From: Kalymmatonema hyalinum WJT4-NPBG1
GTDB taxonomy: Bacteria > Cyanobacteriota > Cyanobacteriia > Cyanobacteriales > Nostocaceae
NCBI GenBank assembly: GCA_019359075.1
Contig: JAHHIB010000064.1
Span: forward strand, 1-52,967
Direction of reading: 5' to 3'
DNA length: 52,967 nt
Shown: positions 1-52,967 of the stretch, piece after piece
Layout: each line of letters opens with the position of its first letter
How positions within the stretch are numbered: the stretch's first letter is position 1
Notes under the pieces: model-generated
Seen by the model: only the letters and a program-made list of their open reading frames with translations
Databases searched by the model: none
What the model was told of the DNA's origin: nothing
Translations under genes and position numbers: made by a program

Positions 1-105
1 GAAATAGAACGCAATCAACAACGAGCTACTGTTAACTGGCGCTTCACCACTAAGGATGCACGAGTTAAACTCAACAGTCTTTATCCTACTCCTGACCTGT
101 CATAA
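1..105 (+). CDS. IS630-type transposase, C-terminal end (partial)
   Basis: The window opens inside a reading frame of 34 codons ending in TAA at 103-105. The peptide contains NWRFTTKDARVKLNSLYP, which resembles the tail that follows the last DDE residue in cyanobacterial IS630-family transposases. Only the end is visible, so intactness cannot be judged. The identification rests on memory of that tail, and no terminal inverted repeat was recognised downstream. Confidence 0.55.
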   Translation, partial: EIERNQQRATVNWRFTTKDARVKLNSLYPTPDLS

Positions 106-160
106 TTTCTGTGGTGAACTACTAGGTGATGGGTTCAAGCCCTGACGAAGAATGCATTCT

Positions 161-233
161 GTAAGCGCAAGCGCACACTACGTGTTGGCGCAGCCTGTCC
201 GTAAGGACTTACGCGTAGCGTGTCCGCAGGACA
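161..233. repeat. palindromic small-repeat cluster
   Basis: Short overlapping palindromes of the GTAAGCGCAAGCGC, GTCCGTAAGGAC and TGTCCGCAGGACA type follow the transposase tail. The same style of GC-rich small repeat recurs between genes across the window (near 2.0, 5.2, 6.8, 16.7, 19.0, 28.9, 45.5 and 49.1 kb). No coding function is seen. Confidence 0.6.
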
Positions 234-368
234 TATTCTGACTTCTTCTTTTGACGGCTTTCCAAACCCGGGTTTACATGACTAATGACTAAGGACAAAT
301 TTCATGAAAAAATATGCATTTTAAATGTTTGTTAGCTGAGTAAGAAAGTTTAGCATTGGTTGAAAGTT

Positions 369-971
369 ATGTCTGCTCTCCCCGATCCAACTTGCCATTC
401 ACATAAACGCAAAATTCAGATTATATTAAAAGTACCTATCGACATTGAACTAGATGTGTTAGGGATGCTGCCTACACATGAACGCCAACTTGAGGTTCAA
501 GAATTGTTGAAGTTCATTGAAGATTCTGGATCTGCGATCGCTATTAGTAATGTAGGTCAAGCTGAGCTTATTGACAATATCCAGGTTTCATCAAATCAAC
601 TTGAAACTGATCTGCAGGAAAGTAGCCAGATCGTTTCCACTGTTACCCAAATCCAAGAGCATCAAGATAGCGCAGAAAATCATCAAGAAGACACAACAGT
701 AGAGAGTCAATCCATAAATTCTTTTGCTCACATTCAAGATACGCAAGACAACTCAAAAAATTATCAAGAAGACACAATAGTAGAGTATGAAATCATAAAT
801 TCCTTGTTGCTTGAGCAAGGTTTTGCAGTGATTCCACCACTGAAACCGCAATTAAAGAAAAGACTTACAAAACGCGTATTGGACTCACTTAACGATGGTT
901 TAGCCTTTACTGTTAACACTGTAGGAACAATCATGTTTATGGGCAAACTTGCAAACTATAGCTGGGAGTAA
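369..971 (+). CDS. hypothetical protein with internal repeat
   Basis: A protein of about 200 residues that I do not recognise. The ATG at 369 is preferred; an in-frame TTG lies at 360 and neither has a clear ribosome binding site. Near the N-terminus it has CHSHKRKIQIILKVPIDIE. A similar pattern of cysteine, basic stretch and I-x-L-x-VPI-x-IE occurs in the small protein encoded at 1319-1573. The middle carries two diverged copies of a repeat of about 35 residues (IQEHQDSAENHQEDT and IQDTQDNSKNYQEDT), rich in Gln, Asp, Glu and Asn and probably disordered. The C-terminus (RLTKRVLDSLNDGLAFTVN) looks folded. No signal peptide or membrane segment is evident. Confidence 0.6.
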   Translation: MSALPDPTCHSHKRKIQIILKVPIDIELDVLGMLPTHERQLEVQELLKFIEDSGSAIAISNVGQAELIDNIQVSSNQLETDLQESSQIVSTVTQIQEHQDSAENHQEDTTVESQSINSFAHIQDTQDNSKNYQEDTIVEYEIINSLLLEQGFAVIPPLKPQLKKRLTKRVLDSLNDGLAFTVNTVGTIMFMGKLANYSWE

Positions 972-1042
972 TACAACGCCCAATCTGAAAACATAATAAA
1001 CCTCTTGCAAAAGCCAATATTTTTGAAAAAAAAACACAAATT

Positions 1043-1097
1043 AACCACAGATGCACACAGATAAATAACTAGTTTTCATCTGTGTGCATCTGTGGTT
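1043..1097. repeat. perfect 20-bp inverted repeat (hairpin)
   Basis: AACCACAGATGCACACAGAT at 1043-1062 is the exact reverse complement of 1078-1097, separated by a 15-base loop. It sits about 70 bases after the preceding gene. It could act as a transcription terminator or be a miniature mobile palindrome. The right arm is followed by TTGTC rather than a long T run, so a simple intrinsic terminator is not certain. The remainder of 972-1318 shows no gene. Confidence 0.75.
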
Positions 1098-1318
1098 TTG
1101 TCTATTTTTAAATTATATTGCAAGAAGTCTAATAATTGTTAAATTTTAGCCCTGGTATTAAACTAGGGCTAATTTGATATCTACACATTGTCGGATTGAT
1201 TAAGCGGGCAGGAAGCCCGGCACCCAATCAAGGGTAGTTAAAGGCTTCCCAGAACTCGCAACTTCTGAGTAATCAGCAACTAAGACGACTTTTGGCATCC
1301 AAGAATTGCCTATCTTCG

Positions 1319-1573
1319 TTATGATTGTTGTACTACTGGTTGCTCTTGTGAATATTCTTTGCTGTACCCATTCTTTAAAGTACACACAGGTGGTAGTGCT
1401 TGCACTTCTGGTTCGAGGTAGATATCGGGTTCGAGATAGACAGGAACTTTTTGTCTAACAGTTCCGGGGGCTCTTACCAATAGTTTTGGCTCGATTTCGA
1501 TGGGTACGTTCAATTTGATAGGGATTGTGAATTCGCAAGGTTGTGGACAGTAATTAGGGTCGTATGTCGTCAT
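1319..1573 (-). CDS. small hypothetical protein with VPI motif
   Basis: An 84-residue protein starting MTTYDPNYCPQPCEF, followed by TIPIKLNVPIEIEPKLLV and then two short motifs with the YLEP pattern (VPVYLEPDIYLEPEV). It has a Cys pair near the N-terminus and a Gln/Ser-rich tail. The strand-and-proline pattern of its first half resembles the first half of the protein at 369-971 on the opposite strand, suggesting a related structural module. No function is known to me. Confidence 0.5.
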   Translation of the reverse strand: MTTYDPNYCPQPCEFTIPIKLNVPIEIEPKLLVRAPGTVRQKVPVYLEPDIYLEPEVQALPPVCTLKNGYSKEYSQEQPVVQQS

Positions 1574-2243
1574 ATGTTTGGCTCCTAGTATTGATTAAGA
1601 AATTGTTGGATTTGAAGGTTCAGCTTCTTTGCTCTCCTTCTAATCCTTAGTAGATGCCGATGAAATGAACTTATGCACAAATGGTACGACGCTTGTTTAG
1701 TATTCACCCCATTTATCTTGCTCTCAGTTGATTGTGGTGCCTGGTAATTCTTGATTTGGATAAGTTTCAAGGTAATTTAGAATTCATTTACAAAGAAAAC
1801 ATTAAATTGAAGTAGGGTGCCTTAACTCAACCATCTATAATTTGACGATTTTATCGAATTGTGGCACCCTTTGAAAAACCATAACTGGGTTGTTGGAAAA
1901 AGCTTGTGAAGAACATTTTCACGATGGTAGCGTCTTAAATTACTGATATAGTAGCTGGCGAAAGCGATATTGCGGCTTGTCAAACGCAGACGCTCGTACA
2001 CGTCCCTAGGGTGGTGTACCCGTTCGTTAGGGTTGTCGATTCGCTGTGGGAATGAATTCCCTACGTAGCGAAGCGCAAGTCCTCGCGTTAAGGACTAAAA
2101 ACCTGAAAAAACAGACGGGTATGAAACCTACGGAAACCTGCATCTGTAGGTTTTGTTTGTTTAGTCGCTCTAAAAAAATCGCCAGTCAATTTGAAAAAAA
2201 TGCTCTAGAAGCTGATGTAGGAGTTGAACGGATCTTGTTGATA
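1574..2243. other. intergenic region with palindromic small repeats
   Basis: No convincing gene. A 61-codon frame at 1585-1770 on the minus strand has no family features. At about 2008-2095 there is a small-repeat cluster containing GGGTGGTGTACCCG, TACGTAGCGAAGCGC and GTCCTCGCGTTAAGGAC. This cluster is read through by an upstream extension of the next gene's frame, but that extension is unlikely to be translated because the signal peptide begins at 2244. Confidence 0.55.
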
Positions 2244-4271
2244 ATGAAGCGATCGCTATCTATACTTACTCTTTGCTCTACTTTTCTCTCTTTTCTCGCA
2301 CCATACGCTGTTATCGCTGCACCACCCAGAACACCGGACAAAACAGTCAATTGTGACATCTTGGTTGTGGGTGGAGGACTTTCTGGTGCCGCTACAGCTT
2401 ATGAAGGTTTACTCGCAGGGCAAACGGTTTGTCTTAGCGAGATTACCGATTGGCTGGGAGGGCAAATTTCTTCGCAAGGGACTTCTGCACTTGATGAACG
2501 ACCAACCCAGCGTCGCAATTTATTCTACTCACGTGGTTATCTAGAATTGCGAAACCAAATTGAGCGCAAATACCGTGGTAACCGCAACCCCGGCGACTGT
2601 TGGGTGAGCGACTCCTGCTTTCTCCCCCGCGATGGTCATGAAATTTTGACTTCGATGCTTAAAGATGCCGAAAGAAAGGGCAGAGGAAGGTTGCAATGGT
2701 TCCCGAACACGGTTATTAAAGAGTTGGAATATAGTGGCGACGGGAAAATAATTAGTAGTGCGATCGCCATCCAACATCAACCAGCCAAAGGCGCACCACC
2801 TCTCAACACCTTTCCTTTATCTCAAACCGTCGAAGACGCTTACACCTACGAAAACTCGTCTCGCTTTACCAAAACCATTGTCCGCTTTGCCCCCAAGCAA
2901 ACCAAAGGTAAAGCTTCAGGTAATGCTCCCAACTGGTATGTTGTAGACACTTCGGAAACTGGGGAAATTATCGGCCTCGCGGATGTCCCGTACCGACTGG
3001 GTATTGATGCTCGTTCTTATTTAGAGCCTTCTTCCTCCAATACTCAAAACGACCCCTTCTGTACCCAAGGCTTTACCTACACCTTTGCAATGGAGGCTAC
3101 CAAGGAACCGCAACCCCAAACAATGCCTCCATTCTATCCACAGTATGCGCCATATTACAGTTATGAATTGAAGCGACTAGCAAGCTTTCCCTTGGTTTTC
3201 ACCTACCGCCGCATTTGGAGTCCCACCAAAGGACAACCGATGGAATTTGGTGGTGTCAAGTTTACAGGTCCCACCCCAGGGGACATCTCGATGCAAAACT
3301 GGACTTGGGGCAATGATTACCGTCCGGGAACCTCTGCCGATAACCTCATTTACTCTCGCCAACAGTTACAAGCCTCTGGGCAATTGCAACCAGGTGGTTG
3401 GATGGGCGGACTGCGGACAGAAGCTTTACGCAAAGGTGAAGAAATTTCGCTGGGGTACTATCACTGGCTGGTTGCTGGGAATACAGATTCGCAATTGGGG
3501 GATGGTGTCAAGCAGCCAGAACCTAATCACCGCTTTTTATCAGGGCTAGATTCGCCGATGGGGACAGCGCATGGCTTGTCGAAACATCCCTATATGCGGG
3601 AAGGACGACGCATCATTGGACGCCCAAGCTGGGGACAACCCGAAGGCTTTGCTATTTGGGAAATTGATATCTCTCGTCGCAACTACGATGACGAGTATTA
3701 TCGCACGACTCTACCGGCAGATATGTATCGCCGCCTGAAAGCATCACTGTCTGGTTTAGAAGCAGCATCGGTACTCTCAGGTCAGAAACGTGCGGAGAAT
3801 GTAGCGCGGCGTACTCGTTCTACAATCTTCCCTGATGCTATAGGTATCGGTCACTACGCCATAGACTTTCATCCTTGCATGACCAAAAGCCCTCCGGAAG
3901 CGCCTGGAAATACAGAACGTCCAGGCGAAAGGCGTGGTGCTGGGCAAGCTTATCCTTTCCAAATCGCACTCAGGGCGATGATTCCCCAAAAAATCGACAA
4001 TTTGCTTGTGGGTGGTAAAAGCATTGCGACGAGTCACATTGCCGCAGCAGCTTACAGGGTACACTCGTTTGAATGGTCTGCTGGTGCAGCAGCTGGAACG
4101 ACAGCGGCTTTTGCCCTCAAAAATGGCATTGCACCTTACCAACTGGTAGACGACTTGCCCAAACCAGAACCGCGACTACAAAACCTGAAACAGTTGTTAG
4201 AGCAAAATGGCAACCCCACTGCCTTCCCTGATACCTCGATTTTTAACCAAAATTGGGAAGATTGGAAATAA
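2244..4271 (+). CDS. exported FAD-dependent oxidoreductase
   Basis: The frame is open from 2046, but the ATG at 2244 begins a typical signal peptide (MKRSLSILTL, a hydrophobic core and AVIAA at about residue 25), giving 675 residues. Directly after it comes a Rossmann dinucleotide-binding motif, DILVVGGGLSGAATAYE, at about residues 38-54. The C-terminal part has KIDNLLVGGKSIATSHIAAA and a Gly/Ala-rich stretch typical of the second FAD-contacting segment of the FAD_oxidored (PF12831-like) family. Family members are flavoproteins of mostly unknown substrate. The signal peptide implies action in the periplasm or outside the cell, or export of the folded flavoprotein. The gene stands alone. Confidence 0.85.
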   Translation: MKRSLSILTLCSTFLSFLAPYAVIAAPPRTPDKTVNCDILVVGGGLSGAATAYEGLLAGQTVCLSEITDWLGGQISSQGTSALDERPTQRRNLFYSRGYLELRNQIERKYRGNRNPGDCWVSDSCFLPRDGHEILTSMLKDAERKGRGRLQWFPNTVIKELEYSGDGKIISSAIAIQHQPAKGAPPLNTFPLSQTVEDAYTYENSSRFTKTIVRFAPKQTKGKASGNAPNWYVVDTSETGEIIGLADVPYRLGIDARSYLEPSSSNTQNDPFCTQGFTYTFAMEATKEPQPQTMPPFYPQYAPYYSYELKRLASFPLVFTYRRIWSPTKGQPMEFGGVKFTGPTPGDISMQNWTWGNDYRPGTSADNLIYSRQQLQASGQLQPGGWMGGLRTEALRKGEEISLGYYHWLVAGNTDSQLGDGVKQPEPNHRFLSGLDSPMGTAHGLSKHPYMREGRRIIGRPSWGQPEGFAIWEIDISRRNYDDEYYRTTLPADMYRRLKASLSGLEAASVLSGQKRAENVARRTRSTIFPDAIGIGHYAIDFHPCMTKSPPEAPGNTERPGERRGAGQAYPFQIALRAMIPQKIDNLLVGGKSIATSHIAAAAYRVHSFEWSAGAAAGTTAAFALKNGIAPYQLVDDLPKPEPRLQNLKQLLEQNGNPTAFPDTSIFNQNWEDWK

Positions 4272-4278
4272 TTAGTTT

Positions 4279-4322
4279 ATAGTCAAGAGTCATTAGACTT
4301 TTGACTCTTGACTCTTGACTAT
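4279..4322. repeat. 14-bp inverted repeat after the oxidoreductase gene
   Basis: ATAGTCAAGAGTCA (4279-4292) pairs with TGACTCTTGACTAT (4309-4322) around a 16-base loop, starting 7 bases after the stop codon. The arms carry GACTCTTGA-type units related to short tandem repeats found elsewhere in the window. It may help end transcription, but no T run follows. Confidence 0.65.
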
Positions 4323-4411
4323 GGACTAAACTAGTTAATCGTAGTGTAGTTTGGTTAAGCTTTTTGGCTAAGTATTTTATGGTACCCAGACTTTCAGTAG
4401 CTGTTTACGGG

Positions 4412-4705
4412 ATGGCAACAGCACCAACTATAGCTCCTGAACGATCTACTCAAGTGACCCGCAAGTTATATCCGAATTATAAAGTGATTGTATTAAATGA
4501 CGATTTTAATACATTCGAGCATGTTCACAATTGTTTGGTAAAGTATATTCCAGGTATGACTAGCGATCGCGCTTGGGAACTTACCAACCAAGTGCATAAC
4601 GAAGGTCAAGCAATTGTCTGGATCGGTCCTCAAGAAGCCGCTGAACTGTACCACCAGCAGCTGCATCGAGCAGGTTTAACTATGGCTCCTCTGGAAGCAG
4701 CATAA
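4412..4705 (+). CDS. clpS: ATP-dependent Clp protease adaptor ClpS
   Basis: A 97-residue protein that binds N-degron substrates and hands them to the ClpC/ClpP protease. The start MATAPTIAPERS at 4412 matches the usual cyanobacterial ClpS start; in-frame upstream starts at 4364 and 4379 would add a non-family extension. The core motif KVIVLNDDFNTFEHV forms the substrate pocket and Hsp100 contact, followed by DRAWELTNQVHNEGQAIVW and the C-terminal LYHQQLHRAGLTMAPLEA. The length is normal for the family. The DUF2103 gene follows 32 bases later, probably in one transcript, and I recall these two genes as frequent neighbours in cyanobacteria. Confidence 0.93.
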   Translation: MATAPTIAPERSTQVTRKLYPNYKVIVLNDDFNTFEHVHNCLVKYIPGMTSDRAWELTNQVHNEGQAIVWIGPQEAAELYHQQLHRAGLTMAPLEAA

Positions 4706-4737
4706 TAGTAGAAAAATAAATATGAAAAATAAATATA

Positions 4738-5031
4738 ATGGCAAAACCCACTGAGGGCAGATTAGTTTGGAATCACTCGACCCATATTAGTGGTCTTATC
4801 CCAGTTCTTGAACGTTTAATACGCCAAGATGGGATTCAAACCGTTACACCGGGACAGCTTGGGCGGGTGAAAGGTCACTGCCCTCATTTACAATTGCGGA
4901 TCTCTGTACCAATTCGCGGTGGATTTAAGGTGATCGCCCGCCAGGGGAAAACAGTGCAAGAGGTGTTTATCCTGACAAATTTGGAGCAGAATCTACTCCA
5001 AGAGGCGATCGCGATCGCCATGAAAAAGTAA
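4738..5031 (+). CDS. DUF2103 domain protein
   Basis: A 97-residue protein, MAKPTEGRLVWNHSTHISGL at the start, with KGHCPHLQLRISVPI in the centre. The His and Cys residues (WNHSTH, GHCPH) are the reason this cyanobacterial and plastid-related family is described as metal binding. It lies 32 bases after clpS on the same strand. The end of the gene contains HIP1 sequence encoding EAIAIAM. The biochemical role is unknown; the link with clpS is positional only. Confidence 0.8.
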   Translation: MAKPTEGRLVWNHSTHISGLIPVLERLIRQDGIQTVTPGQLGRVKGHCPHLQLRISVPIRGGFKVIARQGKTVQEVFILTNLEQNLLQEAIAIAMKK

Positions 5032-5164
5032 TCAATACTCTCAAAGAATTCAGAACTCAGGACTCAGAACTCACAATTAGAGAGCGGTTGTCTGTAGGCT
5101 GGACATTGCTCGCTGATATCTCAAATGTCCATTACATAAGCTTTTATGGGCAATCACCCGAAGT

Positions 5165-5320
5165 TGCCTAGGTTGGGAAACCCCTTCGGGTATGCCTATG
5201 GCTAACGCCACGGCTATCGCCGAACGGCACGCTACGCGTAAGCCTGCGGCACGCTTTGCGCTTACGCCAGGGGCGCTGCGGAGGGAAACCCTCCTGCAGC
5301 ACTGGTCTCACCGCCTACAG
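5165..5320. repeat. GC-rich palindromic repeat cluster (copy A)
   Basis: Contains GGTTGGGAAACCCC, TGGCTAACGCCA, TAGCCGTGGCGTT-like and GCGCTTACGC units, ending with GCGGAGGGAAACCCTCC and CAGCACTGGTCTCACCGCC. The last 45 or so bases are nearly identical to those at 6803-6907. This occupies most of the gene-free stretch 5032-5476. A 65-codon frame through it is a repeat artefact. Confidence 0.75.
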
Positions 5321-5476
5321 GACTTCTCTCCACCTTACGATTTGTGGTCTAATCATAAGAATCAGCGCTGTAAGCAGCATTTGGGTTAGCTAGTGTATCC
5401 ATTCTACGCAGCATCATCACGACTAGCGGTGTAAATCTATTCTGAGTTCTGAGTTTTGTGTTCTGAGTCCTATTGA

Positions 5477-5797
5477 TTAATCCTCTACATGACGCACTGC
5501 CAATTTATGGAGTGGCAGACTAACGATGCAAGAAAATGTTAAGAAATATGACAGTGCTGCAGTTATCCTTAAGCTCATCATTATAGTTTCCCAGTCGGGT
5601 AAAACTATTTTTTGGATAGCAAAAGCAACACAGTAAACTAGCCAGTAAGAAAAGCTCATTTTAAACAGAATTCGCTCTGTTTCTTCCGCTTCATCCTTTT
5701 GCTGTTTGCGCTCCCATAGTAACAATAGACCAGCAATACAAGCCATGAAGGAAAGAAGCACAAAAAAATCGTGACAAACTAAATTTACTGAACTCAT
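5477..5797 (-). CDS. small multi-span membrane protein
   Basis: From the ATG at 5797 the product is 106 residues with three hydrophobic stretches: DFFVLLSFMACIAGLLLLW, then SYWLVYCVAFAIQKIVLP, then SLRITAALSYFLTFSCIVSL. A charged loop (ERKQQKDEAEETER) lies between the first two. The frame continues upstream to 5917, but that extension (basic, no family features) is less likely. I do not recognise the family. It is flanked by gene-free DNA on both sides, so the context gives no clue. Confidence 0.5.
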   Translation of the reverse strand: MSSVNLVCHDFFVLLSFMACIAGLLLLWERKQQKDEAEETERILFKMSFSYWLVYCVAFAIQKIVLPDWETIMMSLRITAALSYFLTFSCIVSLPLHKLAVRHVED

Positions 5798-5917
5798 GGG
5801 TTTATATCCCAAAAATTTTCTATTTCTATTGGAGATCAGTCTAAAGGAATAATCTTTTCGGATAAGCAAATAGTAACAAACTGAAATAGATACTCCTATT
5901 TTTGTAAAAAAGTGCAA

Positions 5918-6262
5918 AGAAGTTATAAGTTAATTGTTACTCGTGAGTGCTTAATCACTCAGTAGGAATAAACAGATCGAAGAAAAGCGATGATAACGCC
6001 TGAAACTCTTGACTCCTGACAAATGACTAATGACAGCCCTCTCCTGTCACCAGACGCTACGCGAATACAAGTTAACTGTATTTGTGCTAACCTACCAAAC
6101 AATTAACAACGAACAGGTCACAAGCAAGAAAGTCTTCTTTGGGATCAAGCGGGAGAAACACCACACGCAAGATTGAAAATTGGTGGTCTAGAATTGTGTC
6201 TGTGGTTTAAATCCTCTACTAATTGCCTTCTTGCTTCTTTCTTCCATCTTCTTCCTTCGGGT
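5918..6262. other. intergenic region, no gene seen
   Basis: About 345 bases between the small membrane protein gene and moaE. It has short GACAAATGACTAATGAC tandem-type sequence near 6018 and no recognisable gene, RNA or terminator. Confidence 0.5.
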
Positions 6263-6751
6263 TTAACAATCCTGGGTTTCACAAGCACCAATACTCACCC
6301 AGCTACTTGAACCATCTGCCCAATGTTCTTTTTTCCAAATGGGGGCGTTGTGCTTGAGAGTATCAATCGCATAGCGACAAGCTTCAAACGCTTCGGAACG
6401 ATGGGGACAACCCACCGCGACTAAAACGCTGATTTCACCAACTTGCAAGCGTCCAATGCGATGATAAATGACCACACGAGTCACAATAGACCATTTTTGA
6501 CGGATTTCAGCGGCAATTTGAGAAAACACCTGCATTGCCATCGGTTCGTAAGCTTGATATTCTAGGGCTACGACAGGTTTACCACCTGTTTGGTTGCGAA
6601 CCATTCCACTCATGACCACAACTGCGCCGTTTGCTGGATCATCTGCTTTGGCATAAACATCCTCAAGAGACAATGGCGCAAAGCTAATGGCAAAGCTATC
6701 TTCAGGTTTCGGTTTTATAGAAGCAACTGAAGCTGTCAAACCCAAGTTCAT
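6263..6751 (-). CDS. moaE: molybdopterin synthase catalytic subunit MoaE
   Basis: The large subunit of molybdopterin synthase transfers sulfur from MoaD thiocarboxylate to cyclic pyranopterin monophosphate in molybdenum cofactor synthesis, in the cytosol. The 162-residue product has the family landmarks in order: GAVVVMSGMVRNQTGG, the LEYQAYEPMA strand, VVIYHRIGRLQVGEISV, CPHRSEAFEACRYAIDTLK and APIWKKEHW with the active-site lysines. The N-terminus is about 15 residues longer than in E. coli, as is common in cyanobacteria. No moaD or other cofactor genes are next to it. Confidence 0.95.
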   Translation of the reverse strand: MNLGLTASVASIKPKPEDSFAISFAPLSLEDVYAKADDPANGAVVVMSGMVRNQTGGKPVVALEYQAYEPMAMQVFSQIAAEIRQKWSIVTRVVIYHRIGRLQVGEISVLVAVGCPHRSEAFEACRYAIDTLKHNAPIWKKEHWADGSSSWVSIGACETQDC

Positions 6752-6802
6752 CTTAATGATTTTTAGCCCTTATAGGGATTTATACACTCACCCTCCGGGT
6801 TC

Positions 6803-6907
6803 GCCAGTCGCCTAGGTTGGGAAACCCCAACGGGAGAGCCAGTTGCCTGCGGAGGGAAACCCTCCTTCAGCACTGGTCTCACCGCCTGCAGCGCTGGACT
6901 CACCGCG
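6803..6907. repeat. GC-rich palindromic repeat cluster (copy B)
   Basis: Carries CCTAGGTTGGGAAACCCCAA and GCGGAGGGAAACCCTCC followed by CAGCACTGGTCTCACCGCC, shared almost base for base with the cluster at 5165-5320. It starts about 50 bases before the moaE start codon on the other strand. The rest of 6752-7456 holds the hairpin at 7157-7195 and AT-rich sequence that probably carries the promoter of the kinase gene. Confidence 0.75.
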
Positions 6908-7156
6908 TCACCATTCTACATCAATTTACAAACAAGTCTGTTGACAATATTTCCAAGTCTCGTTTTCATACTCTATTGATGCAAAATGATTACGTGCAAA
7001 CGGACTTTTTCCGCTTTTTTCTAAAGAATTTGTCGCTTAATTCCTAAAAACTATTATCAATATCTACTTAGGCTGGTAGAAAACTTAGGTAATACTACGG
7101 AAATTTGCAAAAAATTGTCATCCTCCTTTAGACATATTACTATAATGAAGTCACAA

Positions 7157-7195
7157 AGTCACTATCGGATTCTTCAAACGAATCCGATAGTGACT
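7157..7195. repeat. perfect 16-bp hairpin
   Basis: AGTCACTATCGGATTC at 7157-7172 pairs perfectly with 7180-7195 around the loop TTCAAAC. It lies 260 bases before the kinase gene at 7457 and is followed by no T run. It could be a regulatory structure, a protein binding site or a miniature mobile palindrome. Confidence 0.7.
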
Positions 7196-7456
7196 GAGTC
7201 GAGCTATCAAGTGCAGCAAGCACTGATTTGACTAAGAGGGAAGTTCTCACTTAGAGCTACTAGTTGGAAGTAGTCTGAGAGTGCCGTACCTCTAGTTATT
7301 AGAACTAAAAAAGTAAATCTATACGGCACTTGCAAACAAACTTACAGTAGGCAGTGTTCAAAATCAGCCAATGCAGAAACTTTCAAAGCAAGAATCTGGA
7401 GAACCGTGTATCACATCAGGGCAAGCAATAATTCAATTCTTATAGGAAAAGATATA

Positions 7457-10267
7457 ATGAATCCTTTATTGTCTAACAATGAAGTCGCGAGGCTTGAGGC
7501 TCTCCACCAGTATCAGATTCTAGACACATCACCAGAACAAACATTTGACGATTTGGCATTCTTAGCCGCCCAGATTTGCGCTACACCGATCGCATTAATA
7601 AATTTGATAGACGCTAACCGTCAGTGGTTCAAAGCCAAAGTGGGGTTGGATGTAGAAGAAATGCCCCGAGATATCGGGTTCTGTCCCCTTTCTATTGATC
7701 AACACGATGTTTTGATTATTCCTGACACCTTGGCTGATAAACGGTTTGCCACTAATCCGGTAGTCACTTCTGCCCCCTACGTGAGATTTTACGCCGGAGT
7801 ACCTTTAATCACACCAGAGGGACAGGCGATCGGGACGATCTGTGTCGTTGATCGTGTACCGCGCGTGATGCAACCAGAACAGCTGGAGTCACTGAAAGCA
7901 ATTAGCCGCCTAATTATCAAAAAACTGGAGTTACGTCGGAATTTAACTCAAGTCGCTAGGATCAAAACAGAGTACCAGCAAGCACAAGAAGCACTGCGGC
8001 AAAGCGAATTCACCCTCCGCAGCTTTTTTGACAGTGCGCCGATGATGATGGGGATAGTCGAGCTATTAGATAATGATGATATCCTGCATATTTCTGATAA
8101 TGCTGCCACAGCAAAATTTTTTGGGCTAGCCCCAGGAGCAATGCGAAATCGCCTTGCCAGTGAGATAGGTTTGTCACCAGATTATGTGCGCGACTGGATT
8201 GATTATTTTCGTCAGGCAGAAAGCCTGCAAGTACCCATAAGCTTTGAACATCTTCACAATGGTTTAGGAGAGCAAAGGTGGTTAAGAGCCACGGTTTCAG
8301 CAATTGGAGAAAGTTCAGTGAACCGTCCGCGATTTGCCTACATCGTTGAGGATATTACTGAACGCAAACAGGCAGAAGAAGAATTGCGTTGGAAAGAAGC
8401 GCTTTTGCGCTCAATGACTGGTGTTTCTCCACTAGCATTTTACGTTGTTGATCACCGTACTAATGACATTCTGTATGTCAATGAACGCTTTTGTGAAATT
8501 TGGGACATTCAACACCTAAAAGAGCAAATTGACAGCGGGAAATTGAAACATCAGGATGTTATAAACAAATGCTGCCAATTTACAGAAGTTTCTCCTTTCA
8601 TCTCCTGTCAACCGACTCCAAGTGAAACCTGCATATGTGAGGACGAAATTTTATTGAATGATGGTCGTACTATCAGGCGTTTTTCCAGACGCATTCAAGA
8701 TGAAAACGACCAATATTTTGCCCGCTTATATATTTTTGAAGATATCACCGTACGCAAACTGGCAGAACAGCAAATCCGCGAACGAGCAGCTTTGCTTGAC
8801 ATAGCTACAGACGCAATTATTTTACGTGATTTAAATAATCAAATTTTACTATGGAATAAAAGTGCTGAGAACCTTTACGGCTGGCAGGCAGAAGAGGCTC
8901 TTGGTAAGAATGCTTCAGAAATTTTAGATAACGAAACGTTGCCGCTACACTGCGAGATTTACAAAAGTGTTTTAGAGGCTGGCTCATGGCAGGGTGAGTT
9001 GCAGAAAATAACGAAATCTGGCAAAGAAATTATTGTTGAAAGTCGTTGGACGCTAGTACGCGATGAGCATTCTCAACCAAAATCAATCCTGATCGTTGAT
9101 ACTGATATCACACAGAAAAAGCAACTAGAAAAGCAATTTTTACGCAATCAACGCATGGAGAGTATAGGCACGCTTGCGAGTGGCATTGCTCACGATTTGA
9201 ACAATGTGCTATCTCCAATTTTGATGTCGGTACAAATGCTGAAAGCAAAATCTGCTGATGAGCGCAGTATGCAAATGCTAACGATCGCCGAAAATAATGC
9301 CAAACGCGGTGCAAATTTAGTGAAACAGGTGCTGTCATTTGCCAGGGGAATTGAAGGCGAACATACTATCCTTCAACTGAAGCACTTGATTTTAGAAATG
9401 AACCAAATTGTCGAACAAACTTTTCCGAAATCGATAGTGATCCAAACGGACATTCAATCAAACTTGTTACCTGTGTGTGGTGATAGTACCCAACTCCATC
9501 AAGTGCTGATGAATTTATGTCTCAATGCTCGTGATGCAATGAACGATGGCGGAACTTTAAAAATTGCTGCCAAGAATGTTTTTATTGATGAAAATTTCGC
9601 CAAAATGCATCTTGATGCTAAAGTAGGTTCCTATATTGTCCTCACAGTTTCTGATACGGGAGTTGGTATTCCTAACGAACAATTAGATAGAATTTTTGAA
9701 CCATTTTTCACAACTAAAGAGTTTGGCAAGGGAACCGGGCTGGGGCTGTCAACAGTCATGGGCATTATTAAAGGTCATGGTGGGTTCGTCACGGTGTCTA
9801 GTTACATAGGCAAGGGCACAAAATTTAAAGTGTACCTGCCAGCAGTCAAGACAGCAGCGACGCAGTTTATGGAAGACCTAGAAATGCCGACAGGTTACGG
9901 AGAATGGATTTTGGTTGTAGATGACGAACCTGCTGTCCGAGAAATTACCAAAGCTTCTTTAGAAAATAATAATTATAAAGCAATGACCGCTAATGATGGT
10001 ATAGAGGCAGTCGCACTCTACGCTCAGCATAAAGAGAAAATTAGTGCGGCAATTATCGATATGATGATGCCAGATATGGATGGAGTCACTACCATCAGCA
10101 CATTGCAGAAAATGAACCCTCTGCTGCGTATCGTTGCTGTGAGTGGACTAGCGACAAGTGAACAAGTGCCACTAGATAAAGCCTCTAAGCTAATAGCATT
10201 TTTACCTAAGCCATATACGGCACAGGAGTTGCTAAAAACTTTGCACTCAGTTATTTCTAGTTATTAG
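7457..10267 (+). CDS. hybrid sensor histidine kinase (GAF-PAS-PAS-PAS-HisKA-HATPase-REC)
   Basis: The ATG at 7457 is preceded by AGGAAAA at good spacing; a GTG at 7406 is possible. The 936-residue soluble protein has a GAF domain (about 10-165), three PAS domains (about 180-310, 320-450 and 455-565), a dimerisation domain with H-box [12 protein letters not shown] (His579), an ATPase domain (N-box [16 protein letters not shown]1 [10 protein letters not shown]-box FEPFFTTK, G2 [10 protein letters not shown]) and a C-terminal receiver ([12 protein letters not shown], phosphoacceptor Asp868). No membrane segment is seen, so it senses in the cytosol. From the third PAS onward it is clearly paralogous to the kinase at 14263-16155. 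It heads a four-gene signalling cluster. The signal is unknown. Confidence 0.93.
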
Positions 10268-10340
10268 TAAAAGTTAGGATTGGAACTAGGGGAGGCAGCG
10301 AGGGTTCACCTTTGTTTTGCAAACTAAAGATGAGGGAGAA

Positions 10341-10367
10341 TAACAAATAACAAATAACAAATAACAA
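10341..10367. repeat. short tandem repeat upstream of the kinase gene
   Basis: About four units of AATAACAA run directly into the ATG at 10368. This is a short tandemly repeated sequence of the kind common in filamentous cyanobacteria, and it occupies the place where a ribosome binding site would be expected, so translation may be weak or coupled. Confidence 0.6.
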
Positions 10368-13300
10368 ATGACTAATTTGATTCTGGTTGTAGACGACGAC
10401 GCTTTCACACGGTTACAACTACGGACTTTGCTACAAAAAGAAGGGTATCAAATAGCAGAAGCAATCAATGGGGAACAAGCATTAAATCTGTATCGAGAAA
10501 TACAACCAGATATAATTCTGCTAGATGCCCTGATGCCGATGATGGATGGGTTTACCTGCTGCACTCAATTGCAAAAACTGCCTGGCAGCAGAGAAACACC
10601 CGTGTTGATGATTACCGCTCTTGATGACGATGCATCCGTGGCTCGGGCTTTTGCTGCTGGTGCTACTGATTACATTACCAAACCAATTAACTGGCAAGTC
10701 TTGCGTCAAAGAGTGCGTCGTCTTTTGGAGGCTCGTCACGCCATGCAGAAATTGCGACAGCAAACCCAGCAGGCGCAGAGTCGCGAGGCGCAACTGGTGA
10801 TGGCGTTAGAAGCAGCCAGCATGAGTACCTGGGACTGGGATATCCTGAATGACAAATTGACTTGGTCGGATAACCTCAAAGCACTCTTTCGCTGGGAAAG
10901 TGCCACCTATGAAGCTTTTCTTGAACGCGTTCATCCCCAAGACCAAGATTTTGTCAATTATTCGATGATACAGACTCTTAAGGAAGGGGCAGAGTACGAC
11001 ATCGAATTTCGTGTTGTTTGTCATGAAGGTCATATTTATTGGTTGGCAAGCAAAGGCGTTGTCTTTCGCGACTCATCTGGCGTAGCGCTGCGGATAACTG
11101 GGGTAACGATGGACATCACCAAGCGCAAACAAGCGGAAGAGGCGTTAGAAGTTTATGCCAACCGACAGGCACTTGTCGCAGAACTCAGTCAACTCGCACT
11201 AGCTGGTCTAGACTTAACCACGCTGATGCACGAAACTGTTACCTTCGTTGCTCAAAGCCTTAAGGTTGAGTATTGCAAGGTTTTGGAACTCCAAAGCGAT
11301 GATGACACCTTACTGCTACGGGCAGGAGTGGGTTGGCAGCCAGGGCTTGTAGGATATGCAACAGTTAGCGCTGGAAAGGATTCCCAAGCTGGCTATACCC
11401 TGCTTTCTAACGAGCCAATAGTGGTCACAGACTTCCGCACAGAAACTCGGTTCAGTAGACCACAACTGCTGCGTGACCATCAAGTGGTCAGTGGTCTGTC
11501 GGTAGTCATTCATGGTAAAGAGCGTCCTTTTGGTGTCTTAGAGGCAGACACAACCAAACAGCGCACCTTCAGCAGAGATGAAATTTACTTCTTGCAGGCA
11601 GTTGCCAATGTGCTGGCTACAGCCATTGAACGTCTGAAAGTCGAAGATGCCCTTAGAGAAAGTGAGCAACGCTGGCAGTTGGCTTTGCGGGGCAATAATG
11701 ATGGCATTTGGGACTGGAACGTGAAAACTAATGAAGTGTTCTTCTCGACTCGCTCCAAGGAAATGCTCGGTTACTCTGAGCATGAGATTGCTAATCATTT
11801 AGATGAATGGATAAGCCGGGTGCATCCAAATGATATAACCAGGGTAAAACGAGTCATTCAAGACCACTTTGCTAGGAAAACCCCGTTTTACATGAGTGAG
11901 TATAGAGCCCGGTGTAAGGACGGTAGCTACAAATGGATTTTGGATCGGGGTCAAGCACTGTGGGATTCGCAAGGTACAGTAGTGCGGATGGCAGGCTCCC
12001 ATACAGATATTACTGAGCATAAGTTGGCAGAGGAAAAACTGCAAGAAAGCGAAGAACGTTTCCAGATACTCGCTCGTGCCACTAATGATGCTGTCTGGGA
12101 TTGGGATTTACTAACCGATAAAATGTGGTGGAATGACAGCGTACAGACTTTGTTTGGTTACTCACCAGAGTCCGTCAAAAGCGAAGTCACTTGGTGGCAT
12201 GAGCATATACACTCAGACGATCGCCAGAGGATTGTTTCTGACATTCATGCTGTAATCAACAGCAATCAACAATTCTGGTCGAATGAATACCGCTTTCGCC
12301 GTGCAGACGGTTCTTATGCCTACATCTTTGATCGTGGTTATGTAGTTCATGACAATATAGGCAAGCCCGTACGGATCATTGGGGCGATGATGGACATTTC
12401 TGAACGCAAGCGGGTTCAAGAAGAGTTACAGCGCCAGAACTTGCGATCGCAATTGTTTGCTGATATTACCTTAAAAATTCGTCAGTCTTTACAAATTGAT
12501 GAAATTTTGCAAACCACTGTAATAGAGGTGCAAAAGCTGCTGAATTGTGAGCGTGTCTTAATTTTTCGCCTACTTACAGATGGTTCCGGAAGGGTGGTGC
12601 AAGAGGCTGTAGTCGGGGGTGTGCCTGCCGTTCTTGGACACCACCTTAATGACCCTTGCTTTGTCGAAGATTACATCCACAAATACCGCCACGGACGAAT
12701 TAGTGCTGTTACCGACATCGAGAATGGTGGGATCGAGCCTTGCTATGTGGGATTTCTCAAAAAACTTAATGTCAGATCTAACCTTATTGTCCCTATTCTC
12801 CTGAAAAATCATCTTTGGGGGCTGCTCATTGCCCATCAGTGTACTCAACCTCGCGAGTGGACGAGCTGGGAAACTGAGATTTTGCGACAGTTGGCAGATC
12901 AGATCGCTATTGCCCTTGCTCAAGCTCAACTTCTAGAACAAGAAACTCGTCAACGGCAAGAACTAACCCGTTCCAATGAAGAATTGCAACAATTTGCCTT
13001 TATCGCCTCTCACGATTTGCAAGAGCCATTGCGTAAGATTAAGACATTTGGCGATCGCTTAAAAGTCACTTGTAGCCATGCTTTAACCGAACAGGGAGTT
13101 GATTACCTAGAACGGATGCAGAATGCAACCCGCAGAATGCAAGCCTTGATTGAAGATTTGTTAACACTTTCGCGAGTCACCACGAAAGGGCAGCCTTTTG
13201 TAGTAGTGGATTTGACACAGATTACACAAGAGGTGTTGTCTGATTTGGAAGTACGTATTCAACAAACCCAAGCATATGTGGAGGTAGGCGAGTTACCTCT

Positions 13301-13670
13301 CATTCACGCCGACCCGTTACAGATGCGTCAATTGCTACAAAACCTCATCGGCAACGCTCTGAAATTCCACGCTCCAGGGAAAGTACCTATGGTTAAAATA
13401 TACGGTGAAAAATTCGATACTGAAGATGCTGTGGAATTTTGTCAAATTATTGTAGAAGATAATGGTATTGGCTTTGATGAAAAGTACCTTGACCGCATCT
13501 TCAACGTGTTTCAACGCCTGCATGGTCGCAGCGAATACGAAGGTACTGGTATAGGTTTAGCTATCTGCCGGAAAATTGTTGAACGTCACAACGGGAGCAT
13601 CTGTGCACAAAGCACACCAGGGCAAGGTTCAAGATTCATTGTCATACTTCCAATTCATTCTCTTGCATAA
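10368..13670 (+). CDS. response-regulator-headed histidine kinase with candidate cyanobacteriochrome GAF
   Basis: An 1100-residue soluble kinase: receiver (1-125, Asp53 in LLDALMPMMDG), PAS (about 145-255), GAF (about 270-425), two PAS domains (about 435-555 and 560-680), a second GAF (about 695-870), then HisKA with SHDLQEPLRKIKTF (His882) and an ATPase domain (NLIGNALKFH, DNGIGFDEKY, GTGIGLAICRK). The second GAF looks like a bilin-binding cyanobacteriochrome domain. It has DPCF at 762-765 (the DXCF motif), YRHGRISAVTDIENGG, then a Cys at 792 in EPCYVGFL where the chromophore-attaching Cys sits, and LIVPILLKNHLWGLLIAHQC. The usual His after that Cys is Tyr793. It is followed by an Rcp1-like regulator, the common partner of phytochrome-type kinases. 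Light sensing is inference. Confidence 0.9.
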   Translation: MTNLILVVDDDAFTRLQLRTLLQKEGYQIAEAINGEQALNLYREIQPDIILLDALMPMMDGFTCCTQLQKLPGSRETPVLMITALDDDASVARAFAAGATDYITKPINWQVLRQRVRRLLEARHAMQKLRQQTQQAQSREAQLVMALEAASMSTWDWDILNDKLTWSDNLKALFRWESATYEAFLERVHPQDQDFVNYSMIQTLKEGAEYDIEFRVVCHEGHIYWLASKGVVFRDSSGVALRITGVTMDITKRKQAEEALEVYANRQALVAELSQLALAGLDLTTLMHETVTFVAQSLKVEYCKVLELQSDDDTLLLRAGVGWQPGLVGYATVSAGKDSQAGYTLLSNEPIVVTDFRTETRFSRPQLLRDHQVVSGLSVVIHGKERPFGVLEADTTKQRTFSRDEIYFLQAVANVLATAIERLKVEDALRESEQRWQLALRGNNDGIWDWNVKTNEVFFSTRSKEMLGYSEHEIANHLDEWISRVHPNDITRVKRVIQDHFARKTPFYMSEYRARCKDGSYKWILDRGQALWDSQGTVVRMAGSHTDITEHKLAEEKLQESEERFQILARATNDAVWDWDLLTDKMWWNDSVQTLFGYSPESVKSEVTWWHEHIHSDDRQRIVSDIHAVINSNQQFWSNEYRFRRADGSYAYIFDRGYVVHDNIGKPVRIIGAMMDISERKRVQEELQRQNLRSQLFADITLKIRQSLQIDEILQTTVIEVQKLLNCERVLIFRLLTDGSGRVVQEAVVGGVPAVLGHHLNDPCFVEDYIHKYRHGRISAVTDIENGGIEPCYVGFLKKLNVRSNLIVPILLKNHLWGLLIAHQCTQPREWTSWETEILRQLADQIAIALAQAQLLEQETRQRQELTRSNEELQQFAFIASHDLQEPLRKIKTFGDRLKVTCSHALTEQGVDYLERMQNATRRMQALIEDLLTLSRVTTKGQPFVVVDLTQITQEVLSDLEVRIQQTQAYVEVGELPLIHADPLQMRQLLQNLIGNALKFHAPGKVPMVKIYGEKFDTEDAVEFCQIIVEDNGIGFDEKYLDRIFNVFQRLHGRSEYEGTGIGLAICRKIVERHNGSICAQSTPGQGSRFIVILPIHSLA

Positions 13671-13799
13671 GGATGCTCTTCCTCAAAAGGGTTTATCATA
13701 CCCCCAGAGGTTGTCAAATTTTGGACAACCTTATTTCGTTATTTGTTGCAATTTAATAATCTATTCATCTTAAAACCAACGCAAAGGAGAAAATGCAGA

Positions 13800-14246
13800 G
13801 TGAAGGGTCGGCAAACAACCGCCACAATTCTAATGGCTGATGATGACGAGGATGACTGTATGCTAGCTCGTGAAGCGTTGGCAGAAAGTCGATTGGCAAA
13901 CGAACTGCACATCGTCAATGATGGCGAAGAGTTGATGGATTATCTCCATTATCGTGGTCTGTATGTCAACAAAAGCAGTGCGCCGCGACCAAATCTGATT
14001 TTGTTAGATTTAAATATGCCAAGAAAAGATGGTCGTGAGGCACTCAGAGAGATTAAAGCTGACCCAGTTTTAAGGAAAATTCCCGTTGTTATTCTGACGA
14101 CTTCCAAGGCAGAGGAAGATGTTTATAGTAGTTATGATTTGGGTGCGAACTCATTCATCATCAAACCTGTGACATTTACATCCTTGGTGGAAGTTATGAG
14201 AACAATAGGAAAATACTGGTTTGAAATTGTGGAACTGCCGCTATAA
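13800..14246 (+). CDS. Rcp1-like single-domain response regulator
   Basis: The GTG at 13800 has AAGGAG ten bases upstream; the longer frame from 13743 lacks such a site. The 148-residue receiver has the acidic pocket MADDDEDD, phosphoacceptor Asp70 in LILLDLNMPRKDG, Thr in VVILTTSK and Lys in FIIKPVTF. The C-terminal segment ending in WFEIVELPL is typical of the Rcp1 family, which receives phosphate from phytochrome-like kinases. There is no output domain. It lies between two kinases on the same strand, so the upstream photoreceptor-like kinase is the natural partner. Confidence 0.92.
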   Translation: MKGRQTTATILMADDDEDDCMLAREALAESRLANELHIVNDGEELMDYLHYRGLYVNKSSAPRPNLILLDLNMPRKDGREALREIKADPVLRKIPVVILTTSKAEEDVYSSYDLGANSFIIKPVTFTSLVEVMRTIGKYWFEIVELPL

Positions 14247-14262
14247 CTAGAGGGAGGCAGAA

Positions 14263-16155
14263 ATGAAAGAAAGCCTATTTAGAGTTCTTCTTGTTGATGA
14301 TGATGAAGATGACTACATTTTAACTCGTGATTGGTTCCGTGAATTTCAGGTAGCTAACTGCGAGTTGGAATGGGTAAATAATTATCAAGCAGCAATGGAG
14401 GCGATTGTTCATATCCAATACGATATCTATCTTGTTGATTACCGTTTGGGTGCGCGTAACGGACTGGATCTGTTACGTGAAGCAATTGCCAACGGTTGCT
14501 CTTCTCCAATTATTTTACTGACAGGTAAAGGAGATAGGGAAATAGACATTGAGGCAATGAAAGCAGGTGCAGCAGATTACTTAGAAAAAAGTCAGTTGAC
14601 TGCTCCTTTGCTAGAACGTTCTATCCGCTACGCGGTTGAGCGCAAGCGAGCAGAACAAAAGATTCGCGAACACGCCGCACTGCTGGATGTTGCTACCGAT
14701 GCAATTTTTGTACGCGATTTAAAAAATAAAATTTTATTTTGGAATAAAGCAGCTGAGGACTTATACGGTTGGACAGCAACTGAAGCAATTGGTAAGAAAA
14801 CATTAGAACTTTGGAAAGAAAAAGATATATCACAATTCCAAGAAGCTCTTAAAACTTTATTGCAAAATGGTTCCTGGGAAGGCGAACTGCATCAAAAAAC
14901 AAAATTTGGTAAAGAAATTATCGTCGAAAGTCGCTGGACACTAGTGCAAGAGTTCAATAAAAAAGTACAATCAATCCTCGTTGTTAATACTGATATTACA
15001 CAAAAAAAAGAACTAGAAGCACAGTTTTTCCGTGCCCAGCGTTTGGAAAGTATTGGAACTTTGGCAAGCGGTATTGCCCACGACCTCAACAATATTCTTG
15101 CGCCCATTTTGATGACTGCTCAACTTTTGGAATCGCAACTGCATGATGAGCGGAGTAAGCGCTTGCTGCCAATATTGATATCCAACGCCAAACGGGGAGC
15201 AAATATGGTTAAGCAAGTGCTGTCTTTTACTCGCGGTGTTGAGGGCGATCGCACTTTGCTGCAATTGAAGCATTTAATTAGAGAAATTCAACAAGTTGTT
15301 AAAGAAACATTTCCCAAATCTATTGAAATTTCCACTCATATAGCGCCAAACCTTTGGATAGTTTCAGCTGATGTGACCCAACTGCATCAAGTGCTGATGA
15401 ATTTGTGCGTCAATGCTCGTGATGCTATGCCTGATGGCGGTCGGTTGACTATCTCGGCGGAAAATCTTGTTGTTGATCAAAATTACGCCAAGATGTATCT
15501 TGATGCTCGAGTTGGTTCGTATGTTGTGATGAGTGTTGCTGATACTGGAGTTGGTATTCCACAGGAAATCTTAGACCGTATTTTTGAACCATTTTTTACG
15601 ACTAAAGACTTAGGCAAAGGAACAGGGCTTGGTCTTTCTACTGTCGTTGGGATTATTAAAAGCCACGGCGGTTTTATTAACGTGTATAGTGAGGTAGGGA
15701 AAGGCAGCCAATTTAAGGTGTATTTACCAGCACAAGAAGCAACGGAAAACCCAGAAGAACAAGAACTGGAATTACCTTGCGGTAACGGAGAATTGATTTT
15801 GGTTGTGGATGACGAAGATTCGATTCGAGACGTTACCAAAACATCTCTGGAAAGTTATAATTACAAGGCGATAACTGCTTGCGATGGTATTGAGGCGATC
15901 GCTCTTTATGCAGAACATCAAGATAAAATATCTGTGGTCTTAACAGATATGGTCATGCCTTCTATGGATGGAGTCACTACCATCCGCACCTTACGAAAAA
16001 TTAATCCAGCAGTCAAGATTATTGCCGTGAGTGGACTTGCTTCTAGTGAAAAAATTAATACGATCACTCAGATGGGCGTCAAAGCGTTTTTATCCAAACC
16101 TTACACCGCCAAGCAGTTATTGCAAACTATTAGCACGGTCAAGAGTGGAAATTAA
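14263..16155 (+). CDS. hybrid histidine kinase (REC-PAS-HisKA-HATPase-REC)
   Basis: A 630-residue soluble kinase starting 16 bases after the response regulator, with GGGAGG ahead of the ATG. It has an N-terminal receiver (LLVDDDEDDYILTRDWF, Asp59), one PAS domain (about 130-255), a dimerisation domain with H-box [12 protein letters not shown] (His273), ATPase motifs ([44 protein letters not shown]) and a C-terminal receiver (LVVDDEDSIRD, Asp562 in LTDMVMPSMDG). Two receivers around one kinase core suggest a phosphorelay. Its PAS-to-receiver half is a paralogue of the corresponding part of the kinase at 7457-10267. Probably co-transcribed with the regulator. Confidence 0.93.
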   Translation: MKESLFRVLLVDDDEDDYILTRDWFREFQVANCELEWVNNYQAAMEAIVHIQYDIYLVDYRLGARNGLDLLREAIANGCSSPIILLTGKGDREIDIEAMKAGAADYLEKSQLTAPLLERSIRYAVERKRAEQKIREHAALLDVATDAIFVRDLKNKILFWNKAAEDLYGWTATEAIGKKTLELWKEKDISQFQEALKTLLQNGSWEGELHQKTKFGKEIIVESRWTLVQEFNKKVQSILVVNTDITQKKELEAQFFRAQRLESIGTLASGIAHDLNNILAPILMTAQLLESQLHDERSKRLLPILISNAKRGANMVKQVLSFTRGVEGDRTLLQLKHLIREIQQVVKETFPKSIEISTHIAPNLWIVSADVTQLHQVLMNLCVNARDAMPDGGRLTISAENLVVDQNYAKMYLDARVGSYVVMSVADTGVGIPQEILDRIFEPFFTTKDLGKGTGLGLSTVVGIIKSHGGFINVYSEVGKGSQFKVYLPAQEATENPEEQELELPCGNGELILVVDDEDSIRDVTKTSLESYNYKAITACDGIEAIALYAEHQDKISVVLTDMVMPSMDGVTTIRTLRKINPAVKIIAVSGLASSEKINTITQMGVKAFLSKPYTAKQLLQTISTVKSGN

Positions 16156-16243
16156 TTAATTAAGTAAATTATGAATTATAAATGATGAATAATGAAACTT
16201 TTATTATTCATAATTCATAATTGATAATTAATCATTCCTGATT

Positions 16244-16633
16244 ATGACCAACCAGCATTCTGAAGTTTTAGCCGTCAACGAAGCTTTTTATCGAGCTTTT
16301 GAAAAAAAAGATATCGAGGCAATGGCTACCGTATGGTCTCAAGGAACTGGTAGTATTTGTATTCACCCCGGATGGAATATATTGCGCTCTTGGAAGGAAA
16401 TTCGCTCCTCCTGGGTTAACGTTTTCAAAAATACTGCTTACATTGAGATTAACACTGAGATCATTGCTACAGAAGTTCGCGATCATATCGCCTACGTCGT
16501 ACTCAGAGAAAATGTCCTGCAAATCATCAATGGCAGAAGACTAGAAGCACAATCAGTAGCCACGAATATATTTGAGCTTCTTGGCGGTCAGTGGTATCTC
16601 GTTCATCATCACGCTAGCCCAGTGATGCGGTGA
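16244..16633 (+). CDS. SnoaL/NTF2-like domain protein
   Basis: A 129-residue protein of the cystatin-fold NTF2-like superfamily. Recognisable parts are the N-terminal helices (NEAFYRAFEKKDIEAMATVW), the CIHPGWNILRSWKEIRSSW region and the final strand QWYLVHHHASPV. Family members are small ligand-binding or steroid-isomerase-like proteins and are often annotated as DUF4440 or nuclear transport factor 2. It follows the kinase cluster by about 90 bases of AT-rich inverted-repeat sequence, so it is probably a separate unit. The function is unknown. Confidence 0.8.
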   Translation: MTNQHSEVLAVNEAFYRAFEKKDIEAMATVWSQGTGSICIHPGWNILRSWKEIRSSWVNVFKNTAYIEINTEIIATEVRDHIAYVVLRENVLQIINGRRLEAQSVATNIFELLGGQWYLVHHHASPVMR

Positions 16634-16686
16634 AAAAGATGAGGGAGATGAGGAGGGAGATGAGGGAGCCACCTCTCTCAATACTA

Positions 16687-16755
16687 GCTGAGTCGCAAAG
16701 CGACACGCTGCGCGTTCACGAAGTGTGCGCTTTGCGCTTACGCTCTCTACGCTTA
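16687..16755. repeat. palindromic small-repeat cluster
   Basis: Contains GTCGCAAAGCGACACGC, GCGCGTTCACGAAGTGTGCGC and TTTGCGCTTACGC units between two convergent genes. A similar GTCGCAAAGCGACAC unit recurs at about 28.9 kb. Confidence 0.65.
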
Positions 16756-16786
16756 TCCTCCTCATCTCGGTTATGCCTACTTTGCA

Positions 16787-17335
16787 CTAATCCTCAATCA
16801 ACTCAACAGCATCTCGTCCATCCCAATTATGTAAATGAACTTTGACAATTTCTTCTTTGGCGGTGGGCAACTGTTTCCCAACAAAATCTGGATGAATTGG
16901 CAACTCACGATGACCTCTATCTACCAGCACGGCTAAACGAATCACCTCTGGTCTGCCATATTCGTTCACAGCATTCAAAGCCGCACGAACTGTCCGTCCT
17001 TTGTAAATGACATCATCGACAAGGACAACAGTTTTCCCTGTCAGATCAAAAGGGATGTCGGTTTTTGCAGGAGTCCGCAACCCAATTTGGTCGAGGTCAT
17101 CACGATAAAATGTGATATCCAAGGCTCCCATTGCTATAGATATACCTTCAAGCATTTCTATTTGACGCGCCAGTAACTGGGCTAGAGGCACACCTCGGGT
17201 ATAAACACCTATTAGTACCAGTTGCGACAAATCACGCGTTTTTTCTACGATTTGAGAGGCAAGACGATTCACAGTACGACGGAGTTCTTCTGGTGAGAGA
17301 ATCTCAACCACTTTGGTTTTGACAGACACAGTCAT
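16787..17335 (-). CDS. pyrR: bifunctional PyrR (pyr regulator / uracil phosphoribosyltransferase)
   Basis: A 182-residue phosphoribosyltransferase-fold protein. The PRPP-binding loop is [18 protein letters not shown] at about residues 104-121, with the flexible-loop region [10 protein letters not shown] and the C-terminal [14 protein letters not shown] typical of PyrR. In Bacillus PyrR regulates pyr genes by binding mRNA and has weak uracil phosphoribosyltransferase activity; in cyanobacteria the regulatory role is less clear. No pyr biosynthetic genes are adjacent. About 145 gene-free bases separate it from cobD upstream. Confidence 0.92.
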
Positions 17336-17480
17336 AGACCGATACCCTGAATAATGTAAACCATAGTTAAATCGGGAATAAGGAGAGTAGGCAGAGTAGG
17401 CACAGAAATGACTCCTTTATCCTCCTCATTTTCCTTATCTTTTTCATCTTCCCAATTCCCTACTTCCATCATGACTTGTT

Positions 17481-18440
17481 TCAGGCAAGTAGTAATAGAG
17501 GTATAGCAATCCCTAACCAGAGAAAAAAGCAATATCGAGTTAGTTGCAAAGCTTGATCAATAGAAGTTGGGGTGATAGGATGTGTGGCGTTTCCCAGCAG
17601 TGGTTTCTGTTTTGCTACCCCACGATACCAATTAGTCCCTCCGACTTGCACGCCCAAAATAGCAGCATAAGCGCACTCACTCCAGCCAGAGTTAGGACTG
17701 GGGTCAGCAACAGCATCTCGACCGCAAATTCGCCAAACGTGCAAAGGTTTGCCCGACAACAGTGCCAGAGTGATCACGGTTAACCGACAAGGAATCCAAG
17801 TCAAACAATCTTCCAACCGCGCACTAAACCATCCTAAATATGTATAGGGCTTTTCACGGTAGCCCACCATTGAATCCAAAGTACTGCTAGCTTTGTATGC
17901 TAAAGCTAGGGGAGTTGGACCGATAACAGGAATAAACGCACCAAGAATTGCATAAAAAAGAGGAGCCATAACTCCATCGGTGGCATTTTCTGTTACTGTT
18001 TCTAGAACGGCTCGTAAAATTTCTGGTTCTGATAAATTTTCTGTATCTCGCCCAACGTAGTTACTTAAAGTAGAACGGGCATCTAAAAGATGTTCTGCTG
18101 TTAATGGTTGTAAAACTGTTTGGGCGGCTACTCTCAAACTTCTAAAAGCAAAACAGCTAGCTAAGAGAATACTTTCTAATGTTACTCCCAAAAACGGATG
18201 CACCAATCTGGCAGTTTGAATGAGTAGGTAGCCCATAAAACCGCTACCAATTATTAGGATAATGCCTAACGCAATTCCAGCTAAGCGTTGTGTTAGGGAA
18301 TTATGACAATATGTGAGAGCAAATTTGCTAAAGCGAGAAATGACCCACCCCATAACTTGCACTGGATGAAGCCAACCCCACGGATCGCCAATTAAGTAAT
18401 CTAAAGTGGCAGCGATGGTCAAGACAACAGCAGAGGTCAT
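17481..18440 (-). CDS. cobD: cobalamin biosynthesis protein CobD/CbiB
   Basis: A 319-residue integral membrane enzyme that condenses adenosylcobyric acid with aminopropanol (or its phosphate) to give adenosylcobinamide (phosphate). Landmarks are DYLIGDPWGWLHPVQVMGW near the N-terminus, then RDTENLSEPEILRAVLETV, TENATDGVMAPLFYA, PTPLALAYKASSTLDSMVGY and DPSPNSGWSECAYA, with several hydrophobic spans. The length is normal. It lies 34 bases downstream of the Rrf2 gene on the same strand. Another cobalamin gene, cobO, is at 41417, far away. Confidence 0.95.
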   Translation of the reverse strand: MTSAVVLTIAATLDYLIGDPWGWLHPVQVMGWVISRFSKFALTYCHNSLTQRLAGIALGIILIIGSGFMGYLLIQTARLVHPFLGVTLESILLASCFAFRSLRVAAQTVLQPLTAEHLLDARSTLSNYVGRDTENLSEPEILRAVLETVTENATDGVMAPLFYAILGAFIPVIGPTPLALAYKASSTLDSMVGYREKPYTYLGWFSARLEDCLTWIPCRLTVITLALLSGKPLHVWRICGRDAVADPSPNSGWSECAYAAILGVQVGGTNWYRGVAKQKPLLGNATHPITPTSIDQALQLTRYCFFLWLGIAIPLLLLA

Positions 18441-18450
18441 GTATCTTAAA

Positions 18451-18478
18451 CTAATAATGACTAATGACTAATGACTAA
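18451..18478. repeat. heptameric tandem repeat (TAATGAC type)
   Basis: Three to four units of CTAATGA fill the gap between cobD and the Rrf2 gene and reach into the Rrf2 stop codon. This is a typical short tandemly repeated sequence of heterocystous cyanobacteria. Confidence 0.75.
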
Positions 18479-18918
18479 ACAATAAAACTTGCTTCTTCCC
18501 CAAGAGAAGCTTGCCAACTACGAGCGTCGTAATAAAGGTCTGCCAAGGTAATACTGTATAAAGCTTCTTTAAGCTTTTGGTGCAGCCTTTGCCAAAGGCT
18601 AAATGTTACCCAATCTTCTGCTTGTGTTGGGGAAGCTTGGTGATGGGGTAAAGGTTCAATACTTTCTCCAACTGCTTCTAATATTTCTCCTAGAGAGATT
18701 TCTGCAGGTTTTCGTGCCAGTTGATATCCGCCGATGCTACCGCGAATTGATTTGACTAACCCAGCACGACGCATTTCTATTAGCAGTTTTTCTAGGTAAG
18801 GAGCTGGAATATCTTGACGAGAGGCTATAGCCTTGGTGGACACAGGACCGTACTCTGGCTGTAAACTCAAATCGAGCAACGCTTTCACACTGTAGTGTCC
18901 TCTAGTTGTTAGTTTCAT
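18475..18918 (-). CDS. Rrf2-family transcriptional regulator
   Basis: A 147-residue winged-helix regulator. The N-terminus MKLTTRGHYSVKALLDL, the recognition region PAPYLEKLLIEMRRAGLVKSIRG and GGYQLARKPAEISLGEIL are diagnostic. IscR and NsrR carry three cysteines for an iron-sulfur cluster, but this protein contains no cysteine, so it cannot bind a cluster in that way and must sense something else or act as an apo-repressor. GGGAG lies before the start codon. It may form a transcript with cobD. Confidence 0.9.
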   Translation of the reverse strand: MKLTTRGHYSVKALLDLSLQPEYGPVSTKAIASRQDIPAPYLEKLLIEMRRAGLVKSIRGSIGGYQLARKPAEISLGEILEAVGESIEPLPHHQASPTQAEDWVTFSLWQRLHQKLKEALYSITLADLYYDARSWQASLGEEASFIV

Positions 18919-19569
18919 TTTGCTCCCGCTTTATCCTTTGTAATGACAAATGACCCTTCGGGTATCTCCTTTGGAGAGGCTGCGCCGTAAGCGTTGCTCC
19001 TCATGCGCGGAGGCACGCCAGTCGCCGTGACAGTTGGAAACACTCCTTGGCTGCGCTGGCTCACAAATGACAAATGACTAAGGATCAGTTTTGCTTATCA
19101 TTTTGTGTGCCAATGATCAAATTCAGCAAGTAGGTAACGTTTTTAGGTATGCTTTATGAAACTTAAACAAATAAAGTGTACCAGTCATCACCAAGCCAGA
19201 AGTGTCAAGTATGAAGTACCCAGTCGGATGAATTTGAGGCGTTCAAATAAGCAGACTGCGCTGTTTGATTTTCTCCACGGTTCCATTGAGGACTTGTTTT
19301 CTCTTACTTCATGCATCATCCTTTATCATTCATCCTTTTTTTGGTCATTCATGTTCGTTACAAATTATAGTTATCACCATTGCCTGTCTTCTTTAAAATA
19401 TATTCTATTGGCAATATTGCTAATCCAAGTCAAAATTCTGCTCTCTGGGTGTAATATACTTGGCAATAACACGCCTATAAAAAATAAATGATGGCGTTCG
19501 CACTTGCATAACCTCAGCTAAAATAAAATCGATTCATTGTATTCGACCATTCGTTTTTGAATTAAGTTG
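18919..19569. other. intergenic region with small repeats and a doubtful frame
   Basis: At about 18955-19063 there is a GC-rich small-repeat cluster (CTTCGGGTATCTCC, GAGGCTGCGCCGTAAGCG, CAGTCGCCGTGACAG). A 111-codon frame at 19156-19491 starts MKLKQIKCTSHHQARSV and ends with a hydrophobic stretch and LLSGC. It has no recognisable domain and is AT-rich, so I treat it as doubtful rather than a gene. The last 80 bases should hold the cyAbrB promoter. Confidence 0.5.
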
Positions 19570-19983
19570 ATGGCTAAACTGAAAAAAATTGAACCCCTAG
19601 TCGGTGAAGAACTGCTCAAAAAAGTCAAAGAGCTAGAAAACCTAAGCAAAGAAGAAAAAGCCAAACACTGTGGCTACTACACCGTAACCAAAAACGGTAT
19701 AGAGCGCGTCAACATGATGAAATTCTTAAATGCTCTCATTGATGCTGAGGGGATTCAGTTAGACAGCGCTCCTAGTGCAAATGGCCGGGGTGGGCGCAGT
19801 GCAAGCTATAGAATTAGCGTGCAGTCAAATGGTAACTTACTGATAGGTTCAGCCTATACCAAACAAATGAACCTCAAACCAGGAGATGAGTTTATCATTA
19901 CTTTAGGCAAAAAGCACATTCGTTTGAGACAAATAGACTCAGACGAGAGAGAAGATGCCGAGCTAGCAGAAGCTGCTGTGTAG
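19570..19983 (+). CDS. cyAbrB-family transcriptional regulator
   Basis: A 137-residue DNA-binding protein of the cyanobacterium-specific AbrB-like family, which in model cyanobacteria affects nitrogen and carbon metabolism, hydrogenase and toxin genes. The ATG at 19570 gives MAKLKKIEPLVGEELLKKV; a TTG directly before it is less likely. Conserved blocks are HCGYYTVTKNGIERVNMMKF, NGRGGRSASYRISVQ and the C-terminal AbrB fold with QMNLKPGDEFIITLGKKHI. The Glu/Ala-rich tail is usual. It is a single gene with tandem repeats after it. I cannot firmly decide between paralogues 1 and 2. Confidence 0.9.
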   Translation: MAKLKKIEPLVGEELLKKVKELENLSKEEKAKHCGYYTVTKNGIERVNMMKFLNALIDAEGIQLDSAPSANGRGGRSASYRISVQSNGNLLIGSAYTKQMNLKPGDEFIITLGKKHIRLRQIDSDEREDAELAEAAV

Positions 19984-19993
19984 AAAGTCATTT

Positions 19994-20017
19994 CATTAGT
20001 CATTAGTCATTAGTCAT
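19994..20017. repeat. CATTAGT heptameric tandem repeat
   Basis: Three exact CATTAGT units followed by CAT begin 11 bases after the cyAbrB stop codon. Related sequence (GACTAATGACTTTTGACTG) continues to about 20055. Confidence 0.8.
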
Positions 20018-20171
20018 GAGACTGCTTTGGTTATTGACTAATGACTTTTGACTGCTGGCTATTGACTCATGCTTACACCTGTTTTGCAAGCCATTAAACA
20101 AGAGCGCACTCAACCTTATTGGTTGTGAGGGAAGAACACAGAACACAGAACCCAGAACACAGGAGAAATTC

Positions 20172-22112
20172 TCAATTCTGAATTTTGAGTTCTGAGTTCT
20201 GACTACTTTCCTTGTCGATAGATGACTTTGGCAAGAAGTCCATTGGTAAATAGTGGCGAAGTGCCCTGCGCGTCACAGCTACGTTGCAGGTTAAAGCAAT
20301 TTGCTCCCTTTCTAGTAAACCTAAAATATGTTCTTGGTTGTCTCGGGCGACCACTGGTAACTGATGCAAACCTCTAAGTGCCATGCGATCTAAAGCCTCA
20401 GCTAGAGGTTCATCTTGGAATGCATAAAGAATATCACTGGTACAAACGTCCATCAGTGTTTGATTGGGTATATTAGCCTGGATTTCACTTGACGAATTTG
20501 GGTATTTTTCTCTAAGAGAAAGGGCGCGGTTGATATCTTCTAAAGAAACGATACCGATTAATCGTCCGCCTTCATCAATAACTAAAGCACTGCGGCAAAG
20601 ATTTGCTGTCATTTCCAAAGCTGCTTCTATCACCTTCATGCTTGCTGGCAGCTTTTTCGGAGCAGAGTACATGGCATCTTCTACCAAGATTTGCTGCAAA
20701 ATTTCAGCTTGTTCGTCTTTCAACTCAGAAAGACCGATTTGCTGTAGGTTTGAATTAGAGTTAGAAGTTGGCTTGATTCGTTCTATGAGCCAAACACTCA
20801 AACCCACTGCTGTCATTAACGGTAAAACAATGCGGTAGTCCCGCGTTAATTCAAATAGCAACAAAATCGCTGTTAATGGAGCTCTAACACTTGCAGCTAA
20901 AACTGCTGCCATTCCCACCATTGCGTAAGCTGGAGGTGCTGCCATAAACTCTGTGATTGCAGGTGCTACGCCCGCCAAGATTTTTGCATAAGCTGCTCCA
21001 AAAGAAGCGCCTAAAAACATGGCTGGTGCAAATACACCACCAACAAAACCACTACCAGCACTGACAGCCGTCATAAATAACTTCACGAACAGCAGCACAA
21101 GCAATAAGTCTAAAGAAAACTTCACATCTTGAAGCATCGCTTCCACAGTTTCATAACCGATGCCCAAAATTTGGGGGAAGAATAAAGCAACAATGCCAAC
21201 GATAGTTCCGCCAATAATTGGATGAATAGGCTCTGGTATTTGACCTAGCCATTGTAAATAAGGTATCTGCCCTTTAAAGCAAGCTTTCGCTAAACGAATC
21301 AATTGAGTATAAGCCAGAGACACTAAACTTGCTCCCAAACCCAAGCCGACATAAAGCGGTAATTCCAGAGGACTGCGGACTTGGTAAACGGGTAAGGCAA
21401 AGGCAGGTTGTGCGCCCAAACCAATTTGAGCAATTAATGCCGCGACGACCGCTGCTAGCAGCACTACACTCACCGCAGAAGTGGCAAAGGATGTAGCGCC
21501 TAACACCACCTCTAAGGCAAAGAAAACTCCGGCGATGGGGGCATTAAATCCAGCAGCCAAACCGGCAGCAGCACCAGCAGCTAAAAGTAACCGCCGTCGT
21601 TCTTGAGAGACTTGTAAAACAACAGACAGCAGTGTACCAAAATTTGCGCCAATTTCTACACTTGGTCCCTCTGGTCCCAAAGAAGCACCACTCCCCAGAG
21701 ACACTGATGCTGCCAGCATCTTGGTGACTGGTCGTAATGGTCGCTTGATCTCTCCTCCTTGAGAAGCAGCGATTAGAGATGAAAGTTCTGGACCAAAGTC
21801 TTGGGTGCGCCAGCGCATCAGCCCGACGATTAATCCACCAAGGATGGGCACACAGGCTAGAGTCCAAGCGCCCCAAGCACCAATCGCACCCATAAAATTT
21901 TCCAGCATCAGGTGGTGAATCAGCTCGATCAAGTAGTGAAAGGTAACCACACCCATTCCACTGCCACCGCCTATAAGGACGGCTAAAAGCAGCACAACGG
22001 TTTCTGGGGATGGTTGAAAACGGTTAAGCAGATGGGTCAAACGGGCGGAAGGAGTGCTAAAAGCAGGTTGTTCCAACACCTTCCTCAGTTCAGTTGCAGG
22101 CACAAGTGTCAT
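20172..22112 (-). CDS. ClC-family chloride channel/transporter with CBS domains
   Basis: A 646-residue membrane protein. The ClC core spans about residues 35-440 with the ion-pathway motifs GSGASLGPEGPSVEIG (containing the gating glutamate of GxEGP) and GGVFAPAMFLGASFG. The helix that supplies the pore tyrosine region precedes ELTRDYRIVLPLM. The soluble C-terminus has a pair of CBS domains (about 470-625; SALVIDEGGRLIGIVSLEDI and LHQLPVVARDNQEHILGLLE), which usually bind nucleotides and regulate gating. Whether it is a channel or a chloride/proton antiporter cannot be told. The gene is alone and transcribed toward cyAbrB. Confidence 0.93.
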   Translation of the reverse strand: MTLVPATELRKVLEQPAFSTPSARLTHLLNRFQPSPETVVLLLAVLIGGGSGMGVVTFHYLIELIHHLMLENFMGAIGAWGAWTLACVPILGGLIVGLMRWRTQDFGPELSSLIAASQGGEIKRPLRPVTKMLAASVSLGSGASLGPEGPSVEIGANFGTLLSVVLQVSQERRRLLLAAGAAAGLAAGFNAPIAGVFFALEVVLGATSFATSAVSVVLLAAVVAALIAQIGLGAQPAFALPVYQVRSPLELPLYVGLGLGASLVSLAYTQLIRLAKACFKGQIPYLQWLGQIPEPIHPIIGGTIVGIVALFFPQILGIGYETVEAMLQDVKFSLDLLLVLLFVKLFMTAVSAGSGFVGGVFAPAMFLGASFGAAYAKILAGVAPAITEFMAAPPAYAMVGMAAVLAASVRAPLTAILLLFELTRDYRIVLPLMTAVGLSVWLIERIKPTSNSNSNLQQIGLSELKDEQAEILQQILVEDAMYSAPKKLPASMKVIEAALEMTANLCRSALVIDEGGRLIGIVSLEDINRALSLREKYPNSSSEIQANIPNQTLMDVCTSDILYAFQDEPLAEALDRMALRGLHQLPVVARDNQEHILGLLEREQIALTCNVAVTRRALRHYLPMDFLPKSSIDKESSQNSELKIQN

Positions 22113-22337
22113 TGACTGGAGGATTAAATCTAATAAAAAATTTAAATTTTTATGTCTTACATTTCATTGTGAGTGATCATTTAGCAACCAGACAAGTGCA
22201 TTGCATATGCTAGCTTTACAAAGCTTTGGTAAAAATATTCCCATTGCTCACAATTTTTGTAGGGACAATGCTTAAATGGGAAAGAATTGATGGTTAATGG
22301 TCATTAGCAGCAGTCATCTAGAGTAGCGAGGAGCCCA

Positions 22338-22650
22338 TTGAAGGTTAAAGAGTGTAGACGCCCGGAAGGCAGCTTGCCGGAGGTGATCATGAAATATGAA
22401 CCCAAGGCAAAAGTACATATACGCCCTGAGGGTGAATTCCCGGTGGGTGGTATGAACTATATACTGAAGTATGGAGTCATTCATCCTTTATCCTTTCTTG
22501 GTCATTCTCACAAAAATCTAGCTATACTCGTGTTGCAACCATTGAGCCATGCTTGTAGCACAGGCTGTTGCCTGTCTAAAAATGAACACCGTATGCGTCA
22601 GGGTTCTCTAGTTGAGAAGCAACCCCATCCCTAAAGGTATGGGATTGTGG
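22338..22650 (+). other. possible IS605-type tnpB remnant (3' end)
   Basis: A 98-codon frame to 22634 ends in RMRQGSLVEKQPHP followed by a GGGATGGGG-like short stem (CCCATCCCTAAAGGTATGGGA at 22624-22644). A basic tail and a stem at the stop codon are reminiscent of the ends of cyanobacterial TnpB genes, where the reRNA and right element end lie. The rest of the frame does not look like TnpB. This is a weak, memory-based suggestion; the alternative is unrelated non-coding DNA. Confidence 0.2.
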
Positions 22651-22673
22651 ATTGACGCTACCTGACCCGCCTA

Positions 22674-22990
22674 AGTCCTTAACTGGACTACGTTCAAGAG
22701 GAGTGTTAAAGTCTCACCTACGAATGCTTGCCAGTTTGTAGCTCTGAAACCTCACATATTAAACAGCCTTACGGAGAATAAAGCAGTATATGTAGGAAAG
22801 TACCGCTCTTGAACTTTGGCGCTTGCTAACTTTACCCGAAAGGGGTTTCCCGGCAACGGGAGTTTACGGATAAGTCTTACGGGCGTTATTTCCCCTCGGG
22901 CTTCATCTCCATAAATATAATTTAGGGGCTTCCGCCCTTCGATATCGGTGATTCATGGCTGATGTCAGACTACACCGGTAATCTATATGG
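22674..22990 (+). ncRNA. candidate structured RNA, no associated ORF
   Basis: This gene-free stretch is rich in complementary segments. AGTCC/GGACT forms a small hairpin at 22674-22688. GTTCAAGAG (22692-22700) pairs with CTCTTGAAC (22806-22814), closing a domain of about 120 bases with CTAC/GTAG inside. TCCCG-GCAA-CGGGA (22848-22861) is a GNRA-loop hairpin. ATCGGTG and CACCGGT near 22945-22980 are also complementary. GC content is higher than in the surrounding AT-rich DNA. The arrangement resembles long mobile-element RNAs (omega-RNA of IscB elements, or group II introns), but no matching protein gene follows. Strand is assumed. Confidence 0.35.
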
Positions 22991-23059
22991 GTGCCCTCTT
23001 TGGAAATTGTCTGTAGCTATTGAGATAGAGCAAGTAAGTGGACTAGGCGGACGAGGTAG

Positions 23060-23428
23060 ATGAATACACACACCTTTGATAATCATTATGTGACTTGCCC
23101 AATTTGCCAGAGAAATGCTACACCAAAGCCAGTAAAGGCGTGCATTGGGTTGTTTACCTGTCCGTATTGTCAGGAAAGGTTAGTCGTTTGTCAAAGCGGT
23201 CATTACGTCCGCGATCCGGTAACCTACAAACAGATAATAATATCGTCAGCACTCCGTCGTCAAAGCCGACCTTTAGCTAGGATTCTACGGGATTTCGTCA
23301 TCCTCAAGCGCCCTGTAGTCGCTCTGGTTGTAGGAGGTGCTATTGTCTTAAGTATGATTGGTATAACCCAACAAGCTACAGATTACGACGATTATCCAAG
23401 CTTGCCAAAAATAGAGAAGCAACGTTAA
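23060..23428 (+). CDS. zinc-ribbon membrane protein, hypothetical
   Basis: A 122-residue protein. The N-terminal half has a CPIC/CPYC pair (TCPICQRNA at about residue 12 and FTCPYCQERLVVC at about 32), suggesting a zinc ribbon. A basic stretch (ALRRQSRPLARILRD) leads into one transmembrane helix (VVALVVGGAIVLSMIGI, about 90-106), with an acidic tail DYDDYP. The topology is probably cytosolic ribbon, single span, short outer tail. GAGG precedes the ATG. I do not recognise a named family, and the convergent neighbour is a glycosyltransferase. Confidence 0.7.
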   Translation: MNTHTFDNHYVTCPICQRNATPKPVKACIGLFTCPYCQERLVVCQSGHYVRDPVTYKQIIISSALRRQSRPLARILRDFVILKRPVVALVVGGAIVLSMIGITQQATDYDDYPSLPKIEKQR

Positions 23429-23507
23429 GAATTGGGAATTGTTAGTGATTAGTTGTTGGTTGTTTACCTAACCACTAACTACTAACTGATCCCTTATGCC
23501 TGTCGAA

Positions 23508-25130
23508 TCACTTAGTATTTTTTGTAATCAGTGACCAACCCGAAGCATGGCCAACTAACTTCACCGACTCCAGTTTAAGGTTTTTGAGTGCAGTGAGTGC
23601 AGGTTCATCAAGCAGGAAGTACGGTTGTCCGTCAGATAGCCAAGAATGCTGTAGTTGAGTCAAAGAAGCGGGAACAATGGTGCGATCGCTATAAAAATCC
23701 AACGACGGACGATGGTAGCCAAAAGACGTGTAAATCTTCGTTACTGTTGGCTTTGCCCGCTGGATCATCTCTGCAACTGGTTTGACTGGATAAGCTTCGT
23801 TGAGTTCCCAAACCCAGTAATTAGATTTCATCAACAGCAGTAGCGAAACATAACTACCCCAAAATAGAACCTTGAGGAATTGCCCGTCACCTCGCTGTGC
23901 CAAAACAGCAGCTAAAGCCATTGTCGTCGCAACTGCTGCAAAAATCAGTTGTAAGTCTGATTTTGCTGTACTTCCTAAACTGTAGTAAATGCTTCCAGCA
24001 GTTGCCACTATAGACAGGAATGCCAAAGATACGACTAAAAAGCGAGGGTAAGATGACACTAAAGGCATTTTTTCGATTTCTGCAACCTTGGCACCACAAG
24101 CTAAGGCTATGCCTGGGTAAATTGGGAATACATACCAAGGAAGTTTGGTTCCCATTAAGGAAATAGCAACCAGATAAACTAAACACCACACCAGCACTAG
24201 TTTTGCCCAACTGAGGTTGCGATTTTCCCAACACAGACGCAAACTAGACGGCAAAAAAATCAGCCAGGGCCATGTGTATTTGAGAATCTCCAGCAGATAA
24301 TACCACACTGGTCCAGAATGACCCTCAACTGAATTCCAAACACGGCTAACCGATTGATCCATCATGCCGATTTTGGTAAAGGTAAAGCCATAGTGGATCC
24401 ACTGAGCACCATACCAAAAAGTAACAGGTATAATGCCGAGCAGCATTCCTGTCCACATATAGCGACTGGTGAGGAGTCGCGGTGTGTCCCAAAACAGAAA
24501 AATAAGGGCGATCGCACCCAACAATAAGCCCAATATGCCCTTAGTTAGGCAAATCAACCCAAAACCGATGCCAACACCCAGGCAGTAGCGTAAATTGCGG
24601 CGCGATCGCAACAAACACAGTATCATAACCATGAAAAAACACACCGCTGCTCCATCCAACATTGCTAACCGCCCATGACGCACCACTGGTAGCATTGTCA
24701 GGTAAATCAACGAACTGTAAATAGCTGCCCAACGTTGGCGAAATATTTCTCGTCCAATGTAATACACTAAAGGCACACAGATAGCTGTGAGCATTGCTCC
24801 GGGTAAGCGTGTTGTCCACTCATGCACTCCCCCCAAAGAGTAAGCCCAAGCAATCAGCAAGTGTATCAGTGGTGGCTTATTGTAATATGGTTCACCTCCT
24901 AGCGTCGGGTAAAGCCAATGCATTGAACCAGCCGGCGCACGCCATATTTCACGTGCAACTTGTGCCACAGTACCTTCATCCCAATCTCGCAGCGGCAATT
25001 CTCCCAGATTTATGGTAAACAGTAAAACTGCTGCCAAAAGCAGCACTATTACCCATACCCAATCAATCCATTTATCAACCGTGCGATACTGTTTTTCTAG
25101 ACGACCCCAAATAAAGCTTCCTTCTTGCAT
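23508..25130 (-). CDS. ArnT/PMT-like glycosyltransferase (GT39 type)
   Basis: A 540-residue polytopic membrane protein of the GT-C fold that uses lipid-linked sugars to modify lipids, proteins or glycans at the outer face of the inner membrane. The first lumenal loop has LRDWDEGTVAQVAREIWR with the conserved acidic residues, then YPTLGGEPYYNKPPLIHLLI, the pattern of the ArnT/PMT family. About eleven hydrophobic segments follow, and KLPWYVFPIYPGIAL is another family motif. The length is close to the family norm. The specific donor and acceptor are unknown. Confidence 0.88.
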   Translation of the reverse strand: MQEGSFIWGRLEKQYRTVDKWIDWVWVIVLLLAAVLLFTINLGELPLRDWDEGTVAQVAREIWRAPAGSMHWLYPTLGGEPYYNKPPLIHLLIAWAYSLGGVHEWTTRLPGAMLTAICVPLVYYIGREIFRQRWAAIYSSLIYLTMLPVVRHGRLAMLDGAAVCFFMVMILCLLRSRRNLRYCLGVGIGFGLICLTKGILGLLLGAIALIFLFWDTPRLLTSRYMWTGMLLGIIPVTFWYGAQWIHYGFTFTKIGMMDQSVSRVWNSVEGHSGPVWYYLLEILKYTWPWLIFLPSSLRLCWENRNLSWAKLVLVWCLVYLVAISLMGTKLPWYVFPIYPGIALACGAKVAEIEKMPLVSSYPRFLVVSLAFLSIVATAGSIYYSLGSTAKSDLQLIFAAVATTMALAAVLAQRGDGQFLKVLFWGSYVSLLLLMKSNYWVWELNEAYPVKPVAEMIQRAKPTVTKIYTSFGYHRPSLDFYSDRTIVPASLTQLQHSWLSDGQPYFLLDEPALTALKNLKLESVKLVGHASGWSLITKNTK

Positions 25131-25996
25131 ATTCGGTGGATATTTGTTCTGTTAGCTGGTTCGATTAAACTCCAGACGCTCTGGAGTCTCGAATGTTGCC
25201 ACTTGTAACAAGGAATTTTTTAAACAATCCCTTCATTTTAAATTAACTTACATTCCCTCGTAAAGGAATAATATTTTCTCACATATTTTTCCTATTTTTT
25301 TGCTCAAACTGCTAAAACTATTACTTATTAAAATCTTCAATTAAGTTACCACAGGATAATATTTTCATGAATTTAGCCAATCTTTTACATATATAGCAAT
25401 CCTAAATGATAACCTGTACGGGCTGCCGTAGGCTACGTGAAATTTTCTGTTGTCTCTTTTCTTGGTGTTGTTCTAGCCTGCGGCATTCCGCTACCCGTCT
25501 AAGCGTCTTCATAATTTTCATACAGCACATTTTTCGTGCGTGAAGTACAATGCTCTTGTCTAAAAGCCAGACAGAAAGCCCTTTTTAGTTCTGACGGATG
25601 ACGACTGACGCTTTTCTTCTGCTGTAAATCAGATAGGACTGCTATAGTACTTCGGTTAATATTTATTTAATTTTAAATTTATTACTATTAAAAATTACTG
25701 AATCAAGGCTGGAAAATTTTAAAACACAACGATTAGCGGAAATAAAAAAATCACTCAATTGCAACAGCCGTCTACTGCAGATTAATTTTTTCGTACATTT
25801 ATCAATAAAATTTAAAGTAATTTTAAACAATTAGAACAAGAATCTAGCCAAGTCGTTAATAGTTTTCAATGCGACAGAATTAGCTTCGAGAAAACTAGGG
25901 TCTGTTAATATGTAATGCACTCTTGTTGTGCAGTGCTTCGTAGTGCAAATTGAGTAGGGAACTATTCAATTGCAGAAAAGAGGATTTTTGAGAGAG
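25131..25996. other. AT-rich intergenic region containing a MITE-like element
   Basis: No gene is seen in 866 bases of AT-rich sequence apart from the element at 25392-25646. The flanks have poly-A/T stretches and no clear terminator. Confidence 0.5.
25392..25646. mobile_element. MITE-like element with TATAGCAATCCTA ends
   Basis: TATAGCAATCCTA at 25392-25404 is matched by the inverted TAGGACTGCTATA at 25634-25646 (12 of 13 bases). The 255-base interior is more GC-rich than its surroundings and contains no gene. The same ends (CTATAGCAATCCTA) bound the element at 31204-32577, so this looks like a second, diverged member of one miniature element family. Confidence 0.55.
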
Positions 25997-27001
25997 TTAG
26001 AAACATCTTTTTAGTGCCGATTGTTCTACTAAATCGTTATGGTTTCCATAATTCTTTAGGGCAAATTGTATTTGTAACATCAAACGGTCTTTACGACTTG
26101 GTATCATTGCCTTATGAAAACAAAAAGTATCTTCTGCGGATCCAAAACCAGCTTCTCCGCAGATAGGTACTACATTTTCAGCACCATAATAGTCAGCAAT
26201 CTCCTCATCGGAACTTCGTCTAAAAAATGACAGCAGATGAGCAAGCTTCTTCTTTTTGTGGCTACCACGAACACAAACGTGAGCACCACTATGTACATCT
26301 ACATCTGTCAGGTAAAAGAAAAATTTTAAAAATTGATAGTCATCAAGGTCGTAATGAAAAAAATAAGCTCCTTCTCTGGTACTTTCTTGTAATGAAAGAA
26401 ACCTCATTTTCTCTAAAAGAAGGTACTGATCTTGTTCCTTGAGTGAAAACAACCACCAAAGACGACTTCCGGTATGCACGGGAACCCCGCCTAAATATTT
26501 AGTGGCTATCTCCAATAACTTTGGGTCCTTTGCAAGTTTTTTGATAGCTGGACAAAGCAAATTACTATTGAAATAGTCACCACGTCTAAAAGTTTTATCA
26601 CACTTGGCTTCTGCTTTTTCTTTTTCAATGTAAGAAAACCCGAAGTGATGTTCTCCATTCCCATAACAATCTGTACTGTTTGCAAATTGTAGAATTTCTT
26701 GGAAAATACTTTCCGGCAGTTTCAGCCCTAGGGAAAAACTATCTTTTTTCAAAGATTCAACGGCATCATCTACTTCAATATCAAATAAAGAAGGCGTTGC
26801 CTTCTTTATTTCAATTATCTGCGGTTGAACAAAGAAGCTCTTCAAAAGCGGCACAGTCTTAAATCGACTAATGGTAACCATCAAAAACCATTCGGGATTT
26901 TCTAGCCGTTTCTTTAAGTATTGGTAAGTAATTAAAAAGTATTTTGCCCAAAAATTTCGGCAAACTAAAGTAGCTGCGATATTTCTTTCATTATTTACCA
27001 T
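25997..27001 (-). CDS. phytanoyl-CoA dioxygenase-like protein
   Basis: The ATG at 27001 has CAGGAGA at ideal spacing, so it is preferred over the upstream ATG at 27025; the product has 334 residues. The C-terminal half has the pattern of the PhyH-type Fe(II)/2-oxoglutarate oxygenase fold: an HxD motif in AYFFHYDLDDYQFLKFFFYL, then the strand VDVHSGAHVCVRGSHKKKK, and a distal His in DTFCFHKAMIPSRKDRLMLQ followed by an Arg that could bind 2-oxoglutarate. The N-terminal third is unfamiliar. Overall similarity to characterised PhyH enzymes is low, and the substrate is unknown. AT-rich and alone, it may be a transferred gene. Confidence 0.65.
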   Translation of the reverse strand: MVNNERNIAATLVCRNFWAKYFLITYQYLKKRLENPEWFLMVTISRFKTVPLLKSFFVQPQIIEIKKATPSLFDIEVDDAVESLKKDSFSLGLKLPESIFQEILQFANSTDCYGNGEHHFGFSYIEKEKAEAKCDKTFRRGDYFNSNLLCPAIKKLAKDPKLLEIATKYLGGVPVHTGSRLWWLFSLKEQDQYLLLEKMRFLSLQESTREGAYFFHYDLDDYQFLKFFFYLTDVDVHSGAHVCVRGSHKKKKLAHLLSFFRRSSDEEIADYYGAENVVPICGEAGFGSAEDTFCFHKAMIPSRKDRLMLQIQFALKNYGNHNDLVEQSALKRCF

Positions 27002-27025
27002 TGCGGTCTCCTGATATACTGACAT

Positions 27026-27520
27026 CTTGCACCAATCTTAAAAAGCAGATTTTTACACAAAAAGAAAAACCTAGAAACAAAGGGCGGAAAGAAAGATTAA
27101 GTATAACTCGTGAACCATGTCAACACTCAGTATTTACACTTAATTGTTCTACCCTATTTTGTATTTTATACAAGCCTTAATATCAAAAATCAAAAAATTA
27201 GATAAGTCATATGAAATCCATTTGTTTACTTATCGTATCCGCGAAACCTTACCCCTACCCCTCTCGTTACAAAGGAGGGGTGGCGCATCTATGAGGTATG
27301 AATTATAGCGATTTGCAACCCTTGTAAAATACACCAAAGAAATAATGAACTACAGATGGACACAGATAAAACAGATAAATCTGTACTTCATTCAATTGAG
27401 TTGCCCTATAGTAATTACCAGATTTGATATCACCACTAAAAAAGCTGGTTTCTTCAAGTCAGCAGCTAACCCTGGTTACATATTGAGTTAAAGCCAGTCG
27501 TTCAACTTGAATTTAAAATT
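27026..27520. other. intergenic region with a dispersed repeat
   Basis: No gene. About 27209-27285 matches 33777-33852 closely (shared parts include TTGTTTACTTATC, TATCCGCGAAACCT and CCCCTCTCGTT). At about 27354-27392 there is an imperfect ACAGATAAA repeat. Confidence 0.55.
27209..27285. repeat. dispersed repeat, copy 1
   Basis: About 65 of 77 bases agree by eye with 33777-33852. The order of blocks is conserved: ATAT, TTTGTTTACTTATC, GTATCCGCGAAACC, CCCCTCTCGTT, AAGGAG. Both copies are in the same orientation and lie downstream or upstream of unrelated genes. No coding potential. Confidence 0.65.
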
Positions 27521-28819
27521 TTAAAAAATAAAAATAACCCGTAATTCCCACTCTTTATCCTGACGAATAATCTCAATTTGTCGAATAAATTCTCGAAAGT
27601 AAAATCGTCGCTCTGTTTCAGACAAGTCTAACCAAAATTGCGGAATGGAAACAGCTTGGGCAACAGAACGCAAATTAACTGGTGGTAAAGTTGCTAGTTT
27701 TGCTTGGAGTGCAGACATTTCTGTGCGGATTTTGTATGCTCTTAATTTTGCTGTTTCCACATCCAACACTCCAGTTTCCAACAAAGAGGGTAACTGATTG
27801 AGTACCTCTTGCTGGCGGGAAATGGCTTCACTTAAACTATTTTTAACTGCATCCAACTGAGGAAAATTCATAAGCGCCACAGCAAGGGGTAAGTCACGGC
27901 AAACCGTTTGGATTGTCTGTTCCAAAACTTCTTGGTAGGGAAGGGCGCGACACTTGGGGTGTTTGGGGCAGCTAATAGGACGTAAATAAAGATACTCTTT
28001 GTGTTGATTGCGTATAGTCACACGAGTAACACTCATGTGAGATTGGCACTCGTTACAGACAACCAACCCAGCCAGAGAACGCGGTGCGCTAGCAGTCCGA
28101 GGTGGTAAACGGCTGTTGCGCCGCAACAGTCTATCAACCTGGGCGGCTTCTTCCCTGGTAATAATAGGAGCATGAGTATTGGAAATGATTTCTCCGTTTT
28201 GATAAGCTGTATCACCGCGATAAACCGGATTTGTCAACCAACGACGTCCGGTGGTGACAGAGATTTTCTTGCCGTATTTTTTCGCTAGGTGACGGACAGA
28301 TCCCCGCAGAGAACCATAGAGTAAGAAGTGTTCAAAAAAATCTTTGACGACTGGGGAAGTCGTGCGATCGATGATATATTTTCCTTTGCCTCGACGGTAG
28401 CCGTAGGGTGCTCTACCAGGTGGTGGTGCAGCATCCAAACGGTTGCGGGCATGTCCTTGGCGGATGCGGCGGCTACGTTGTTGATGCTGAATTTCGTACA
28501 GTAATTTCAGCAATTCGGCGCGGAGATTGGGACTGTCTTGGGAAGAATTGTAGTCTTGCTCAACAGCAATGAGTGTTATTCCCATGACTTCCAGTTCTGC
28601 AAGGCGCGAACTTACTTGGTCTAGAGTATCCCCCAATTCTTCTAAGCGGCGGATGAGGAGACAATTTGGTGGTTCGGTTTTACAGTCGTTGAATAATTTT
28701 TGTAGTTGAGAGCGTTTGCCTAAGTCTTGGTAAATACCGTCTAACTCCCATTCCCAAGTTGTGGGGTCAGGAGTGGGTTCTAGTAGGGGATCGCTGTAGG
28801 TGTAGGCGAAGATTTTCAT
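27521..28819 (-). CDS. large serine recombinase-like protein, active site altered
   Basis: A 432-residue protein with the layout of large serine recombinases: an N-terminal resolvase fold (1-135), a recombinase domain (about 145-250; GRAPYGYRRGKGKYII, TGRRWLTNPVYRGDTAYQNG), a zinc ribbon (LVVCNECQSHMSV with a second Cys pair in SCPKHPKC) and a coiled-coil segment (about 300-360). A serine is present at the nucleophile position (FAYTYSDP). However, the segment that should carry the two catalytic arginines (consensus DRLxR) reads RRLEELGDT, with acidic residues in their place. It is therefore probably not a standard recombinase. Relation to XisF-like proteins is possible. No attachment sites were recognised around it. 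Confidence 0.8.
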   Translation of the reverse strand: MKIFAYTYSDPLLEPTPDPTTWEWELDGIYQDLGKRSQLQKLFNDCKTEPPNCLLIRRLEELGDTLDQVSSRLAELEVMGITLIAVEQDYNSSQDSPNLRAELLKLLYEIQHQQRSRRIRQGHARNRLDAAPPPGRAPYGYRRGKGKYIIDRTTSPVVKDFFEHFLLYGSLRGSVRHLAKKYGKKISVTTGRRWLTNPVYRGDTAYQNGEIISNTHAPIITREEAAQVDRLLRRNSRLPPRTASAPRSLAGLVVCNECQSHMSVTRVTIRNQHKEYLYLRPISCPKHPKCRALPYQEVLEQTIQTVCRDLPLAVALMNFPQLDAVKNSLSEAISRQQEVLNQLPSLLETGVLDVETAKLRAYKIRTEMSALQAKLATLPPVNLRSVAQAVSIPQFWLDLSETERRFYFREFIRQIEIIRQDKEWELRVIFIF

Positions 28820-28948
28820 TTAGTCATTAGTCATTAGTCATTAGTCAGGAGTCCCCTTGTCCCCCACTCCCTCAATACTGGCGCTCGTCGCAAAGCGACA
28901 CACTGCTTTGTTGGCGGAGCCTGCGCTTTGTGCTTACGCTCTCTACTC
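28820..28948. repeat. tandem heptamers plus palindromic small repeat
   Basis: TCATTAG is repeated three to four times at 28823-28846, directly upstream of the recombinase start codon. A GC-rich palindromic cluster follows at about 28886-28948 with GTCGCAAAGCGACAC and GGCGGAGCCTGCGC units similar to those near 16.7 kb. Confidence 0.7.
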
Positions 28949-28961
28949 TCATCTCCCTTTT

Positions 28962-29321
28962 TCACTGCTGACTCAGTTCTATAACATTGCCATCTGGGTC
29001 TTTGGTGAAGAGGGCTGGGCGTCCGGAGGCGCTGGGTTGAATAAGGCAATTATAATCTAGGAGTTGTTGTTTGGCTGTGTCTAAGTCCGCAACGCAGAAG
29101 GCGATGTGGGGGTTGCGTCCCCATTTTTCGTTTTGGTCTTCGGTAGGAACTCGAACGGCGGCTATCAGGTGAATTTGATAGTTTCCAACTTGATACCAAG
29201 CGCCAGGGTATTTCAGGGAGCGTTCTATTTTGGGCAATCCTAGCACCTTTCCATAGAAATGTTCGGCGCGTTCTAGGTCAGTGACAAGAATGGCTGTGTG
29301 GAGACACTGAGTAATCTGCAT
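28962..29321 (-). CDS. VOC (glyoxalase-fold) family protein
   Basis: From the ATG at 29321 the product has 119 residues and fills one vicinal-oxygen-chelate domain. It has CLHTAILVTDLERAEHFYG with the first metal-ligand His, GNYQIHLIA in the middle and DPDGNVIELSQ with the terminal Glu ligand. The frame extends upstream to a GTG at 29393, but those 24 residues are not family-like and no start has a good ribosome binding site. Members include glyoxalase I, dioxygenases and fosfomycin-type thiol transferases; the substrate is unknown. Confidence 0.85.
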   Translation of the reverse strand: MQITQCLHTAILVTDLERAEHFYGKVLGLPKIERSLKYPGAWYQVGNYQIHLIAAVRVPTEDQNEKWGRNPHIAFCVADLDTAKQQLLDYNCLIQPSASGRPALFTKDPDGNVIELSQQ

Positions 29322-29553
29322 TGGTCTTGGTTCGTTGGGTATGATATCAATATCATGCACCTGCATTGACAAAGCTCGGAAAGAAATTTCCACTTCTTGT
29401 TAGCGAAAGTCCTGTTCAAAGGACAAGGACAAAGCTTTTGAGTCCATTCTAAATCCGTCCATGAGAAAATAGACGCGTTTTTGGCTAAGATTAAGAGCAG
29501 GTTATAAATTACCTCGGATTTCACTTACGTAGTTTCATTTTTGAAAGTTTCGG

Positions 29554-29775
29554 TTGAGGAGCGCTATTGACCCCAAAGTAGGAGACAAAGTTCTAATTCT
29601 TCGTCCAGCATACGTAGCTGGAAAAGTTGGAGTTATTTGTGGTCGAGAACTACTCTCTAGCGGTCAGTCTAGCGATCGCTGGTTGATTCGAGTAGATTCT
29701 AAAAATGATTCTGAAAGTATAGTGGTGTCGCTAACCCCAAAAGAGTTTGAAGTACTCCTGTTGGACTCTGAGTAA
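29554..29775 (+). CDS. small hypothetical protein, SH3/KOW-like
   Basis: A protein of about 70 residues with VGDKVLILRPAYVAGKVGVI near the start, suggesting a small beta-barrel of the KOW or SH3 kind, and VSLTPKEFEVLLLDSE at the end. There is no in-frame ATG. The start could be TTG at 29554, or an unusual ATT at 29566 that has GAGGAG five bases upstream. HIP1 sequence is present in the gene. It converges with the next gene, whose end lies 2 bases away. I do not know the family. Confidence 0.6.
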   Translation: MRSAIDPKVGDKVLILRPAYVAGKVGVICGRELLSSGQSSDRWLIRVDSKNDSESIVVSLTPKEFEVLLLDSE

Positions 29776-29777
29776 GC

Positions 29778-30059
29778 TTAAGTTGCATCCGGTGGTGGCT
29801 CTGGTTCGTTTGGCGGCTCATCGCCAATCCCTAGTTCCTTTTTGCTACGTTTTAACTGTTTCCAGAGCGCCTTAATTTGCTCATAGGCTTGTTCAGGAGA
29901 GATTTTTCCAGAAGTTTCTAAATTGGTAATGTAGCCAACTTTTTGAGCAAATTCTTGCAGATTGGCGTTAAACACGAGGTTTTCTGGCTTAACTTGACCG
30001 TAATAGCGACTATGAGGGTAGAAAAAGCTGTCTTTGTCTCCCTGATCTGGCTGGCTCAT
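29778..30059 (-). CDS. conserved cyanobacterial small protein (DUF7219-like)
   Basis: A 93-residue soluble protein: SFFYPHSRYYGQVKPENLVF, NANLQEFAQKVGYITNLETS, GKISPEQAYEQIKALWKQLK and a proline-rich acidic tail. I recall this arrangement from small proteins conserved across cyanobacteria and annotated as an uncharacterised domain (DUF7219, tentative). It looks mainly helical with no membrane segment. Function is unknown. Confidence 0.65.
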   Translation of the reverse strand: MSQPDQGDKDSFFYPHSRYYGQVKPENLVFNANLQEFAQKVGYITNLETSGKISPEQAYEQIKALWKQLKRSKKELGIGDEPPNEPEPPPDAT

Positions 30060-30925
30060 AACTCACCCCTAATAAATAATTTTTTGTTAAATATATTTAA
30101 TTTAACCTTAATTAAAGTAGTTGTTTTAACTAAAAATTTTATGATGATTACGTATAATTATCATAAAAAGATATTTTACCAAAAACTTTGGTAAAAATAA
30201 CCTCTTAGACATTTGAAAGGTCATATTATATCAGGCAATACGGTTTAGTTAAGGATTGTTAATCATAGCGTAAGCGCAGCCTGTCCCAATACAAACGAGC
30301 GCATGGCACGAATGTGCCATAGATTCCACAGGTGTAGAACTTTCGGATGCAACGTTTCTACATTGCCATCCTGATAATGGTTTTGGTCTTATCTGAACTG
30401 TATTAATCAGGGAGGGTTCGTGCCAGAAAATGCATACTTAGTACAACTTTTTCCTATGGTGACACGAAACGTAACACTACCTCTTCTTGACAGAGAATTT
30501 GAGCATACTGAACTATTTATTTTTAAGTTTAATTTTAACTTATACTTAATTTTCAGTAAACAGCCCGATTTACCGTAATTTAAGTAAAAATTTGATTTGT
30601 ATACATGATTACTTACAAACTTAACTTTAATTGATTCCTTTCATACTGCAAACTTAAGCTTAATTCATCCTTTAGGTGAAAACGATACGCCTGTTAACAA
30701 CGGTAAAGTCTGAAATACAACATTAACATCAAGTCTTAAGTCTGAGAAGAAACTAGAGATTTTTTTCTTAAAATTACTGCAAGGTTATTTTGGGATGACA
30801 ATAAAACCATATTTGTACAAATTTGCCTACAGGCGTTATGCTGCCTTTGTGTCAAATGCGGAATATGCGCCGCTTGGCTAAAGCGGTTTACAGGTGCGCT
30901 TGAAAACAGCAACTCAGGAGGAATT
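30060..30925. other. AT-rich intergenic region, no gene seen
   Basis: Holds many CTTAATTTT and AACTTAA-type repeats between about 30530 and 30670 and a short small-repeat piece (GCGTAAGCGCAGCCTGTCC) near 30268. No gene or RNA was recognised. The last 60 bases lead to a strong ribosome binding site. Confidence 0.5.
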
Positions 30926-31174
30926 ATGAAAGAACTTAGTGAAAACGTTTCAGCCTACGGTGACACTTTTGTTACCCACCGAAAATATAAAATTTTCTAC
31001 AACTACCATAAAAAACATTGTGAATGGTTTGTCATCGTGTATGGTACAAATAAAGCAGTACGGTATGGCTATCCCTGCCTTGGTAGTGACTGGCACAAAA
31101 CCAAAGAGAAAGGAATCGAGTGGGCGAAAGGATTAATTGATCATGTTCTCGAAACGCCGAAAGCTCAAAAATAG
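30926..31174 (+). CDS. small hypothetical protein
   Basis: An 82-residue protein preceded by AGGAGGA eight bases before the ATG, one of the clearest ribosome binding sites in the window. The sequence is aromatic-rich (RKYKIFYNYHKKHCEWFVIVYG, in parts) with GYPCLGSDWHKTKEKGIEWAKGLID. It is probably a small folded alpha/beta protein. No homologue is known to me. It ends just before the MITE-like element at 31204. Confidence 0.65.
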   Translation: MKELSENVSAYGDTFVTHRKYKIFYNYHKKHCEWFVIVYGTNKAVRYGYPCLGSDWHKTKEKGIEWAKGLIDHVLETPKAQK

Positions 31175-31395
31175 AGATTAAAACTAAATCTTTTAAATAT
31201 AATCTATAGCAATCCTATTTGATTTGTGAGAAATGGAGGACGTAGAGGAGGAGACTTCTGTGCGGGGGTTCCCCCCGTTGTAGCAGGGCTGTTTCATTCC
31301 ACAAGGTACAAGAGTTTGTCAATATCATTAGAGGTAAATCTTTGGGCTTCGGTGATAGAAGAATAACCGTTTTGGCGCAAAATATTAAGGGCGAG

Positions 31396-31419
31396 CCTCC
31401 TTCGGAGGAGCTTCGCTAA
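31396..31419. repeat. 24-bp small repeat inserted in the transposase
   Basis: Comparison with the expected ISAs1 frame (RTLALNIL) shows an extra 24 bases containing the palindrome CCTCCTTCGGAGG and CTTCGCTAA. It adds eight codons without changing the frame. The unit resembles the small repeats found between genes in this window. Confidence 0.6.
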
Positions 31420-31826
31420 CGTTCGGAGCACTGATAGATTTGCAGGAGCGTTACCCTTACGTATAGTCGAATGATCTTCATCAAAAATCACATCCTTAAC
31501 ACTGCGGAAGACGATTCTCAATCCCCCAATGTCCGCGGATCCCCTTGGCAAAATCAGCCGCAGATTTTACTACGCTGCTTATGTAGTATGCAACGCCGGT
31601 GATATGCTTTGCCCGCACGAGTACCGATTCTTTCAACCTTAATCAATGATTTTAAGCCAGTCCATTCTTGGCTAATACCCGTTAAATCATGAAAAACTTC
31701 TACAGTACGTGTTGTAACTGTGTTTCGAGTTCTTTCGGCTGCGATATGTCTACTTGTTGGCTTGGAATTATCTGTAGTATGTCGAATTTGGCGATGCAAG
31801 TTTTTTTGGTTTGCTTTAACAGCGAT

Positions 31827-31855
31827 TGCGCGGAGCGCACTGCCCCTTGGGCAAT
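31827..31855. repeat. 29-bp small repeat inserted at a HIP1 site
   Basis: The transposase should read NDYAIAVKANQKN across GCGATCGC. Here 29 bases (TGCGCGGAGCGCACTGCCCC and nine more) split that octamer between GCGAT and CGC and shift the frame. The insert has GCGCGGAGCGC and TGCCCCTTGGGCA palindromes. Confidence 0.6.
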
Positions 31856-32704
31856 CGCGTAATCATTACCACCATCAGTTATTAGCTTGCAAGTTTTTTT
31901 TGACAGTGCAAAGCATCCAAGCTCAAAACAACACCCTCTATATCCAACGCCGCAATCAAATTCTGAACCGTAGTAATTTCGCTACCTTTTTTATTTTCTA
32001 ATTTGTCCAAACTTAAGACCACTCCTGTTTTTCCAGCAAATACAGACACGATACTCACAAAGTTTTGATACTTGCTTTCGTACTCTTGTACAGTTCCTTT
32101 GATACTTTTACCATCAATTCCAAACCACTCGGATGTATCCACATGAACGTAGCTTTGTGCCCACTGATTGAACGTTTTAGCAAGGATGTCAAAATCTACT
32201 CCCATTAGTATTCGCGCCCATCGTTGAATAGGAAGGCACGACGCCATGTCAATGAAATTCCGAATTTATCAATCAATACACGACGATGCCGTTTGACAAA
32301 GTCCCCCCATGCGCGATACCCTACGTACCCGCTCATTGTTCCCATAATTACAAACAGCAACACCAGCCACAGTTGGTGTCTTTGTCCGTCTAGAGTCCGA
32401 AAGTCTTTAACTTGCCGCAGTTGTTCAATCAGATTTGCATCCATGATTTTTCATCCGCTTGATGCTTGTAATTTTACATCTTTTAGGGAATGAAACAGCC
32501 CTGCCCGTTGTAGAAAGTGTCCCTGACACAGAGGAAGGAAACCAGAGAATCTCACAACTGATTTAGGATTGCTATAGTGTTTAAATATGTATAGTAAAAC
32601 TCCACTTATTGTAGAAGAAGGTCAATCAGCAGCAGGTAACTGCCAATCTGGAGGTGTTTAGTGCCTACCATCAATTTCGGTGTTACCTAGTAAGGAGTTA
32701 TCAT

Positions 32705-33589
32705 ATGAACCAAATCAATCGGGTTGCGATCGTTGGCGGAACCCACGGAAATGAGTTCACAGGGACATACCTGATTAAAAAATTTGACCAGTTTCCCCAT
32801 CAGATTCAGCGACCTAGCTTTGAAACTTTGACCTTATTAGCCAATCCCAAAGCCTTTGAGGAAAAGAGGCGCTACATTGACAAGGACTTGAATCGTTGCT
32901 TCAAAAGTCAAGACCTGCTCGATCCAACACTCTGTGGCTATGAACAGATGACGGCAAAAGCCATCCACCAAATACTGGGACCGAAAGGCAAATCCCAAGT
33001 GGATGTGATTTTGGATTTGCATACCACAACTGCAAACATGGGGTTGAGTATTATGCTGGAGAACCAGCATCCTTTCAGTCTGCGATTAGCTGCATATCTG
33101 AGTTCGATGAATCCCTTGATAAAGATTTGTTGGACACCACCCGACCAAGAAAGCGCCCTTCTGAGATCCCTATGCGAATTGGGCTTTGTCATTGAAGTGG
33201 GTCCTGTGGCTCAGGGTGTCTTGAATGCAGACTTGTTTGCGAAAACGGAGAAACTGGTTTATGTCATGTTGGACTACATAGAAGGATACAACAAAGGTTC
33301 AGTTCCACAGACTAACAGCACACTCACCTTGTATGAATATGTGGGAACCCTCGACTACCCCAGAAATGAGAAGGGAGAGATTCAGGCGATGATTCACCAA
33401 CAGCTTCAGTTTAGGGACTATGAGCCTCTCAATCCAGGTGAGCCAATTTTTCTAACCTTTGATGGTAAGGAGATTACTTATGAAGGAGAATCAACAGTCT
33501 ATCCAGTTTTCATTAACGAAGCAGCTTACTACGAGAAAGGCATCGCGATGTGTTTAACCAAGAAACAACAGGTACTCTTGAGAGATTAA
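32705..33589 (+). CDS. aspartoacylase (AspA/AstE family)
   Basis: From the ATG at 32705, which has AAGGAG seven bases upstream, the product has 294 residues. It has the zinc-hydrolase motifs of the succinylglutamate desuccinylase/aspartoacylase family: [17 protein letters not shown] (His and Glu zinc ligands), [25 protein letters not shown] with the third ligand His, and [12 protein letters not shown] with the catalytic Glu. Aspartoacylase hydrolyses N-acyl-aspartate to a carboxylate and aspartate. The family is recurrent in cyanobacteria. The gene lies just beyond the MITE and is not clustered with related metabolism. Confidence 0.92.
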
Positions 33590-34657
33590 GGCGCTGGTCA
33601 TCAAACAAAAAAGTTCTGAGTCGCTCTCCATCGTTGCAATGGTATGCGTACTTGCCTCCATGCGGTATCTTGATGATTGGCATTACAAAAGTGTACATCG
33701 TCAAAGACAAGGACGTTTGTCTTGCCCGTTAAGCAGCAAGCAAGTATCTTATTAACAAAAGATTGCAATGGCAGTGATATCACATCCGTTTGTTTACTTA
33801 TCATATCCGCGAAACCTCACTCCTTCCCCTCTCGTTGCTAAGGAGAAGGATGCCGTTAGGCAGTGTTAGGTATACATGCAGTAAGTGATTAACCGGATTT
33901 GATATGAAGCATACATATGTCTAATAGCATTTTGGATTTTAGATTTTAGATTTTGGATTGTGGAAGCCTTGCCAAAACTAAGTTTCGCTCAACCATATGT
34001 CGCATTATTTTTTCACGCTTGGTATAACTATAAAATATTAAACCCTGATGAGAATAAGCAGCAGTTTGTATTTAAGTGTAAAAAACAAAAATCTCTGCAA
34101 TTTTTAGTAATTTTGCGGAAATAAAACCAGATATAATGTTTGATTTCTATCAATTTTTGATTTTATCTAGAAAAATGCCCTGGAAAGATAAAGTATAGTC
34201 AGTTACAAAAAGGTAAATCCACCATAAGATATATTTTTAAATAAACATTTATGAGTGAATATATATTTAGTGGTACAAATTGTCGATAACAGCAGTCAAA
34301 TCCTAAAATCATGTTCACGAACTCTGAAAAATTGCAGATGTCCTGAATTTGCAGTCATCAACATTAATCTAATTCATTGTTTGGCAATATGTAATTATTG
34401 ACCGAAGAGGCCGGGAAGCAGGGGGCAGACGATCAGGGGCGAAAGAGTTAAACCTAAGTTTTCCTGAATTTATAGGAATTGAAGATATCCTTAAATCTAT
34501 AAAGGAGAGCAAAAAATATTTAGATTCAAAGCAATTGGACGAGATTGTCGAAAGAAATGCTATTTATATTTTCATCTATCATCTATATTATTAAATTCTT
34601 CAGGGGAAAATTCTGACAAGAGATGAATTGTTCTTTTTTTAAGATTTAGCAAAAAAG
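33590..34657. other. long AT-rich intergenic region
   Basis: More than 1 kb without a convincing gene. It contains the dispersed repeat at 33777-33852, a GATTTTAGATTTTGGATT tandem-like stretch near 33930, and poly-A/T-rich DNA. At 34455-34600 a short open stretch reads FPEFIGIEDILKSIKESKKY and ends at stop codons; it may be a remnant of an N-terminal sensor region of the cyclase that follows. Confidence 0.45.
33777..33852. repeat. dispersed repeat, copy 2
   Basis: Same block order as 27209-27285: ATAT, GTTTGTTTACTTATC, ATATCCGCGAAACC, CCCCTCTCGTTG, AAGGAG. The two copies are about 6.6 kb apart in the same orientation. Confidence 0.65.
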
Positions 34658-36673
34658 ATGATTTTAAAGCAAAGATTATCTAAGAGAATAAATGATACTA
34701 AGTTACTATATAGTGTTTTAGCTGCATATAAAAACTACATAGAAAAAGTTATTAGTTCAATGGGAGATGCCTTGCTAATAACGACTAAGTTAGGAGAAAT
34801 AAAGAAAGTAAATTCAGCAGCATTAGAATTATTTGGTTATAGTGAAGAAGAATTAATAAATCAACAGATTTCTTTAATATTTGAAGATAAAAAGTTATGG
34901 AAACAAGCTTTCCAACAGGTTTATTTATATAAAAAAAGTTTTCAAAATAGAGAAATTGTTTGTCGCAAGAAAACAAAAGAAAAAATACTGATTGCTTTTT
35001 CTTGTTTAGTTATTAAGAAAAAAATAGATGGGTTAGAAGATATTGTATACATTGGTCGAGATATCACCGCCAGACAGGGCAGACAACAACGCAACAATAC
35101 ACAATCTGCTATAACCCGTATCTTATCAGAGCCTCAAAGTGTAAAGCAGGCGATTCCGAAGATTCTACAAGCAATTTGTGAAAACCTGGGATGGGATTTA
35201 GGAGAACTTTGGACATCAAATCAATATATAGAAGCATCGGTGCTGCAACGCAGCCTCAATCCAGTTCTCAGGTGTGTGGAAATTTGGTCGAGTCGAACAC
35301 TTGCTGCGCAAGAGTTTAAAGCAATCACTTGGCAGACGACTTATACCCCTAGTGTAGGGTTACCTGGTCAAATTTGGGTGACGCGATCGCCCGTTTGGAT
35401 GAGTCATATATCGCATCATACTAATATTGAGCGATTGGGCAAGGAACAGGGCGCTGACAGGCGAACGCAAGCCGCTGTTGAAGCCGGATTGCATACAGCA
35501 TTTGGCTTTCCCATCTTGGCTGACAATGAAGTATTAGGCGTGATGATTTTCTTGAGTCGGGATGTACAATCAAAAGATGCAGAACTGCTGCAAATGATGG
35601 TTTCTATAGGTAGCCAAATTGCTCAATTTATCAAACGCAAACAAGCAGAGTCAGCGCTACTGGAAAGCGAAGAACGGTATCGAGACTTGTTTGAAAACGC
35701 TAACGACTTGATTCAGTCTGTGACTCCCTATGGTCGTTTGGAGTATGTTAATCGAGCGTGGCTTCAAACTTTAGGATATACTCAAACTGAAATTCAGAAG
35801 ATAAATTTGTTTGACATCATCCATCCCGATTTTCAAGAAGAATGTCGGGAAGTATTTTGTCGCGTGATGTCAGGGGAAAAACTCGAACAACTGACAACTG
35901 TATTCGTTTCTAAAGATGGTCAAAAAATCTTTGTGGAAGGGAATATTAACTGTAAATTTGTAGAAGGAAAACCAGTTGCCACTCGCGGCATTTTTCGTAA
36001 CATGACTGGGCGCATTGTAGCAGAGGAAGCAGTACGCCATCAACAGCAACAAACCGAACGCGTTTTGTTGGATATTTTACCAGAAGCAATCTTCAACCGC
36101 CTGAAAGAAGAACCAGGTACAATTACAGAAGACTTTGCTAATGTCACAGTTCTGTTTGCAGATATTATAGGTTTTACTGAAATCGCCTCTCAAATAAGTG
36201 CAATTCAATTAGTCAACATACTCAACAAAATTTTCTCAGTTTTCGACCAACTTACCGAGCGATATGGTTTGGAGAAAATTAAGACCATCGGTGATGCTTA
36301 TATGGTAGTTGGTGGTCTGCCTAGACGATGCCCAAACCACGCCCAAGCGATCGCCCAGATGGCGTTAGATATGCAAACAGCGATCGCCCAGTTCAATACT
36401 GAAAACAACAAAAACTTTAGCATCCGTATCGGCATTCATAGCGGTCTGGTGGTGGCGGGAGTCATTGCCATCAAAAAGTTTACCTACGACCTCTGGGGAG
36501 ACACAGTAAACATTGCCAGCCGTATGCAATCTCAGGGCTTGGCTGGCAAAATTCAAGTGACAGAAGTTACCTACAAATTTTTACGTAATGACTTCCTATT
36601 TGAAAAACGCGGTGAAATCGAAATCAAAGGCAAAGGGAAGATGACGACTTATGTGTTGGTCAGTCGTAAGTGA
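34658..36673 (+). CDS. PAS-GAF-PAS adenylate cyclase (class III)
   Basis: A 671-residue soluble protein: PAS (about 28-140), GAF (about 150-335), PAS (about 345-465), then a class III nucleotide cyclase domain (about 480-668). Catalytic features are FADIIGFTE with the first metal-binding Asp, EKIKTIGDAYMVVGG with Lys for adenine recognition and the second metal Asp, and FTYDLWGDTVNIASRM with Asp completing adenine selectivity and the transition-state Asn. The product should be cAMP. The GAF has no bilin Cys motif. The first 130 codons are much more AT-rich than the rest. The gene has a weak ribosome site and AT-rich DNA upstream. Confidence 0.92.
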   Translation: MILKQRLSKRINDTKLLYSVLAAYKNYIEKVISSMGDALLITTKLGEIKKVNSAALELFGYSEEELINQQISLIFEDKKLWKQAFQQVYLYKKSFQNREIVCRKKTKEKILIAFSCLVIKKKIDGLEDIVYIGRDITARQGRQQRNNTQSAITRILSEPQSVKQAIPKILQAICENLGWDLGELWTSNQYIEASVLQRSLNPVLRCVEIWSSRTLAAQEFKAITWQTTYTPSVGLPGQIWVTRSPVWMSHISHHTNIERLGKEQGADRRTQAAVEAGLHTAFGFPILADNEVLGVMIFLSRDVQSKDAELLQMMVSIGSQIAQFIKRKQAESALLESEERYRDLFENANDLIQSVTPYGRLEYVNRAWLQTLGYTQTEIQKINLFDIIHPDFQEECREVFCRVMSGEKLEQLTTVFVSKDGQKIFVEGNINCKFVEGKPVATRGIFRNMTGRIVAEEAVRHQQQQTERVLLDILPEAIFNRLKEEPGTITEDFANVTVLFADIIGFTEIASQISAIQLVNILNKIFSVFDQLTERYGLEKIKTIGDAYMVVGGLPRRCPNHAQAIAQMALDMQTAIAQFNTENNKNFSIRIGIHSGLVVAGVIAIKKFTYDLWGDTVNIASRMQSQGLAGKIQVTEVTYKFLRNDFLFEKRGEIEIKGKGKMTTYVLVSRK

Positions 36674-36700
36674 TAAGGAGGATGAGGAGAATATTGCTCC

Positions 36701-36727
36701 CTGATCTCCCTGATCTCCCTGATCTCC
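36701..36727. repeat. CTGATCTCC nonamer tandem repeat
   Basis: Three exact units of CTGATCTCC lie in the 65-base gap between two convergent genes. No terminator-like stem is present. Confidence 0.75.
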
Positions 36728-36738
36728 CCCTACTTGCC

Positions 36739-37926
36739 CTACTCCCCGCCTCCAGTATTAGGAATCAACCTGCCTACAGGATAAGTTGCGACTTCTTGGG
36801 GAGAACCGCCATCAGTCACAGCAGCTGGTATTTCATCTACTGGTTGGGTTTTAGCTGCTAAATAATCTGTCCGCAGCTTTTCTAGCATCTGTTCGCGCTT
36901 GTCATACAGCCGCTTCAGAGAACGAGGCTGACTTTGGTTTAAAACGTAAGCTGTGACTAACGGCAGTGCAATTGTGCTATCGGTATAACAAACGATGGTG
37001 CTGGGTAACTCATCTGGGTCAATCTTACCCCAACTCACAGCTTCCGAGGGTGTTGCTCCAGATAACCCTCCAGTATCAGGACGAGCATCAGTGAACTGGA
37101 CAAAGTAATCGTGTCCTCGTTCTTCTAGTCCCAAAACTTCATGAATTTGCGGTTGTGTTTGTAGCAAAAAGTTTTTCGGACTGCCACCACCAATAATGAC
37201 AGCTGCACTCTTGCCTCCTGTCTCCCGCGCAGAGTAGGCAATAGCTGCCGTTTCATTGACATCTATCGAAGGGTCTAAGATTAGCTTGGAACCTTCCAAC
37301 GACAATGCGGCAACGTTCATACCAATGGAACTATCACCTGGCGAAGATGTATAAATAGGAACTCCATATTCATAAGCCGTAGCGAGCAAGCAGGAATGCT
37401 TCACCCCCAGTTGCTTTTCTACTTCCCGGACATACTTGCCTAGTAGATGATGAAATTCCGCAGTTCCCATCCGTTTTTGGAATGGTTCTGCTTGCAAAAC
37501 TTTACGGATGAAAGCATCTGTTTCCAACAGCACATCATAGCCAAAGATAATGTCATAAATACGAATAGTGCTTTGCTGGCGCAGCTTCACATCATCCAAA
37601 AACGGATTGCCAGCGAAGAGTTCAAAACCTAGCCCATAGTGCATGTCATGGTAAAGGTTAGCACCAGTGCTGATGATCCAGTCAATAAATCCGTTGCGGA
37701 TTAACGGTGCCAGTGCAGAAACTCCGTATCCTGCTGGTGTCATCGCACCAGAAAGGCTGACTCCTACCGTCACGCCTTCCTTGAAGACATCTCGACTAAG
37801 GAGATGACATATCTCCCGTAACCGTGCTGAATTGTAGGCGGTGAAGTAATTATCAATCAAATCGACGACGCCGATATCAGTTGGCATCGGTACAGGTGAG
37901 ATTTTTTTACCCAGCTGTTTTGACAT
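36739..37926 (-). CDS. deoxyhypusine synthase-family protein
   Basis: A 395-residue NAD-dependent enzyme of the deoxyhypusine synthase fold. Conserved parts are [56 protein letters not shown] and [18 protein letters not shown]. Lys301 corresponds to the lysine that forms the covalent imine with the aminobutyl group. Eukaryotes and archaea use this enzyme on eIF5A, which bacteria lack. Bacterial relatives act on polyamines, as in homospermidine synthase-like reactions, so a polyamine role is likely but the exact reaction is inference. It starts after a CTACCAAAA leader and stands alone. Confidence 0.9.
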
Positions 37927-38144
37927 TTTTGGTAGCCCCCAAAGAAATAACTGATAAGTTTACTAGACATCCGTCTAGCTAGACTCAACGACAAAAGATT
38001 TCTAGTCTGCATAGGCAGGTTTTCTGGTACTACCCCAAGCATGAAAATCTTCCTCCCCTTGTCCTTTTTCTAGTTAGCCCCAGACTTGTATTCTATGGAC
38101 GACTAGATGTCAAATCTGAATAAACAGACAGGATACAATCGTAT

Positions 38145-38666
38145 CTACCTTTGAGTGATTTCTTGCATCACCTGCAAGTAGCAATTGTAAGCGTTTTGCC
38201 CAAAACAAACGAAAATGGCTTGCTCTAGGGAATCATTGCTCTGTAAAAACTTATTAACTTCACTAACAGCAATTTTAGTAGCCCGGTGGAGCGGAAAACC
38301 ATAAGCGCCTGTGCTAATGGCTGGAAAAGCAATGGTTTTTATGCCATTTTGCACTGCTAAGGCTAGACTATTGCGATAACACTGTGCCAACAGCTCATCT
38401 TCATCAGAATTACCACCTTCCCACACAGGACCAACGGTGTGAATGACCCACTTTGCGGTCAGGTGATAACCTTTGGTGATCTTTGCTTGACCAGTATCGC
38501 ATCCGTGCAACTTGCGACACTCTTCCAAAAGTTCTGGTCCGGCGGCACGATGTATCGCGCCATCTACACCGCCTCCTCCCAACAGGCTGTTGTTGGCAGC
38601 ATTCACAATAGCATCTACCTGTAGCTGAGTAATATCGTCTTGGATAACGGAAGCTCTATTTTCCAT
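38145..38666 (-). CDS. macro-domain O-acetyl-ADP-ribose deacetylase-like protein
   Basis: A 173-residue macro domain that fills the whole protein. The N-terminal motif [20 protein letters not shown], the loop [26 protein letters not shown] and [12 protein letters not shown] bind ADP-ribose; the pattern is that of the MacroD/YmdB hydrolases that remove acetyl or ADP-ribose groups. The length is normal. Codons 10-22 correspond to the 36 bases that recur, with two changes, just upstream of the omega-RNA-like region at 39.9 kb (see findings). It is followed on the same strand by DHS about 220 bases downstream, probably a separate unit. Confidence 0.93.
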
Positions 38667-38736
38667 AAATTAGCCGTCGTTGCATTCTTAAATGTTTTGG
38701 TTGATCATATCTCCTAGACCAGAGATGGTAGGTTGA

Positions 38737-39594
38737 TTAGGGAAGATACTTATACTTTATGCAACCGTGCAAATGTCCTGCAAACCAGGCAAAATTTAAT
38801 AACCACCTCACTAAACTTTCTCTATCACGAACTCTCAGCATAAATTTCAAAGCAAGAATGACTGCGTCTTTGACAAACCCCTGCCATTTGATCAACTTAG
38901 GCATACCCACTTGTTGATGCTTTTTATGTAGCAAAACGTCGTAACAAGCTAATTTCCAAGATCGACGGTACAAACCTTCAATGGTGTTGCGAAACCGGAA
39001 ATGAACGAGTGCATCTTTTGCACACTCAAGTGTTTTCCCTGCCTCTTGAATCCTCCAGCAGTAGTCAACGTCTTGGAGTGAGAGCATCGTTTCATCGAAA
39101 CCACCGACCATTTCATGGACTGAACGCTTGACACCAAGATTACTGGCACCTGCATATGGAAAATATGGATGTTTGTTAACTCCATTGCCCTCTGTGTATG
39201 CACAGCACTCAATGACCCACGGTTGATTCAGTTTCGAGTACTCGTTGCAACCTGCAACTAAGTCGTGTTTGGAGAGTGCTTCAATCATAGCTGCTACCCA
39301 TCCTGGGGCAACTTCGTCGTCAGCATCGCAGAATGCAAAGGCAACACTCTTGGCAACACTTGCACCAACGTTGCGGGCGTGGGCAGAACCTCTGCGAGCA
39401 GATGCTTCGACAAAACGAAGATGAGGTATGCGGTGCTGATATTGTTTGATGATCGCCACTGTGTCATCAGTTGAGCCGTTGTCGGCAACAACAATCTCCC
39501 ACGGATCGGAGCATTGCTGCTTAGCCAACGCCTCCAATTGAAAAGCGATGGTATCCGCAGCATTGAAACAGGGTACGATCACACTTAATTTCAT
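38737..39594 (-). CDS. family 2 glycosyltransferase
   Basis: The ATG at 39594 gives 285 residues; a TTG one codon earlier is possible. It has the GT-A fold features KLSVIVPCFNAADTIAFQL, WEIVVADNGSTDDTV, the metal-binding FAFCDADDEVAPGW (DxD-like) and a later LSLQDVDYCWRIQEAG that holds the catalytic-base region. A C-terminal segment (LKFMLRVRDRESLVRWLLNF) could be membrane-associated. Such enzymes add sugars to polysaccharides or lipids; the acceptor is unknown. Not clustered with other glycan genes. Confidence 0.9.
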   Translation of the reverse strand: MKLSVIVPCFNAADTIAFQLEALAKQQCSDPWEIVVADNGSTDDTVAIIKQYQHRIPHLRFVEASARRGSAHARNVGASVAKSVAFAFCDADDEVAPGWVAAMIEALSKHDLVAGCNEYSKLNQPWVIECCAYTEGNGVNKHPYFPYAGASNLGVKRSVHEMVGGFDETMLSLQDVDYCWRIQEAGKTLECAKDALVHFRFRNTIEGLYRRSWKLACYDVLLHKKHQQVGMPKLIKWQGFVKDAVILALKFMLRVRDRESLVRWLLNFAWFAGHLHGCIKYKYLP

Positions 39595-39860
39595 CAAAAT
39601 TTGATATTCCCTTCAATTCGTGCTTTTTCAGCACCTGACATTGTTTATCAAAATTTTTTATATATTTTTTTTCTGATACTACTGAGCCTGCTGTGTGACA
39701 AAATTTTCACTGGTCATCGTACCAGATTTTGAGATTTTTTGTTATATAATTAACATTTGTATCAGTAAATTTAAGGTAATGCCTTGGGTAGTGTAACGAA
39801 AGCTGCAATCAAATGGGATATAAACTGAACGGTTTAGTTTAGTTGCTTTTGTAGCGATTG

Positions 39861-39896
39861 TTCACAATAGCATCTACCTGTAGCTAAGTCATATCG
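39861..39896 (+). other. guide-like segment matching the macro-domain gene
   Basis: TTCACAATAGCATCTACCTG followed by 16 more bases matches 38602-38637 at 34 of 36 positions (differences at 39886 and 39890). Homology stops at both ends. The segment abuts the predicted omega-RNA scaffold, the position where guides lie in IscB and IsrB systems. On the + strand it is antisense to the macro-domain mRNA. Confidence 0.7.
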
Positions 39897-39897
39897 C

Positions 39898-40115
39898 CGT
39901 CAGCTTCTCCCGCCTACTTCGTAGAGGCGGGAGCTTGCGAACAACCAGGTTCGTTGTAAGAGCTGACTAGTCCATGAGCCATTACCTGGTACGTACTCCC
40001 AAATGTTTCCCTAGTTTGGGTTATCTACAAGCTCCCTGGTTTGGAGCGCTTGCGGAAAGGACATCTTGGTGATGGTGGACTAAGGGACAAATCACTCCAA
40101 TAGGAGGTTTATCAC
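39898..40115 (+). ncRNA. candidate omega-RNA (HEARO-type) of the IsrB locus
   Basis: Highly structured 218-base leader. GTCAGCT (39899-39905) pairs with AGCTGAC about 60 bases later. Inside are CTCCCGCC/GGCGGGAG with CTAC/GTAG and CGAAC/GTTCG stems. Downstream lie CCATTACCTGG, CCCAAATG...GTTTGGG and GCTCCCTGGTTTGGAGC segments that can pair, then AGGAGG and the isrB start. IscB and IsrB genes are known to have such a non-coding RNA directly upstream, with the guide at its 5' end. The exact ends are estimated from pairing, not from data. Confidence 0.7.
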
Positions 40116-41219
40116 ATGAATCGAGTACCAGTTTTAGCCCCCAATGGCGAGCCACTCATGCCTACAACCCCATCTCGCTGCCGTCGCTGGCTGCGAGATG
40201 GGAAAGCCAAGGTGGTACGCAATGACCTGAATGTATTCTGCATTCAATTGTTGTCAGAACCCGAAGGGCGGAAAACCCAGGATGTAGTGATAGGGATCGA
40301 TCCAGGTAAAGCTTTTAGCGGGGTTGGAGTCCAAAGCTCCAAGTTTACCCTGTTCATCGCACATCTGGTTCTACCCTTCAAGTCAGTCACTGCTAAAATG
40401 ACTGACCGAAGACGATTGCGACGTGCAAGAAGGGGTAGGCGGATTAACCGCAAGCTCCCCTACAGCAGGCGTTCTCACAGGCAAGAACGCTTCAACAACC
40501 GCAAGCAGAAAAAACTACCCCCCAGTATTCGAGCCAACAGACAGCTCGAATTGCGGGTAGTCAAGGAACTGCTCAAAATCTTCCCTGTTTCTCACATCCG
40601 CTACGAAATTATCAAGGCGCGAACAGAGAACGGAAAAGGAAAACGGTTTTCCCCTGCAATGGTAGGTCAGCATGTGATGCTGGAGTGGCTTCTGGAATTG
40701 CGCCCCACCAGCACCCTTCTTGGGTGGCAGACATCGATCCTCAGGCAGCAATTAGGGTTAGCCAAGGACAAAACCGATAAGTCTGCCCAAAAACCAGAGA
40801 CTCACGCTCATGACGGTGTTGCCCTCGCTGCTAGTCATTTCATGAGTTTCGAGAGATTCCATACTGCTAATACCAGGGATCATCGCTGGGTGGGGCAAGT
40901 CTCGGTTACAACCGCACCATTCCGAATTATCAGTCGCCCGAATCTATTCCGGCGCTGGCTGCATTTCGAGAATAAAGAATTGGGTGGGACTCGCAAGCGT
41001 AAAGGTGGAACTATTACCCCATTCGGTTTTCGTTGTGGTGACAAAGTTAGAGCCGAAAAAGCGGGAGTGATTTATGTAGGCTGGATTGGCGGGTATACCC
41101 AAACTCAAAAAACCAGAAATTTATCGGTCTACAACCATGAATGGAAGCGCCAAGGGCAATTCTCGCTTGGGAAGGTCGAACTGTTGCAGCGCAGCACTAG
41201 ACTCTGCGTTGCAGGATAG
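40116..41219 (+). CDS. isrB: IsrB-type RNA-guided RuvC protein (IscB relative without HNH)
   Basis: A 367-residue protein preceded by AGGAGG. The N-terminal PLMP domain is present (VLAPNGEPLMPTTPSRCRRW), followed by RuvC-I (VVIGIDPGKAFSGVGV, Asp62), an arginine-rich bridge helix (DRRRLRRARRGRRINRKL, about 97-114), RuvC-II (IRYEIIKA, Glu164) and RuvC-III (HAHDGVALAASHF, Asp233). Only about 65 residues separate RuvC-II and RuvC-III, so there is no HNH nuclease domain, which distinguishes IsrB from IscB and Cas9. Known IsrB proteins nick DNA under omega-RNA guidance. The C-terminal part (FRCGDKVRAEKAGVIYVGWI) corresponds to the target-recognition region. The reading frame is intact. No transposase gene is next to it. 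Confidence 0.88.
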   Translation: MNRVPVLAPNGEPLMPTTPSRCRRWLRDGKAKVVRNDLNVFCIQLLSEPEGRKTQDVVIGIDPGKAFSGVGVQSSKFTLFIAHLVLPFKSVTAKMTDRRRLRRARRGRRINRKLPYSRRSHRQERFNNRKQKKLPPSIRANRQLELRVVKELLKIFPVSHIRYEIIKARTENGKGKRFSPAMVGQHVMLEWLLELRPTSTLLGWQTSILRQQLGLAKDKTDKSAQKPETHAHDGVALAASHFMSFERFHTANTRDHRWVGQVSVTTAPFRIISRPNLFRRWLHFENKELGGTRKRKGGTITPFGFRCGDKVRAEKAGVIYVGWIGGYTQTQKTRNLSVYNHEWKRQGQFSLGKVELLQRSTRLCVAG

Positions 41220-41262
41220 ATTATTGGCTGCCTACACTTTGTCGCACGAGGGCGCTGTCTCT

Positions 41263-41299
41263 CCCCAGGCTACTCCACTTCGTTCCGTTGAGCCTGGGG
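41263..41299. repeat. hairpin downstream of isrB
   Basis: CCCCAGGCT (41263-41271) pairs with AGCCTGGGG (41291-41299) around a 19-base loop that itself contains ACTTCGTTCCGTT. It may be the right-end structure of an IS200/IS605-like element or a terminator; no T run follows. It lies about 120 bases before the cobO start. Confidence 0.6.
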
Positions 41300-41416
41300 A
41301 CTCCCGCGAAGCGTTGAATAACAGAAATTCTGTTTGCCGCAATTGAGTTTGCTTGCTTCAAATTGCCTGTTTTGGTTCATCCTAGTAGTAATGACACTGA
41401 ACTCAATGCCAGCGCC

Positions 41417-42079
41417 ATGCAAACCGATGAAACTTGGGCAACCACTAGTGATGTAGCCGTTGGGGAGAATTCCTCCCTGACGTCAGAACAGTACCGCAAA
41501 AAGATGGAGCGACGCAAACAAGTGCAGGAGGTGCGAGTTACTCATGCCTCTACTGAAAAAGGGTTAATTATCGTAAATACTGGTAATGGCAAGGGAAAAA
41601 CCACCGCGGCGCTAGGAATGGTGTTGCGTGCGCTTGGTCATGGTTATAAGGTCGCGATTATTCAATTTATCAAAGGTGCTTGGGAACCTGCCGAAAAAAG
41701 AGTTTTCAGTATTTGGCAAGATGATTTATTAGAATTTCATGCTATGGGCGAAGGCTTCACTTGGGAAACTCAAGACCGCGATCGCGATATTGAAAAAGCT
41801 GTCGAAGCTTGGCAAAAAGGATTAGAATATATCCGCAACCCAGACTTCAAGCTGGTGCTGTTGGATGAAATTAATATAGCTCTTAAACTTGGTTACTTAC
41901 CAGTTGAGGAAGTTTTAGCCGGGTTGGCTCAAAAGCCACCTGACAGTCATGTTATTCTCACGGGCAGAGGTGCTCCCACGGCATTGATTGAACGAGCCGA
42001 CTTGGTGACAGAAATGTCCCTAATTAAGCATCCCTTCCGCGATCAAGGCATTAAGGCGCAACCAGGAATTGAGTATTGA
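41417..42079 (+). CDS. cobO: cob(I)yrinic acid a,c-diamide adenosyltransferase
   Basis: The enzyme transfers the adenosyl group of ATP to the cobalt of corrinoids in cobalamin synthesis. From the ATG at 41417 it has 220 residues (MQTDETWATT); an upstream TTG at 41363 is less likely. The P-loop is IIVNTGNGKGKTTAALGM, followed by VAIIQFIKGAWEPAEKRVF, FTWETQDRDRDIEKAV, LVLLDEINIALKLGYL and VILTGRGAPTALIERADLV, all typical of CobA/CobO. The normal promoter region may have been replaced by the isrB locus, whose end lies about 200 bases upstream. Confidence 0.94.
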   Translation: MQTDETWATTSDVAVGENSSLTSEQYRKKMERRKQVQEVRVTHASTEKGLIIVNTGNGKGKTTAALGMVLRALGHGYKVAIIQFIKGAWEPAEKRVFSIWQDDLLEFHAMGEGFTWETQDRDRDIEKAVEAWQKGLEYIRNPDFKLVLLDEINIALKLGYLPVEEVLAGLAQKPPDSHVILTGRGAPTALIERADLVTEMSLIKHPFRDQGIKAQPGIEY

Positions 42080-42132
42080 CAAGCGTGTCAAATTGTGTGT
42101 AGGGAATTTTATGCATGGTTATTTTTAATTCC

Positions 42133-42882
42133 CTACTCACTGATACCGCTTTGACACATTTGTAAAACCTGGCGATCGCTAGCAGCCATTCCATTGACCG
42201 GATAATAATCTTGGAGCGTTACAGAGTGGGGATAATTACTGGACTCATCATCCATGACCCGAGGCAATGTATTGTTTGCCGCCACCTGAGTTGGGCTTTT
42301 GTCACCAGGGTAGCCTGTTACCGTCATTGCCAACTGTCCCGAGGACTCGAGTGTGCCATTAAAACAACTAAACTCAGAGCTTGGCATATACAGCGCACCA
42401 ATCACTTTGCTCTGCCGTTTCTCAAATATGATATAGCCTTGCCCGAGTTCACCTGATTTTGGCGATTGACCATAAAGGTAAACACCATCTTGTTGGGGAA
42501 ATTTAGCTCCTGTAGCCGCAGCTGTGGCTTTTTTGGCAGATGTTTGGGGTTCTACAACCTTTGCTGTGGTTGTAGAGACTCTTTCTAAACTATTTGATTG
42601 AGTGACACTCTCTGGAAGAGTCACTGATTTTGTCAGTGCTTTGCGCAAACGGGCTTCCTTGTCCCCAGTGAATTCTGAAGTAGGGGAAGGATGACTTTGC
42701 AACCAAGTGTAAGTTGGTAAGTGAGAATCTGTAGAGGACACCGTGGATGGATCAACGTATGCAGTTTGGTTACTGAGTACTGGTTTAGGAAAATTAGCAA
42801 CAAAACCAAGGATGAGAAGTCCGCCTACAAAGGGGATTCCTAATAAACTTGAGGAAACAAACTTTTTCATGTTGTTAGGCAC
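42133..42882 (-). CDS. exported or membrane-anchored hypothetical protein
   Basis: A GTG at 42882 with AGGAG seven bases upstream is preferred over the ATG four codons later; the product has 249 residues. The N-terminus is basic followed by a hydrophobic helix (LLGIPFVGGLLILGFVANF), a signal anchor. A Ser/Thr/Pro-rich low-complexity linker (about 40-125) leads to a folded C-terminal domain with DGVYLYGQSPKSGELGQGYI, VIGALYMPSSEFSCFNGTL and LQDYYPVNGMAASDRQVLQM. Two cysteines (in FSCFNG and QMCQSG) could form a disulfide outside the cytosol. I recall similar conserved cyanobacterial proteins of unknown function. Confidence 0.7.
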   Translation of the reverse strand: MPNNMKKFVSSSLLGIPFVGGLLILGFVANFPKPVLSNQTAYVDPSTVSSTDSHLPTYTWLQSHPSPTSEFTGDKEARLRKALTKSVTLPESVTQSNSLERVSTTTAKVVEPQTSAKKATAAATGAKFPQQDGVYLYGQSPKSGELGQGYIIFEKRQSKVIGALYMPSSEFSCFNGTLESSGQLAMTVTGYPGDKSPTQVAANNTLPRVMDDESSNYPHSVTLQDYYPVNGMAASDRQVLQMCQSGISE

Positions 42883-43803
42883 CCTATTACTCCTGTAAAA
42901 AATTATCTGGGTTTTCTACAACTTACTTACAAGTTACCGGACTATTTATATATAAAGGCTCCGTCAATGGTTTGATTTATATTGTCTGGAAAAATCTTTG
43001 CCAAAAAATAAATTTTTCATTCAATTTTGGGCGATGATCTTAACCTACCATTATTCGGTCTATTCACGCTTCACCCATTAGATTCACCCCATAGGATGAT
43101 TGTTTTGAAAAATGAAAAATAAAAAATGAAAATTTAATTTTTAGCATTTTTTATTTTTCATTATTTAATTTCAAAAACAATTGACACCTTTTTGCTAAAG
43201 TCATCTCTCTAATGTATGAACAAGCAAAACTACACAAGCAATTCTGTTCATTCCGGATTTCGCCGAGAAATTTTGGCAAAAATAACTGAATATAGGGAAT
43301 AGGGGAAATGGTAACGCATGACCAATAAAGGACAACAGACCACAGAGTAAGAATTGCTGGAGGAATTGTGTACCACCGGGTGCGGAGGCTTTGAATCACA
43401 CCAGCGGATTAAGCCCTGGAGAAATAGAATTTACATACTATACAAATGCACCCACATATGCATTGACTATCGCCGTTTTTGCAAGCAGCTTGTAGGAAGC
43501 TGTTGGTTTAACTTTAAGCTGCAATTGTGAAGAACTTGGGAATTTTTAAAGACAACCTGCAAAAATTATCTTGTCTTAAGATTTCTGCGACCATACAAAC
43601 CACCCTATGGACGCGCCACTGTTTCACAAAATAACTTATTTGTAAAGGGCATTCCTATAGAATTAGACCTGCCTTGAAAATAAGGCAGCTATGCTGAAGG
43701 AAGGAAGTAAGAACCAAAATCATCCTTCTTTGTGAGCTTTTGCTCATGGAGTCTTTTGCATCAATCTCTAAAACCCCCCTCATTCCCCTGCGAAGTTCCG
43801 AAT
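42883..43803. other. intergenic region, no convincing gene
   Basis: Near 43108-43168 there is a long A/T inverted repeat (AAAATGAAAAATAAAAAATG with its complement). An 82-codon frame at 43151-43399 on the minus strand has no family features. A CAGCTTGTAGGAAGCTG hairpin occurs near 43490. The segment is otherwise featureless to me. Confidence 0.45.
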
Positions 43804-43833
43804 AAAAAAATCGCCTCCTGGATTCAGGAGGCG
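43804..43833 (-). terminator. intrinsic terminator of the sigma factor gene
   Basis: On the minus strand CGCCTCCTG-AATC-CAGGAGGCG (43833-43812) is a perfect 9-bp GC-rich stem with a 4-base loop, followed by ATTTTTTT. It lies about 45 bases after the sigma factor stop codon, a textbook rho-independent terminator. Confidence 0.9.
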
Positions 43834-43878
43834 CGTCGCCATTATTCTTTCAAGACGTAGCAATGCTACGTCTGTAGA

Positions 43879-44862
43879 TTAGCTAGCAACGTACTCTTTA
43901 ACGTTGGCACGACGACGACGCAGATGAGCAAGGGCTTGATGCTCTAACTGACGGACGCGTTCGCGGCTGAGGTTCAACCGTTCGCCAACTTTGGCCAAAG
44001 ACATTTCGTTTCCATCGACTAAACCAAAGCGCAGGGCTACAACTTCTCGCTGTTGCGGGGTGAGTTCTGCCAGCATATTGTTTAAGTCTTGGCGCAAGAA
44101 TTCCTGGGTCGTGTAATACTCTGGTGATGGTCCTTCATCTTCGAGCATTTCTTGCAGTTCGGTATCTTGGTTATCGCCAACTTTTACATCCAAAGATACT
44201 GGCTGACGCGCCATGTTCAGGTACTCGCGGATCTGGGCTGGTTCTAACTCAAGTTCTTTGCCAATTTCCGCAGGAGTTGGCGATCGCCCCAACTTCTGAG
44301 CCAGTTCACGCTGCACTTTTTTGATTTTGTTCAGCTTCTCAGTAATGTGGATCGGTAAACGAATGGTACGACCTTGCTGAGCGATCGCCCGCGTTATCGC
44401 TTGACGAATCCACCAGTAAGCGTAGGTTGAGAACTTATAACCACGTGTCGGGTCAAATTTCTCCACACCCCGCTCTAATCCTAGTGTTCCTTCCTGGATC
44501 AGATCCAGAAACTCCATGTTCCGCTTCTGGTACTTCTTGGCAATGGCAACAACTAAGCGCAAATTCGCTTCAATCATCTTTTGCTTTGCCCGCTTGCCTT
44601 GGTGTACTATCTGTTTCACCTCAGTCTCAGATTTGCGAACATGAGCTGCCCATTCTTCTAAGCTAGGTTCCTGGCGCAATTTCTTCGTCAAAGCCTCCTT
44701 AGCGTCCAGGAGCGTCATCATTTGTTGTACCTGCTTCCCATAGACAATCTCTTGCTCACGGGTTAGCAGTGGTACACGACCAATCTCGCGCAGATAGGTT
44801 CGCACCATATCAGCCGTGAATTTGGCGTTAAGGTTTTCGGTTTGGGTGTCAACAGTAGGCAT
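43879..44862 (-). CDS. group 2 sigma-70 factor (RpoD/SigA-like)
   Basis: A 327-residue sigma factor lacking the long region 1.1 of the primary SigA. It has region 1.2 ([21 protein letters not shown]), region 2 ([60 protein letters not shown]), region 3 ([15 protein letters not shown]) and region 4 ([15 protein letters not shown], with the helix-turn-helix [20 protein letters not shown]). Group 2 factors recognise SigA-like promoters and serve stress, nitrogen or light responses in cyanobacteria. The paralogue (SigB, C, D or E type) cannot be fixed from this alone. It is followed by its own terminator and preceded by a long leader. Confidence 0.94.
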
Positions 44863-46141
44863 TGGTGCGTTTTCCTCTACTCCGTAAACAAAAATAAATA
44901 CTCAATAACTAGGGCGGATTGGGAAAGTTAGTACACGTAATACGCATCCAGGGGAACTATCACAGAGAAAATTGATTTCTACAGAATTTGTCAAGACGGT
45001 TACTTTTTTCGATAGGTTCCCCTACCTTCCCTAAATTTTGAAATCGTTTATAACCATGCTGGTTTGTCTTCAATAATTCTTTTAATCCTTAAATCCCTGA
45101 TGCCGAGACTCATAATATGAAGTCAGTATGACTTCTAGATCTTCTATAGTACGATATATCATGTTAATCGTAAAGTACTTTAGTTAAATCTTTCTATTAT
45201 AATGCAAATCGATCTTTATTGTACGAAGAGTTTAATACTCATTTTGAAAAGTTACACTATCTATAGTGACGCTAACACCCGGTAATCAGTCCTCCGCCTA
45301 TAGCCGGATAACCGAACTGAAATGCTTACCATCATGGAGGGATGTCACGAAATCTAGAAATCGGGGATTGGAAATTGAGAATTGGTAGTTAATATTTTTC
45401 TCCGTTAACCTGGGTTTACAGCTAGCAAGGTTTTCCATTAATGACTACTCCCTTCCCGCCGGAAGAATACCGATTAAATGAACCACGTTCAAAGCAGCGT
45501 GTCCTTTGGACATAGGCACCTAGACGCGTTCGCGAACCGACTCAGCGGCGTACCGAACCTGAGTGCGTGTCCGTTAGGGCAAGGGTAGGACACAAAGAAA
45601 GGAAGAAGATAGGTAATCTTACACTCCTGATGGGAGTAATTCCATCAATGACTCAATCGCAGCATTTGAGTCAGTTCCAATATGCTCAACACCTATAAAG
45701 ACCTTACGCTTAAGCCAAAGTAGCCCTTAAGCTGCAAAAATAACAGCTACCTACAACAACACCACCCTTTATCTCTCCTCGAAAAATGCGCTTCCCTTGA
45801 ATATTTGATAGAACCAAGAGCATCACAGTTCAATATCAACTCTGTTAACGTCTGAAAACTAACGATAAACAAGTTGCTTACTTGCCTGAGCCACTGATGA
45901 CTTAGCCTCCCTGTTTTCGCAATATCATGCTTGCTCGAATCCACAGGAAGGATTGGATTTATAACTAAATTATAGCATCTTTTTCATGACAGATAATAAT
46001 CAATACGACTGTTGGAGAGTGGCGAAATCAGCCCATTCATCCACTCATAAGGTTGATTGTTGCGCCCAAGCGCCACCACAAACTTAAATACCAGTTATGG
46101 ATTTGGGATTTCCAAAAATTCCCATCTAAAATCTCAAATCT
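44863..46141. other. long intergenic region upstream of the sigma factor gene
   Basis: Almost 1.3 kb without a convincing gene. The first 400 bases are AT-rich and likely hold the sigma factor promoters. A GC-rich palindromic cluster lies at about 45507-45590 (GCGTTCGCGAACCGACTCAG, GGTACGCCGCTGAG-like and TGTCCGTTAGGGCA units). A 65-codon minus-strand frame at 45747-45944 has no recognisable features. Confidence 0.5.
45507..45590. repeat. palindromic small-repeat cluster
   Basis: Units include CGCGTTCGCGAACCG, CAGCGGCGTACCGAACCTGAG and GTGTCCGTTAGGGCAAGGG, similar in style to the clusters near 0.2 and 2.0 kb. Lies in a gene-free stretch. Confidence 0.6.
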
Positions 46142-47884
46142 CTAGAACCCCAGATCCGCTTTGGCGAGTTGTGCTGCGGCGAAGACTTCTTCATCTGGTT
46201 TTTCTTCCCAAGCAGTTTCGCCAATTTCTTCATAGAATGCCGTGTCATAAGGACGGGTACGCACAACCACCGGCATGGGGACGGCGTGACCTAAAATCAA
46301 GGCTTGCTGCTTAGAGTCCAATTTTGCCAACACAGACCGTAAGGCACCTCCACCAGAGACCCCAGTAAAAATGGCTTCAATGTCTTTTTCATCATTGAGT
46401 AAGGCGGTGATGCGGGTGCCAATCTGGGACATAACTTCATTATCTATCCCCGAGGGACGTTGATCAACCACCAAGAGTGTTACGAAATATTTCCGCATCT
46501 CCCGGGCAATAGTACCAAAAATAGTACTTTGTACCGTCGCTGAGTCGAGGAAACGGTGTGCCTCCTCAATCGTAATCATCAGTTGCGTTGGTTTATCGTT
46601 AGGATTTTTTGTTTGTAAAAACTTTTCCGACTTGCTGACATAATGTTGGTGAATCCGCCGGGTAATCATATTGGTCACCAACATATAAGAAAGCATATTC
46701 GATTGGGAACCAAACTCTACAACAATATTCTTCCCTGCTTCTAGGGAACGCAACATTTGATTGACGTAATTTTGGGGACAAGCCGCACGCATATACTTTA
46801 AATTCTCCAATCGCAGGAGTTTGCGCTGCAGTGCTGTAATCGAACCTTGGTGTCCTCGCTTCTCCTCACAAAAGAGCTTGATTTCCTCGTTGGTCATATT
46901 TATGAGTTGGAGAATCCAAGACTTGCCAAACTCCGCATATAAAATATTGGCGCTATCCAAACTTGCTTCCGAGAGTCCTAAATCTCGAGAGCATAACTTA
47001 ATATCTTCTACTTCAATTTGGTCGTAACTTAAGTAGAGTTCTTGAGCGTGAGAAACGCCTCGGCGCTTGGTGGATTCGGGGTCGAGAGTGTAGACTTCAA
47101 CAAGACTTGGAAAGAGCTGTTTTAAACCTTTAACAGTGCTAAATTGTTTGCCTTCTGAAACAGCTTCCCAGCCATACTCTGAGTGCATATCAAAAATCAA
47201 ATTTACCGCAGCATTTTTGCGGATTGTCCCAGCCAAGAGTAACCTTGTTAAAAACGATTTGCCAGTTCCTGATTTCCCAAAAACGCCGTTGCTTCTTTCT
47301 ACAAAGCGGTTTAAATCGAGGCAAACTGGTACCTCCATATCCAGTGGTTTACCAATGGAAAAATTTTTCCTTTGAGGATCGTCTTCCCAACCAAAGACTC
47401 TACGAAAATCTTCTTCGGAAGCTTCATAAACTTGGCTAAAGTGGCTGGGAATCGTTTTCACTGGGAGCAGTTCCATTGTCGTGCTCGTTTGCGGCTGAAA
47501 TGATGCCAAACCTGTCGCCGATGGAACAAAAGGATTTGCAGATTTGCCGTTTGTTGGAGAAAAAGATTCTTGAGATTCCGGGGTAAACATCAACATAGGC
47601 GCGAGGTTGATGGTACCGTATGTCCCGCCTCCTGCTAAAATCTCTCGCAAAAAAGTGTCTTCCCAATTAGGAGGATTAGCAATAATTCTTTGGTTGGCAA
47701 TTCCTAACGCTACGTCTGTGAGCATGCAGAAAAAACGCGATCGCACCCCTTGGACAACTAAAAACTTACCCACCCGCATATCTTCTACCGAAACATCGGG
47801 GTGCAATCTAACTTCTAATCCTCCTGTGAGAGAGCCTTGTATAACCGAACCTAATGGAGCGTCCAAATTCATTTCATTAATCAC
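46142..47884 (-). CDS. HerA-like (DUF87) ATPase
   Basis: A 580-residue ATPase of the FtsK/HerA superfamily. After an N-terminal beta-barrel-like region (about 10-130; VIQGSLTGGLEVRLHPDVSV, VGKFLVVQGVRSRFFCML) it has the Walker A motif GKSGTGKS at 203-210, a Walker B segment QLMITIEEAHRFL, a DQRPSGIDNEVMSQIGTRI sensor region and the ending ALILGHAVPMPVVVRTRPYD. HerA proteins are hexameric DNA translocases; in archaea they work with NurA in repair, and bacterial relatives also occur in defence systems (Sir2-HerA, DUF4297-HerA). No nuclease partner gene is adjacent here, so a stand-alone housekeeping role seems more likely. Confidence 0.88.
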   Translation of the reverse strand: MINEMNLDAPLGSVIQGSLTGGLEVRLHPDVSVEDMRVGKFLVVQGVRSRFFCMLTDVALGIANQRIIANPPNWEDTFLREILAGGGTYGTINLAPMLMFTPESQESFSPTNGKSANPFVPSATGLASFQPQTSTTMELLPVKTIPSHFSQVYEASEEDFRRVFGWEDDPQRKNFSIGKPLDMEVPVCLDLNRFVERSNGVFGKSGTGKSFLTRLLLAGTIRKNAAVNLIFDMHSEYGWEAVSEGKQFSTVKGLKQLFPSLVEVYTLDPESTKRRGVSHAQELYLSYDQIEVEDIKLCSRDLGLSEASLDSANILYAEFGKSWILQLINMTNEEIKLFCEEKRGHQGSITALQRKLLRLENLKYMRAACPQNYVNQMLRSLEAGKNIVVEFGSQSNMLSYMLVTNMITRRIHQHYVSKSEKFLQTKNPNDKPTQLMITIEEAHRFLDSATVQSTIFGTIAREMRKYFVTLLVVDQRPSGIDNEVMSQIGTRITALLNDEKDIEAIFTGVSGGGALRSVLAKLDSKQQALILGHAVPMPVVVRTRPYDTAFYEEIGETAWEEKPDEEVFAAAQLAKADLGF

Positions 47885-48004
47885 ATATTGATGAGCTTTC
47901 TCATATGTTGCATTCTAATTGTACAAGACAAAATTGGCGACAAAAGTTTTGTCATTTGTCATTTGTTAAGAACCAATAACTAATGACTCATGACTATTGA
48001 CTCA

Positions 48005-48802
48005 TTACTCAATTTGAATTGAAGTAGGCGCATTTGGACTTGCTGTGGTGGTACCACCTATAAGTGGTCTGCGAAATTGGGTGTAGAGGCGATCGCGCCA
48101 AGCAAAGAACGGTTGGTAAGCTGGATTTTCTGCCAATATGGGTACTCCTTTGCCTCTGATGCTTGCTGGTAAATTTAGATAGGGACCATCCGGGAACTTC
48201 AGCAATATCGACAAACCCGCCACGGCAAAGTCAGCTAAGGTCGGTTCATCTCCTACTAAATAAGGACTATCTGCCAACAACAGTGTCAGTGCTTCCAAAT
48301 CTTGTTTCAAGTCGGCGATCGCGCTACGTACTGCATCTGGGCTATAACCAACTCCAAAACCCAAAACTGTCAGTACGTCGCTGGGTACTCCTTCTACCAG
48401 AGTTTTGAGCACATCTGGTGTGTTGGTTGGGAGTAAGGACTTGCGAAAATTCTGGTTTTGACTAATGGCAGAAAATAGTGCTTTGCGACCTTTGATACCA
48501 ATTGATTCATCCGCCCATTCTTCGATCAATAAACATAAACCCCGCTTCTTTGCATCGGTTGGTATCAATGGGCGTTCTGGATACTGTGAGTCTAAATACT
48601 TGGCTATCTCCGTTGAATCCGCTATATATCTATTACCGTCCTTCAAAACCGGTACTTGACCCTGACCAGTCAACCGGAATAGTTCTACCTGTCCAATGCC
48701 TGGCGTCACCTCGATTTTGCGGTACTCCAGCCCTTTATAATCAAGGATCAGACGCACTTTTTCTGAGTATTGAGATAATTCAAACTGGTATAATTCCAGC
48801 AT
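48005..48802 (-). CDS. glutathione S-transferase family protein
   Basis: A 265-residue protein with an N-terminal thioredoxin-like domain (LYQFELSQYSEKVRLILDYK, GQGQVPVLKDGNRYIADSTE with the cis-Pro and Glu-Ser glutathione site) and an all-helical C-terminal domain containing YLVGDEPTLADFAVAGL, a conserved capping motif. The catalytic residue at the N-terminal end of the first helix is probably Ser. The C-terminal domain is longer than usual by about 30 residues. The substrate is unknown. The gene lies about 120 bases downstream of the HerA-like start, on the same strand. Confidence 0.9.
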   Translation of the reverse strand: MLELYQFELSQYSEKVRLILDYKGLEYRKIEVTPGIGQVELFRLTGQGQVPVLKDGNRYIADSTEIAKYLDSQYPERPLIPTDAKKRGLCLLIEEWADESIGIKGRKALFSAISQNQNFRKSLLPTNTPDVLKTLVEGVPSDVLTVLGFGVGYSPDAVRSAIADLKQDLEALTLLLADSPYLVGDEPTLADFAVAGLSILLKFPDGPYLNLPASIRGKGVPILAENPAYQPFFAWRDRLYTQFRRPLIGGTTTASPNAPTSIQIE

Positions 48803-49710
48803 TCTTCAGTTCCTGTAGGTGGTTCCCTTATAAATTTTACAAGTTTATGTTAGTTAAAATAGTATCAATTCACAATTTATACATTTATTTTTCGTCTGCT
48901 CTAGCAATCTTAAATGATTGGTGAAATCTTTGATTCTGTCTATTAAAAGTCCCGCAGCCCTTATACCAATTCTATGTGATATGCTGCTTGATTCAGCAAT
49001 CAGCTAAGGGCTAGACGGTTGTTGCACGCTACTTGCGGGACTTGGGGGAGACCCCTTTTGGGTATCTCCTATGCCTGCGCGCCCGCCAAGGGCGAACAAA
49101 GACGCTCCTTTGTATGCCAATCGCCGTGAGAGTGGGAAACTCCTATCGCTGACGCCACGCCTTACGGCTATCGGGTGAGTCCCTCGTGGTGCAGTGCCGG
49201 TAGGCGTACGGACACGCTTTGCGCTTACGCCAGTTGCCGTGACGGGAAACAAGGACTGCTTTCCATGAGCTAAATATGCATTTTCCCAGCTGGAATTATG
49301 CAATTCTGCCGGAATTTTCATTTTCCGGGAACAGAATAACTAATTCAATGGTCTATAAATAAATGTTTTTTCCAATTCAACTATATTTGATATAAACTTT
49401 TCTGTGGGTGGGAAATTATAGCGAGTTTCAATTTCATGGAATACGTTTTGAAAGAACAACAGAACAACACAACACAGAATTCATTCTCATTCCCTAGCTG
49501 ATGAGTTGAGGAATATTATTTGCCCTAGCTGCACTTCATTCATGCCTTGAACGACTATATACTCATCAATACGAAAATTTTCAAATTTTTCCATACTAAT
49601 CTATGGCTTATTTGTGACAAAAAATCTTACTTCTTTAGTTAGATTTTCTGTGTACCAAGATGATATAAATCATTATGGTAATGTGTGGAAATTAAAGCCA
49701 AACAAAGTTT
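48803..49710. other. intergenic region with large palindromic repeat cluster
   Basis: About 900 bases without a real gene. CTCTAGCAATCTTAAATGAT at 48899 resembles a single diverged end of the MITE family seen at 25392 and 31204. The repeat cluster is at 49043-49255. The last 200 bases are AT-rich and probably carry the fasciclin gene promoter. Confidence 0.5.
49043..49255. repeat. large palindromic small-repeat cluster
   Basis: Over 200 bases of adjoining units: GGGTATCTCCTATGCCTGCG, GCCCGCCAAGGGCG, AATCGCCGTGAGAGTGGGAA, ACGCCACGCCTTACGGCTAT, GTGCAGTGCCGGTAGGCGTA, GCTTTGCGCTTACGCCAG and TTGCCGTGACGGGAAAC. Several are shared with 5165-5320 and 18955-19063. A 105-codon minus-strand frame through the cluster is an artefact of its high GC content. 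Confidence 0.75.
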
Positions 49711-50595
49711 ATGAAGGTTGAATACAGCAATTTGCTGACCAAGTTGGCTGGCATAGTAGGAGTAACGGGCATTAGTCTCCTTATGGGTCTACCTACTGGA
49801 GCAAGCGAGATATTAAATCCTAATCCTGGTATTTTCAAGGAAGCAGCGTATACCGATGCTCAACGCCTATTAGTAAATGCAGGTTATTCTATACCTAGTG
49901 AGCCTGCACTACAAGCAACATCCAAAAAAAACCCAGCGAAAAACACAACGGTGGCACAAGGACGGCGAGGAATAAACCCCAGTCCCAGCATTTTACAGGA
50001 GTGTCCTTATAACCGTGCTGCTTGTCCTGGTGGAGCTGGAACTGGCACTTCTACACCTCCCACATCTCCCCCTGGAAGCACACCCACCCCACCTGGAACA
50101 GAAATACCCACAACACCAGGTACACCCACAACACCAAGTACACCCACCACGCCTGGTGCACCTGGAGCAGGTACAAGTAGCCAAAACTTGGTAGCGCTTG
50201 CAGAGTCCAACGGCTCCTTTACGTTTCTAACCAAAGCTTTAAGGGCAGCTGGACTGGCAGAAACCTTGCAAGGCAAAGGTCCTTTCACAGTCTTCGCACC
50301 CACTGATGCAGCATTTGCCAAACTGCCACAAGACGCTGTACAAGATTTATTGAAGCCAGAAAATAAAGAAGTCCTGGTGAAGATTTTGCAATATCATGTG
50401 GTCTCAGGTTCAGTATCGTCCGGTAATTTGAAATCTGGAGAAGTCAAAAGCATTGAAGGCGGTCCGATCAACGTTAAGGTTGATCCGAGCGCTGGTGTAA
50501 CAGTGAATGATGCTAAGGTGGTTCAGCCTGACATCAAAGCCAGCAACGGCATTATTCATGTGATTGATAACGTGATTTTGCCTCCTGATTTGTAA
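49711..50595 (+). CDS. exported fasciclin (FAS1) domain protein
   Basis: A 294-residue protein with a signal peptide (MKVEYSNLLTKLAGIVGVTG, hydrophobic core, cleavage near GASE at about 32), a 90-residue variable region with two cysteines (QECPYNRAACPGG), a Pro/Thr/Gly-rich linker with repeated TPTTPGTP-type units (about 110-152) and one complete FAS1 domain (about 157-292). The FAS1 motifs are GKGPFTVFAPTDAAFAKLP (the H1 box) and ASNGIIHVIDNVILPPDL (the H2 box), with LVKILQYHVVSG between. FAS1 proteins act in adhesion or matrix contacts at the cell surface. The gene is probably monocistronic. Confidence 0.93.
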   Translation: MKVEYSNLLTKLAGIVGVTGISLLMGLPTGASEILNPNPGIFKEAAYTDAQRLLVNAGYSIPSEPALQATSKKNPAKNTTVAQGRRGINPSPSILQECPYNRAACPGGAGTGTSTPPTSPPGSTPTPPGTEIPTTPGTPTTPSTPTTPGAPGAGTSSQNLVALAESNGSFTFLTKALRAAGLAETLQGKGPFTVFAPTDAAFAKLPQDAVQDLLKPENKEVLVKILQYHVVSGSVSSGNLKSGEVKSIEGGPINVKVDPSAGVTVNDAKVVQPDIKASNGIIHVIDNVILPPDL

Positions 50596-50746
50596 GTTGT
50601 TGGCAGATGTAAACTTTGTAACATAAGTCAATTGTAATAAGCTTTTAGGAAATGGGTAATACGTAATAGGTAATGGGTGTTCCCCTACCAATTACTTGTT
50701 ACCCATTACTGTATTGTTCTGTTTGTCAATTAAAGTGTATTAGTGA

Positions 50747-51517
50747 CAATCAAACCTAACAGAAACAGGGGAACCTTTAGGAGGGGTAAGAATTCAGGTT
50801 AATTCTCAAGGTGCGCCTGAATTTACATGGACTGGTGATACTGGTTTTGCTAAAGTAAAAATTCCCAGTAAAGGTGATGTTATTGTCAATTTAACTAAAG
50901 CAGGTTACCCAACTCAAAATTTACCCATTAACTTAGAAAATGACCAAAGTACAACTAGAACTATTAGGTTAAGTCAATCAGGTAAACCTGAAGTTAAATC
51001 AGTTGTTTCATCGTCTCCGGCTGCACCTGTTCCTAATCCATCTATAACTACACCTCCTACAGAAACTAGCTCTACACCTCCTGCAAGTAGCACAGACTTA
51101 TCACAAATAACTGCTGGTCACTCTGAAAGTGATTATGTCAAAGAATTTGATGGGCTTATATTTAACTTCCAAGATTGTCACTTAGGAGATAAAGTAATAA
51201 AGTGTAACTTTTTAATAACAAATAAAACTAGAGAAAGACGTTTTAAAATAAGAGCAGACTACAACAGAGTAATTTTTAATGATGGTAACGAGGACTATGG
51301 TCGTGATGTTCAAATAGGCGCTTCCAAAGGTTACAAATACCAAGTTGTGACAACTCTCCCCCAAGATGTTTCTTTAAAAGGTACTATAACTTTCAATAAA
51401 GTAACAACTGATACTAACAAAATTACTTTGTTCAAAATTAAGTTTTCTAGTGAAAACAAAGAAGGTGAAGATATACAGAAAGAAATTGAATTTCGTAACA
51501 TAACAATATCTAATTAA
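50747..51517 (+). pseudogene. 5'-truncated secreted-type protein gene without start codon
   Basis: An uninterrupted frame of 256 codons runs from the TGA at 50744-50746 to TAA at 51515-51517, but contains no ATG or GTG, and TTG occurs only near its end. The peptide begins QSNLTETGEPLGGVRIQVNS, with a carboxypeptidase-regulatory or PEGA-like beta domain (TGFAKVKIPSKGDVIVNLTK), a Pro/Thr/Ser linker (PNPSITTPPTETSSTPPASS) and a C-terminal domain of about 125 residues (VKEFDGLIFNFQDCHLGDKV to FRNITISN). Long open length and protein-like composition show it was coding. Loss of the 5' part, presumably with a signal peptide, points to a deletion or rearrangement. Its end overlaps the convergent oxidoreductase gene. 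Confidence 0.7.
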
Positions 51518-52449
51518 CACTCATTGTCCACTTGCAACACGATTTTGCCGTGGGTGCCGCTTTGACTCAGTTCGTGTGCTCTACAAGTTTCGGCAAGCGG
51601 TACAACAGTTCCAACACGTAGTTTGACTCGTCCAGAATCAATCAGACTGCCAATTTCACTCAGGTGAGTACTACTAGGCTGAACCATTACCATCTTGCTC
51701 TGAACCCCGTAGAATGCTGCGGCGTCTCGTGATGGAAGGCTAATTGTTGACACTAGAGTGGCTTTCTCCTTCATCACTTCCAGAGAGCGTTCCTGTACAT
51801 CGTTACCCACAGTGTCTAGAACAAAGTCAATCTCCTGAATCAGATCCTCAAACGGAGTAGCTTTGTAGTCAATGACTTGATCAACCCCTAGCTTAAGTAG
51901 GTAATCTCTATCTTTAGCTGAAGCGGTTCCAATCACCTCCGCCCCTTGCAATTTGGCAAACTGTACCGCAAAAGAACCAACACCGCCTGCTGCACCGTGA
52001 ATCAGTGCAGTCTGCCCAGGAGACAGTTTACCCGTGTGAAACAGTGCTTGCCACGCCGTTAGTCCAGTCATGGGAACGCATGCTGCTTGCACCGGATTGA
52101 GGGAAGTTGGTTTGGGGGCAACATCTGCTGCACGAACAGCGATATATTCAGCGTAGGCACCATCTCGCATCATGTCTGCCAATGCGTAGACTGCATCGGC
52201 GATGTGGAAATTAGAGACTTCTGACCCAGCCTCAACAATCTCACCCGCCACATCCCACCCTAGGATGAGAGGCAGTTTGTGAGGCATGACCTGTTTGAAA
52301 TAACCTGCTCGGACTTTGCAATCGAGTGGGTTGACAGCAGCAGCCTGAACGCGGATGAGAACTTCATCTGCTGCAATCTTGGGTCGCGGTGCATCTTCGT
52401 AAATGAGAACGTCTGGTTCACCGTAGGAGTGAATACGAACTGCTTTCAT
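51514..52449 (-). CDS. zinc-independent quinone oxidoreductase-like MDR protein
   Basis: A 311-residue medium-chain dehydrogenase/reductase (311 from the ATG at 52449, MKAVRIHSYG; a TTG at 52473 would add eight residues). It has the GroES-like domain with VNPLDCKVRAGYF and ILGWDVAGEIVEAGSEVSNF, then the NADPH-binding fold with ALIHGAAGGVGSFAVQFAKL (AAxGGVG motif of quinone oxidoreductases) and GTASAKDRDYLLKLG. The cysteine/histidine zinc ligands of alcohol dehydrogenases are absent. Such enzymes reduce quinones or enones with NADPH. Its stop codon overlaps the end of the gene remnant on the opposite strand. Confidence 0.92.
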   Translation of the reverse strand: MKAVRIHSYGEPDVLIYEDAPRPKIAADEVLIRVQAAAVNPLDCKVRAGYFKQVMPHKLPLILGWDVAGEIVEAGSEVSNFHIADAVYALADMMRDGAYAEYIAVRAADVAPKPTSLNPVQAACVPMTGLTAWQALFHTGKLSPGQTALIHGAAGGVGSFAVQFAKLQGAEVIGTASAKDRDYLLKLGVDQVIDYKATPFEDLIQEIDFVLDTVGNDVQERSLEVMKEKATLVSTISLPSRDAAAFYGVQSKMVMVQPSSTHLSEIGSLIDSGRVKLRVGTVVPLAETCRAHELSQSGTHGKIVLQVDNEC

Positions 52450-52473
52450 TGTTTCTGTAAGTATTCTGGTCAA

Positions 52474-52883
52474 TTTGAATGCTCAAAGGATTACCCAGCA
52501 ATCTGTCGAAACATCTCTTCAGTCAGCCATTCTGTTCCGGCGACAAAATTACGTCCTGGCGTAGGCAGTAACTCTAAATAAGCGCCTTATTAATCAAAAG
52601 TGGATGAACAAAGCTGAGATAGGGCGGATAGCGGCTAAACTTGCTAATCTCGTCGCTACTCCTCCAGAGGGTGCATGAGAGTGACTTGAGATTGAGTTTA
52701 GAGACTACTCCTCACCGATGTCTTATCTTTTCTTGCCAAAAATATCCTGATATTGCAAACTTGTGCAAAATGTTCTGATTTTTCTATAACTTCCGATACT
52801 TGATTTCAATCAAGGAATTTTTAGGAGTTTTCATTTTAAGATACTAGGACTTACGCATTGACAAAAAACATCATCCATGTGTA
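52474..52883. other. intergenic region, edge of a mobile element
   Basis: No gene is evident. At 52847-52857 the sequence GGACTTACGCA, a common outer end of cyanobacterial insertion sequences, is followed at 52884 by the tail of a possible transposase frame on the minus strand, so the last hundred bases are probably an insertion-sequence end. Confidence 0.4.
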
Positions 52884-52967
52884 CTAGGCAGCACAAGTCT
52901 TGGTGAGATTGTCCACAATGTACTCACGCACAACGAAAGTGAATAAATTTCTTTGCAATTCATACCA
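52884..52967 (-). CDS. possible transposase C-terminus (partial)
   Basis: An open frame of 27 codons runs in from the window edge on the minus strand and stops at 52884-52886. The residues (LQRNLFTFVVREYIVDNLTK within them) are basic and aromatic as in transposase tails. The nearby GGACTTACGCA end supports an insertion sequence. Family not determined. Confidence 0.3.
   Translation of the reverse strand, partial: WYELQRNLFTFVVREYIVDNLTKTCAA

Follow-up and report, generated by a model that had tools for sequence, protein, structure and literature searches.

A cyanobacterial IsrB guide that resembles a nearby macro-domain gene is explained by an ordinary insertion into a relic of that gene

Why does the sequence at the guide position of an IsrB omega-RNA match an intact macro-domain gene 1.26 kb away? 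As Altae-Tran is said to have reported in 2021, IscB/IsrB guides are left-flank sequences, and the initial annotation took this locus to depart from that rule: the upstream DNA was no macro gene, and the guide was read either as captured for host-directed regulation or as a scar left where an element had once inserted into a copy of a macro gene. We analyzed the window, a 52,967-nt stretch of Kalymmatonema hyalinum WJT4-NPBG1, together with the rest of its genome and the same locus in relatives. On its 5′ side the macro gene is followed by a glycosyltransferase gene, the left part of a macro-gene stump, the isrB element, the right part of the stump, and cobO. The two parts of the stump amount to ~105 bp and derive from the macro-gene start. 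The features are as follows:

38145..38666, − strand: intact macro-domain gene of the ADP-ribose-binding / O-acetyl-ADP-ribose deacetylase type (Pfam Macro 1.3e-49; NCBIfam NF001664 239 bits, cut-off 200)
38602..38706 (right end approximate), − strand: start of the macro gene with the DNA upstream of it, paralogous to the stump (alignments)
38737..39597, − strand: family 2 glycosyltransferase gene, between intact macro gene and stump (Pfam Glycos_transf_2 7.5e-30)
39861..39898, + strand: left part of the stump, with the final ~20 nt (39879-39898) occupying the omega-RNA guide position (alignments, empty sites)
39899..41313, + strand: IsrB (HEARO-type) element, beginning with GTCAGC (scaffold start) and ending with GAAGCG (two congeners with an empty site; matching ends in related elements)
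39899..40095, + strand: omega-RNA scaffold, HEARO RF02033, full model 1-211 (42.4 bits, E 1.9e-7; gathering score 83)
40116..41219, + strand: isrB gene, 367 aa, RRXRR/PLMP and RuvC, no HNH found (Pfam RRXRR 9.7e-47; DtIsrB 8dmb 1.6e-47)
41314..41317, + strand: TTGA directly after the element, the TAM of the insertion site (related-element alignment, flank alignments)
41314..41385 (right end approximate), + strand: right part of the stump, on the cobO side (alignments, empty sites)

A palindrome-like sequence, AACTGAACGGTTTAGTTTAGTT, lies at 39828-39848 upstream of the glycosyltransferase gene and looks alike by eye in both congeners; it is possibly an operator.

The match itself stood up to alignment. 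Bases 39861-39896 agree with 38602-38637 at 34 of 36 positions, the first 25 nt (39861-39885) without a break, and the local alignment of guide segment and macro gene scores 64 (maximum of 5000 shuffles, 31). The segment covers macro codons 10-22, with its + strand antisense to the macro mRNA, just as first annotated. When the strain's own genome (8,399,904 bases in 174 contigs) was searched with 39840-40116, the matches comprised the query itself and the macro gene only, the latter at E 1.4e-8. The 20-nt pattern 39879-39898, allowing up to 3 mismatches, occurs at two places in the genome, stump and macro gene, and the same pattern reversed, used as a control, gave 0 matches there. The initial annotation had named a repeat at many sites as the outcome that would overturn its reading; with two places only and no third copy of the 36-base match found in the 8.4-Mb genome, the segment is not a dispersed repeat.

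Two parts of that description required revision. HEARO model position 1 falls at 39899, so that the scaffold begins there and the flank, or guide, runs to 39898, slightly beyond the end first given. The statement that homology is lacking on either side of the match holds on the left, where an alignment of the DNA before 39861 detected no macro-gene homology (score 12; shuffle mean 14.2), but fails on the right: past the isrB element, 41314-41385 aligns to 38640-38709 with a score of 41 (shuffle mean 17.2, maximum 40.0; 0/5000 shuffles reach 41). The macro-gene start is the top-scoring place in the window for this right flank, self aside, and the runner-up scores 37. The right-hand homology had been missed because the isrB element lies directly beside the 36 bases. 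Given its resumption beyond the element, the E value, the shuffle and reversed-pattern controls, and the confinement to two places in the genome, we rejected both chance and a dispersed repeat as sources of the 36-nt match and regard either as vanishingly improbable.

Relatives reveal the site without its element, as a comparison of the same locus—proposed in the initial annotation—bears out. The genus sample comprised three genomes: the strain's own, Scytonema sp. NIES-4073 (G005), and Tolypothrix campylonemoides VB511288 (G058). NIES-4073 aligns with the window without a break to 39898 and restarts at ~41311, with no element sequence between, and VB511288 has the same element-free junction. 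Both congeners read ATATCGCC joined directly to TTGAATAAC, whereas the window reads ATATCGCC, then GTCAGC...GAAGCG, then TTGAATAAC; these joined flanks set the element's limits at 39899-41313, a size of 1,415 bp. Because the stump is present in both congeners without the element, the duplicated macro segment does not depend on the element, and what serves as guide is the insertion flank. The supposed departure from the flank rule was therefore mistaken. Each congeneric stump has also changed in its own way: that of VB511288 carries an extra, unrelated insert of ~98 bp further left (L063, about 4326-4426), and that of NIES-4073 lacks 4 nt and is otherwise altered within the guide part. In NIES-4073, ~1.5 kb between stump and cobO (L064, about 3582-5055) is without a match to window positions 36000-44000.

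The protein, RNA, and ends of the element are those of an IsrB. A Pfam search of its protein returned RRXRR only (9.7e-47) and no HNH match; with a PLMP/RRXRR N-terminus, RuvC, and no HNH, it has the domain layout and approximate size (~350 aa) of the family. DtIsrB (8dmb) matches over its full length (E 1.6e-47, residues 2-362), and the NCBIfam IscB equivalog scores 102 bits, under its cut-off of 175. The RuvC Asp, Glu, and Asp, which we take to be the catalytic residues, align with their DtIsrB counterparts, and the TAM-reading Arg and Gln of DtIsrB appear conserved by manual residue mapping. An omega-RNA scaffold precedes the gene, though its 42.4 bits fall below the gathering score of 83; the guide corresponds to the left-end flank, and TTGA, an (N)TGA TAM, follows the right end and is present in the empty site. 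We compared 13 elements, the window's included (loci L033-L045, the best-scoring of a much longer list of isrB relatives). The scaffold starts with GTCA in 13/13, and TTGA follows the right end in 11/13 by alignment and in 12/13 under a looser pattern. One guide is cut off; the 12 that can be read all differ by eye, as they should where every guide is the flank of its own insertion. Elsewhere in the genome are 17 matches to Y1 transposases, which could mobilize the element in trans.

The window contains a second HEARO omega-RNA at 22597-22835 (+ strand, 106.7 bits), and the translations of the 2.6 kb after it include no IscB/IsrB-like ORF of at least 100 aa. It recurs at the matching site of both congeners (234/239 and 226/239 identical), with 19/20 and 18/20 of the 20-nt guide positions the same, and is predicted to be a conserved orphan omega-RNA.

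Taken together, the locus is, with high confidence, a macro-gene relic holding a standard IsrB insertion, whose guide is the insertion flank. A 1,415-bp element inserted 5′ of TTGA, in the ~105-bp relic of the macro-gene start upstream of cobO, and the DNA just outside its left end would have become the guide of the putative omega-RNA. This guide has the sequence of the stump and, by paralogy, that of codons 10-22 of the intact gene: it resembles the macro gene because the insertion flank is a partial duplicate of it. Precise excision from both siblings would give the same picture. The scar first suggested is thus essentially right, in that the insertion did enter a partial macro duplicate; the element is still there, and the insertion is not a former one. 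The natural target of the guide would be the element-free stump allele, as carried by the sibling strains. By analogy with TnpB and IscB, nicking of that allele could favor re-insertion or retention of the element; in the model proposed for TnpB (PMC8612924), the element-free donor joint is cut and then repaired from the sister copy.

Could the guide nonetheless have been acquired or retained as a means of directing IsrB to bind or nick the macro gene? The gene fits the presumed 20-nt guide at 17/20 positions, the mismatches falling at positions 2, 9, and 13 counted from the TAM, and its TAM position reads TTGG, against TTGA at the insertion site. According to PMC9581776, wild-type DtIsrB prefers TTGA and nicks substrates with TTGA or ATGA, not those with TTGG or ATGG; four other IsrBs, including the cyanobacterial DsIsrB and CwIsrB, recognize NTG TAMs, a latitude that would permit TTGG. 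The Arg and Gln with which DtIsrB reads its TAM are those that appear conserved here. On its TAM alone, the macro gene might be a target. For IscB, PMC9640706 describes tolerance of mismatches at the distal positions 15-16 only. By its sequence, the intact gene seems ill suited as an IsrB target. The guide DNA predates the element or is independent of it, since two congeners have it in the same position and lack the element, and the 11 other readable relatives carry different guides. The aligned RuvC Asp, Glu, and Asp also make a nuclease-dead repressor an ill-fitting comparison. We consequently rejected the host-directed guide suggested in the initial annotation, which was left without support, and consider it highly improbable.

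The same strand orientation would allow the omega-RNA to act instead as an antisense RNA on the macro mRNA, across codons 10-22, where 25 nt would pair without a break. Most of this stretch precedes the 20-nt guide and would be lost from an RNA starting near 39879; the arrangement is not conserved, and the siblings have no element at the site. We assign such a role little more than a nominal probability. IsrB targeting of the macro gene and antisense pairing with its mRNA are thus both unlikely, and it is very doubtful that the omega-RNA cross-reacts with the intact gene at all, whether through IsrB at 38620-38643 or through antisense pairing by 39861-39898, and so lowers its expression. Were it to do so, the cross-reaction would be an accidental regulatory link made by the choice of insertion site.

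The stump itself has a longer history. In 7/7 loci retrieved from other genera, the macro gene adjoins cobO with no glycosyltransferase match, and in 3/3 congeners the glycosyltransferase gene lies between intact macro gene and stump. In Nostocales cyanobacterium HT-58-2 (L103), the glycosyltransferase occupies the same position. Most of the body of its macro gene appears to be gone, with blastn detecting only the 3′ 54 bp, and a decayed stump before cobO scores 74 to the stump vs. 46 to the macro start, as raw scores with no shuffle control. The partial macro-gene duplication is probably older than the genus. A query with the IsrB element gave no match in any of the 10 loci searched, HT-58-2 included. 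By eye, the macro 3′ end of HT-58-2 (about 4840-4960) appears joined to its own upstream DNA, beside the glycosyltransferase. In a search for the source of the glycosyltransferase, 38/192 genomes match, many over the gene only, and in one (G050) the match extends over part of the upstream DNA; the 192 genomes yielded no route by which the duplication arose.

Stump and macro gene differ at 3/38 positions on the guide side and at 8/27 on the other (Fisher P = 0.04). The right-hand changes are common to the element-free congeners, so the better-conserved guide side does not imply selection on the guide; we judge the bias weak and older than the element.

The macro-gene likeness of the guide is thereby explained, as ordinary IsrB behavior, and an apparent exception to the insertion-flank rule for IscB/IsrB guides is removed. 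For any guide that looks like a neighboring gene, the insertion site should be checked, on both sides of the element, for a broken paralogue. The locus further provides, for an IsrB from a cyanobacterium, a clean pair of occupied and empty sites in which the ends of the element are exact.

A host-directed guide would have likened the locus to the TldRs, the TnpB-derived RNA-guided repressors described in PMC13418256, in which a transposon-derived protein is likewise sent to a host gene. The window differs from these in both respects compared: its RuvC Asp, Glu, and Asp look intact in the alignment with DtIsrB, and its guide is an insertion flank, not one common to relatives, all 12 readable guides being different. 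The closer likeness is to the IsrB/HEARO elements of the IS200/IS605 type, represented by DtIsrB (8dmb): a protein of ~350 aa with RRXRR/PLMP and RuvC and no HNH, an omega-RNA directly upstream, a guide at the 5′ flank, and TTGA after the element. Nothing of substance sets the window element apart from them; its scaffold scores below the Rfam gathering cut-off, and the first stem is longer and GC-rich.
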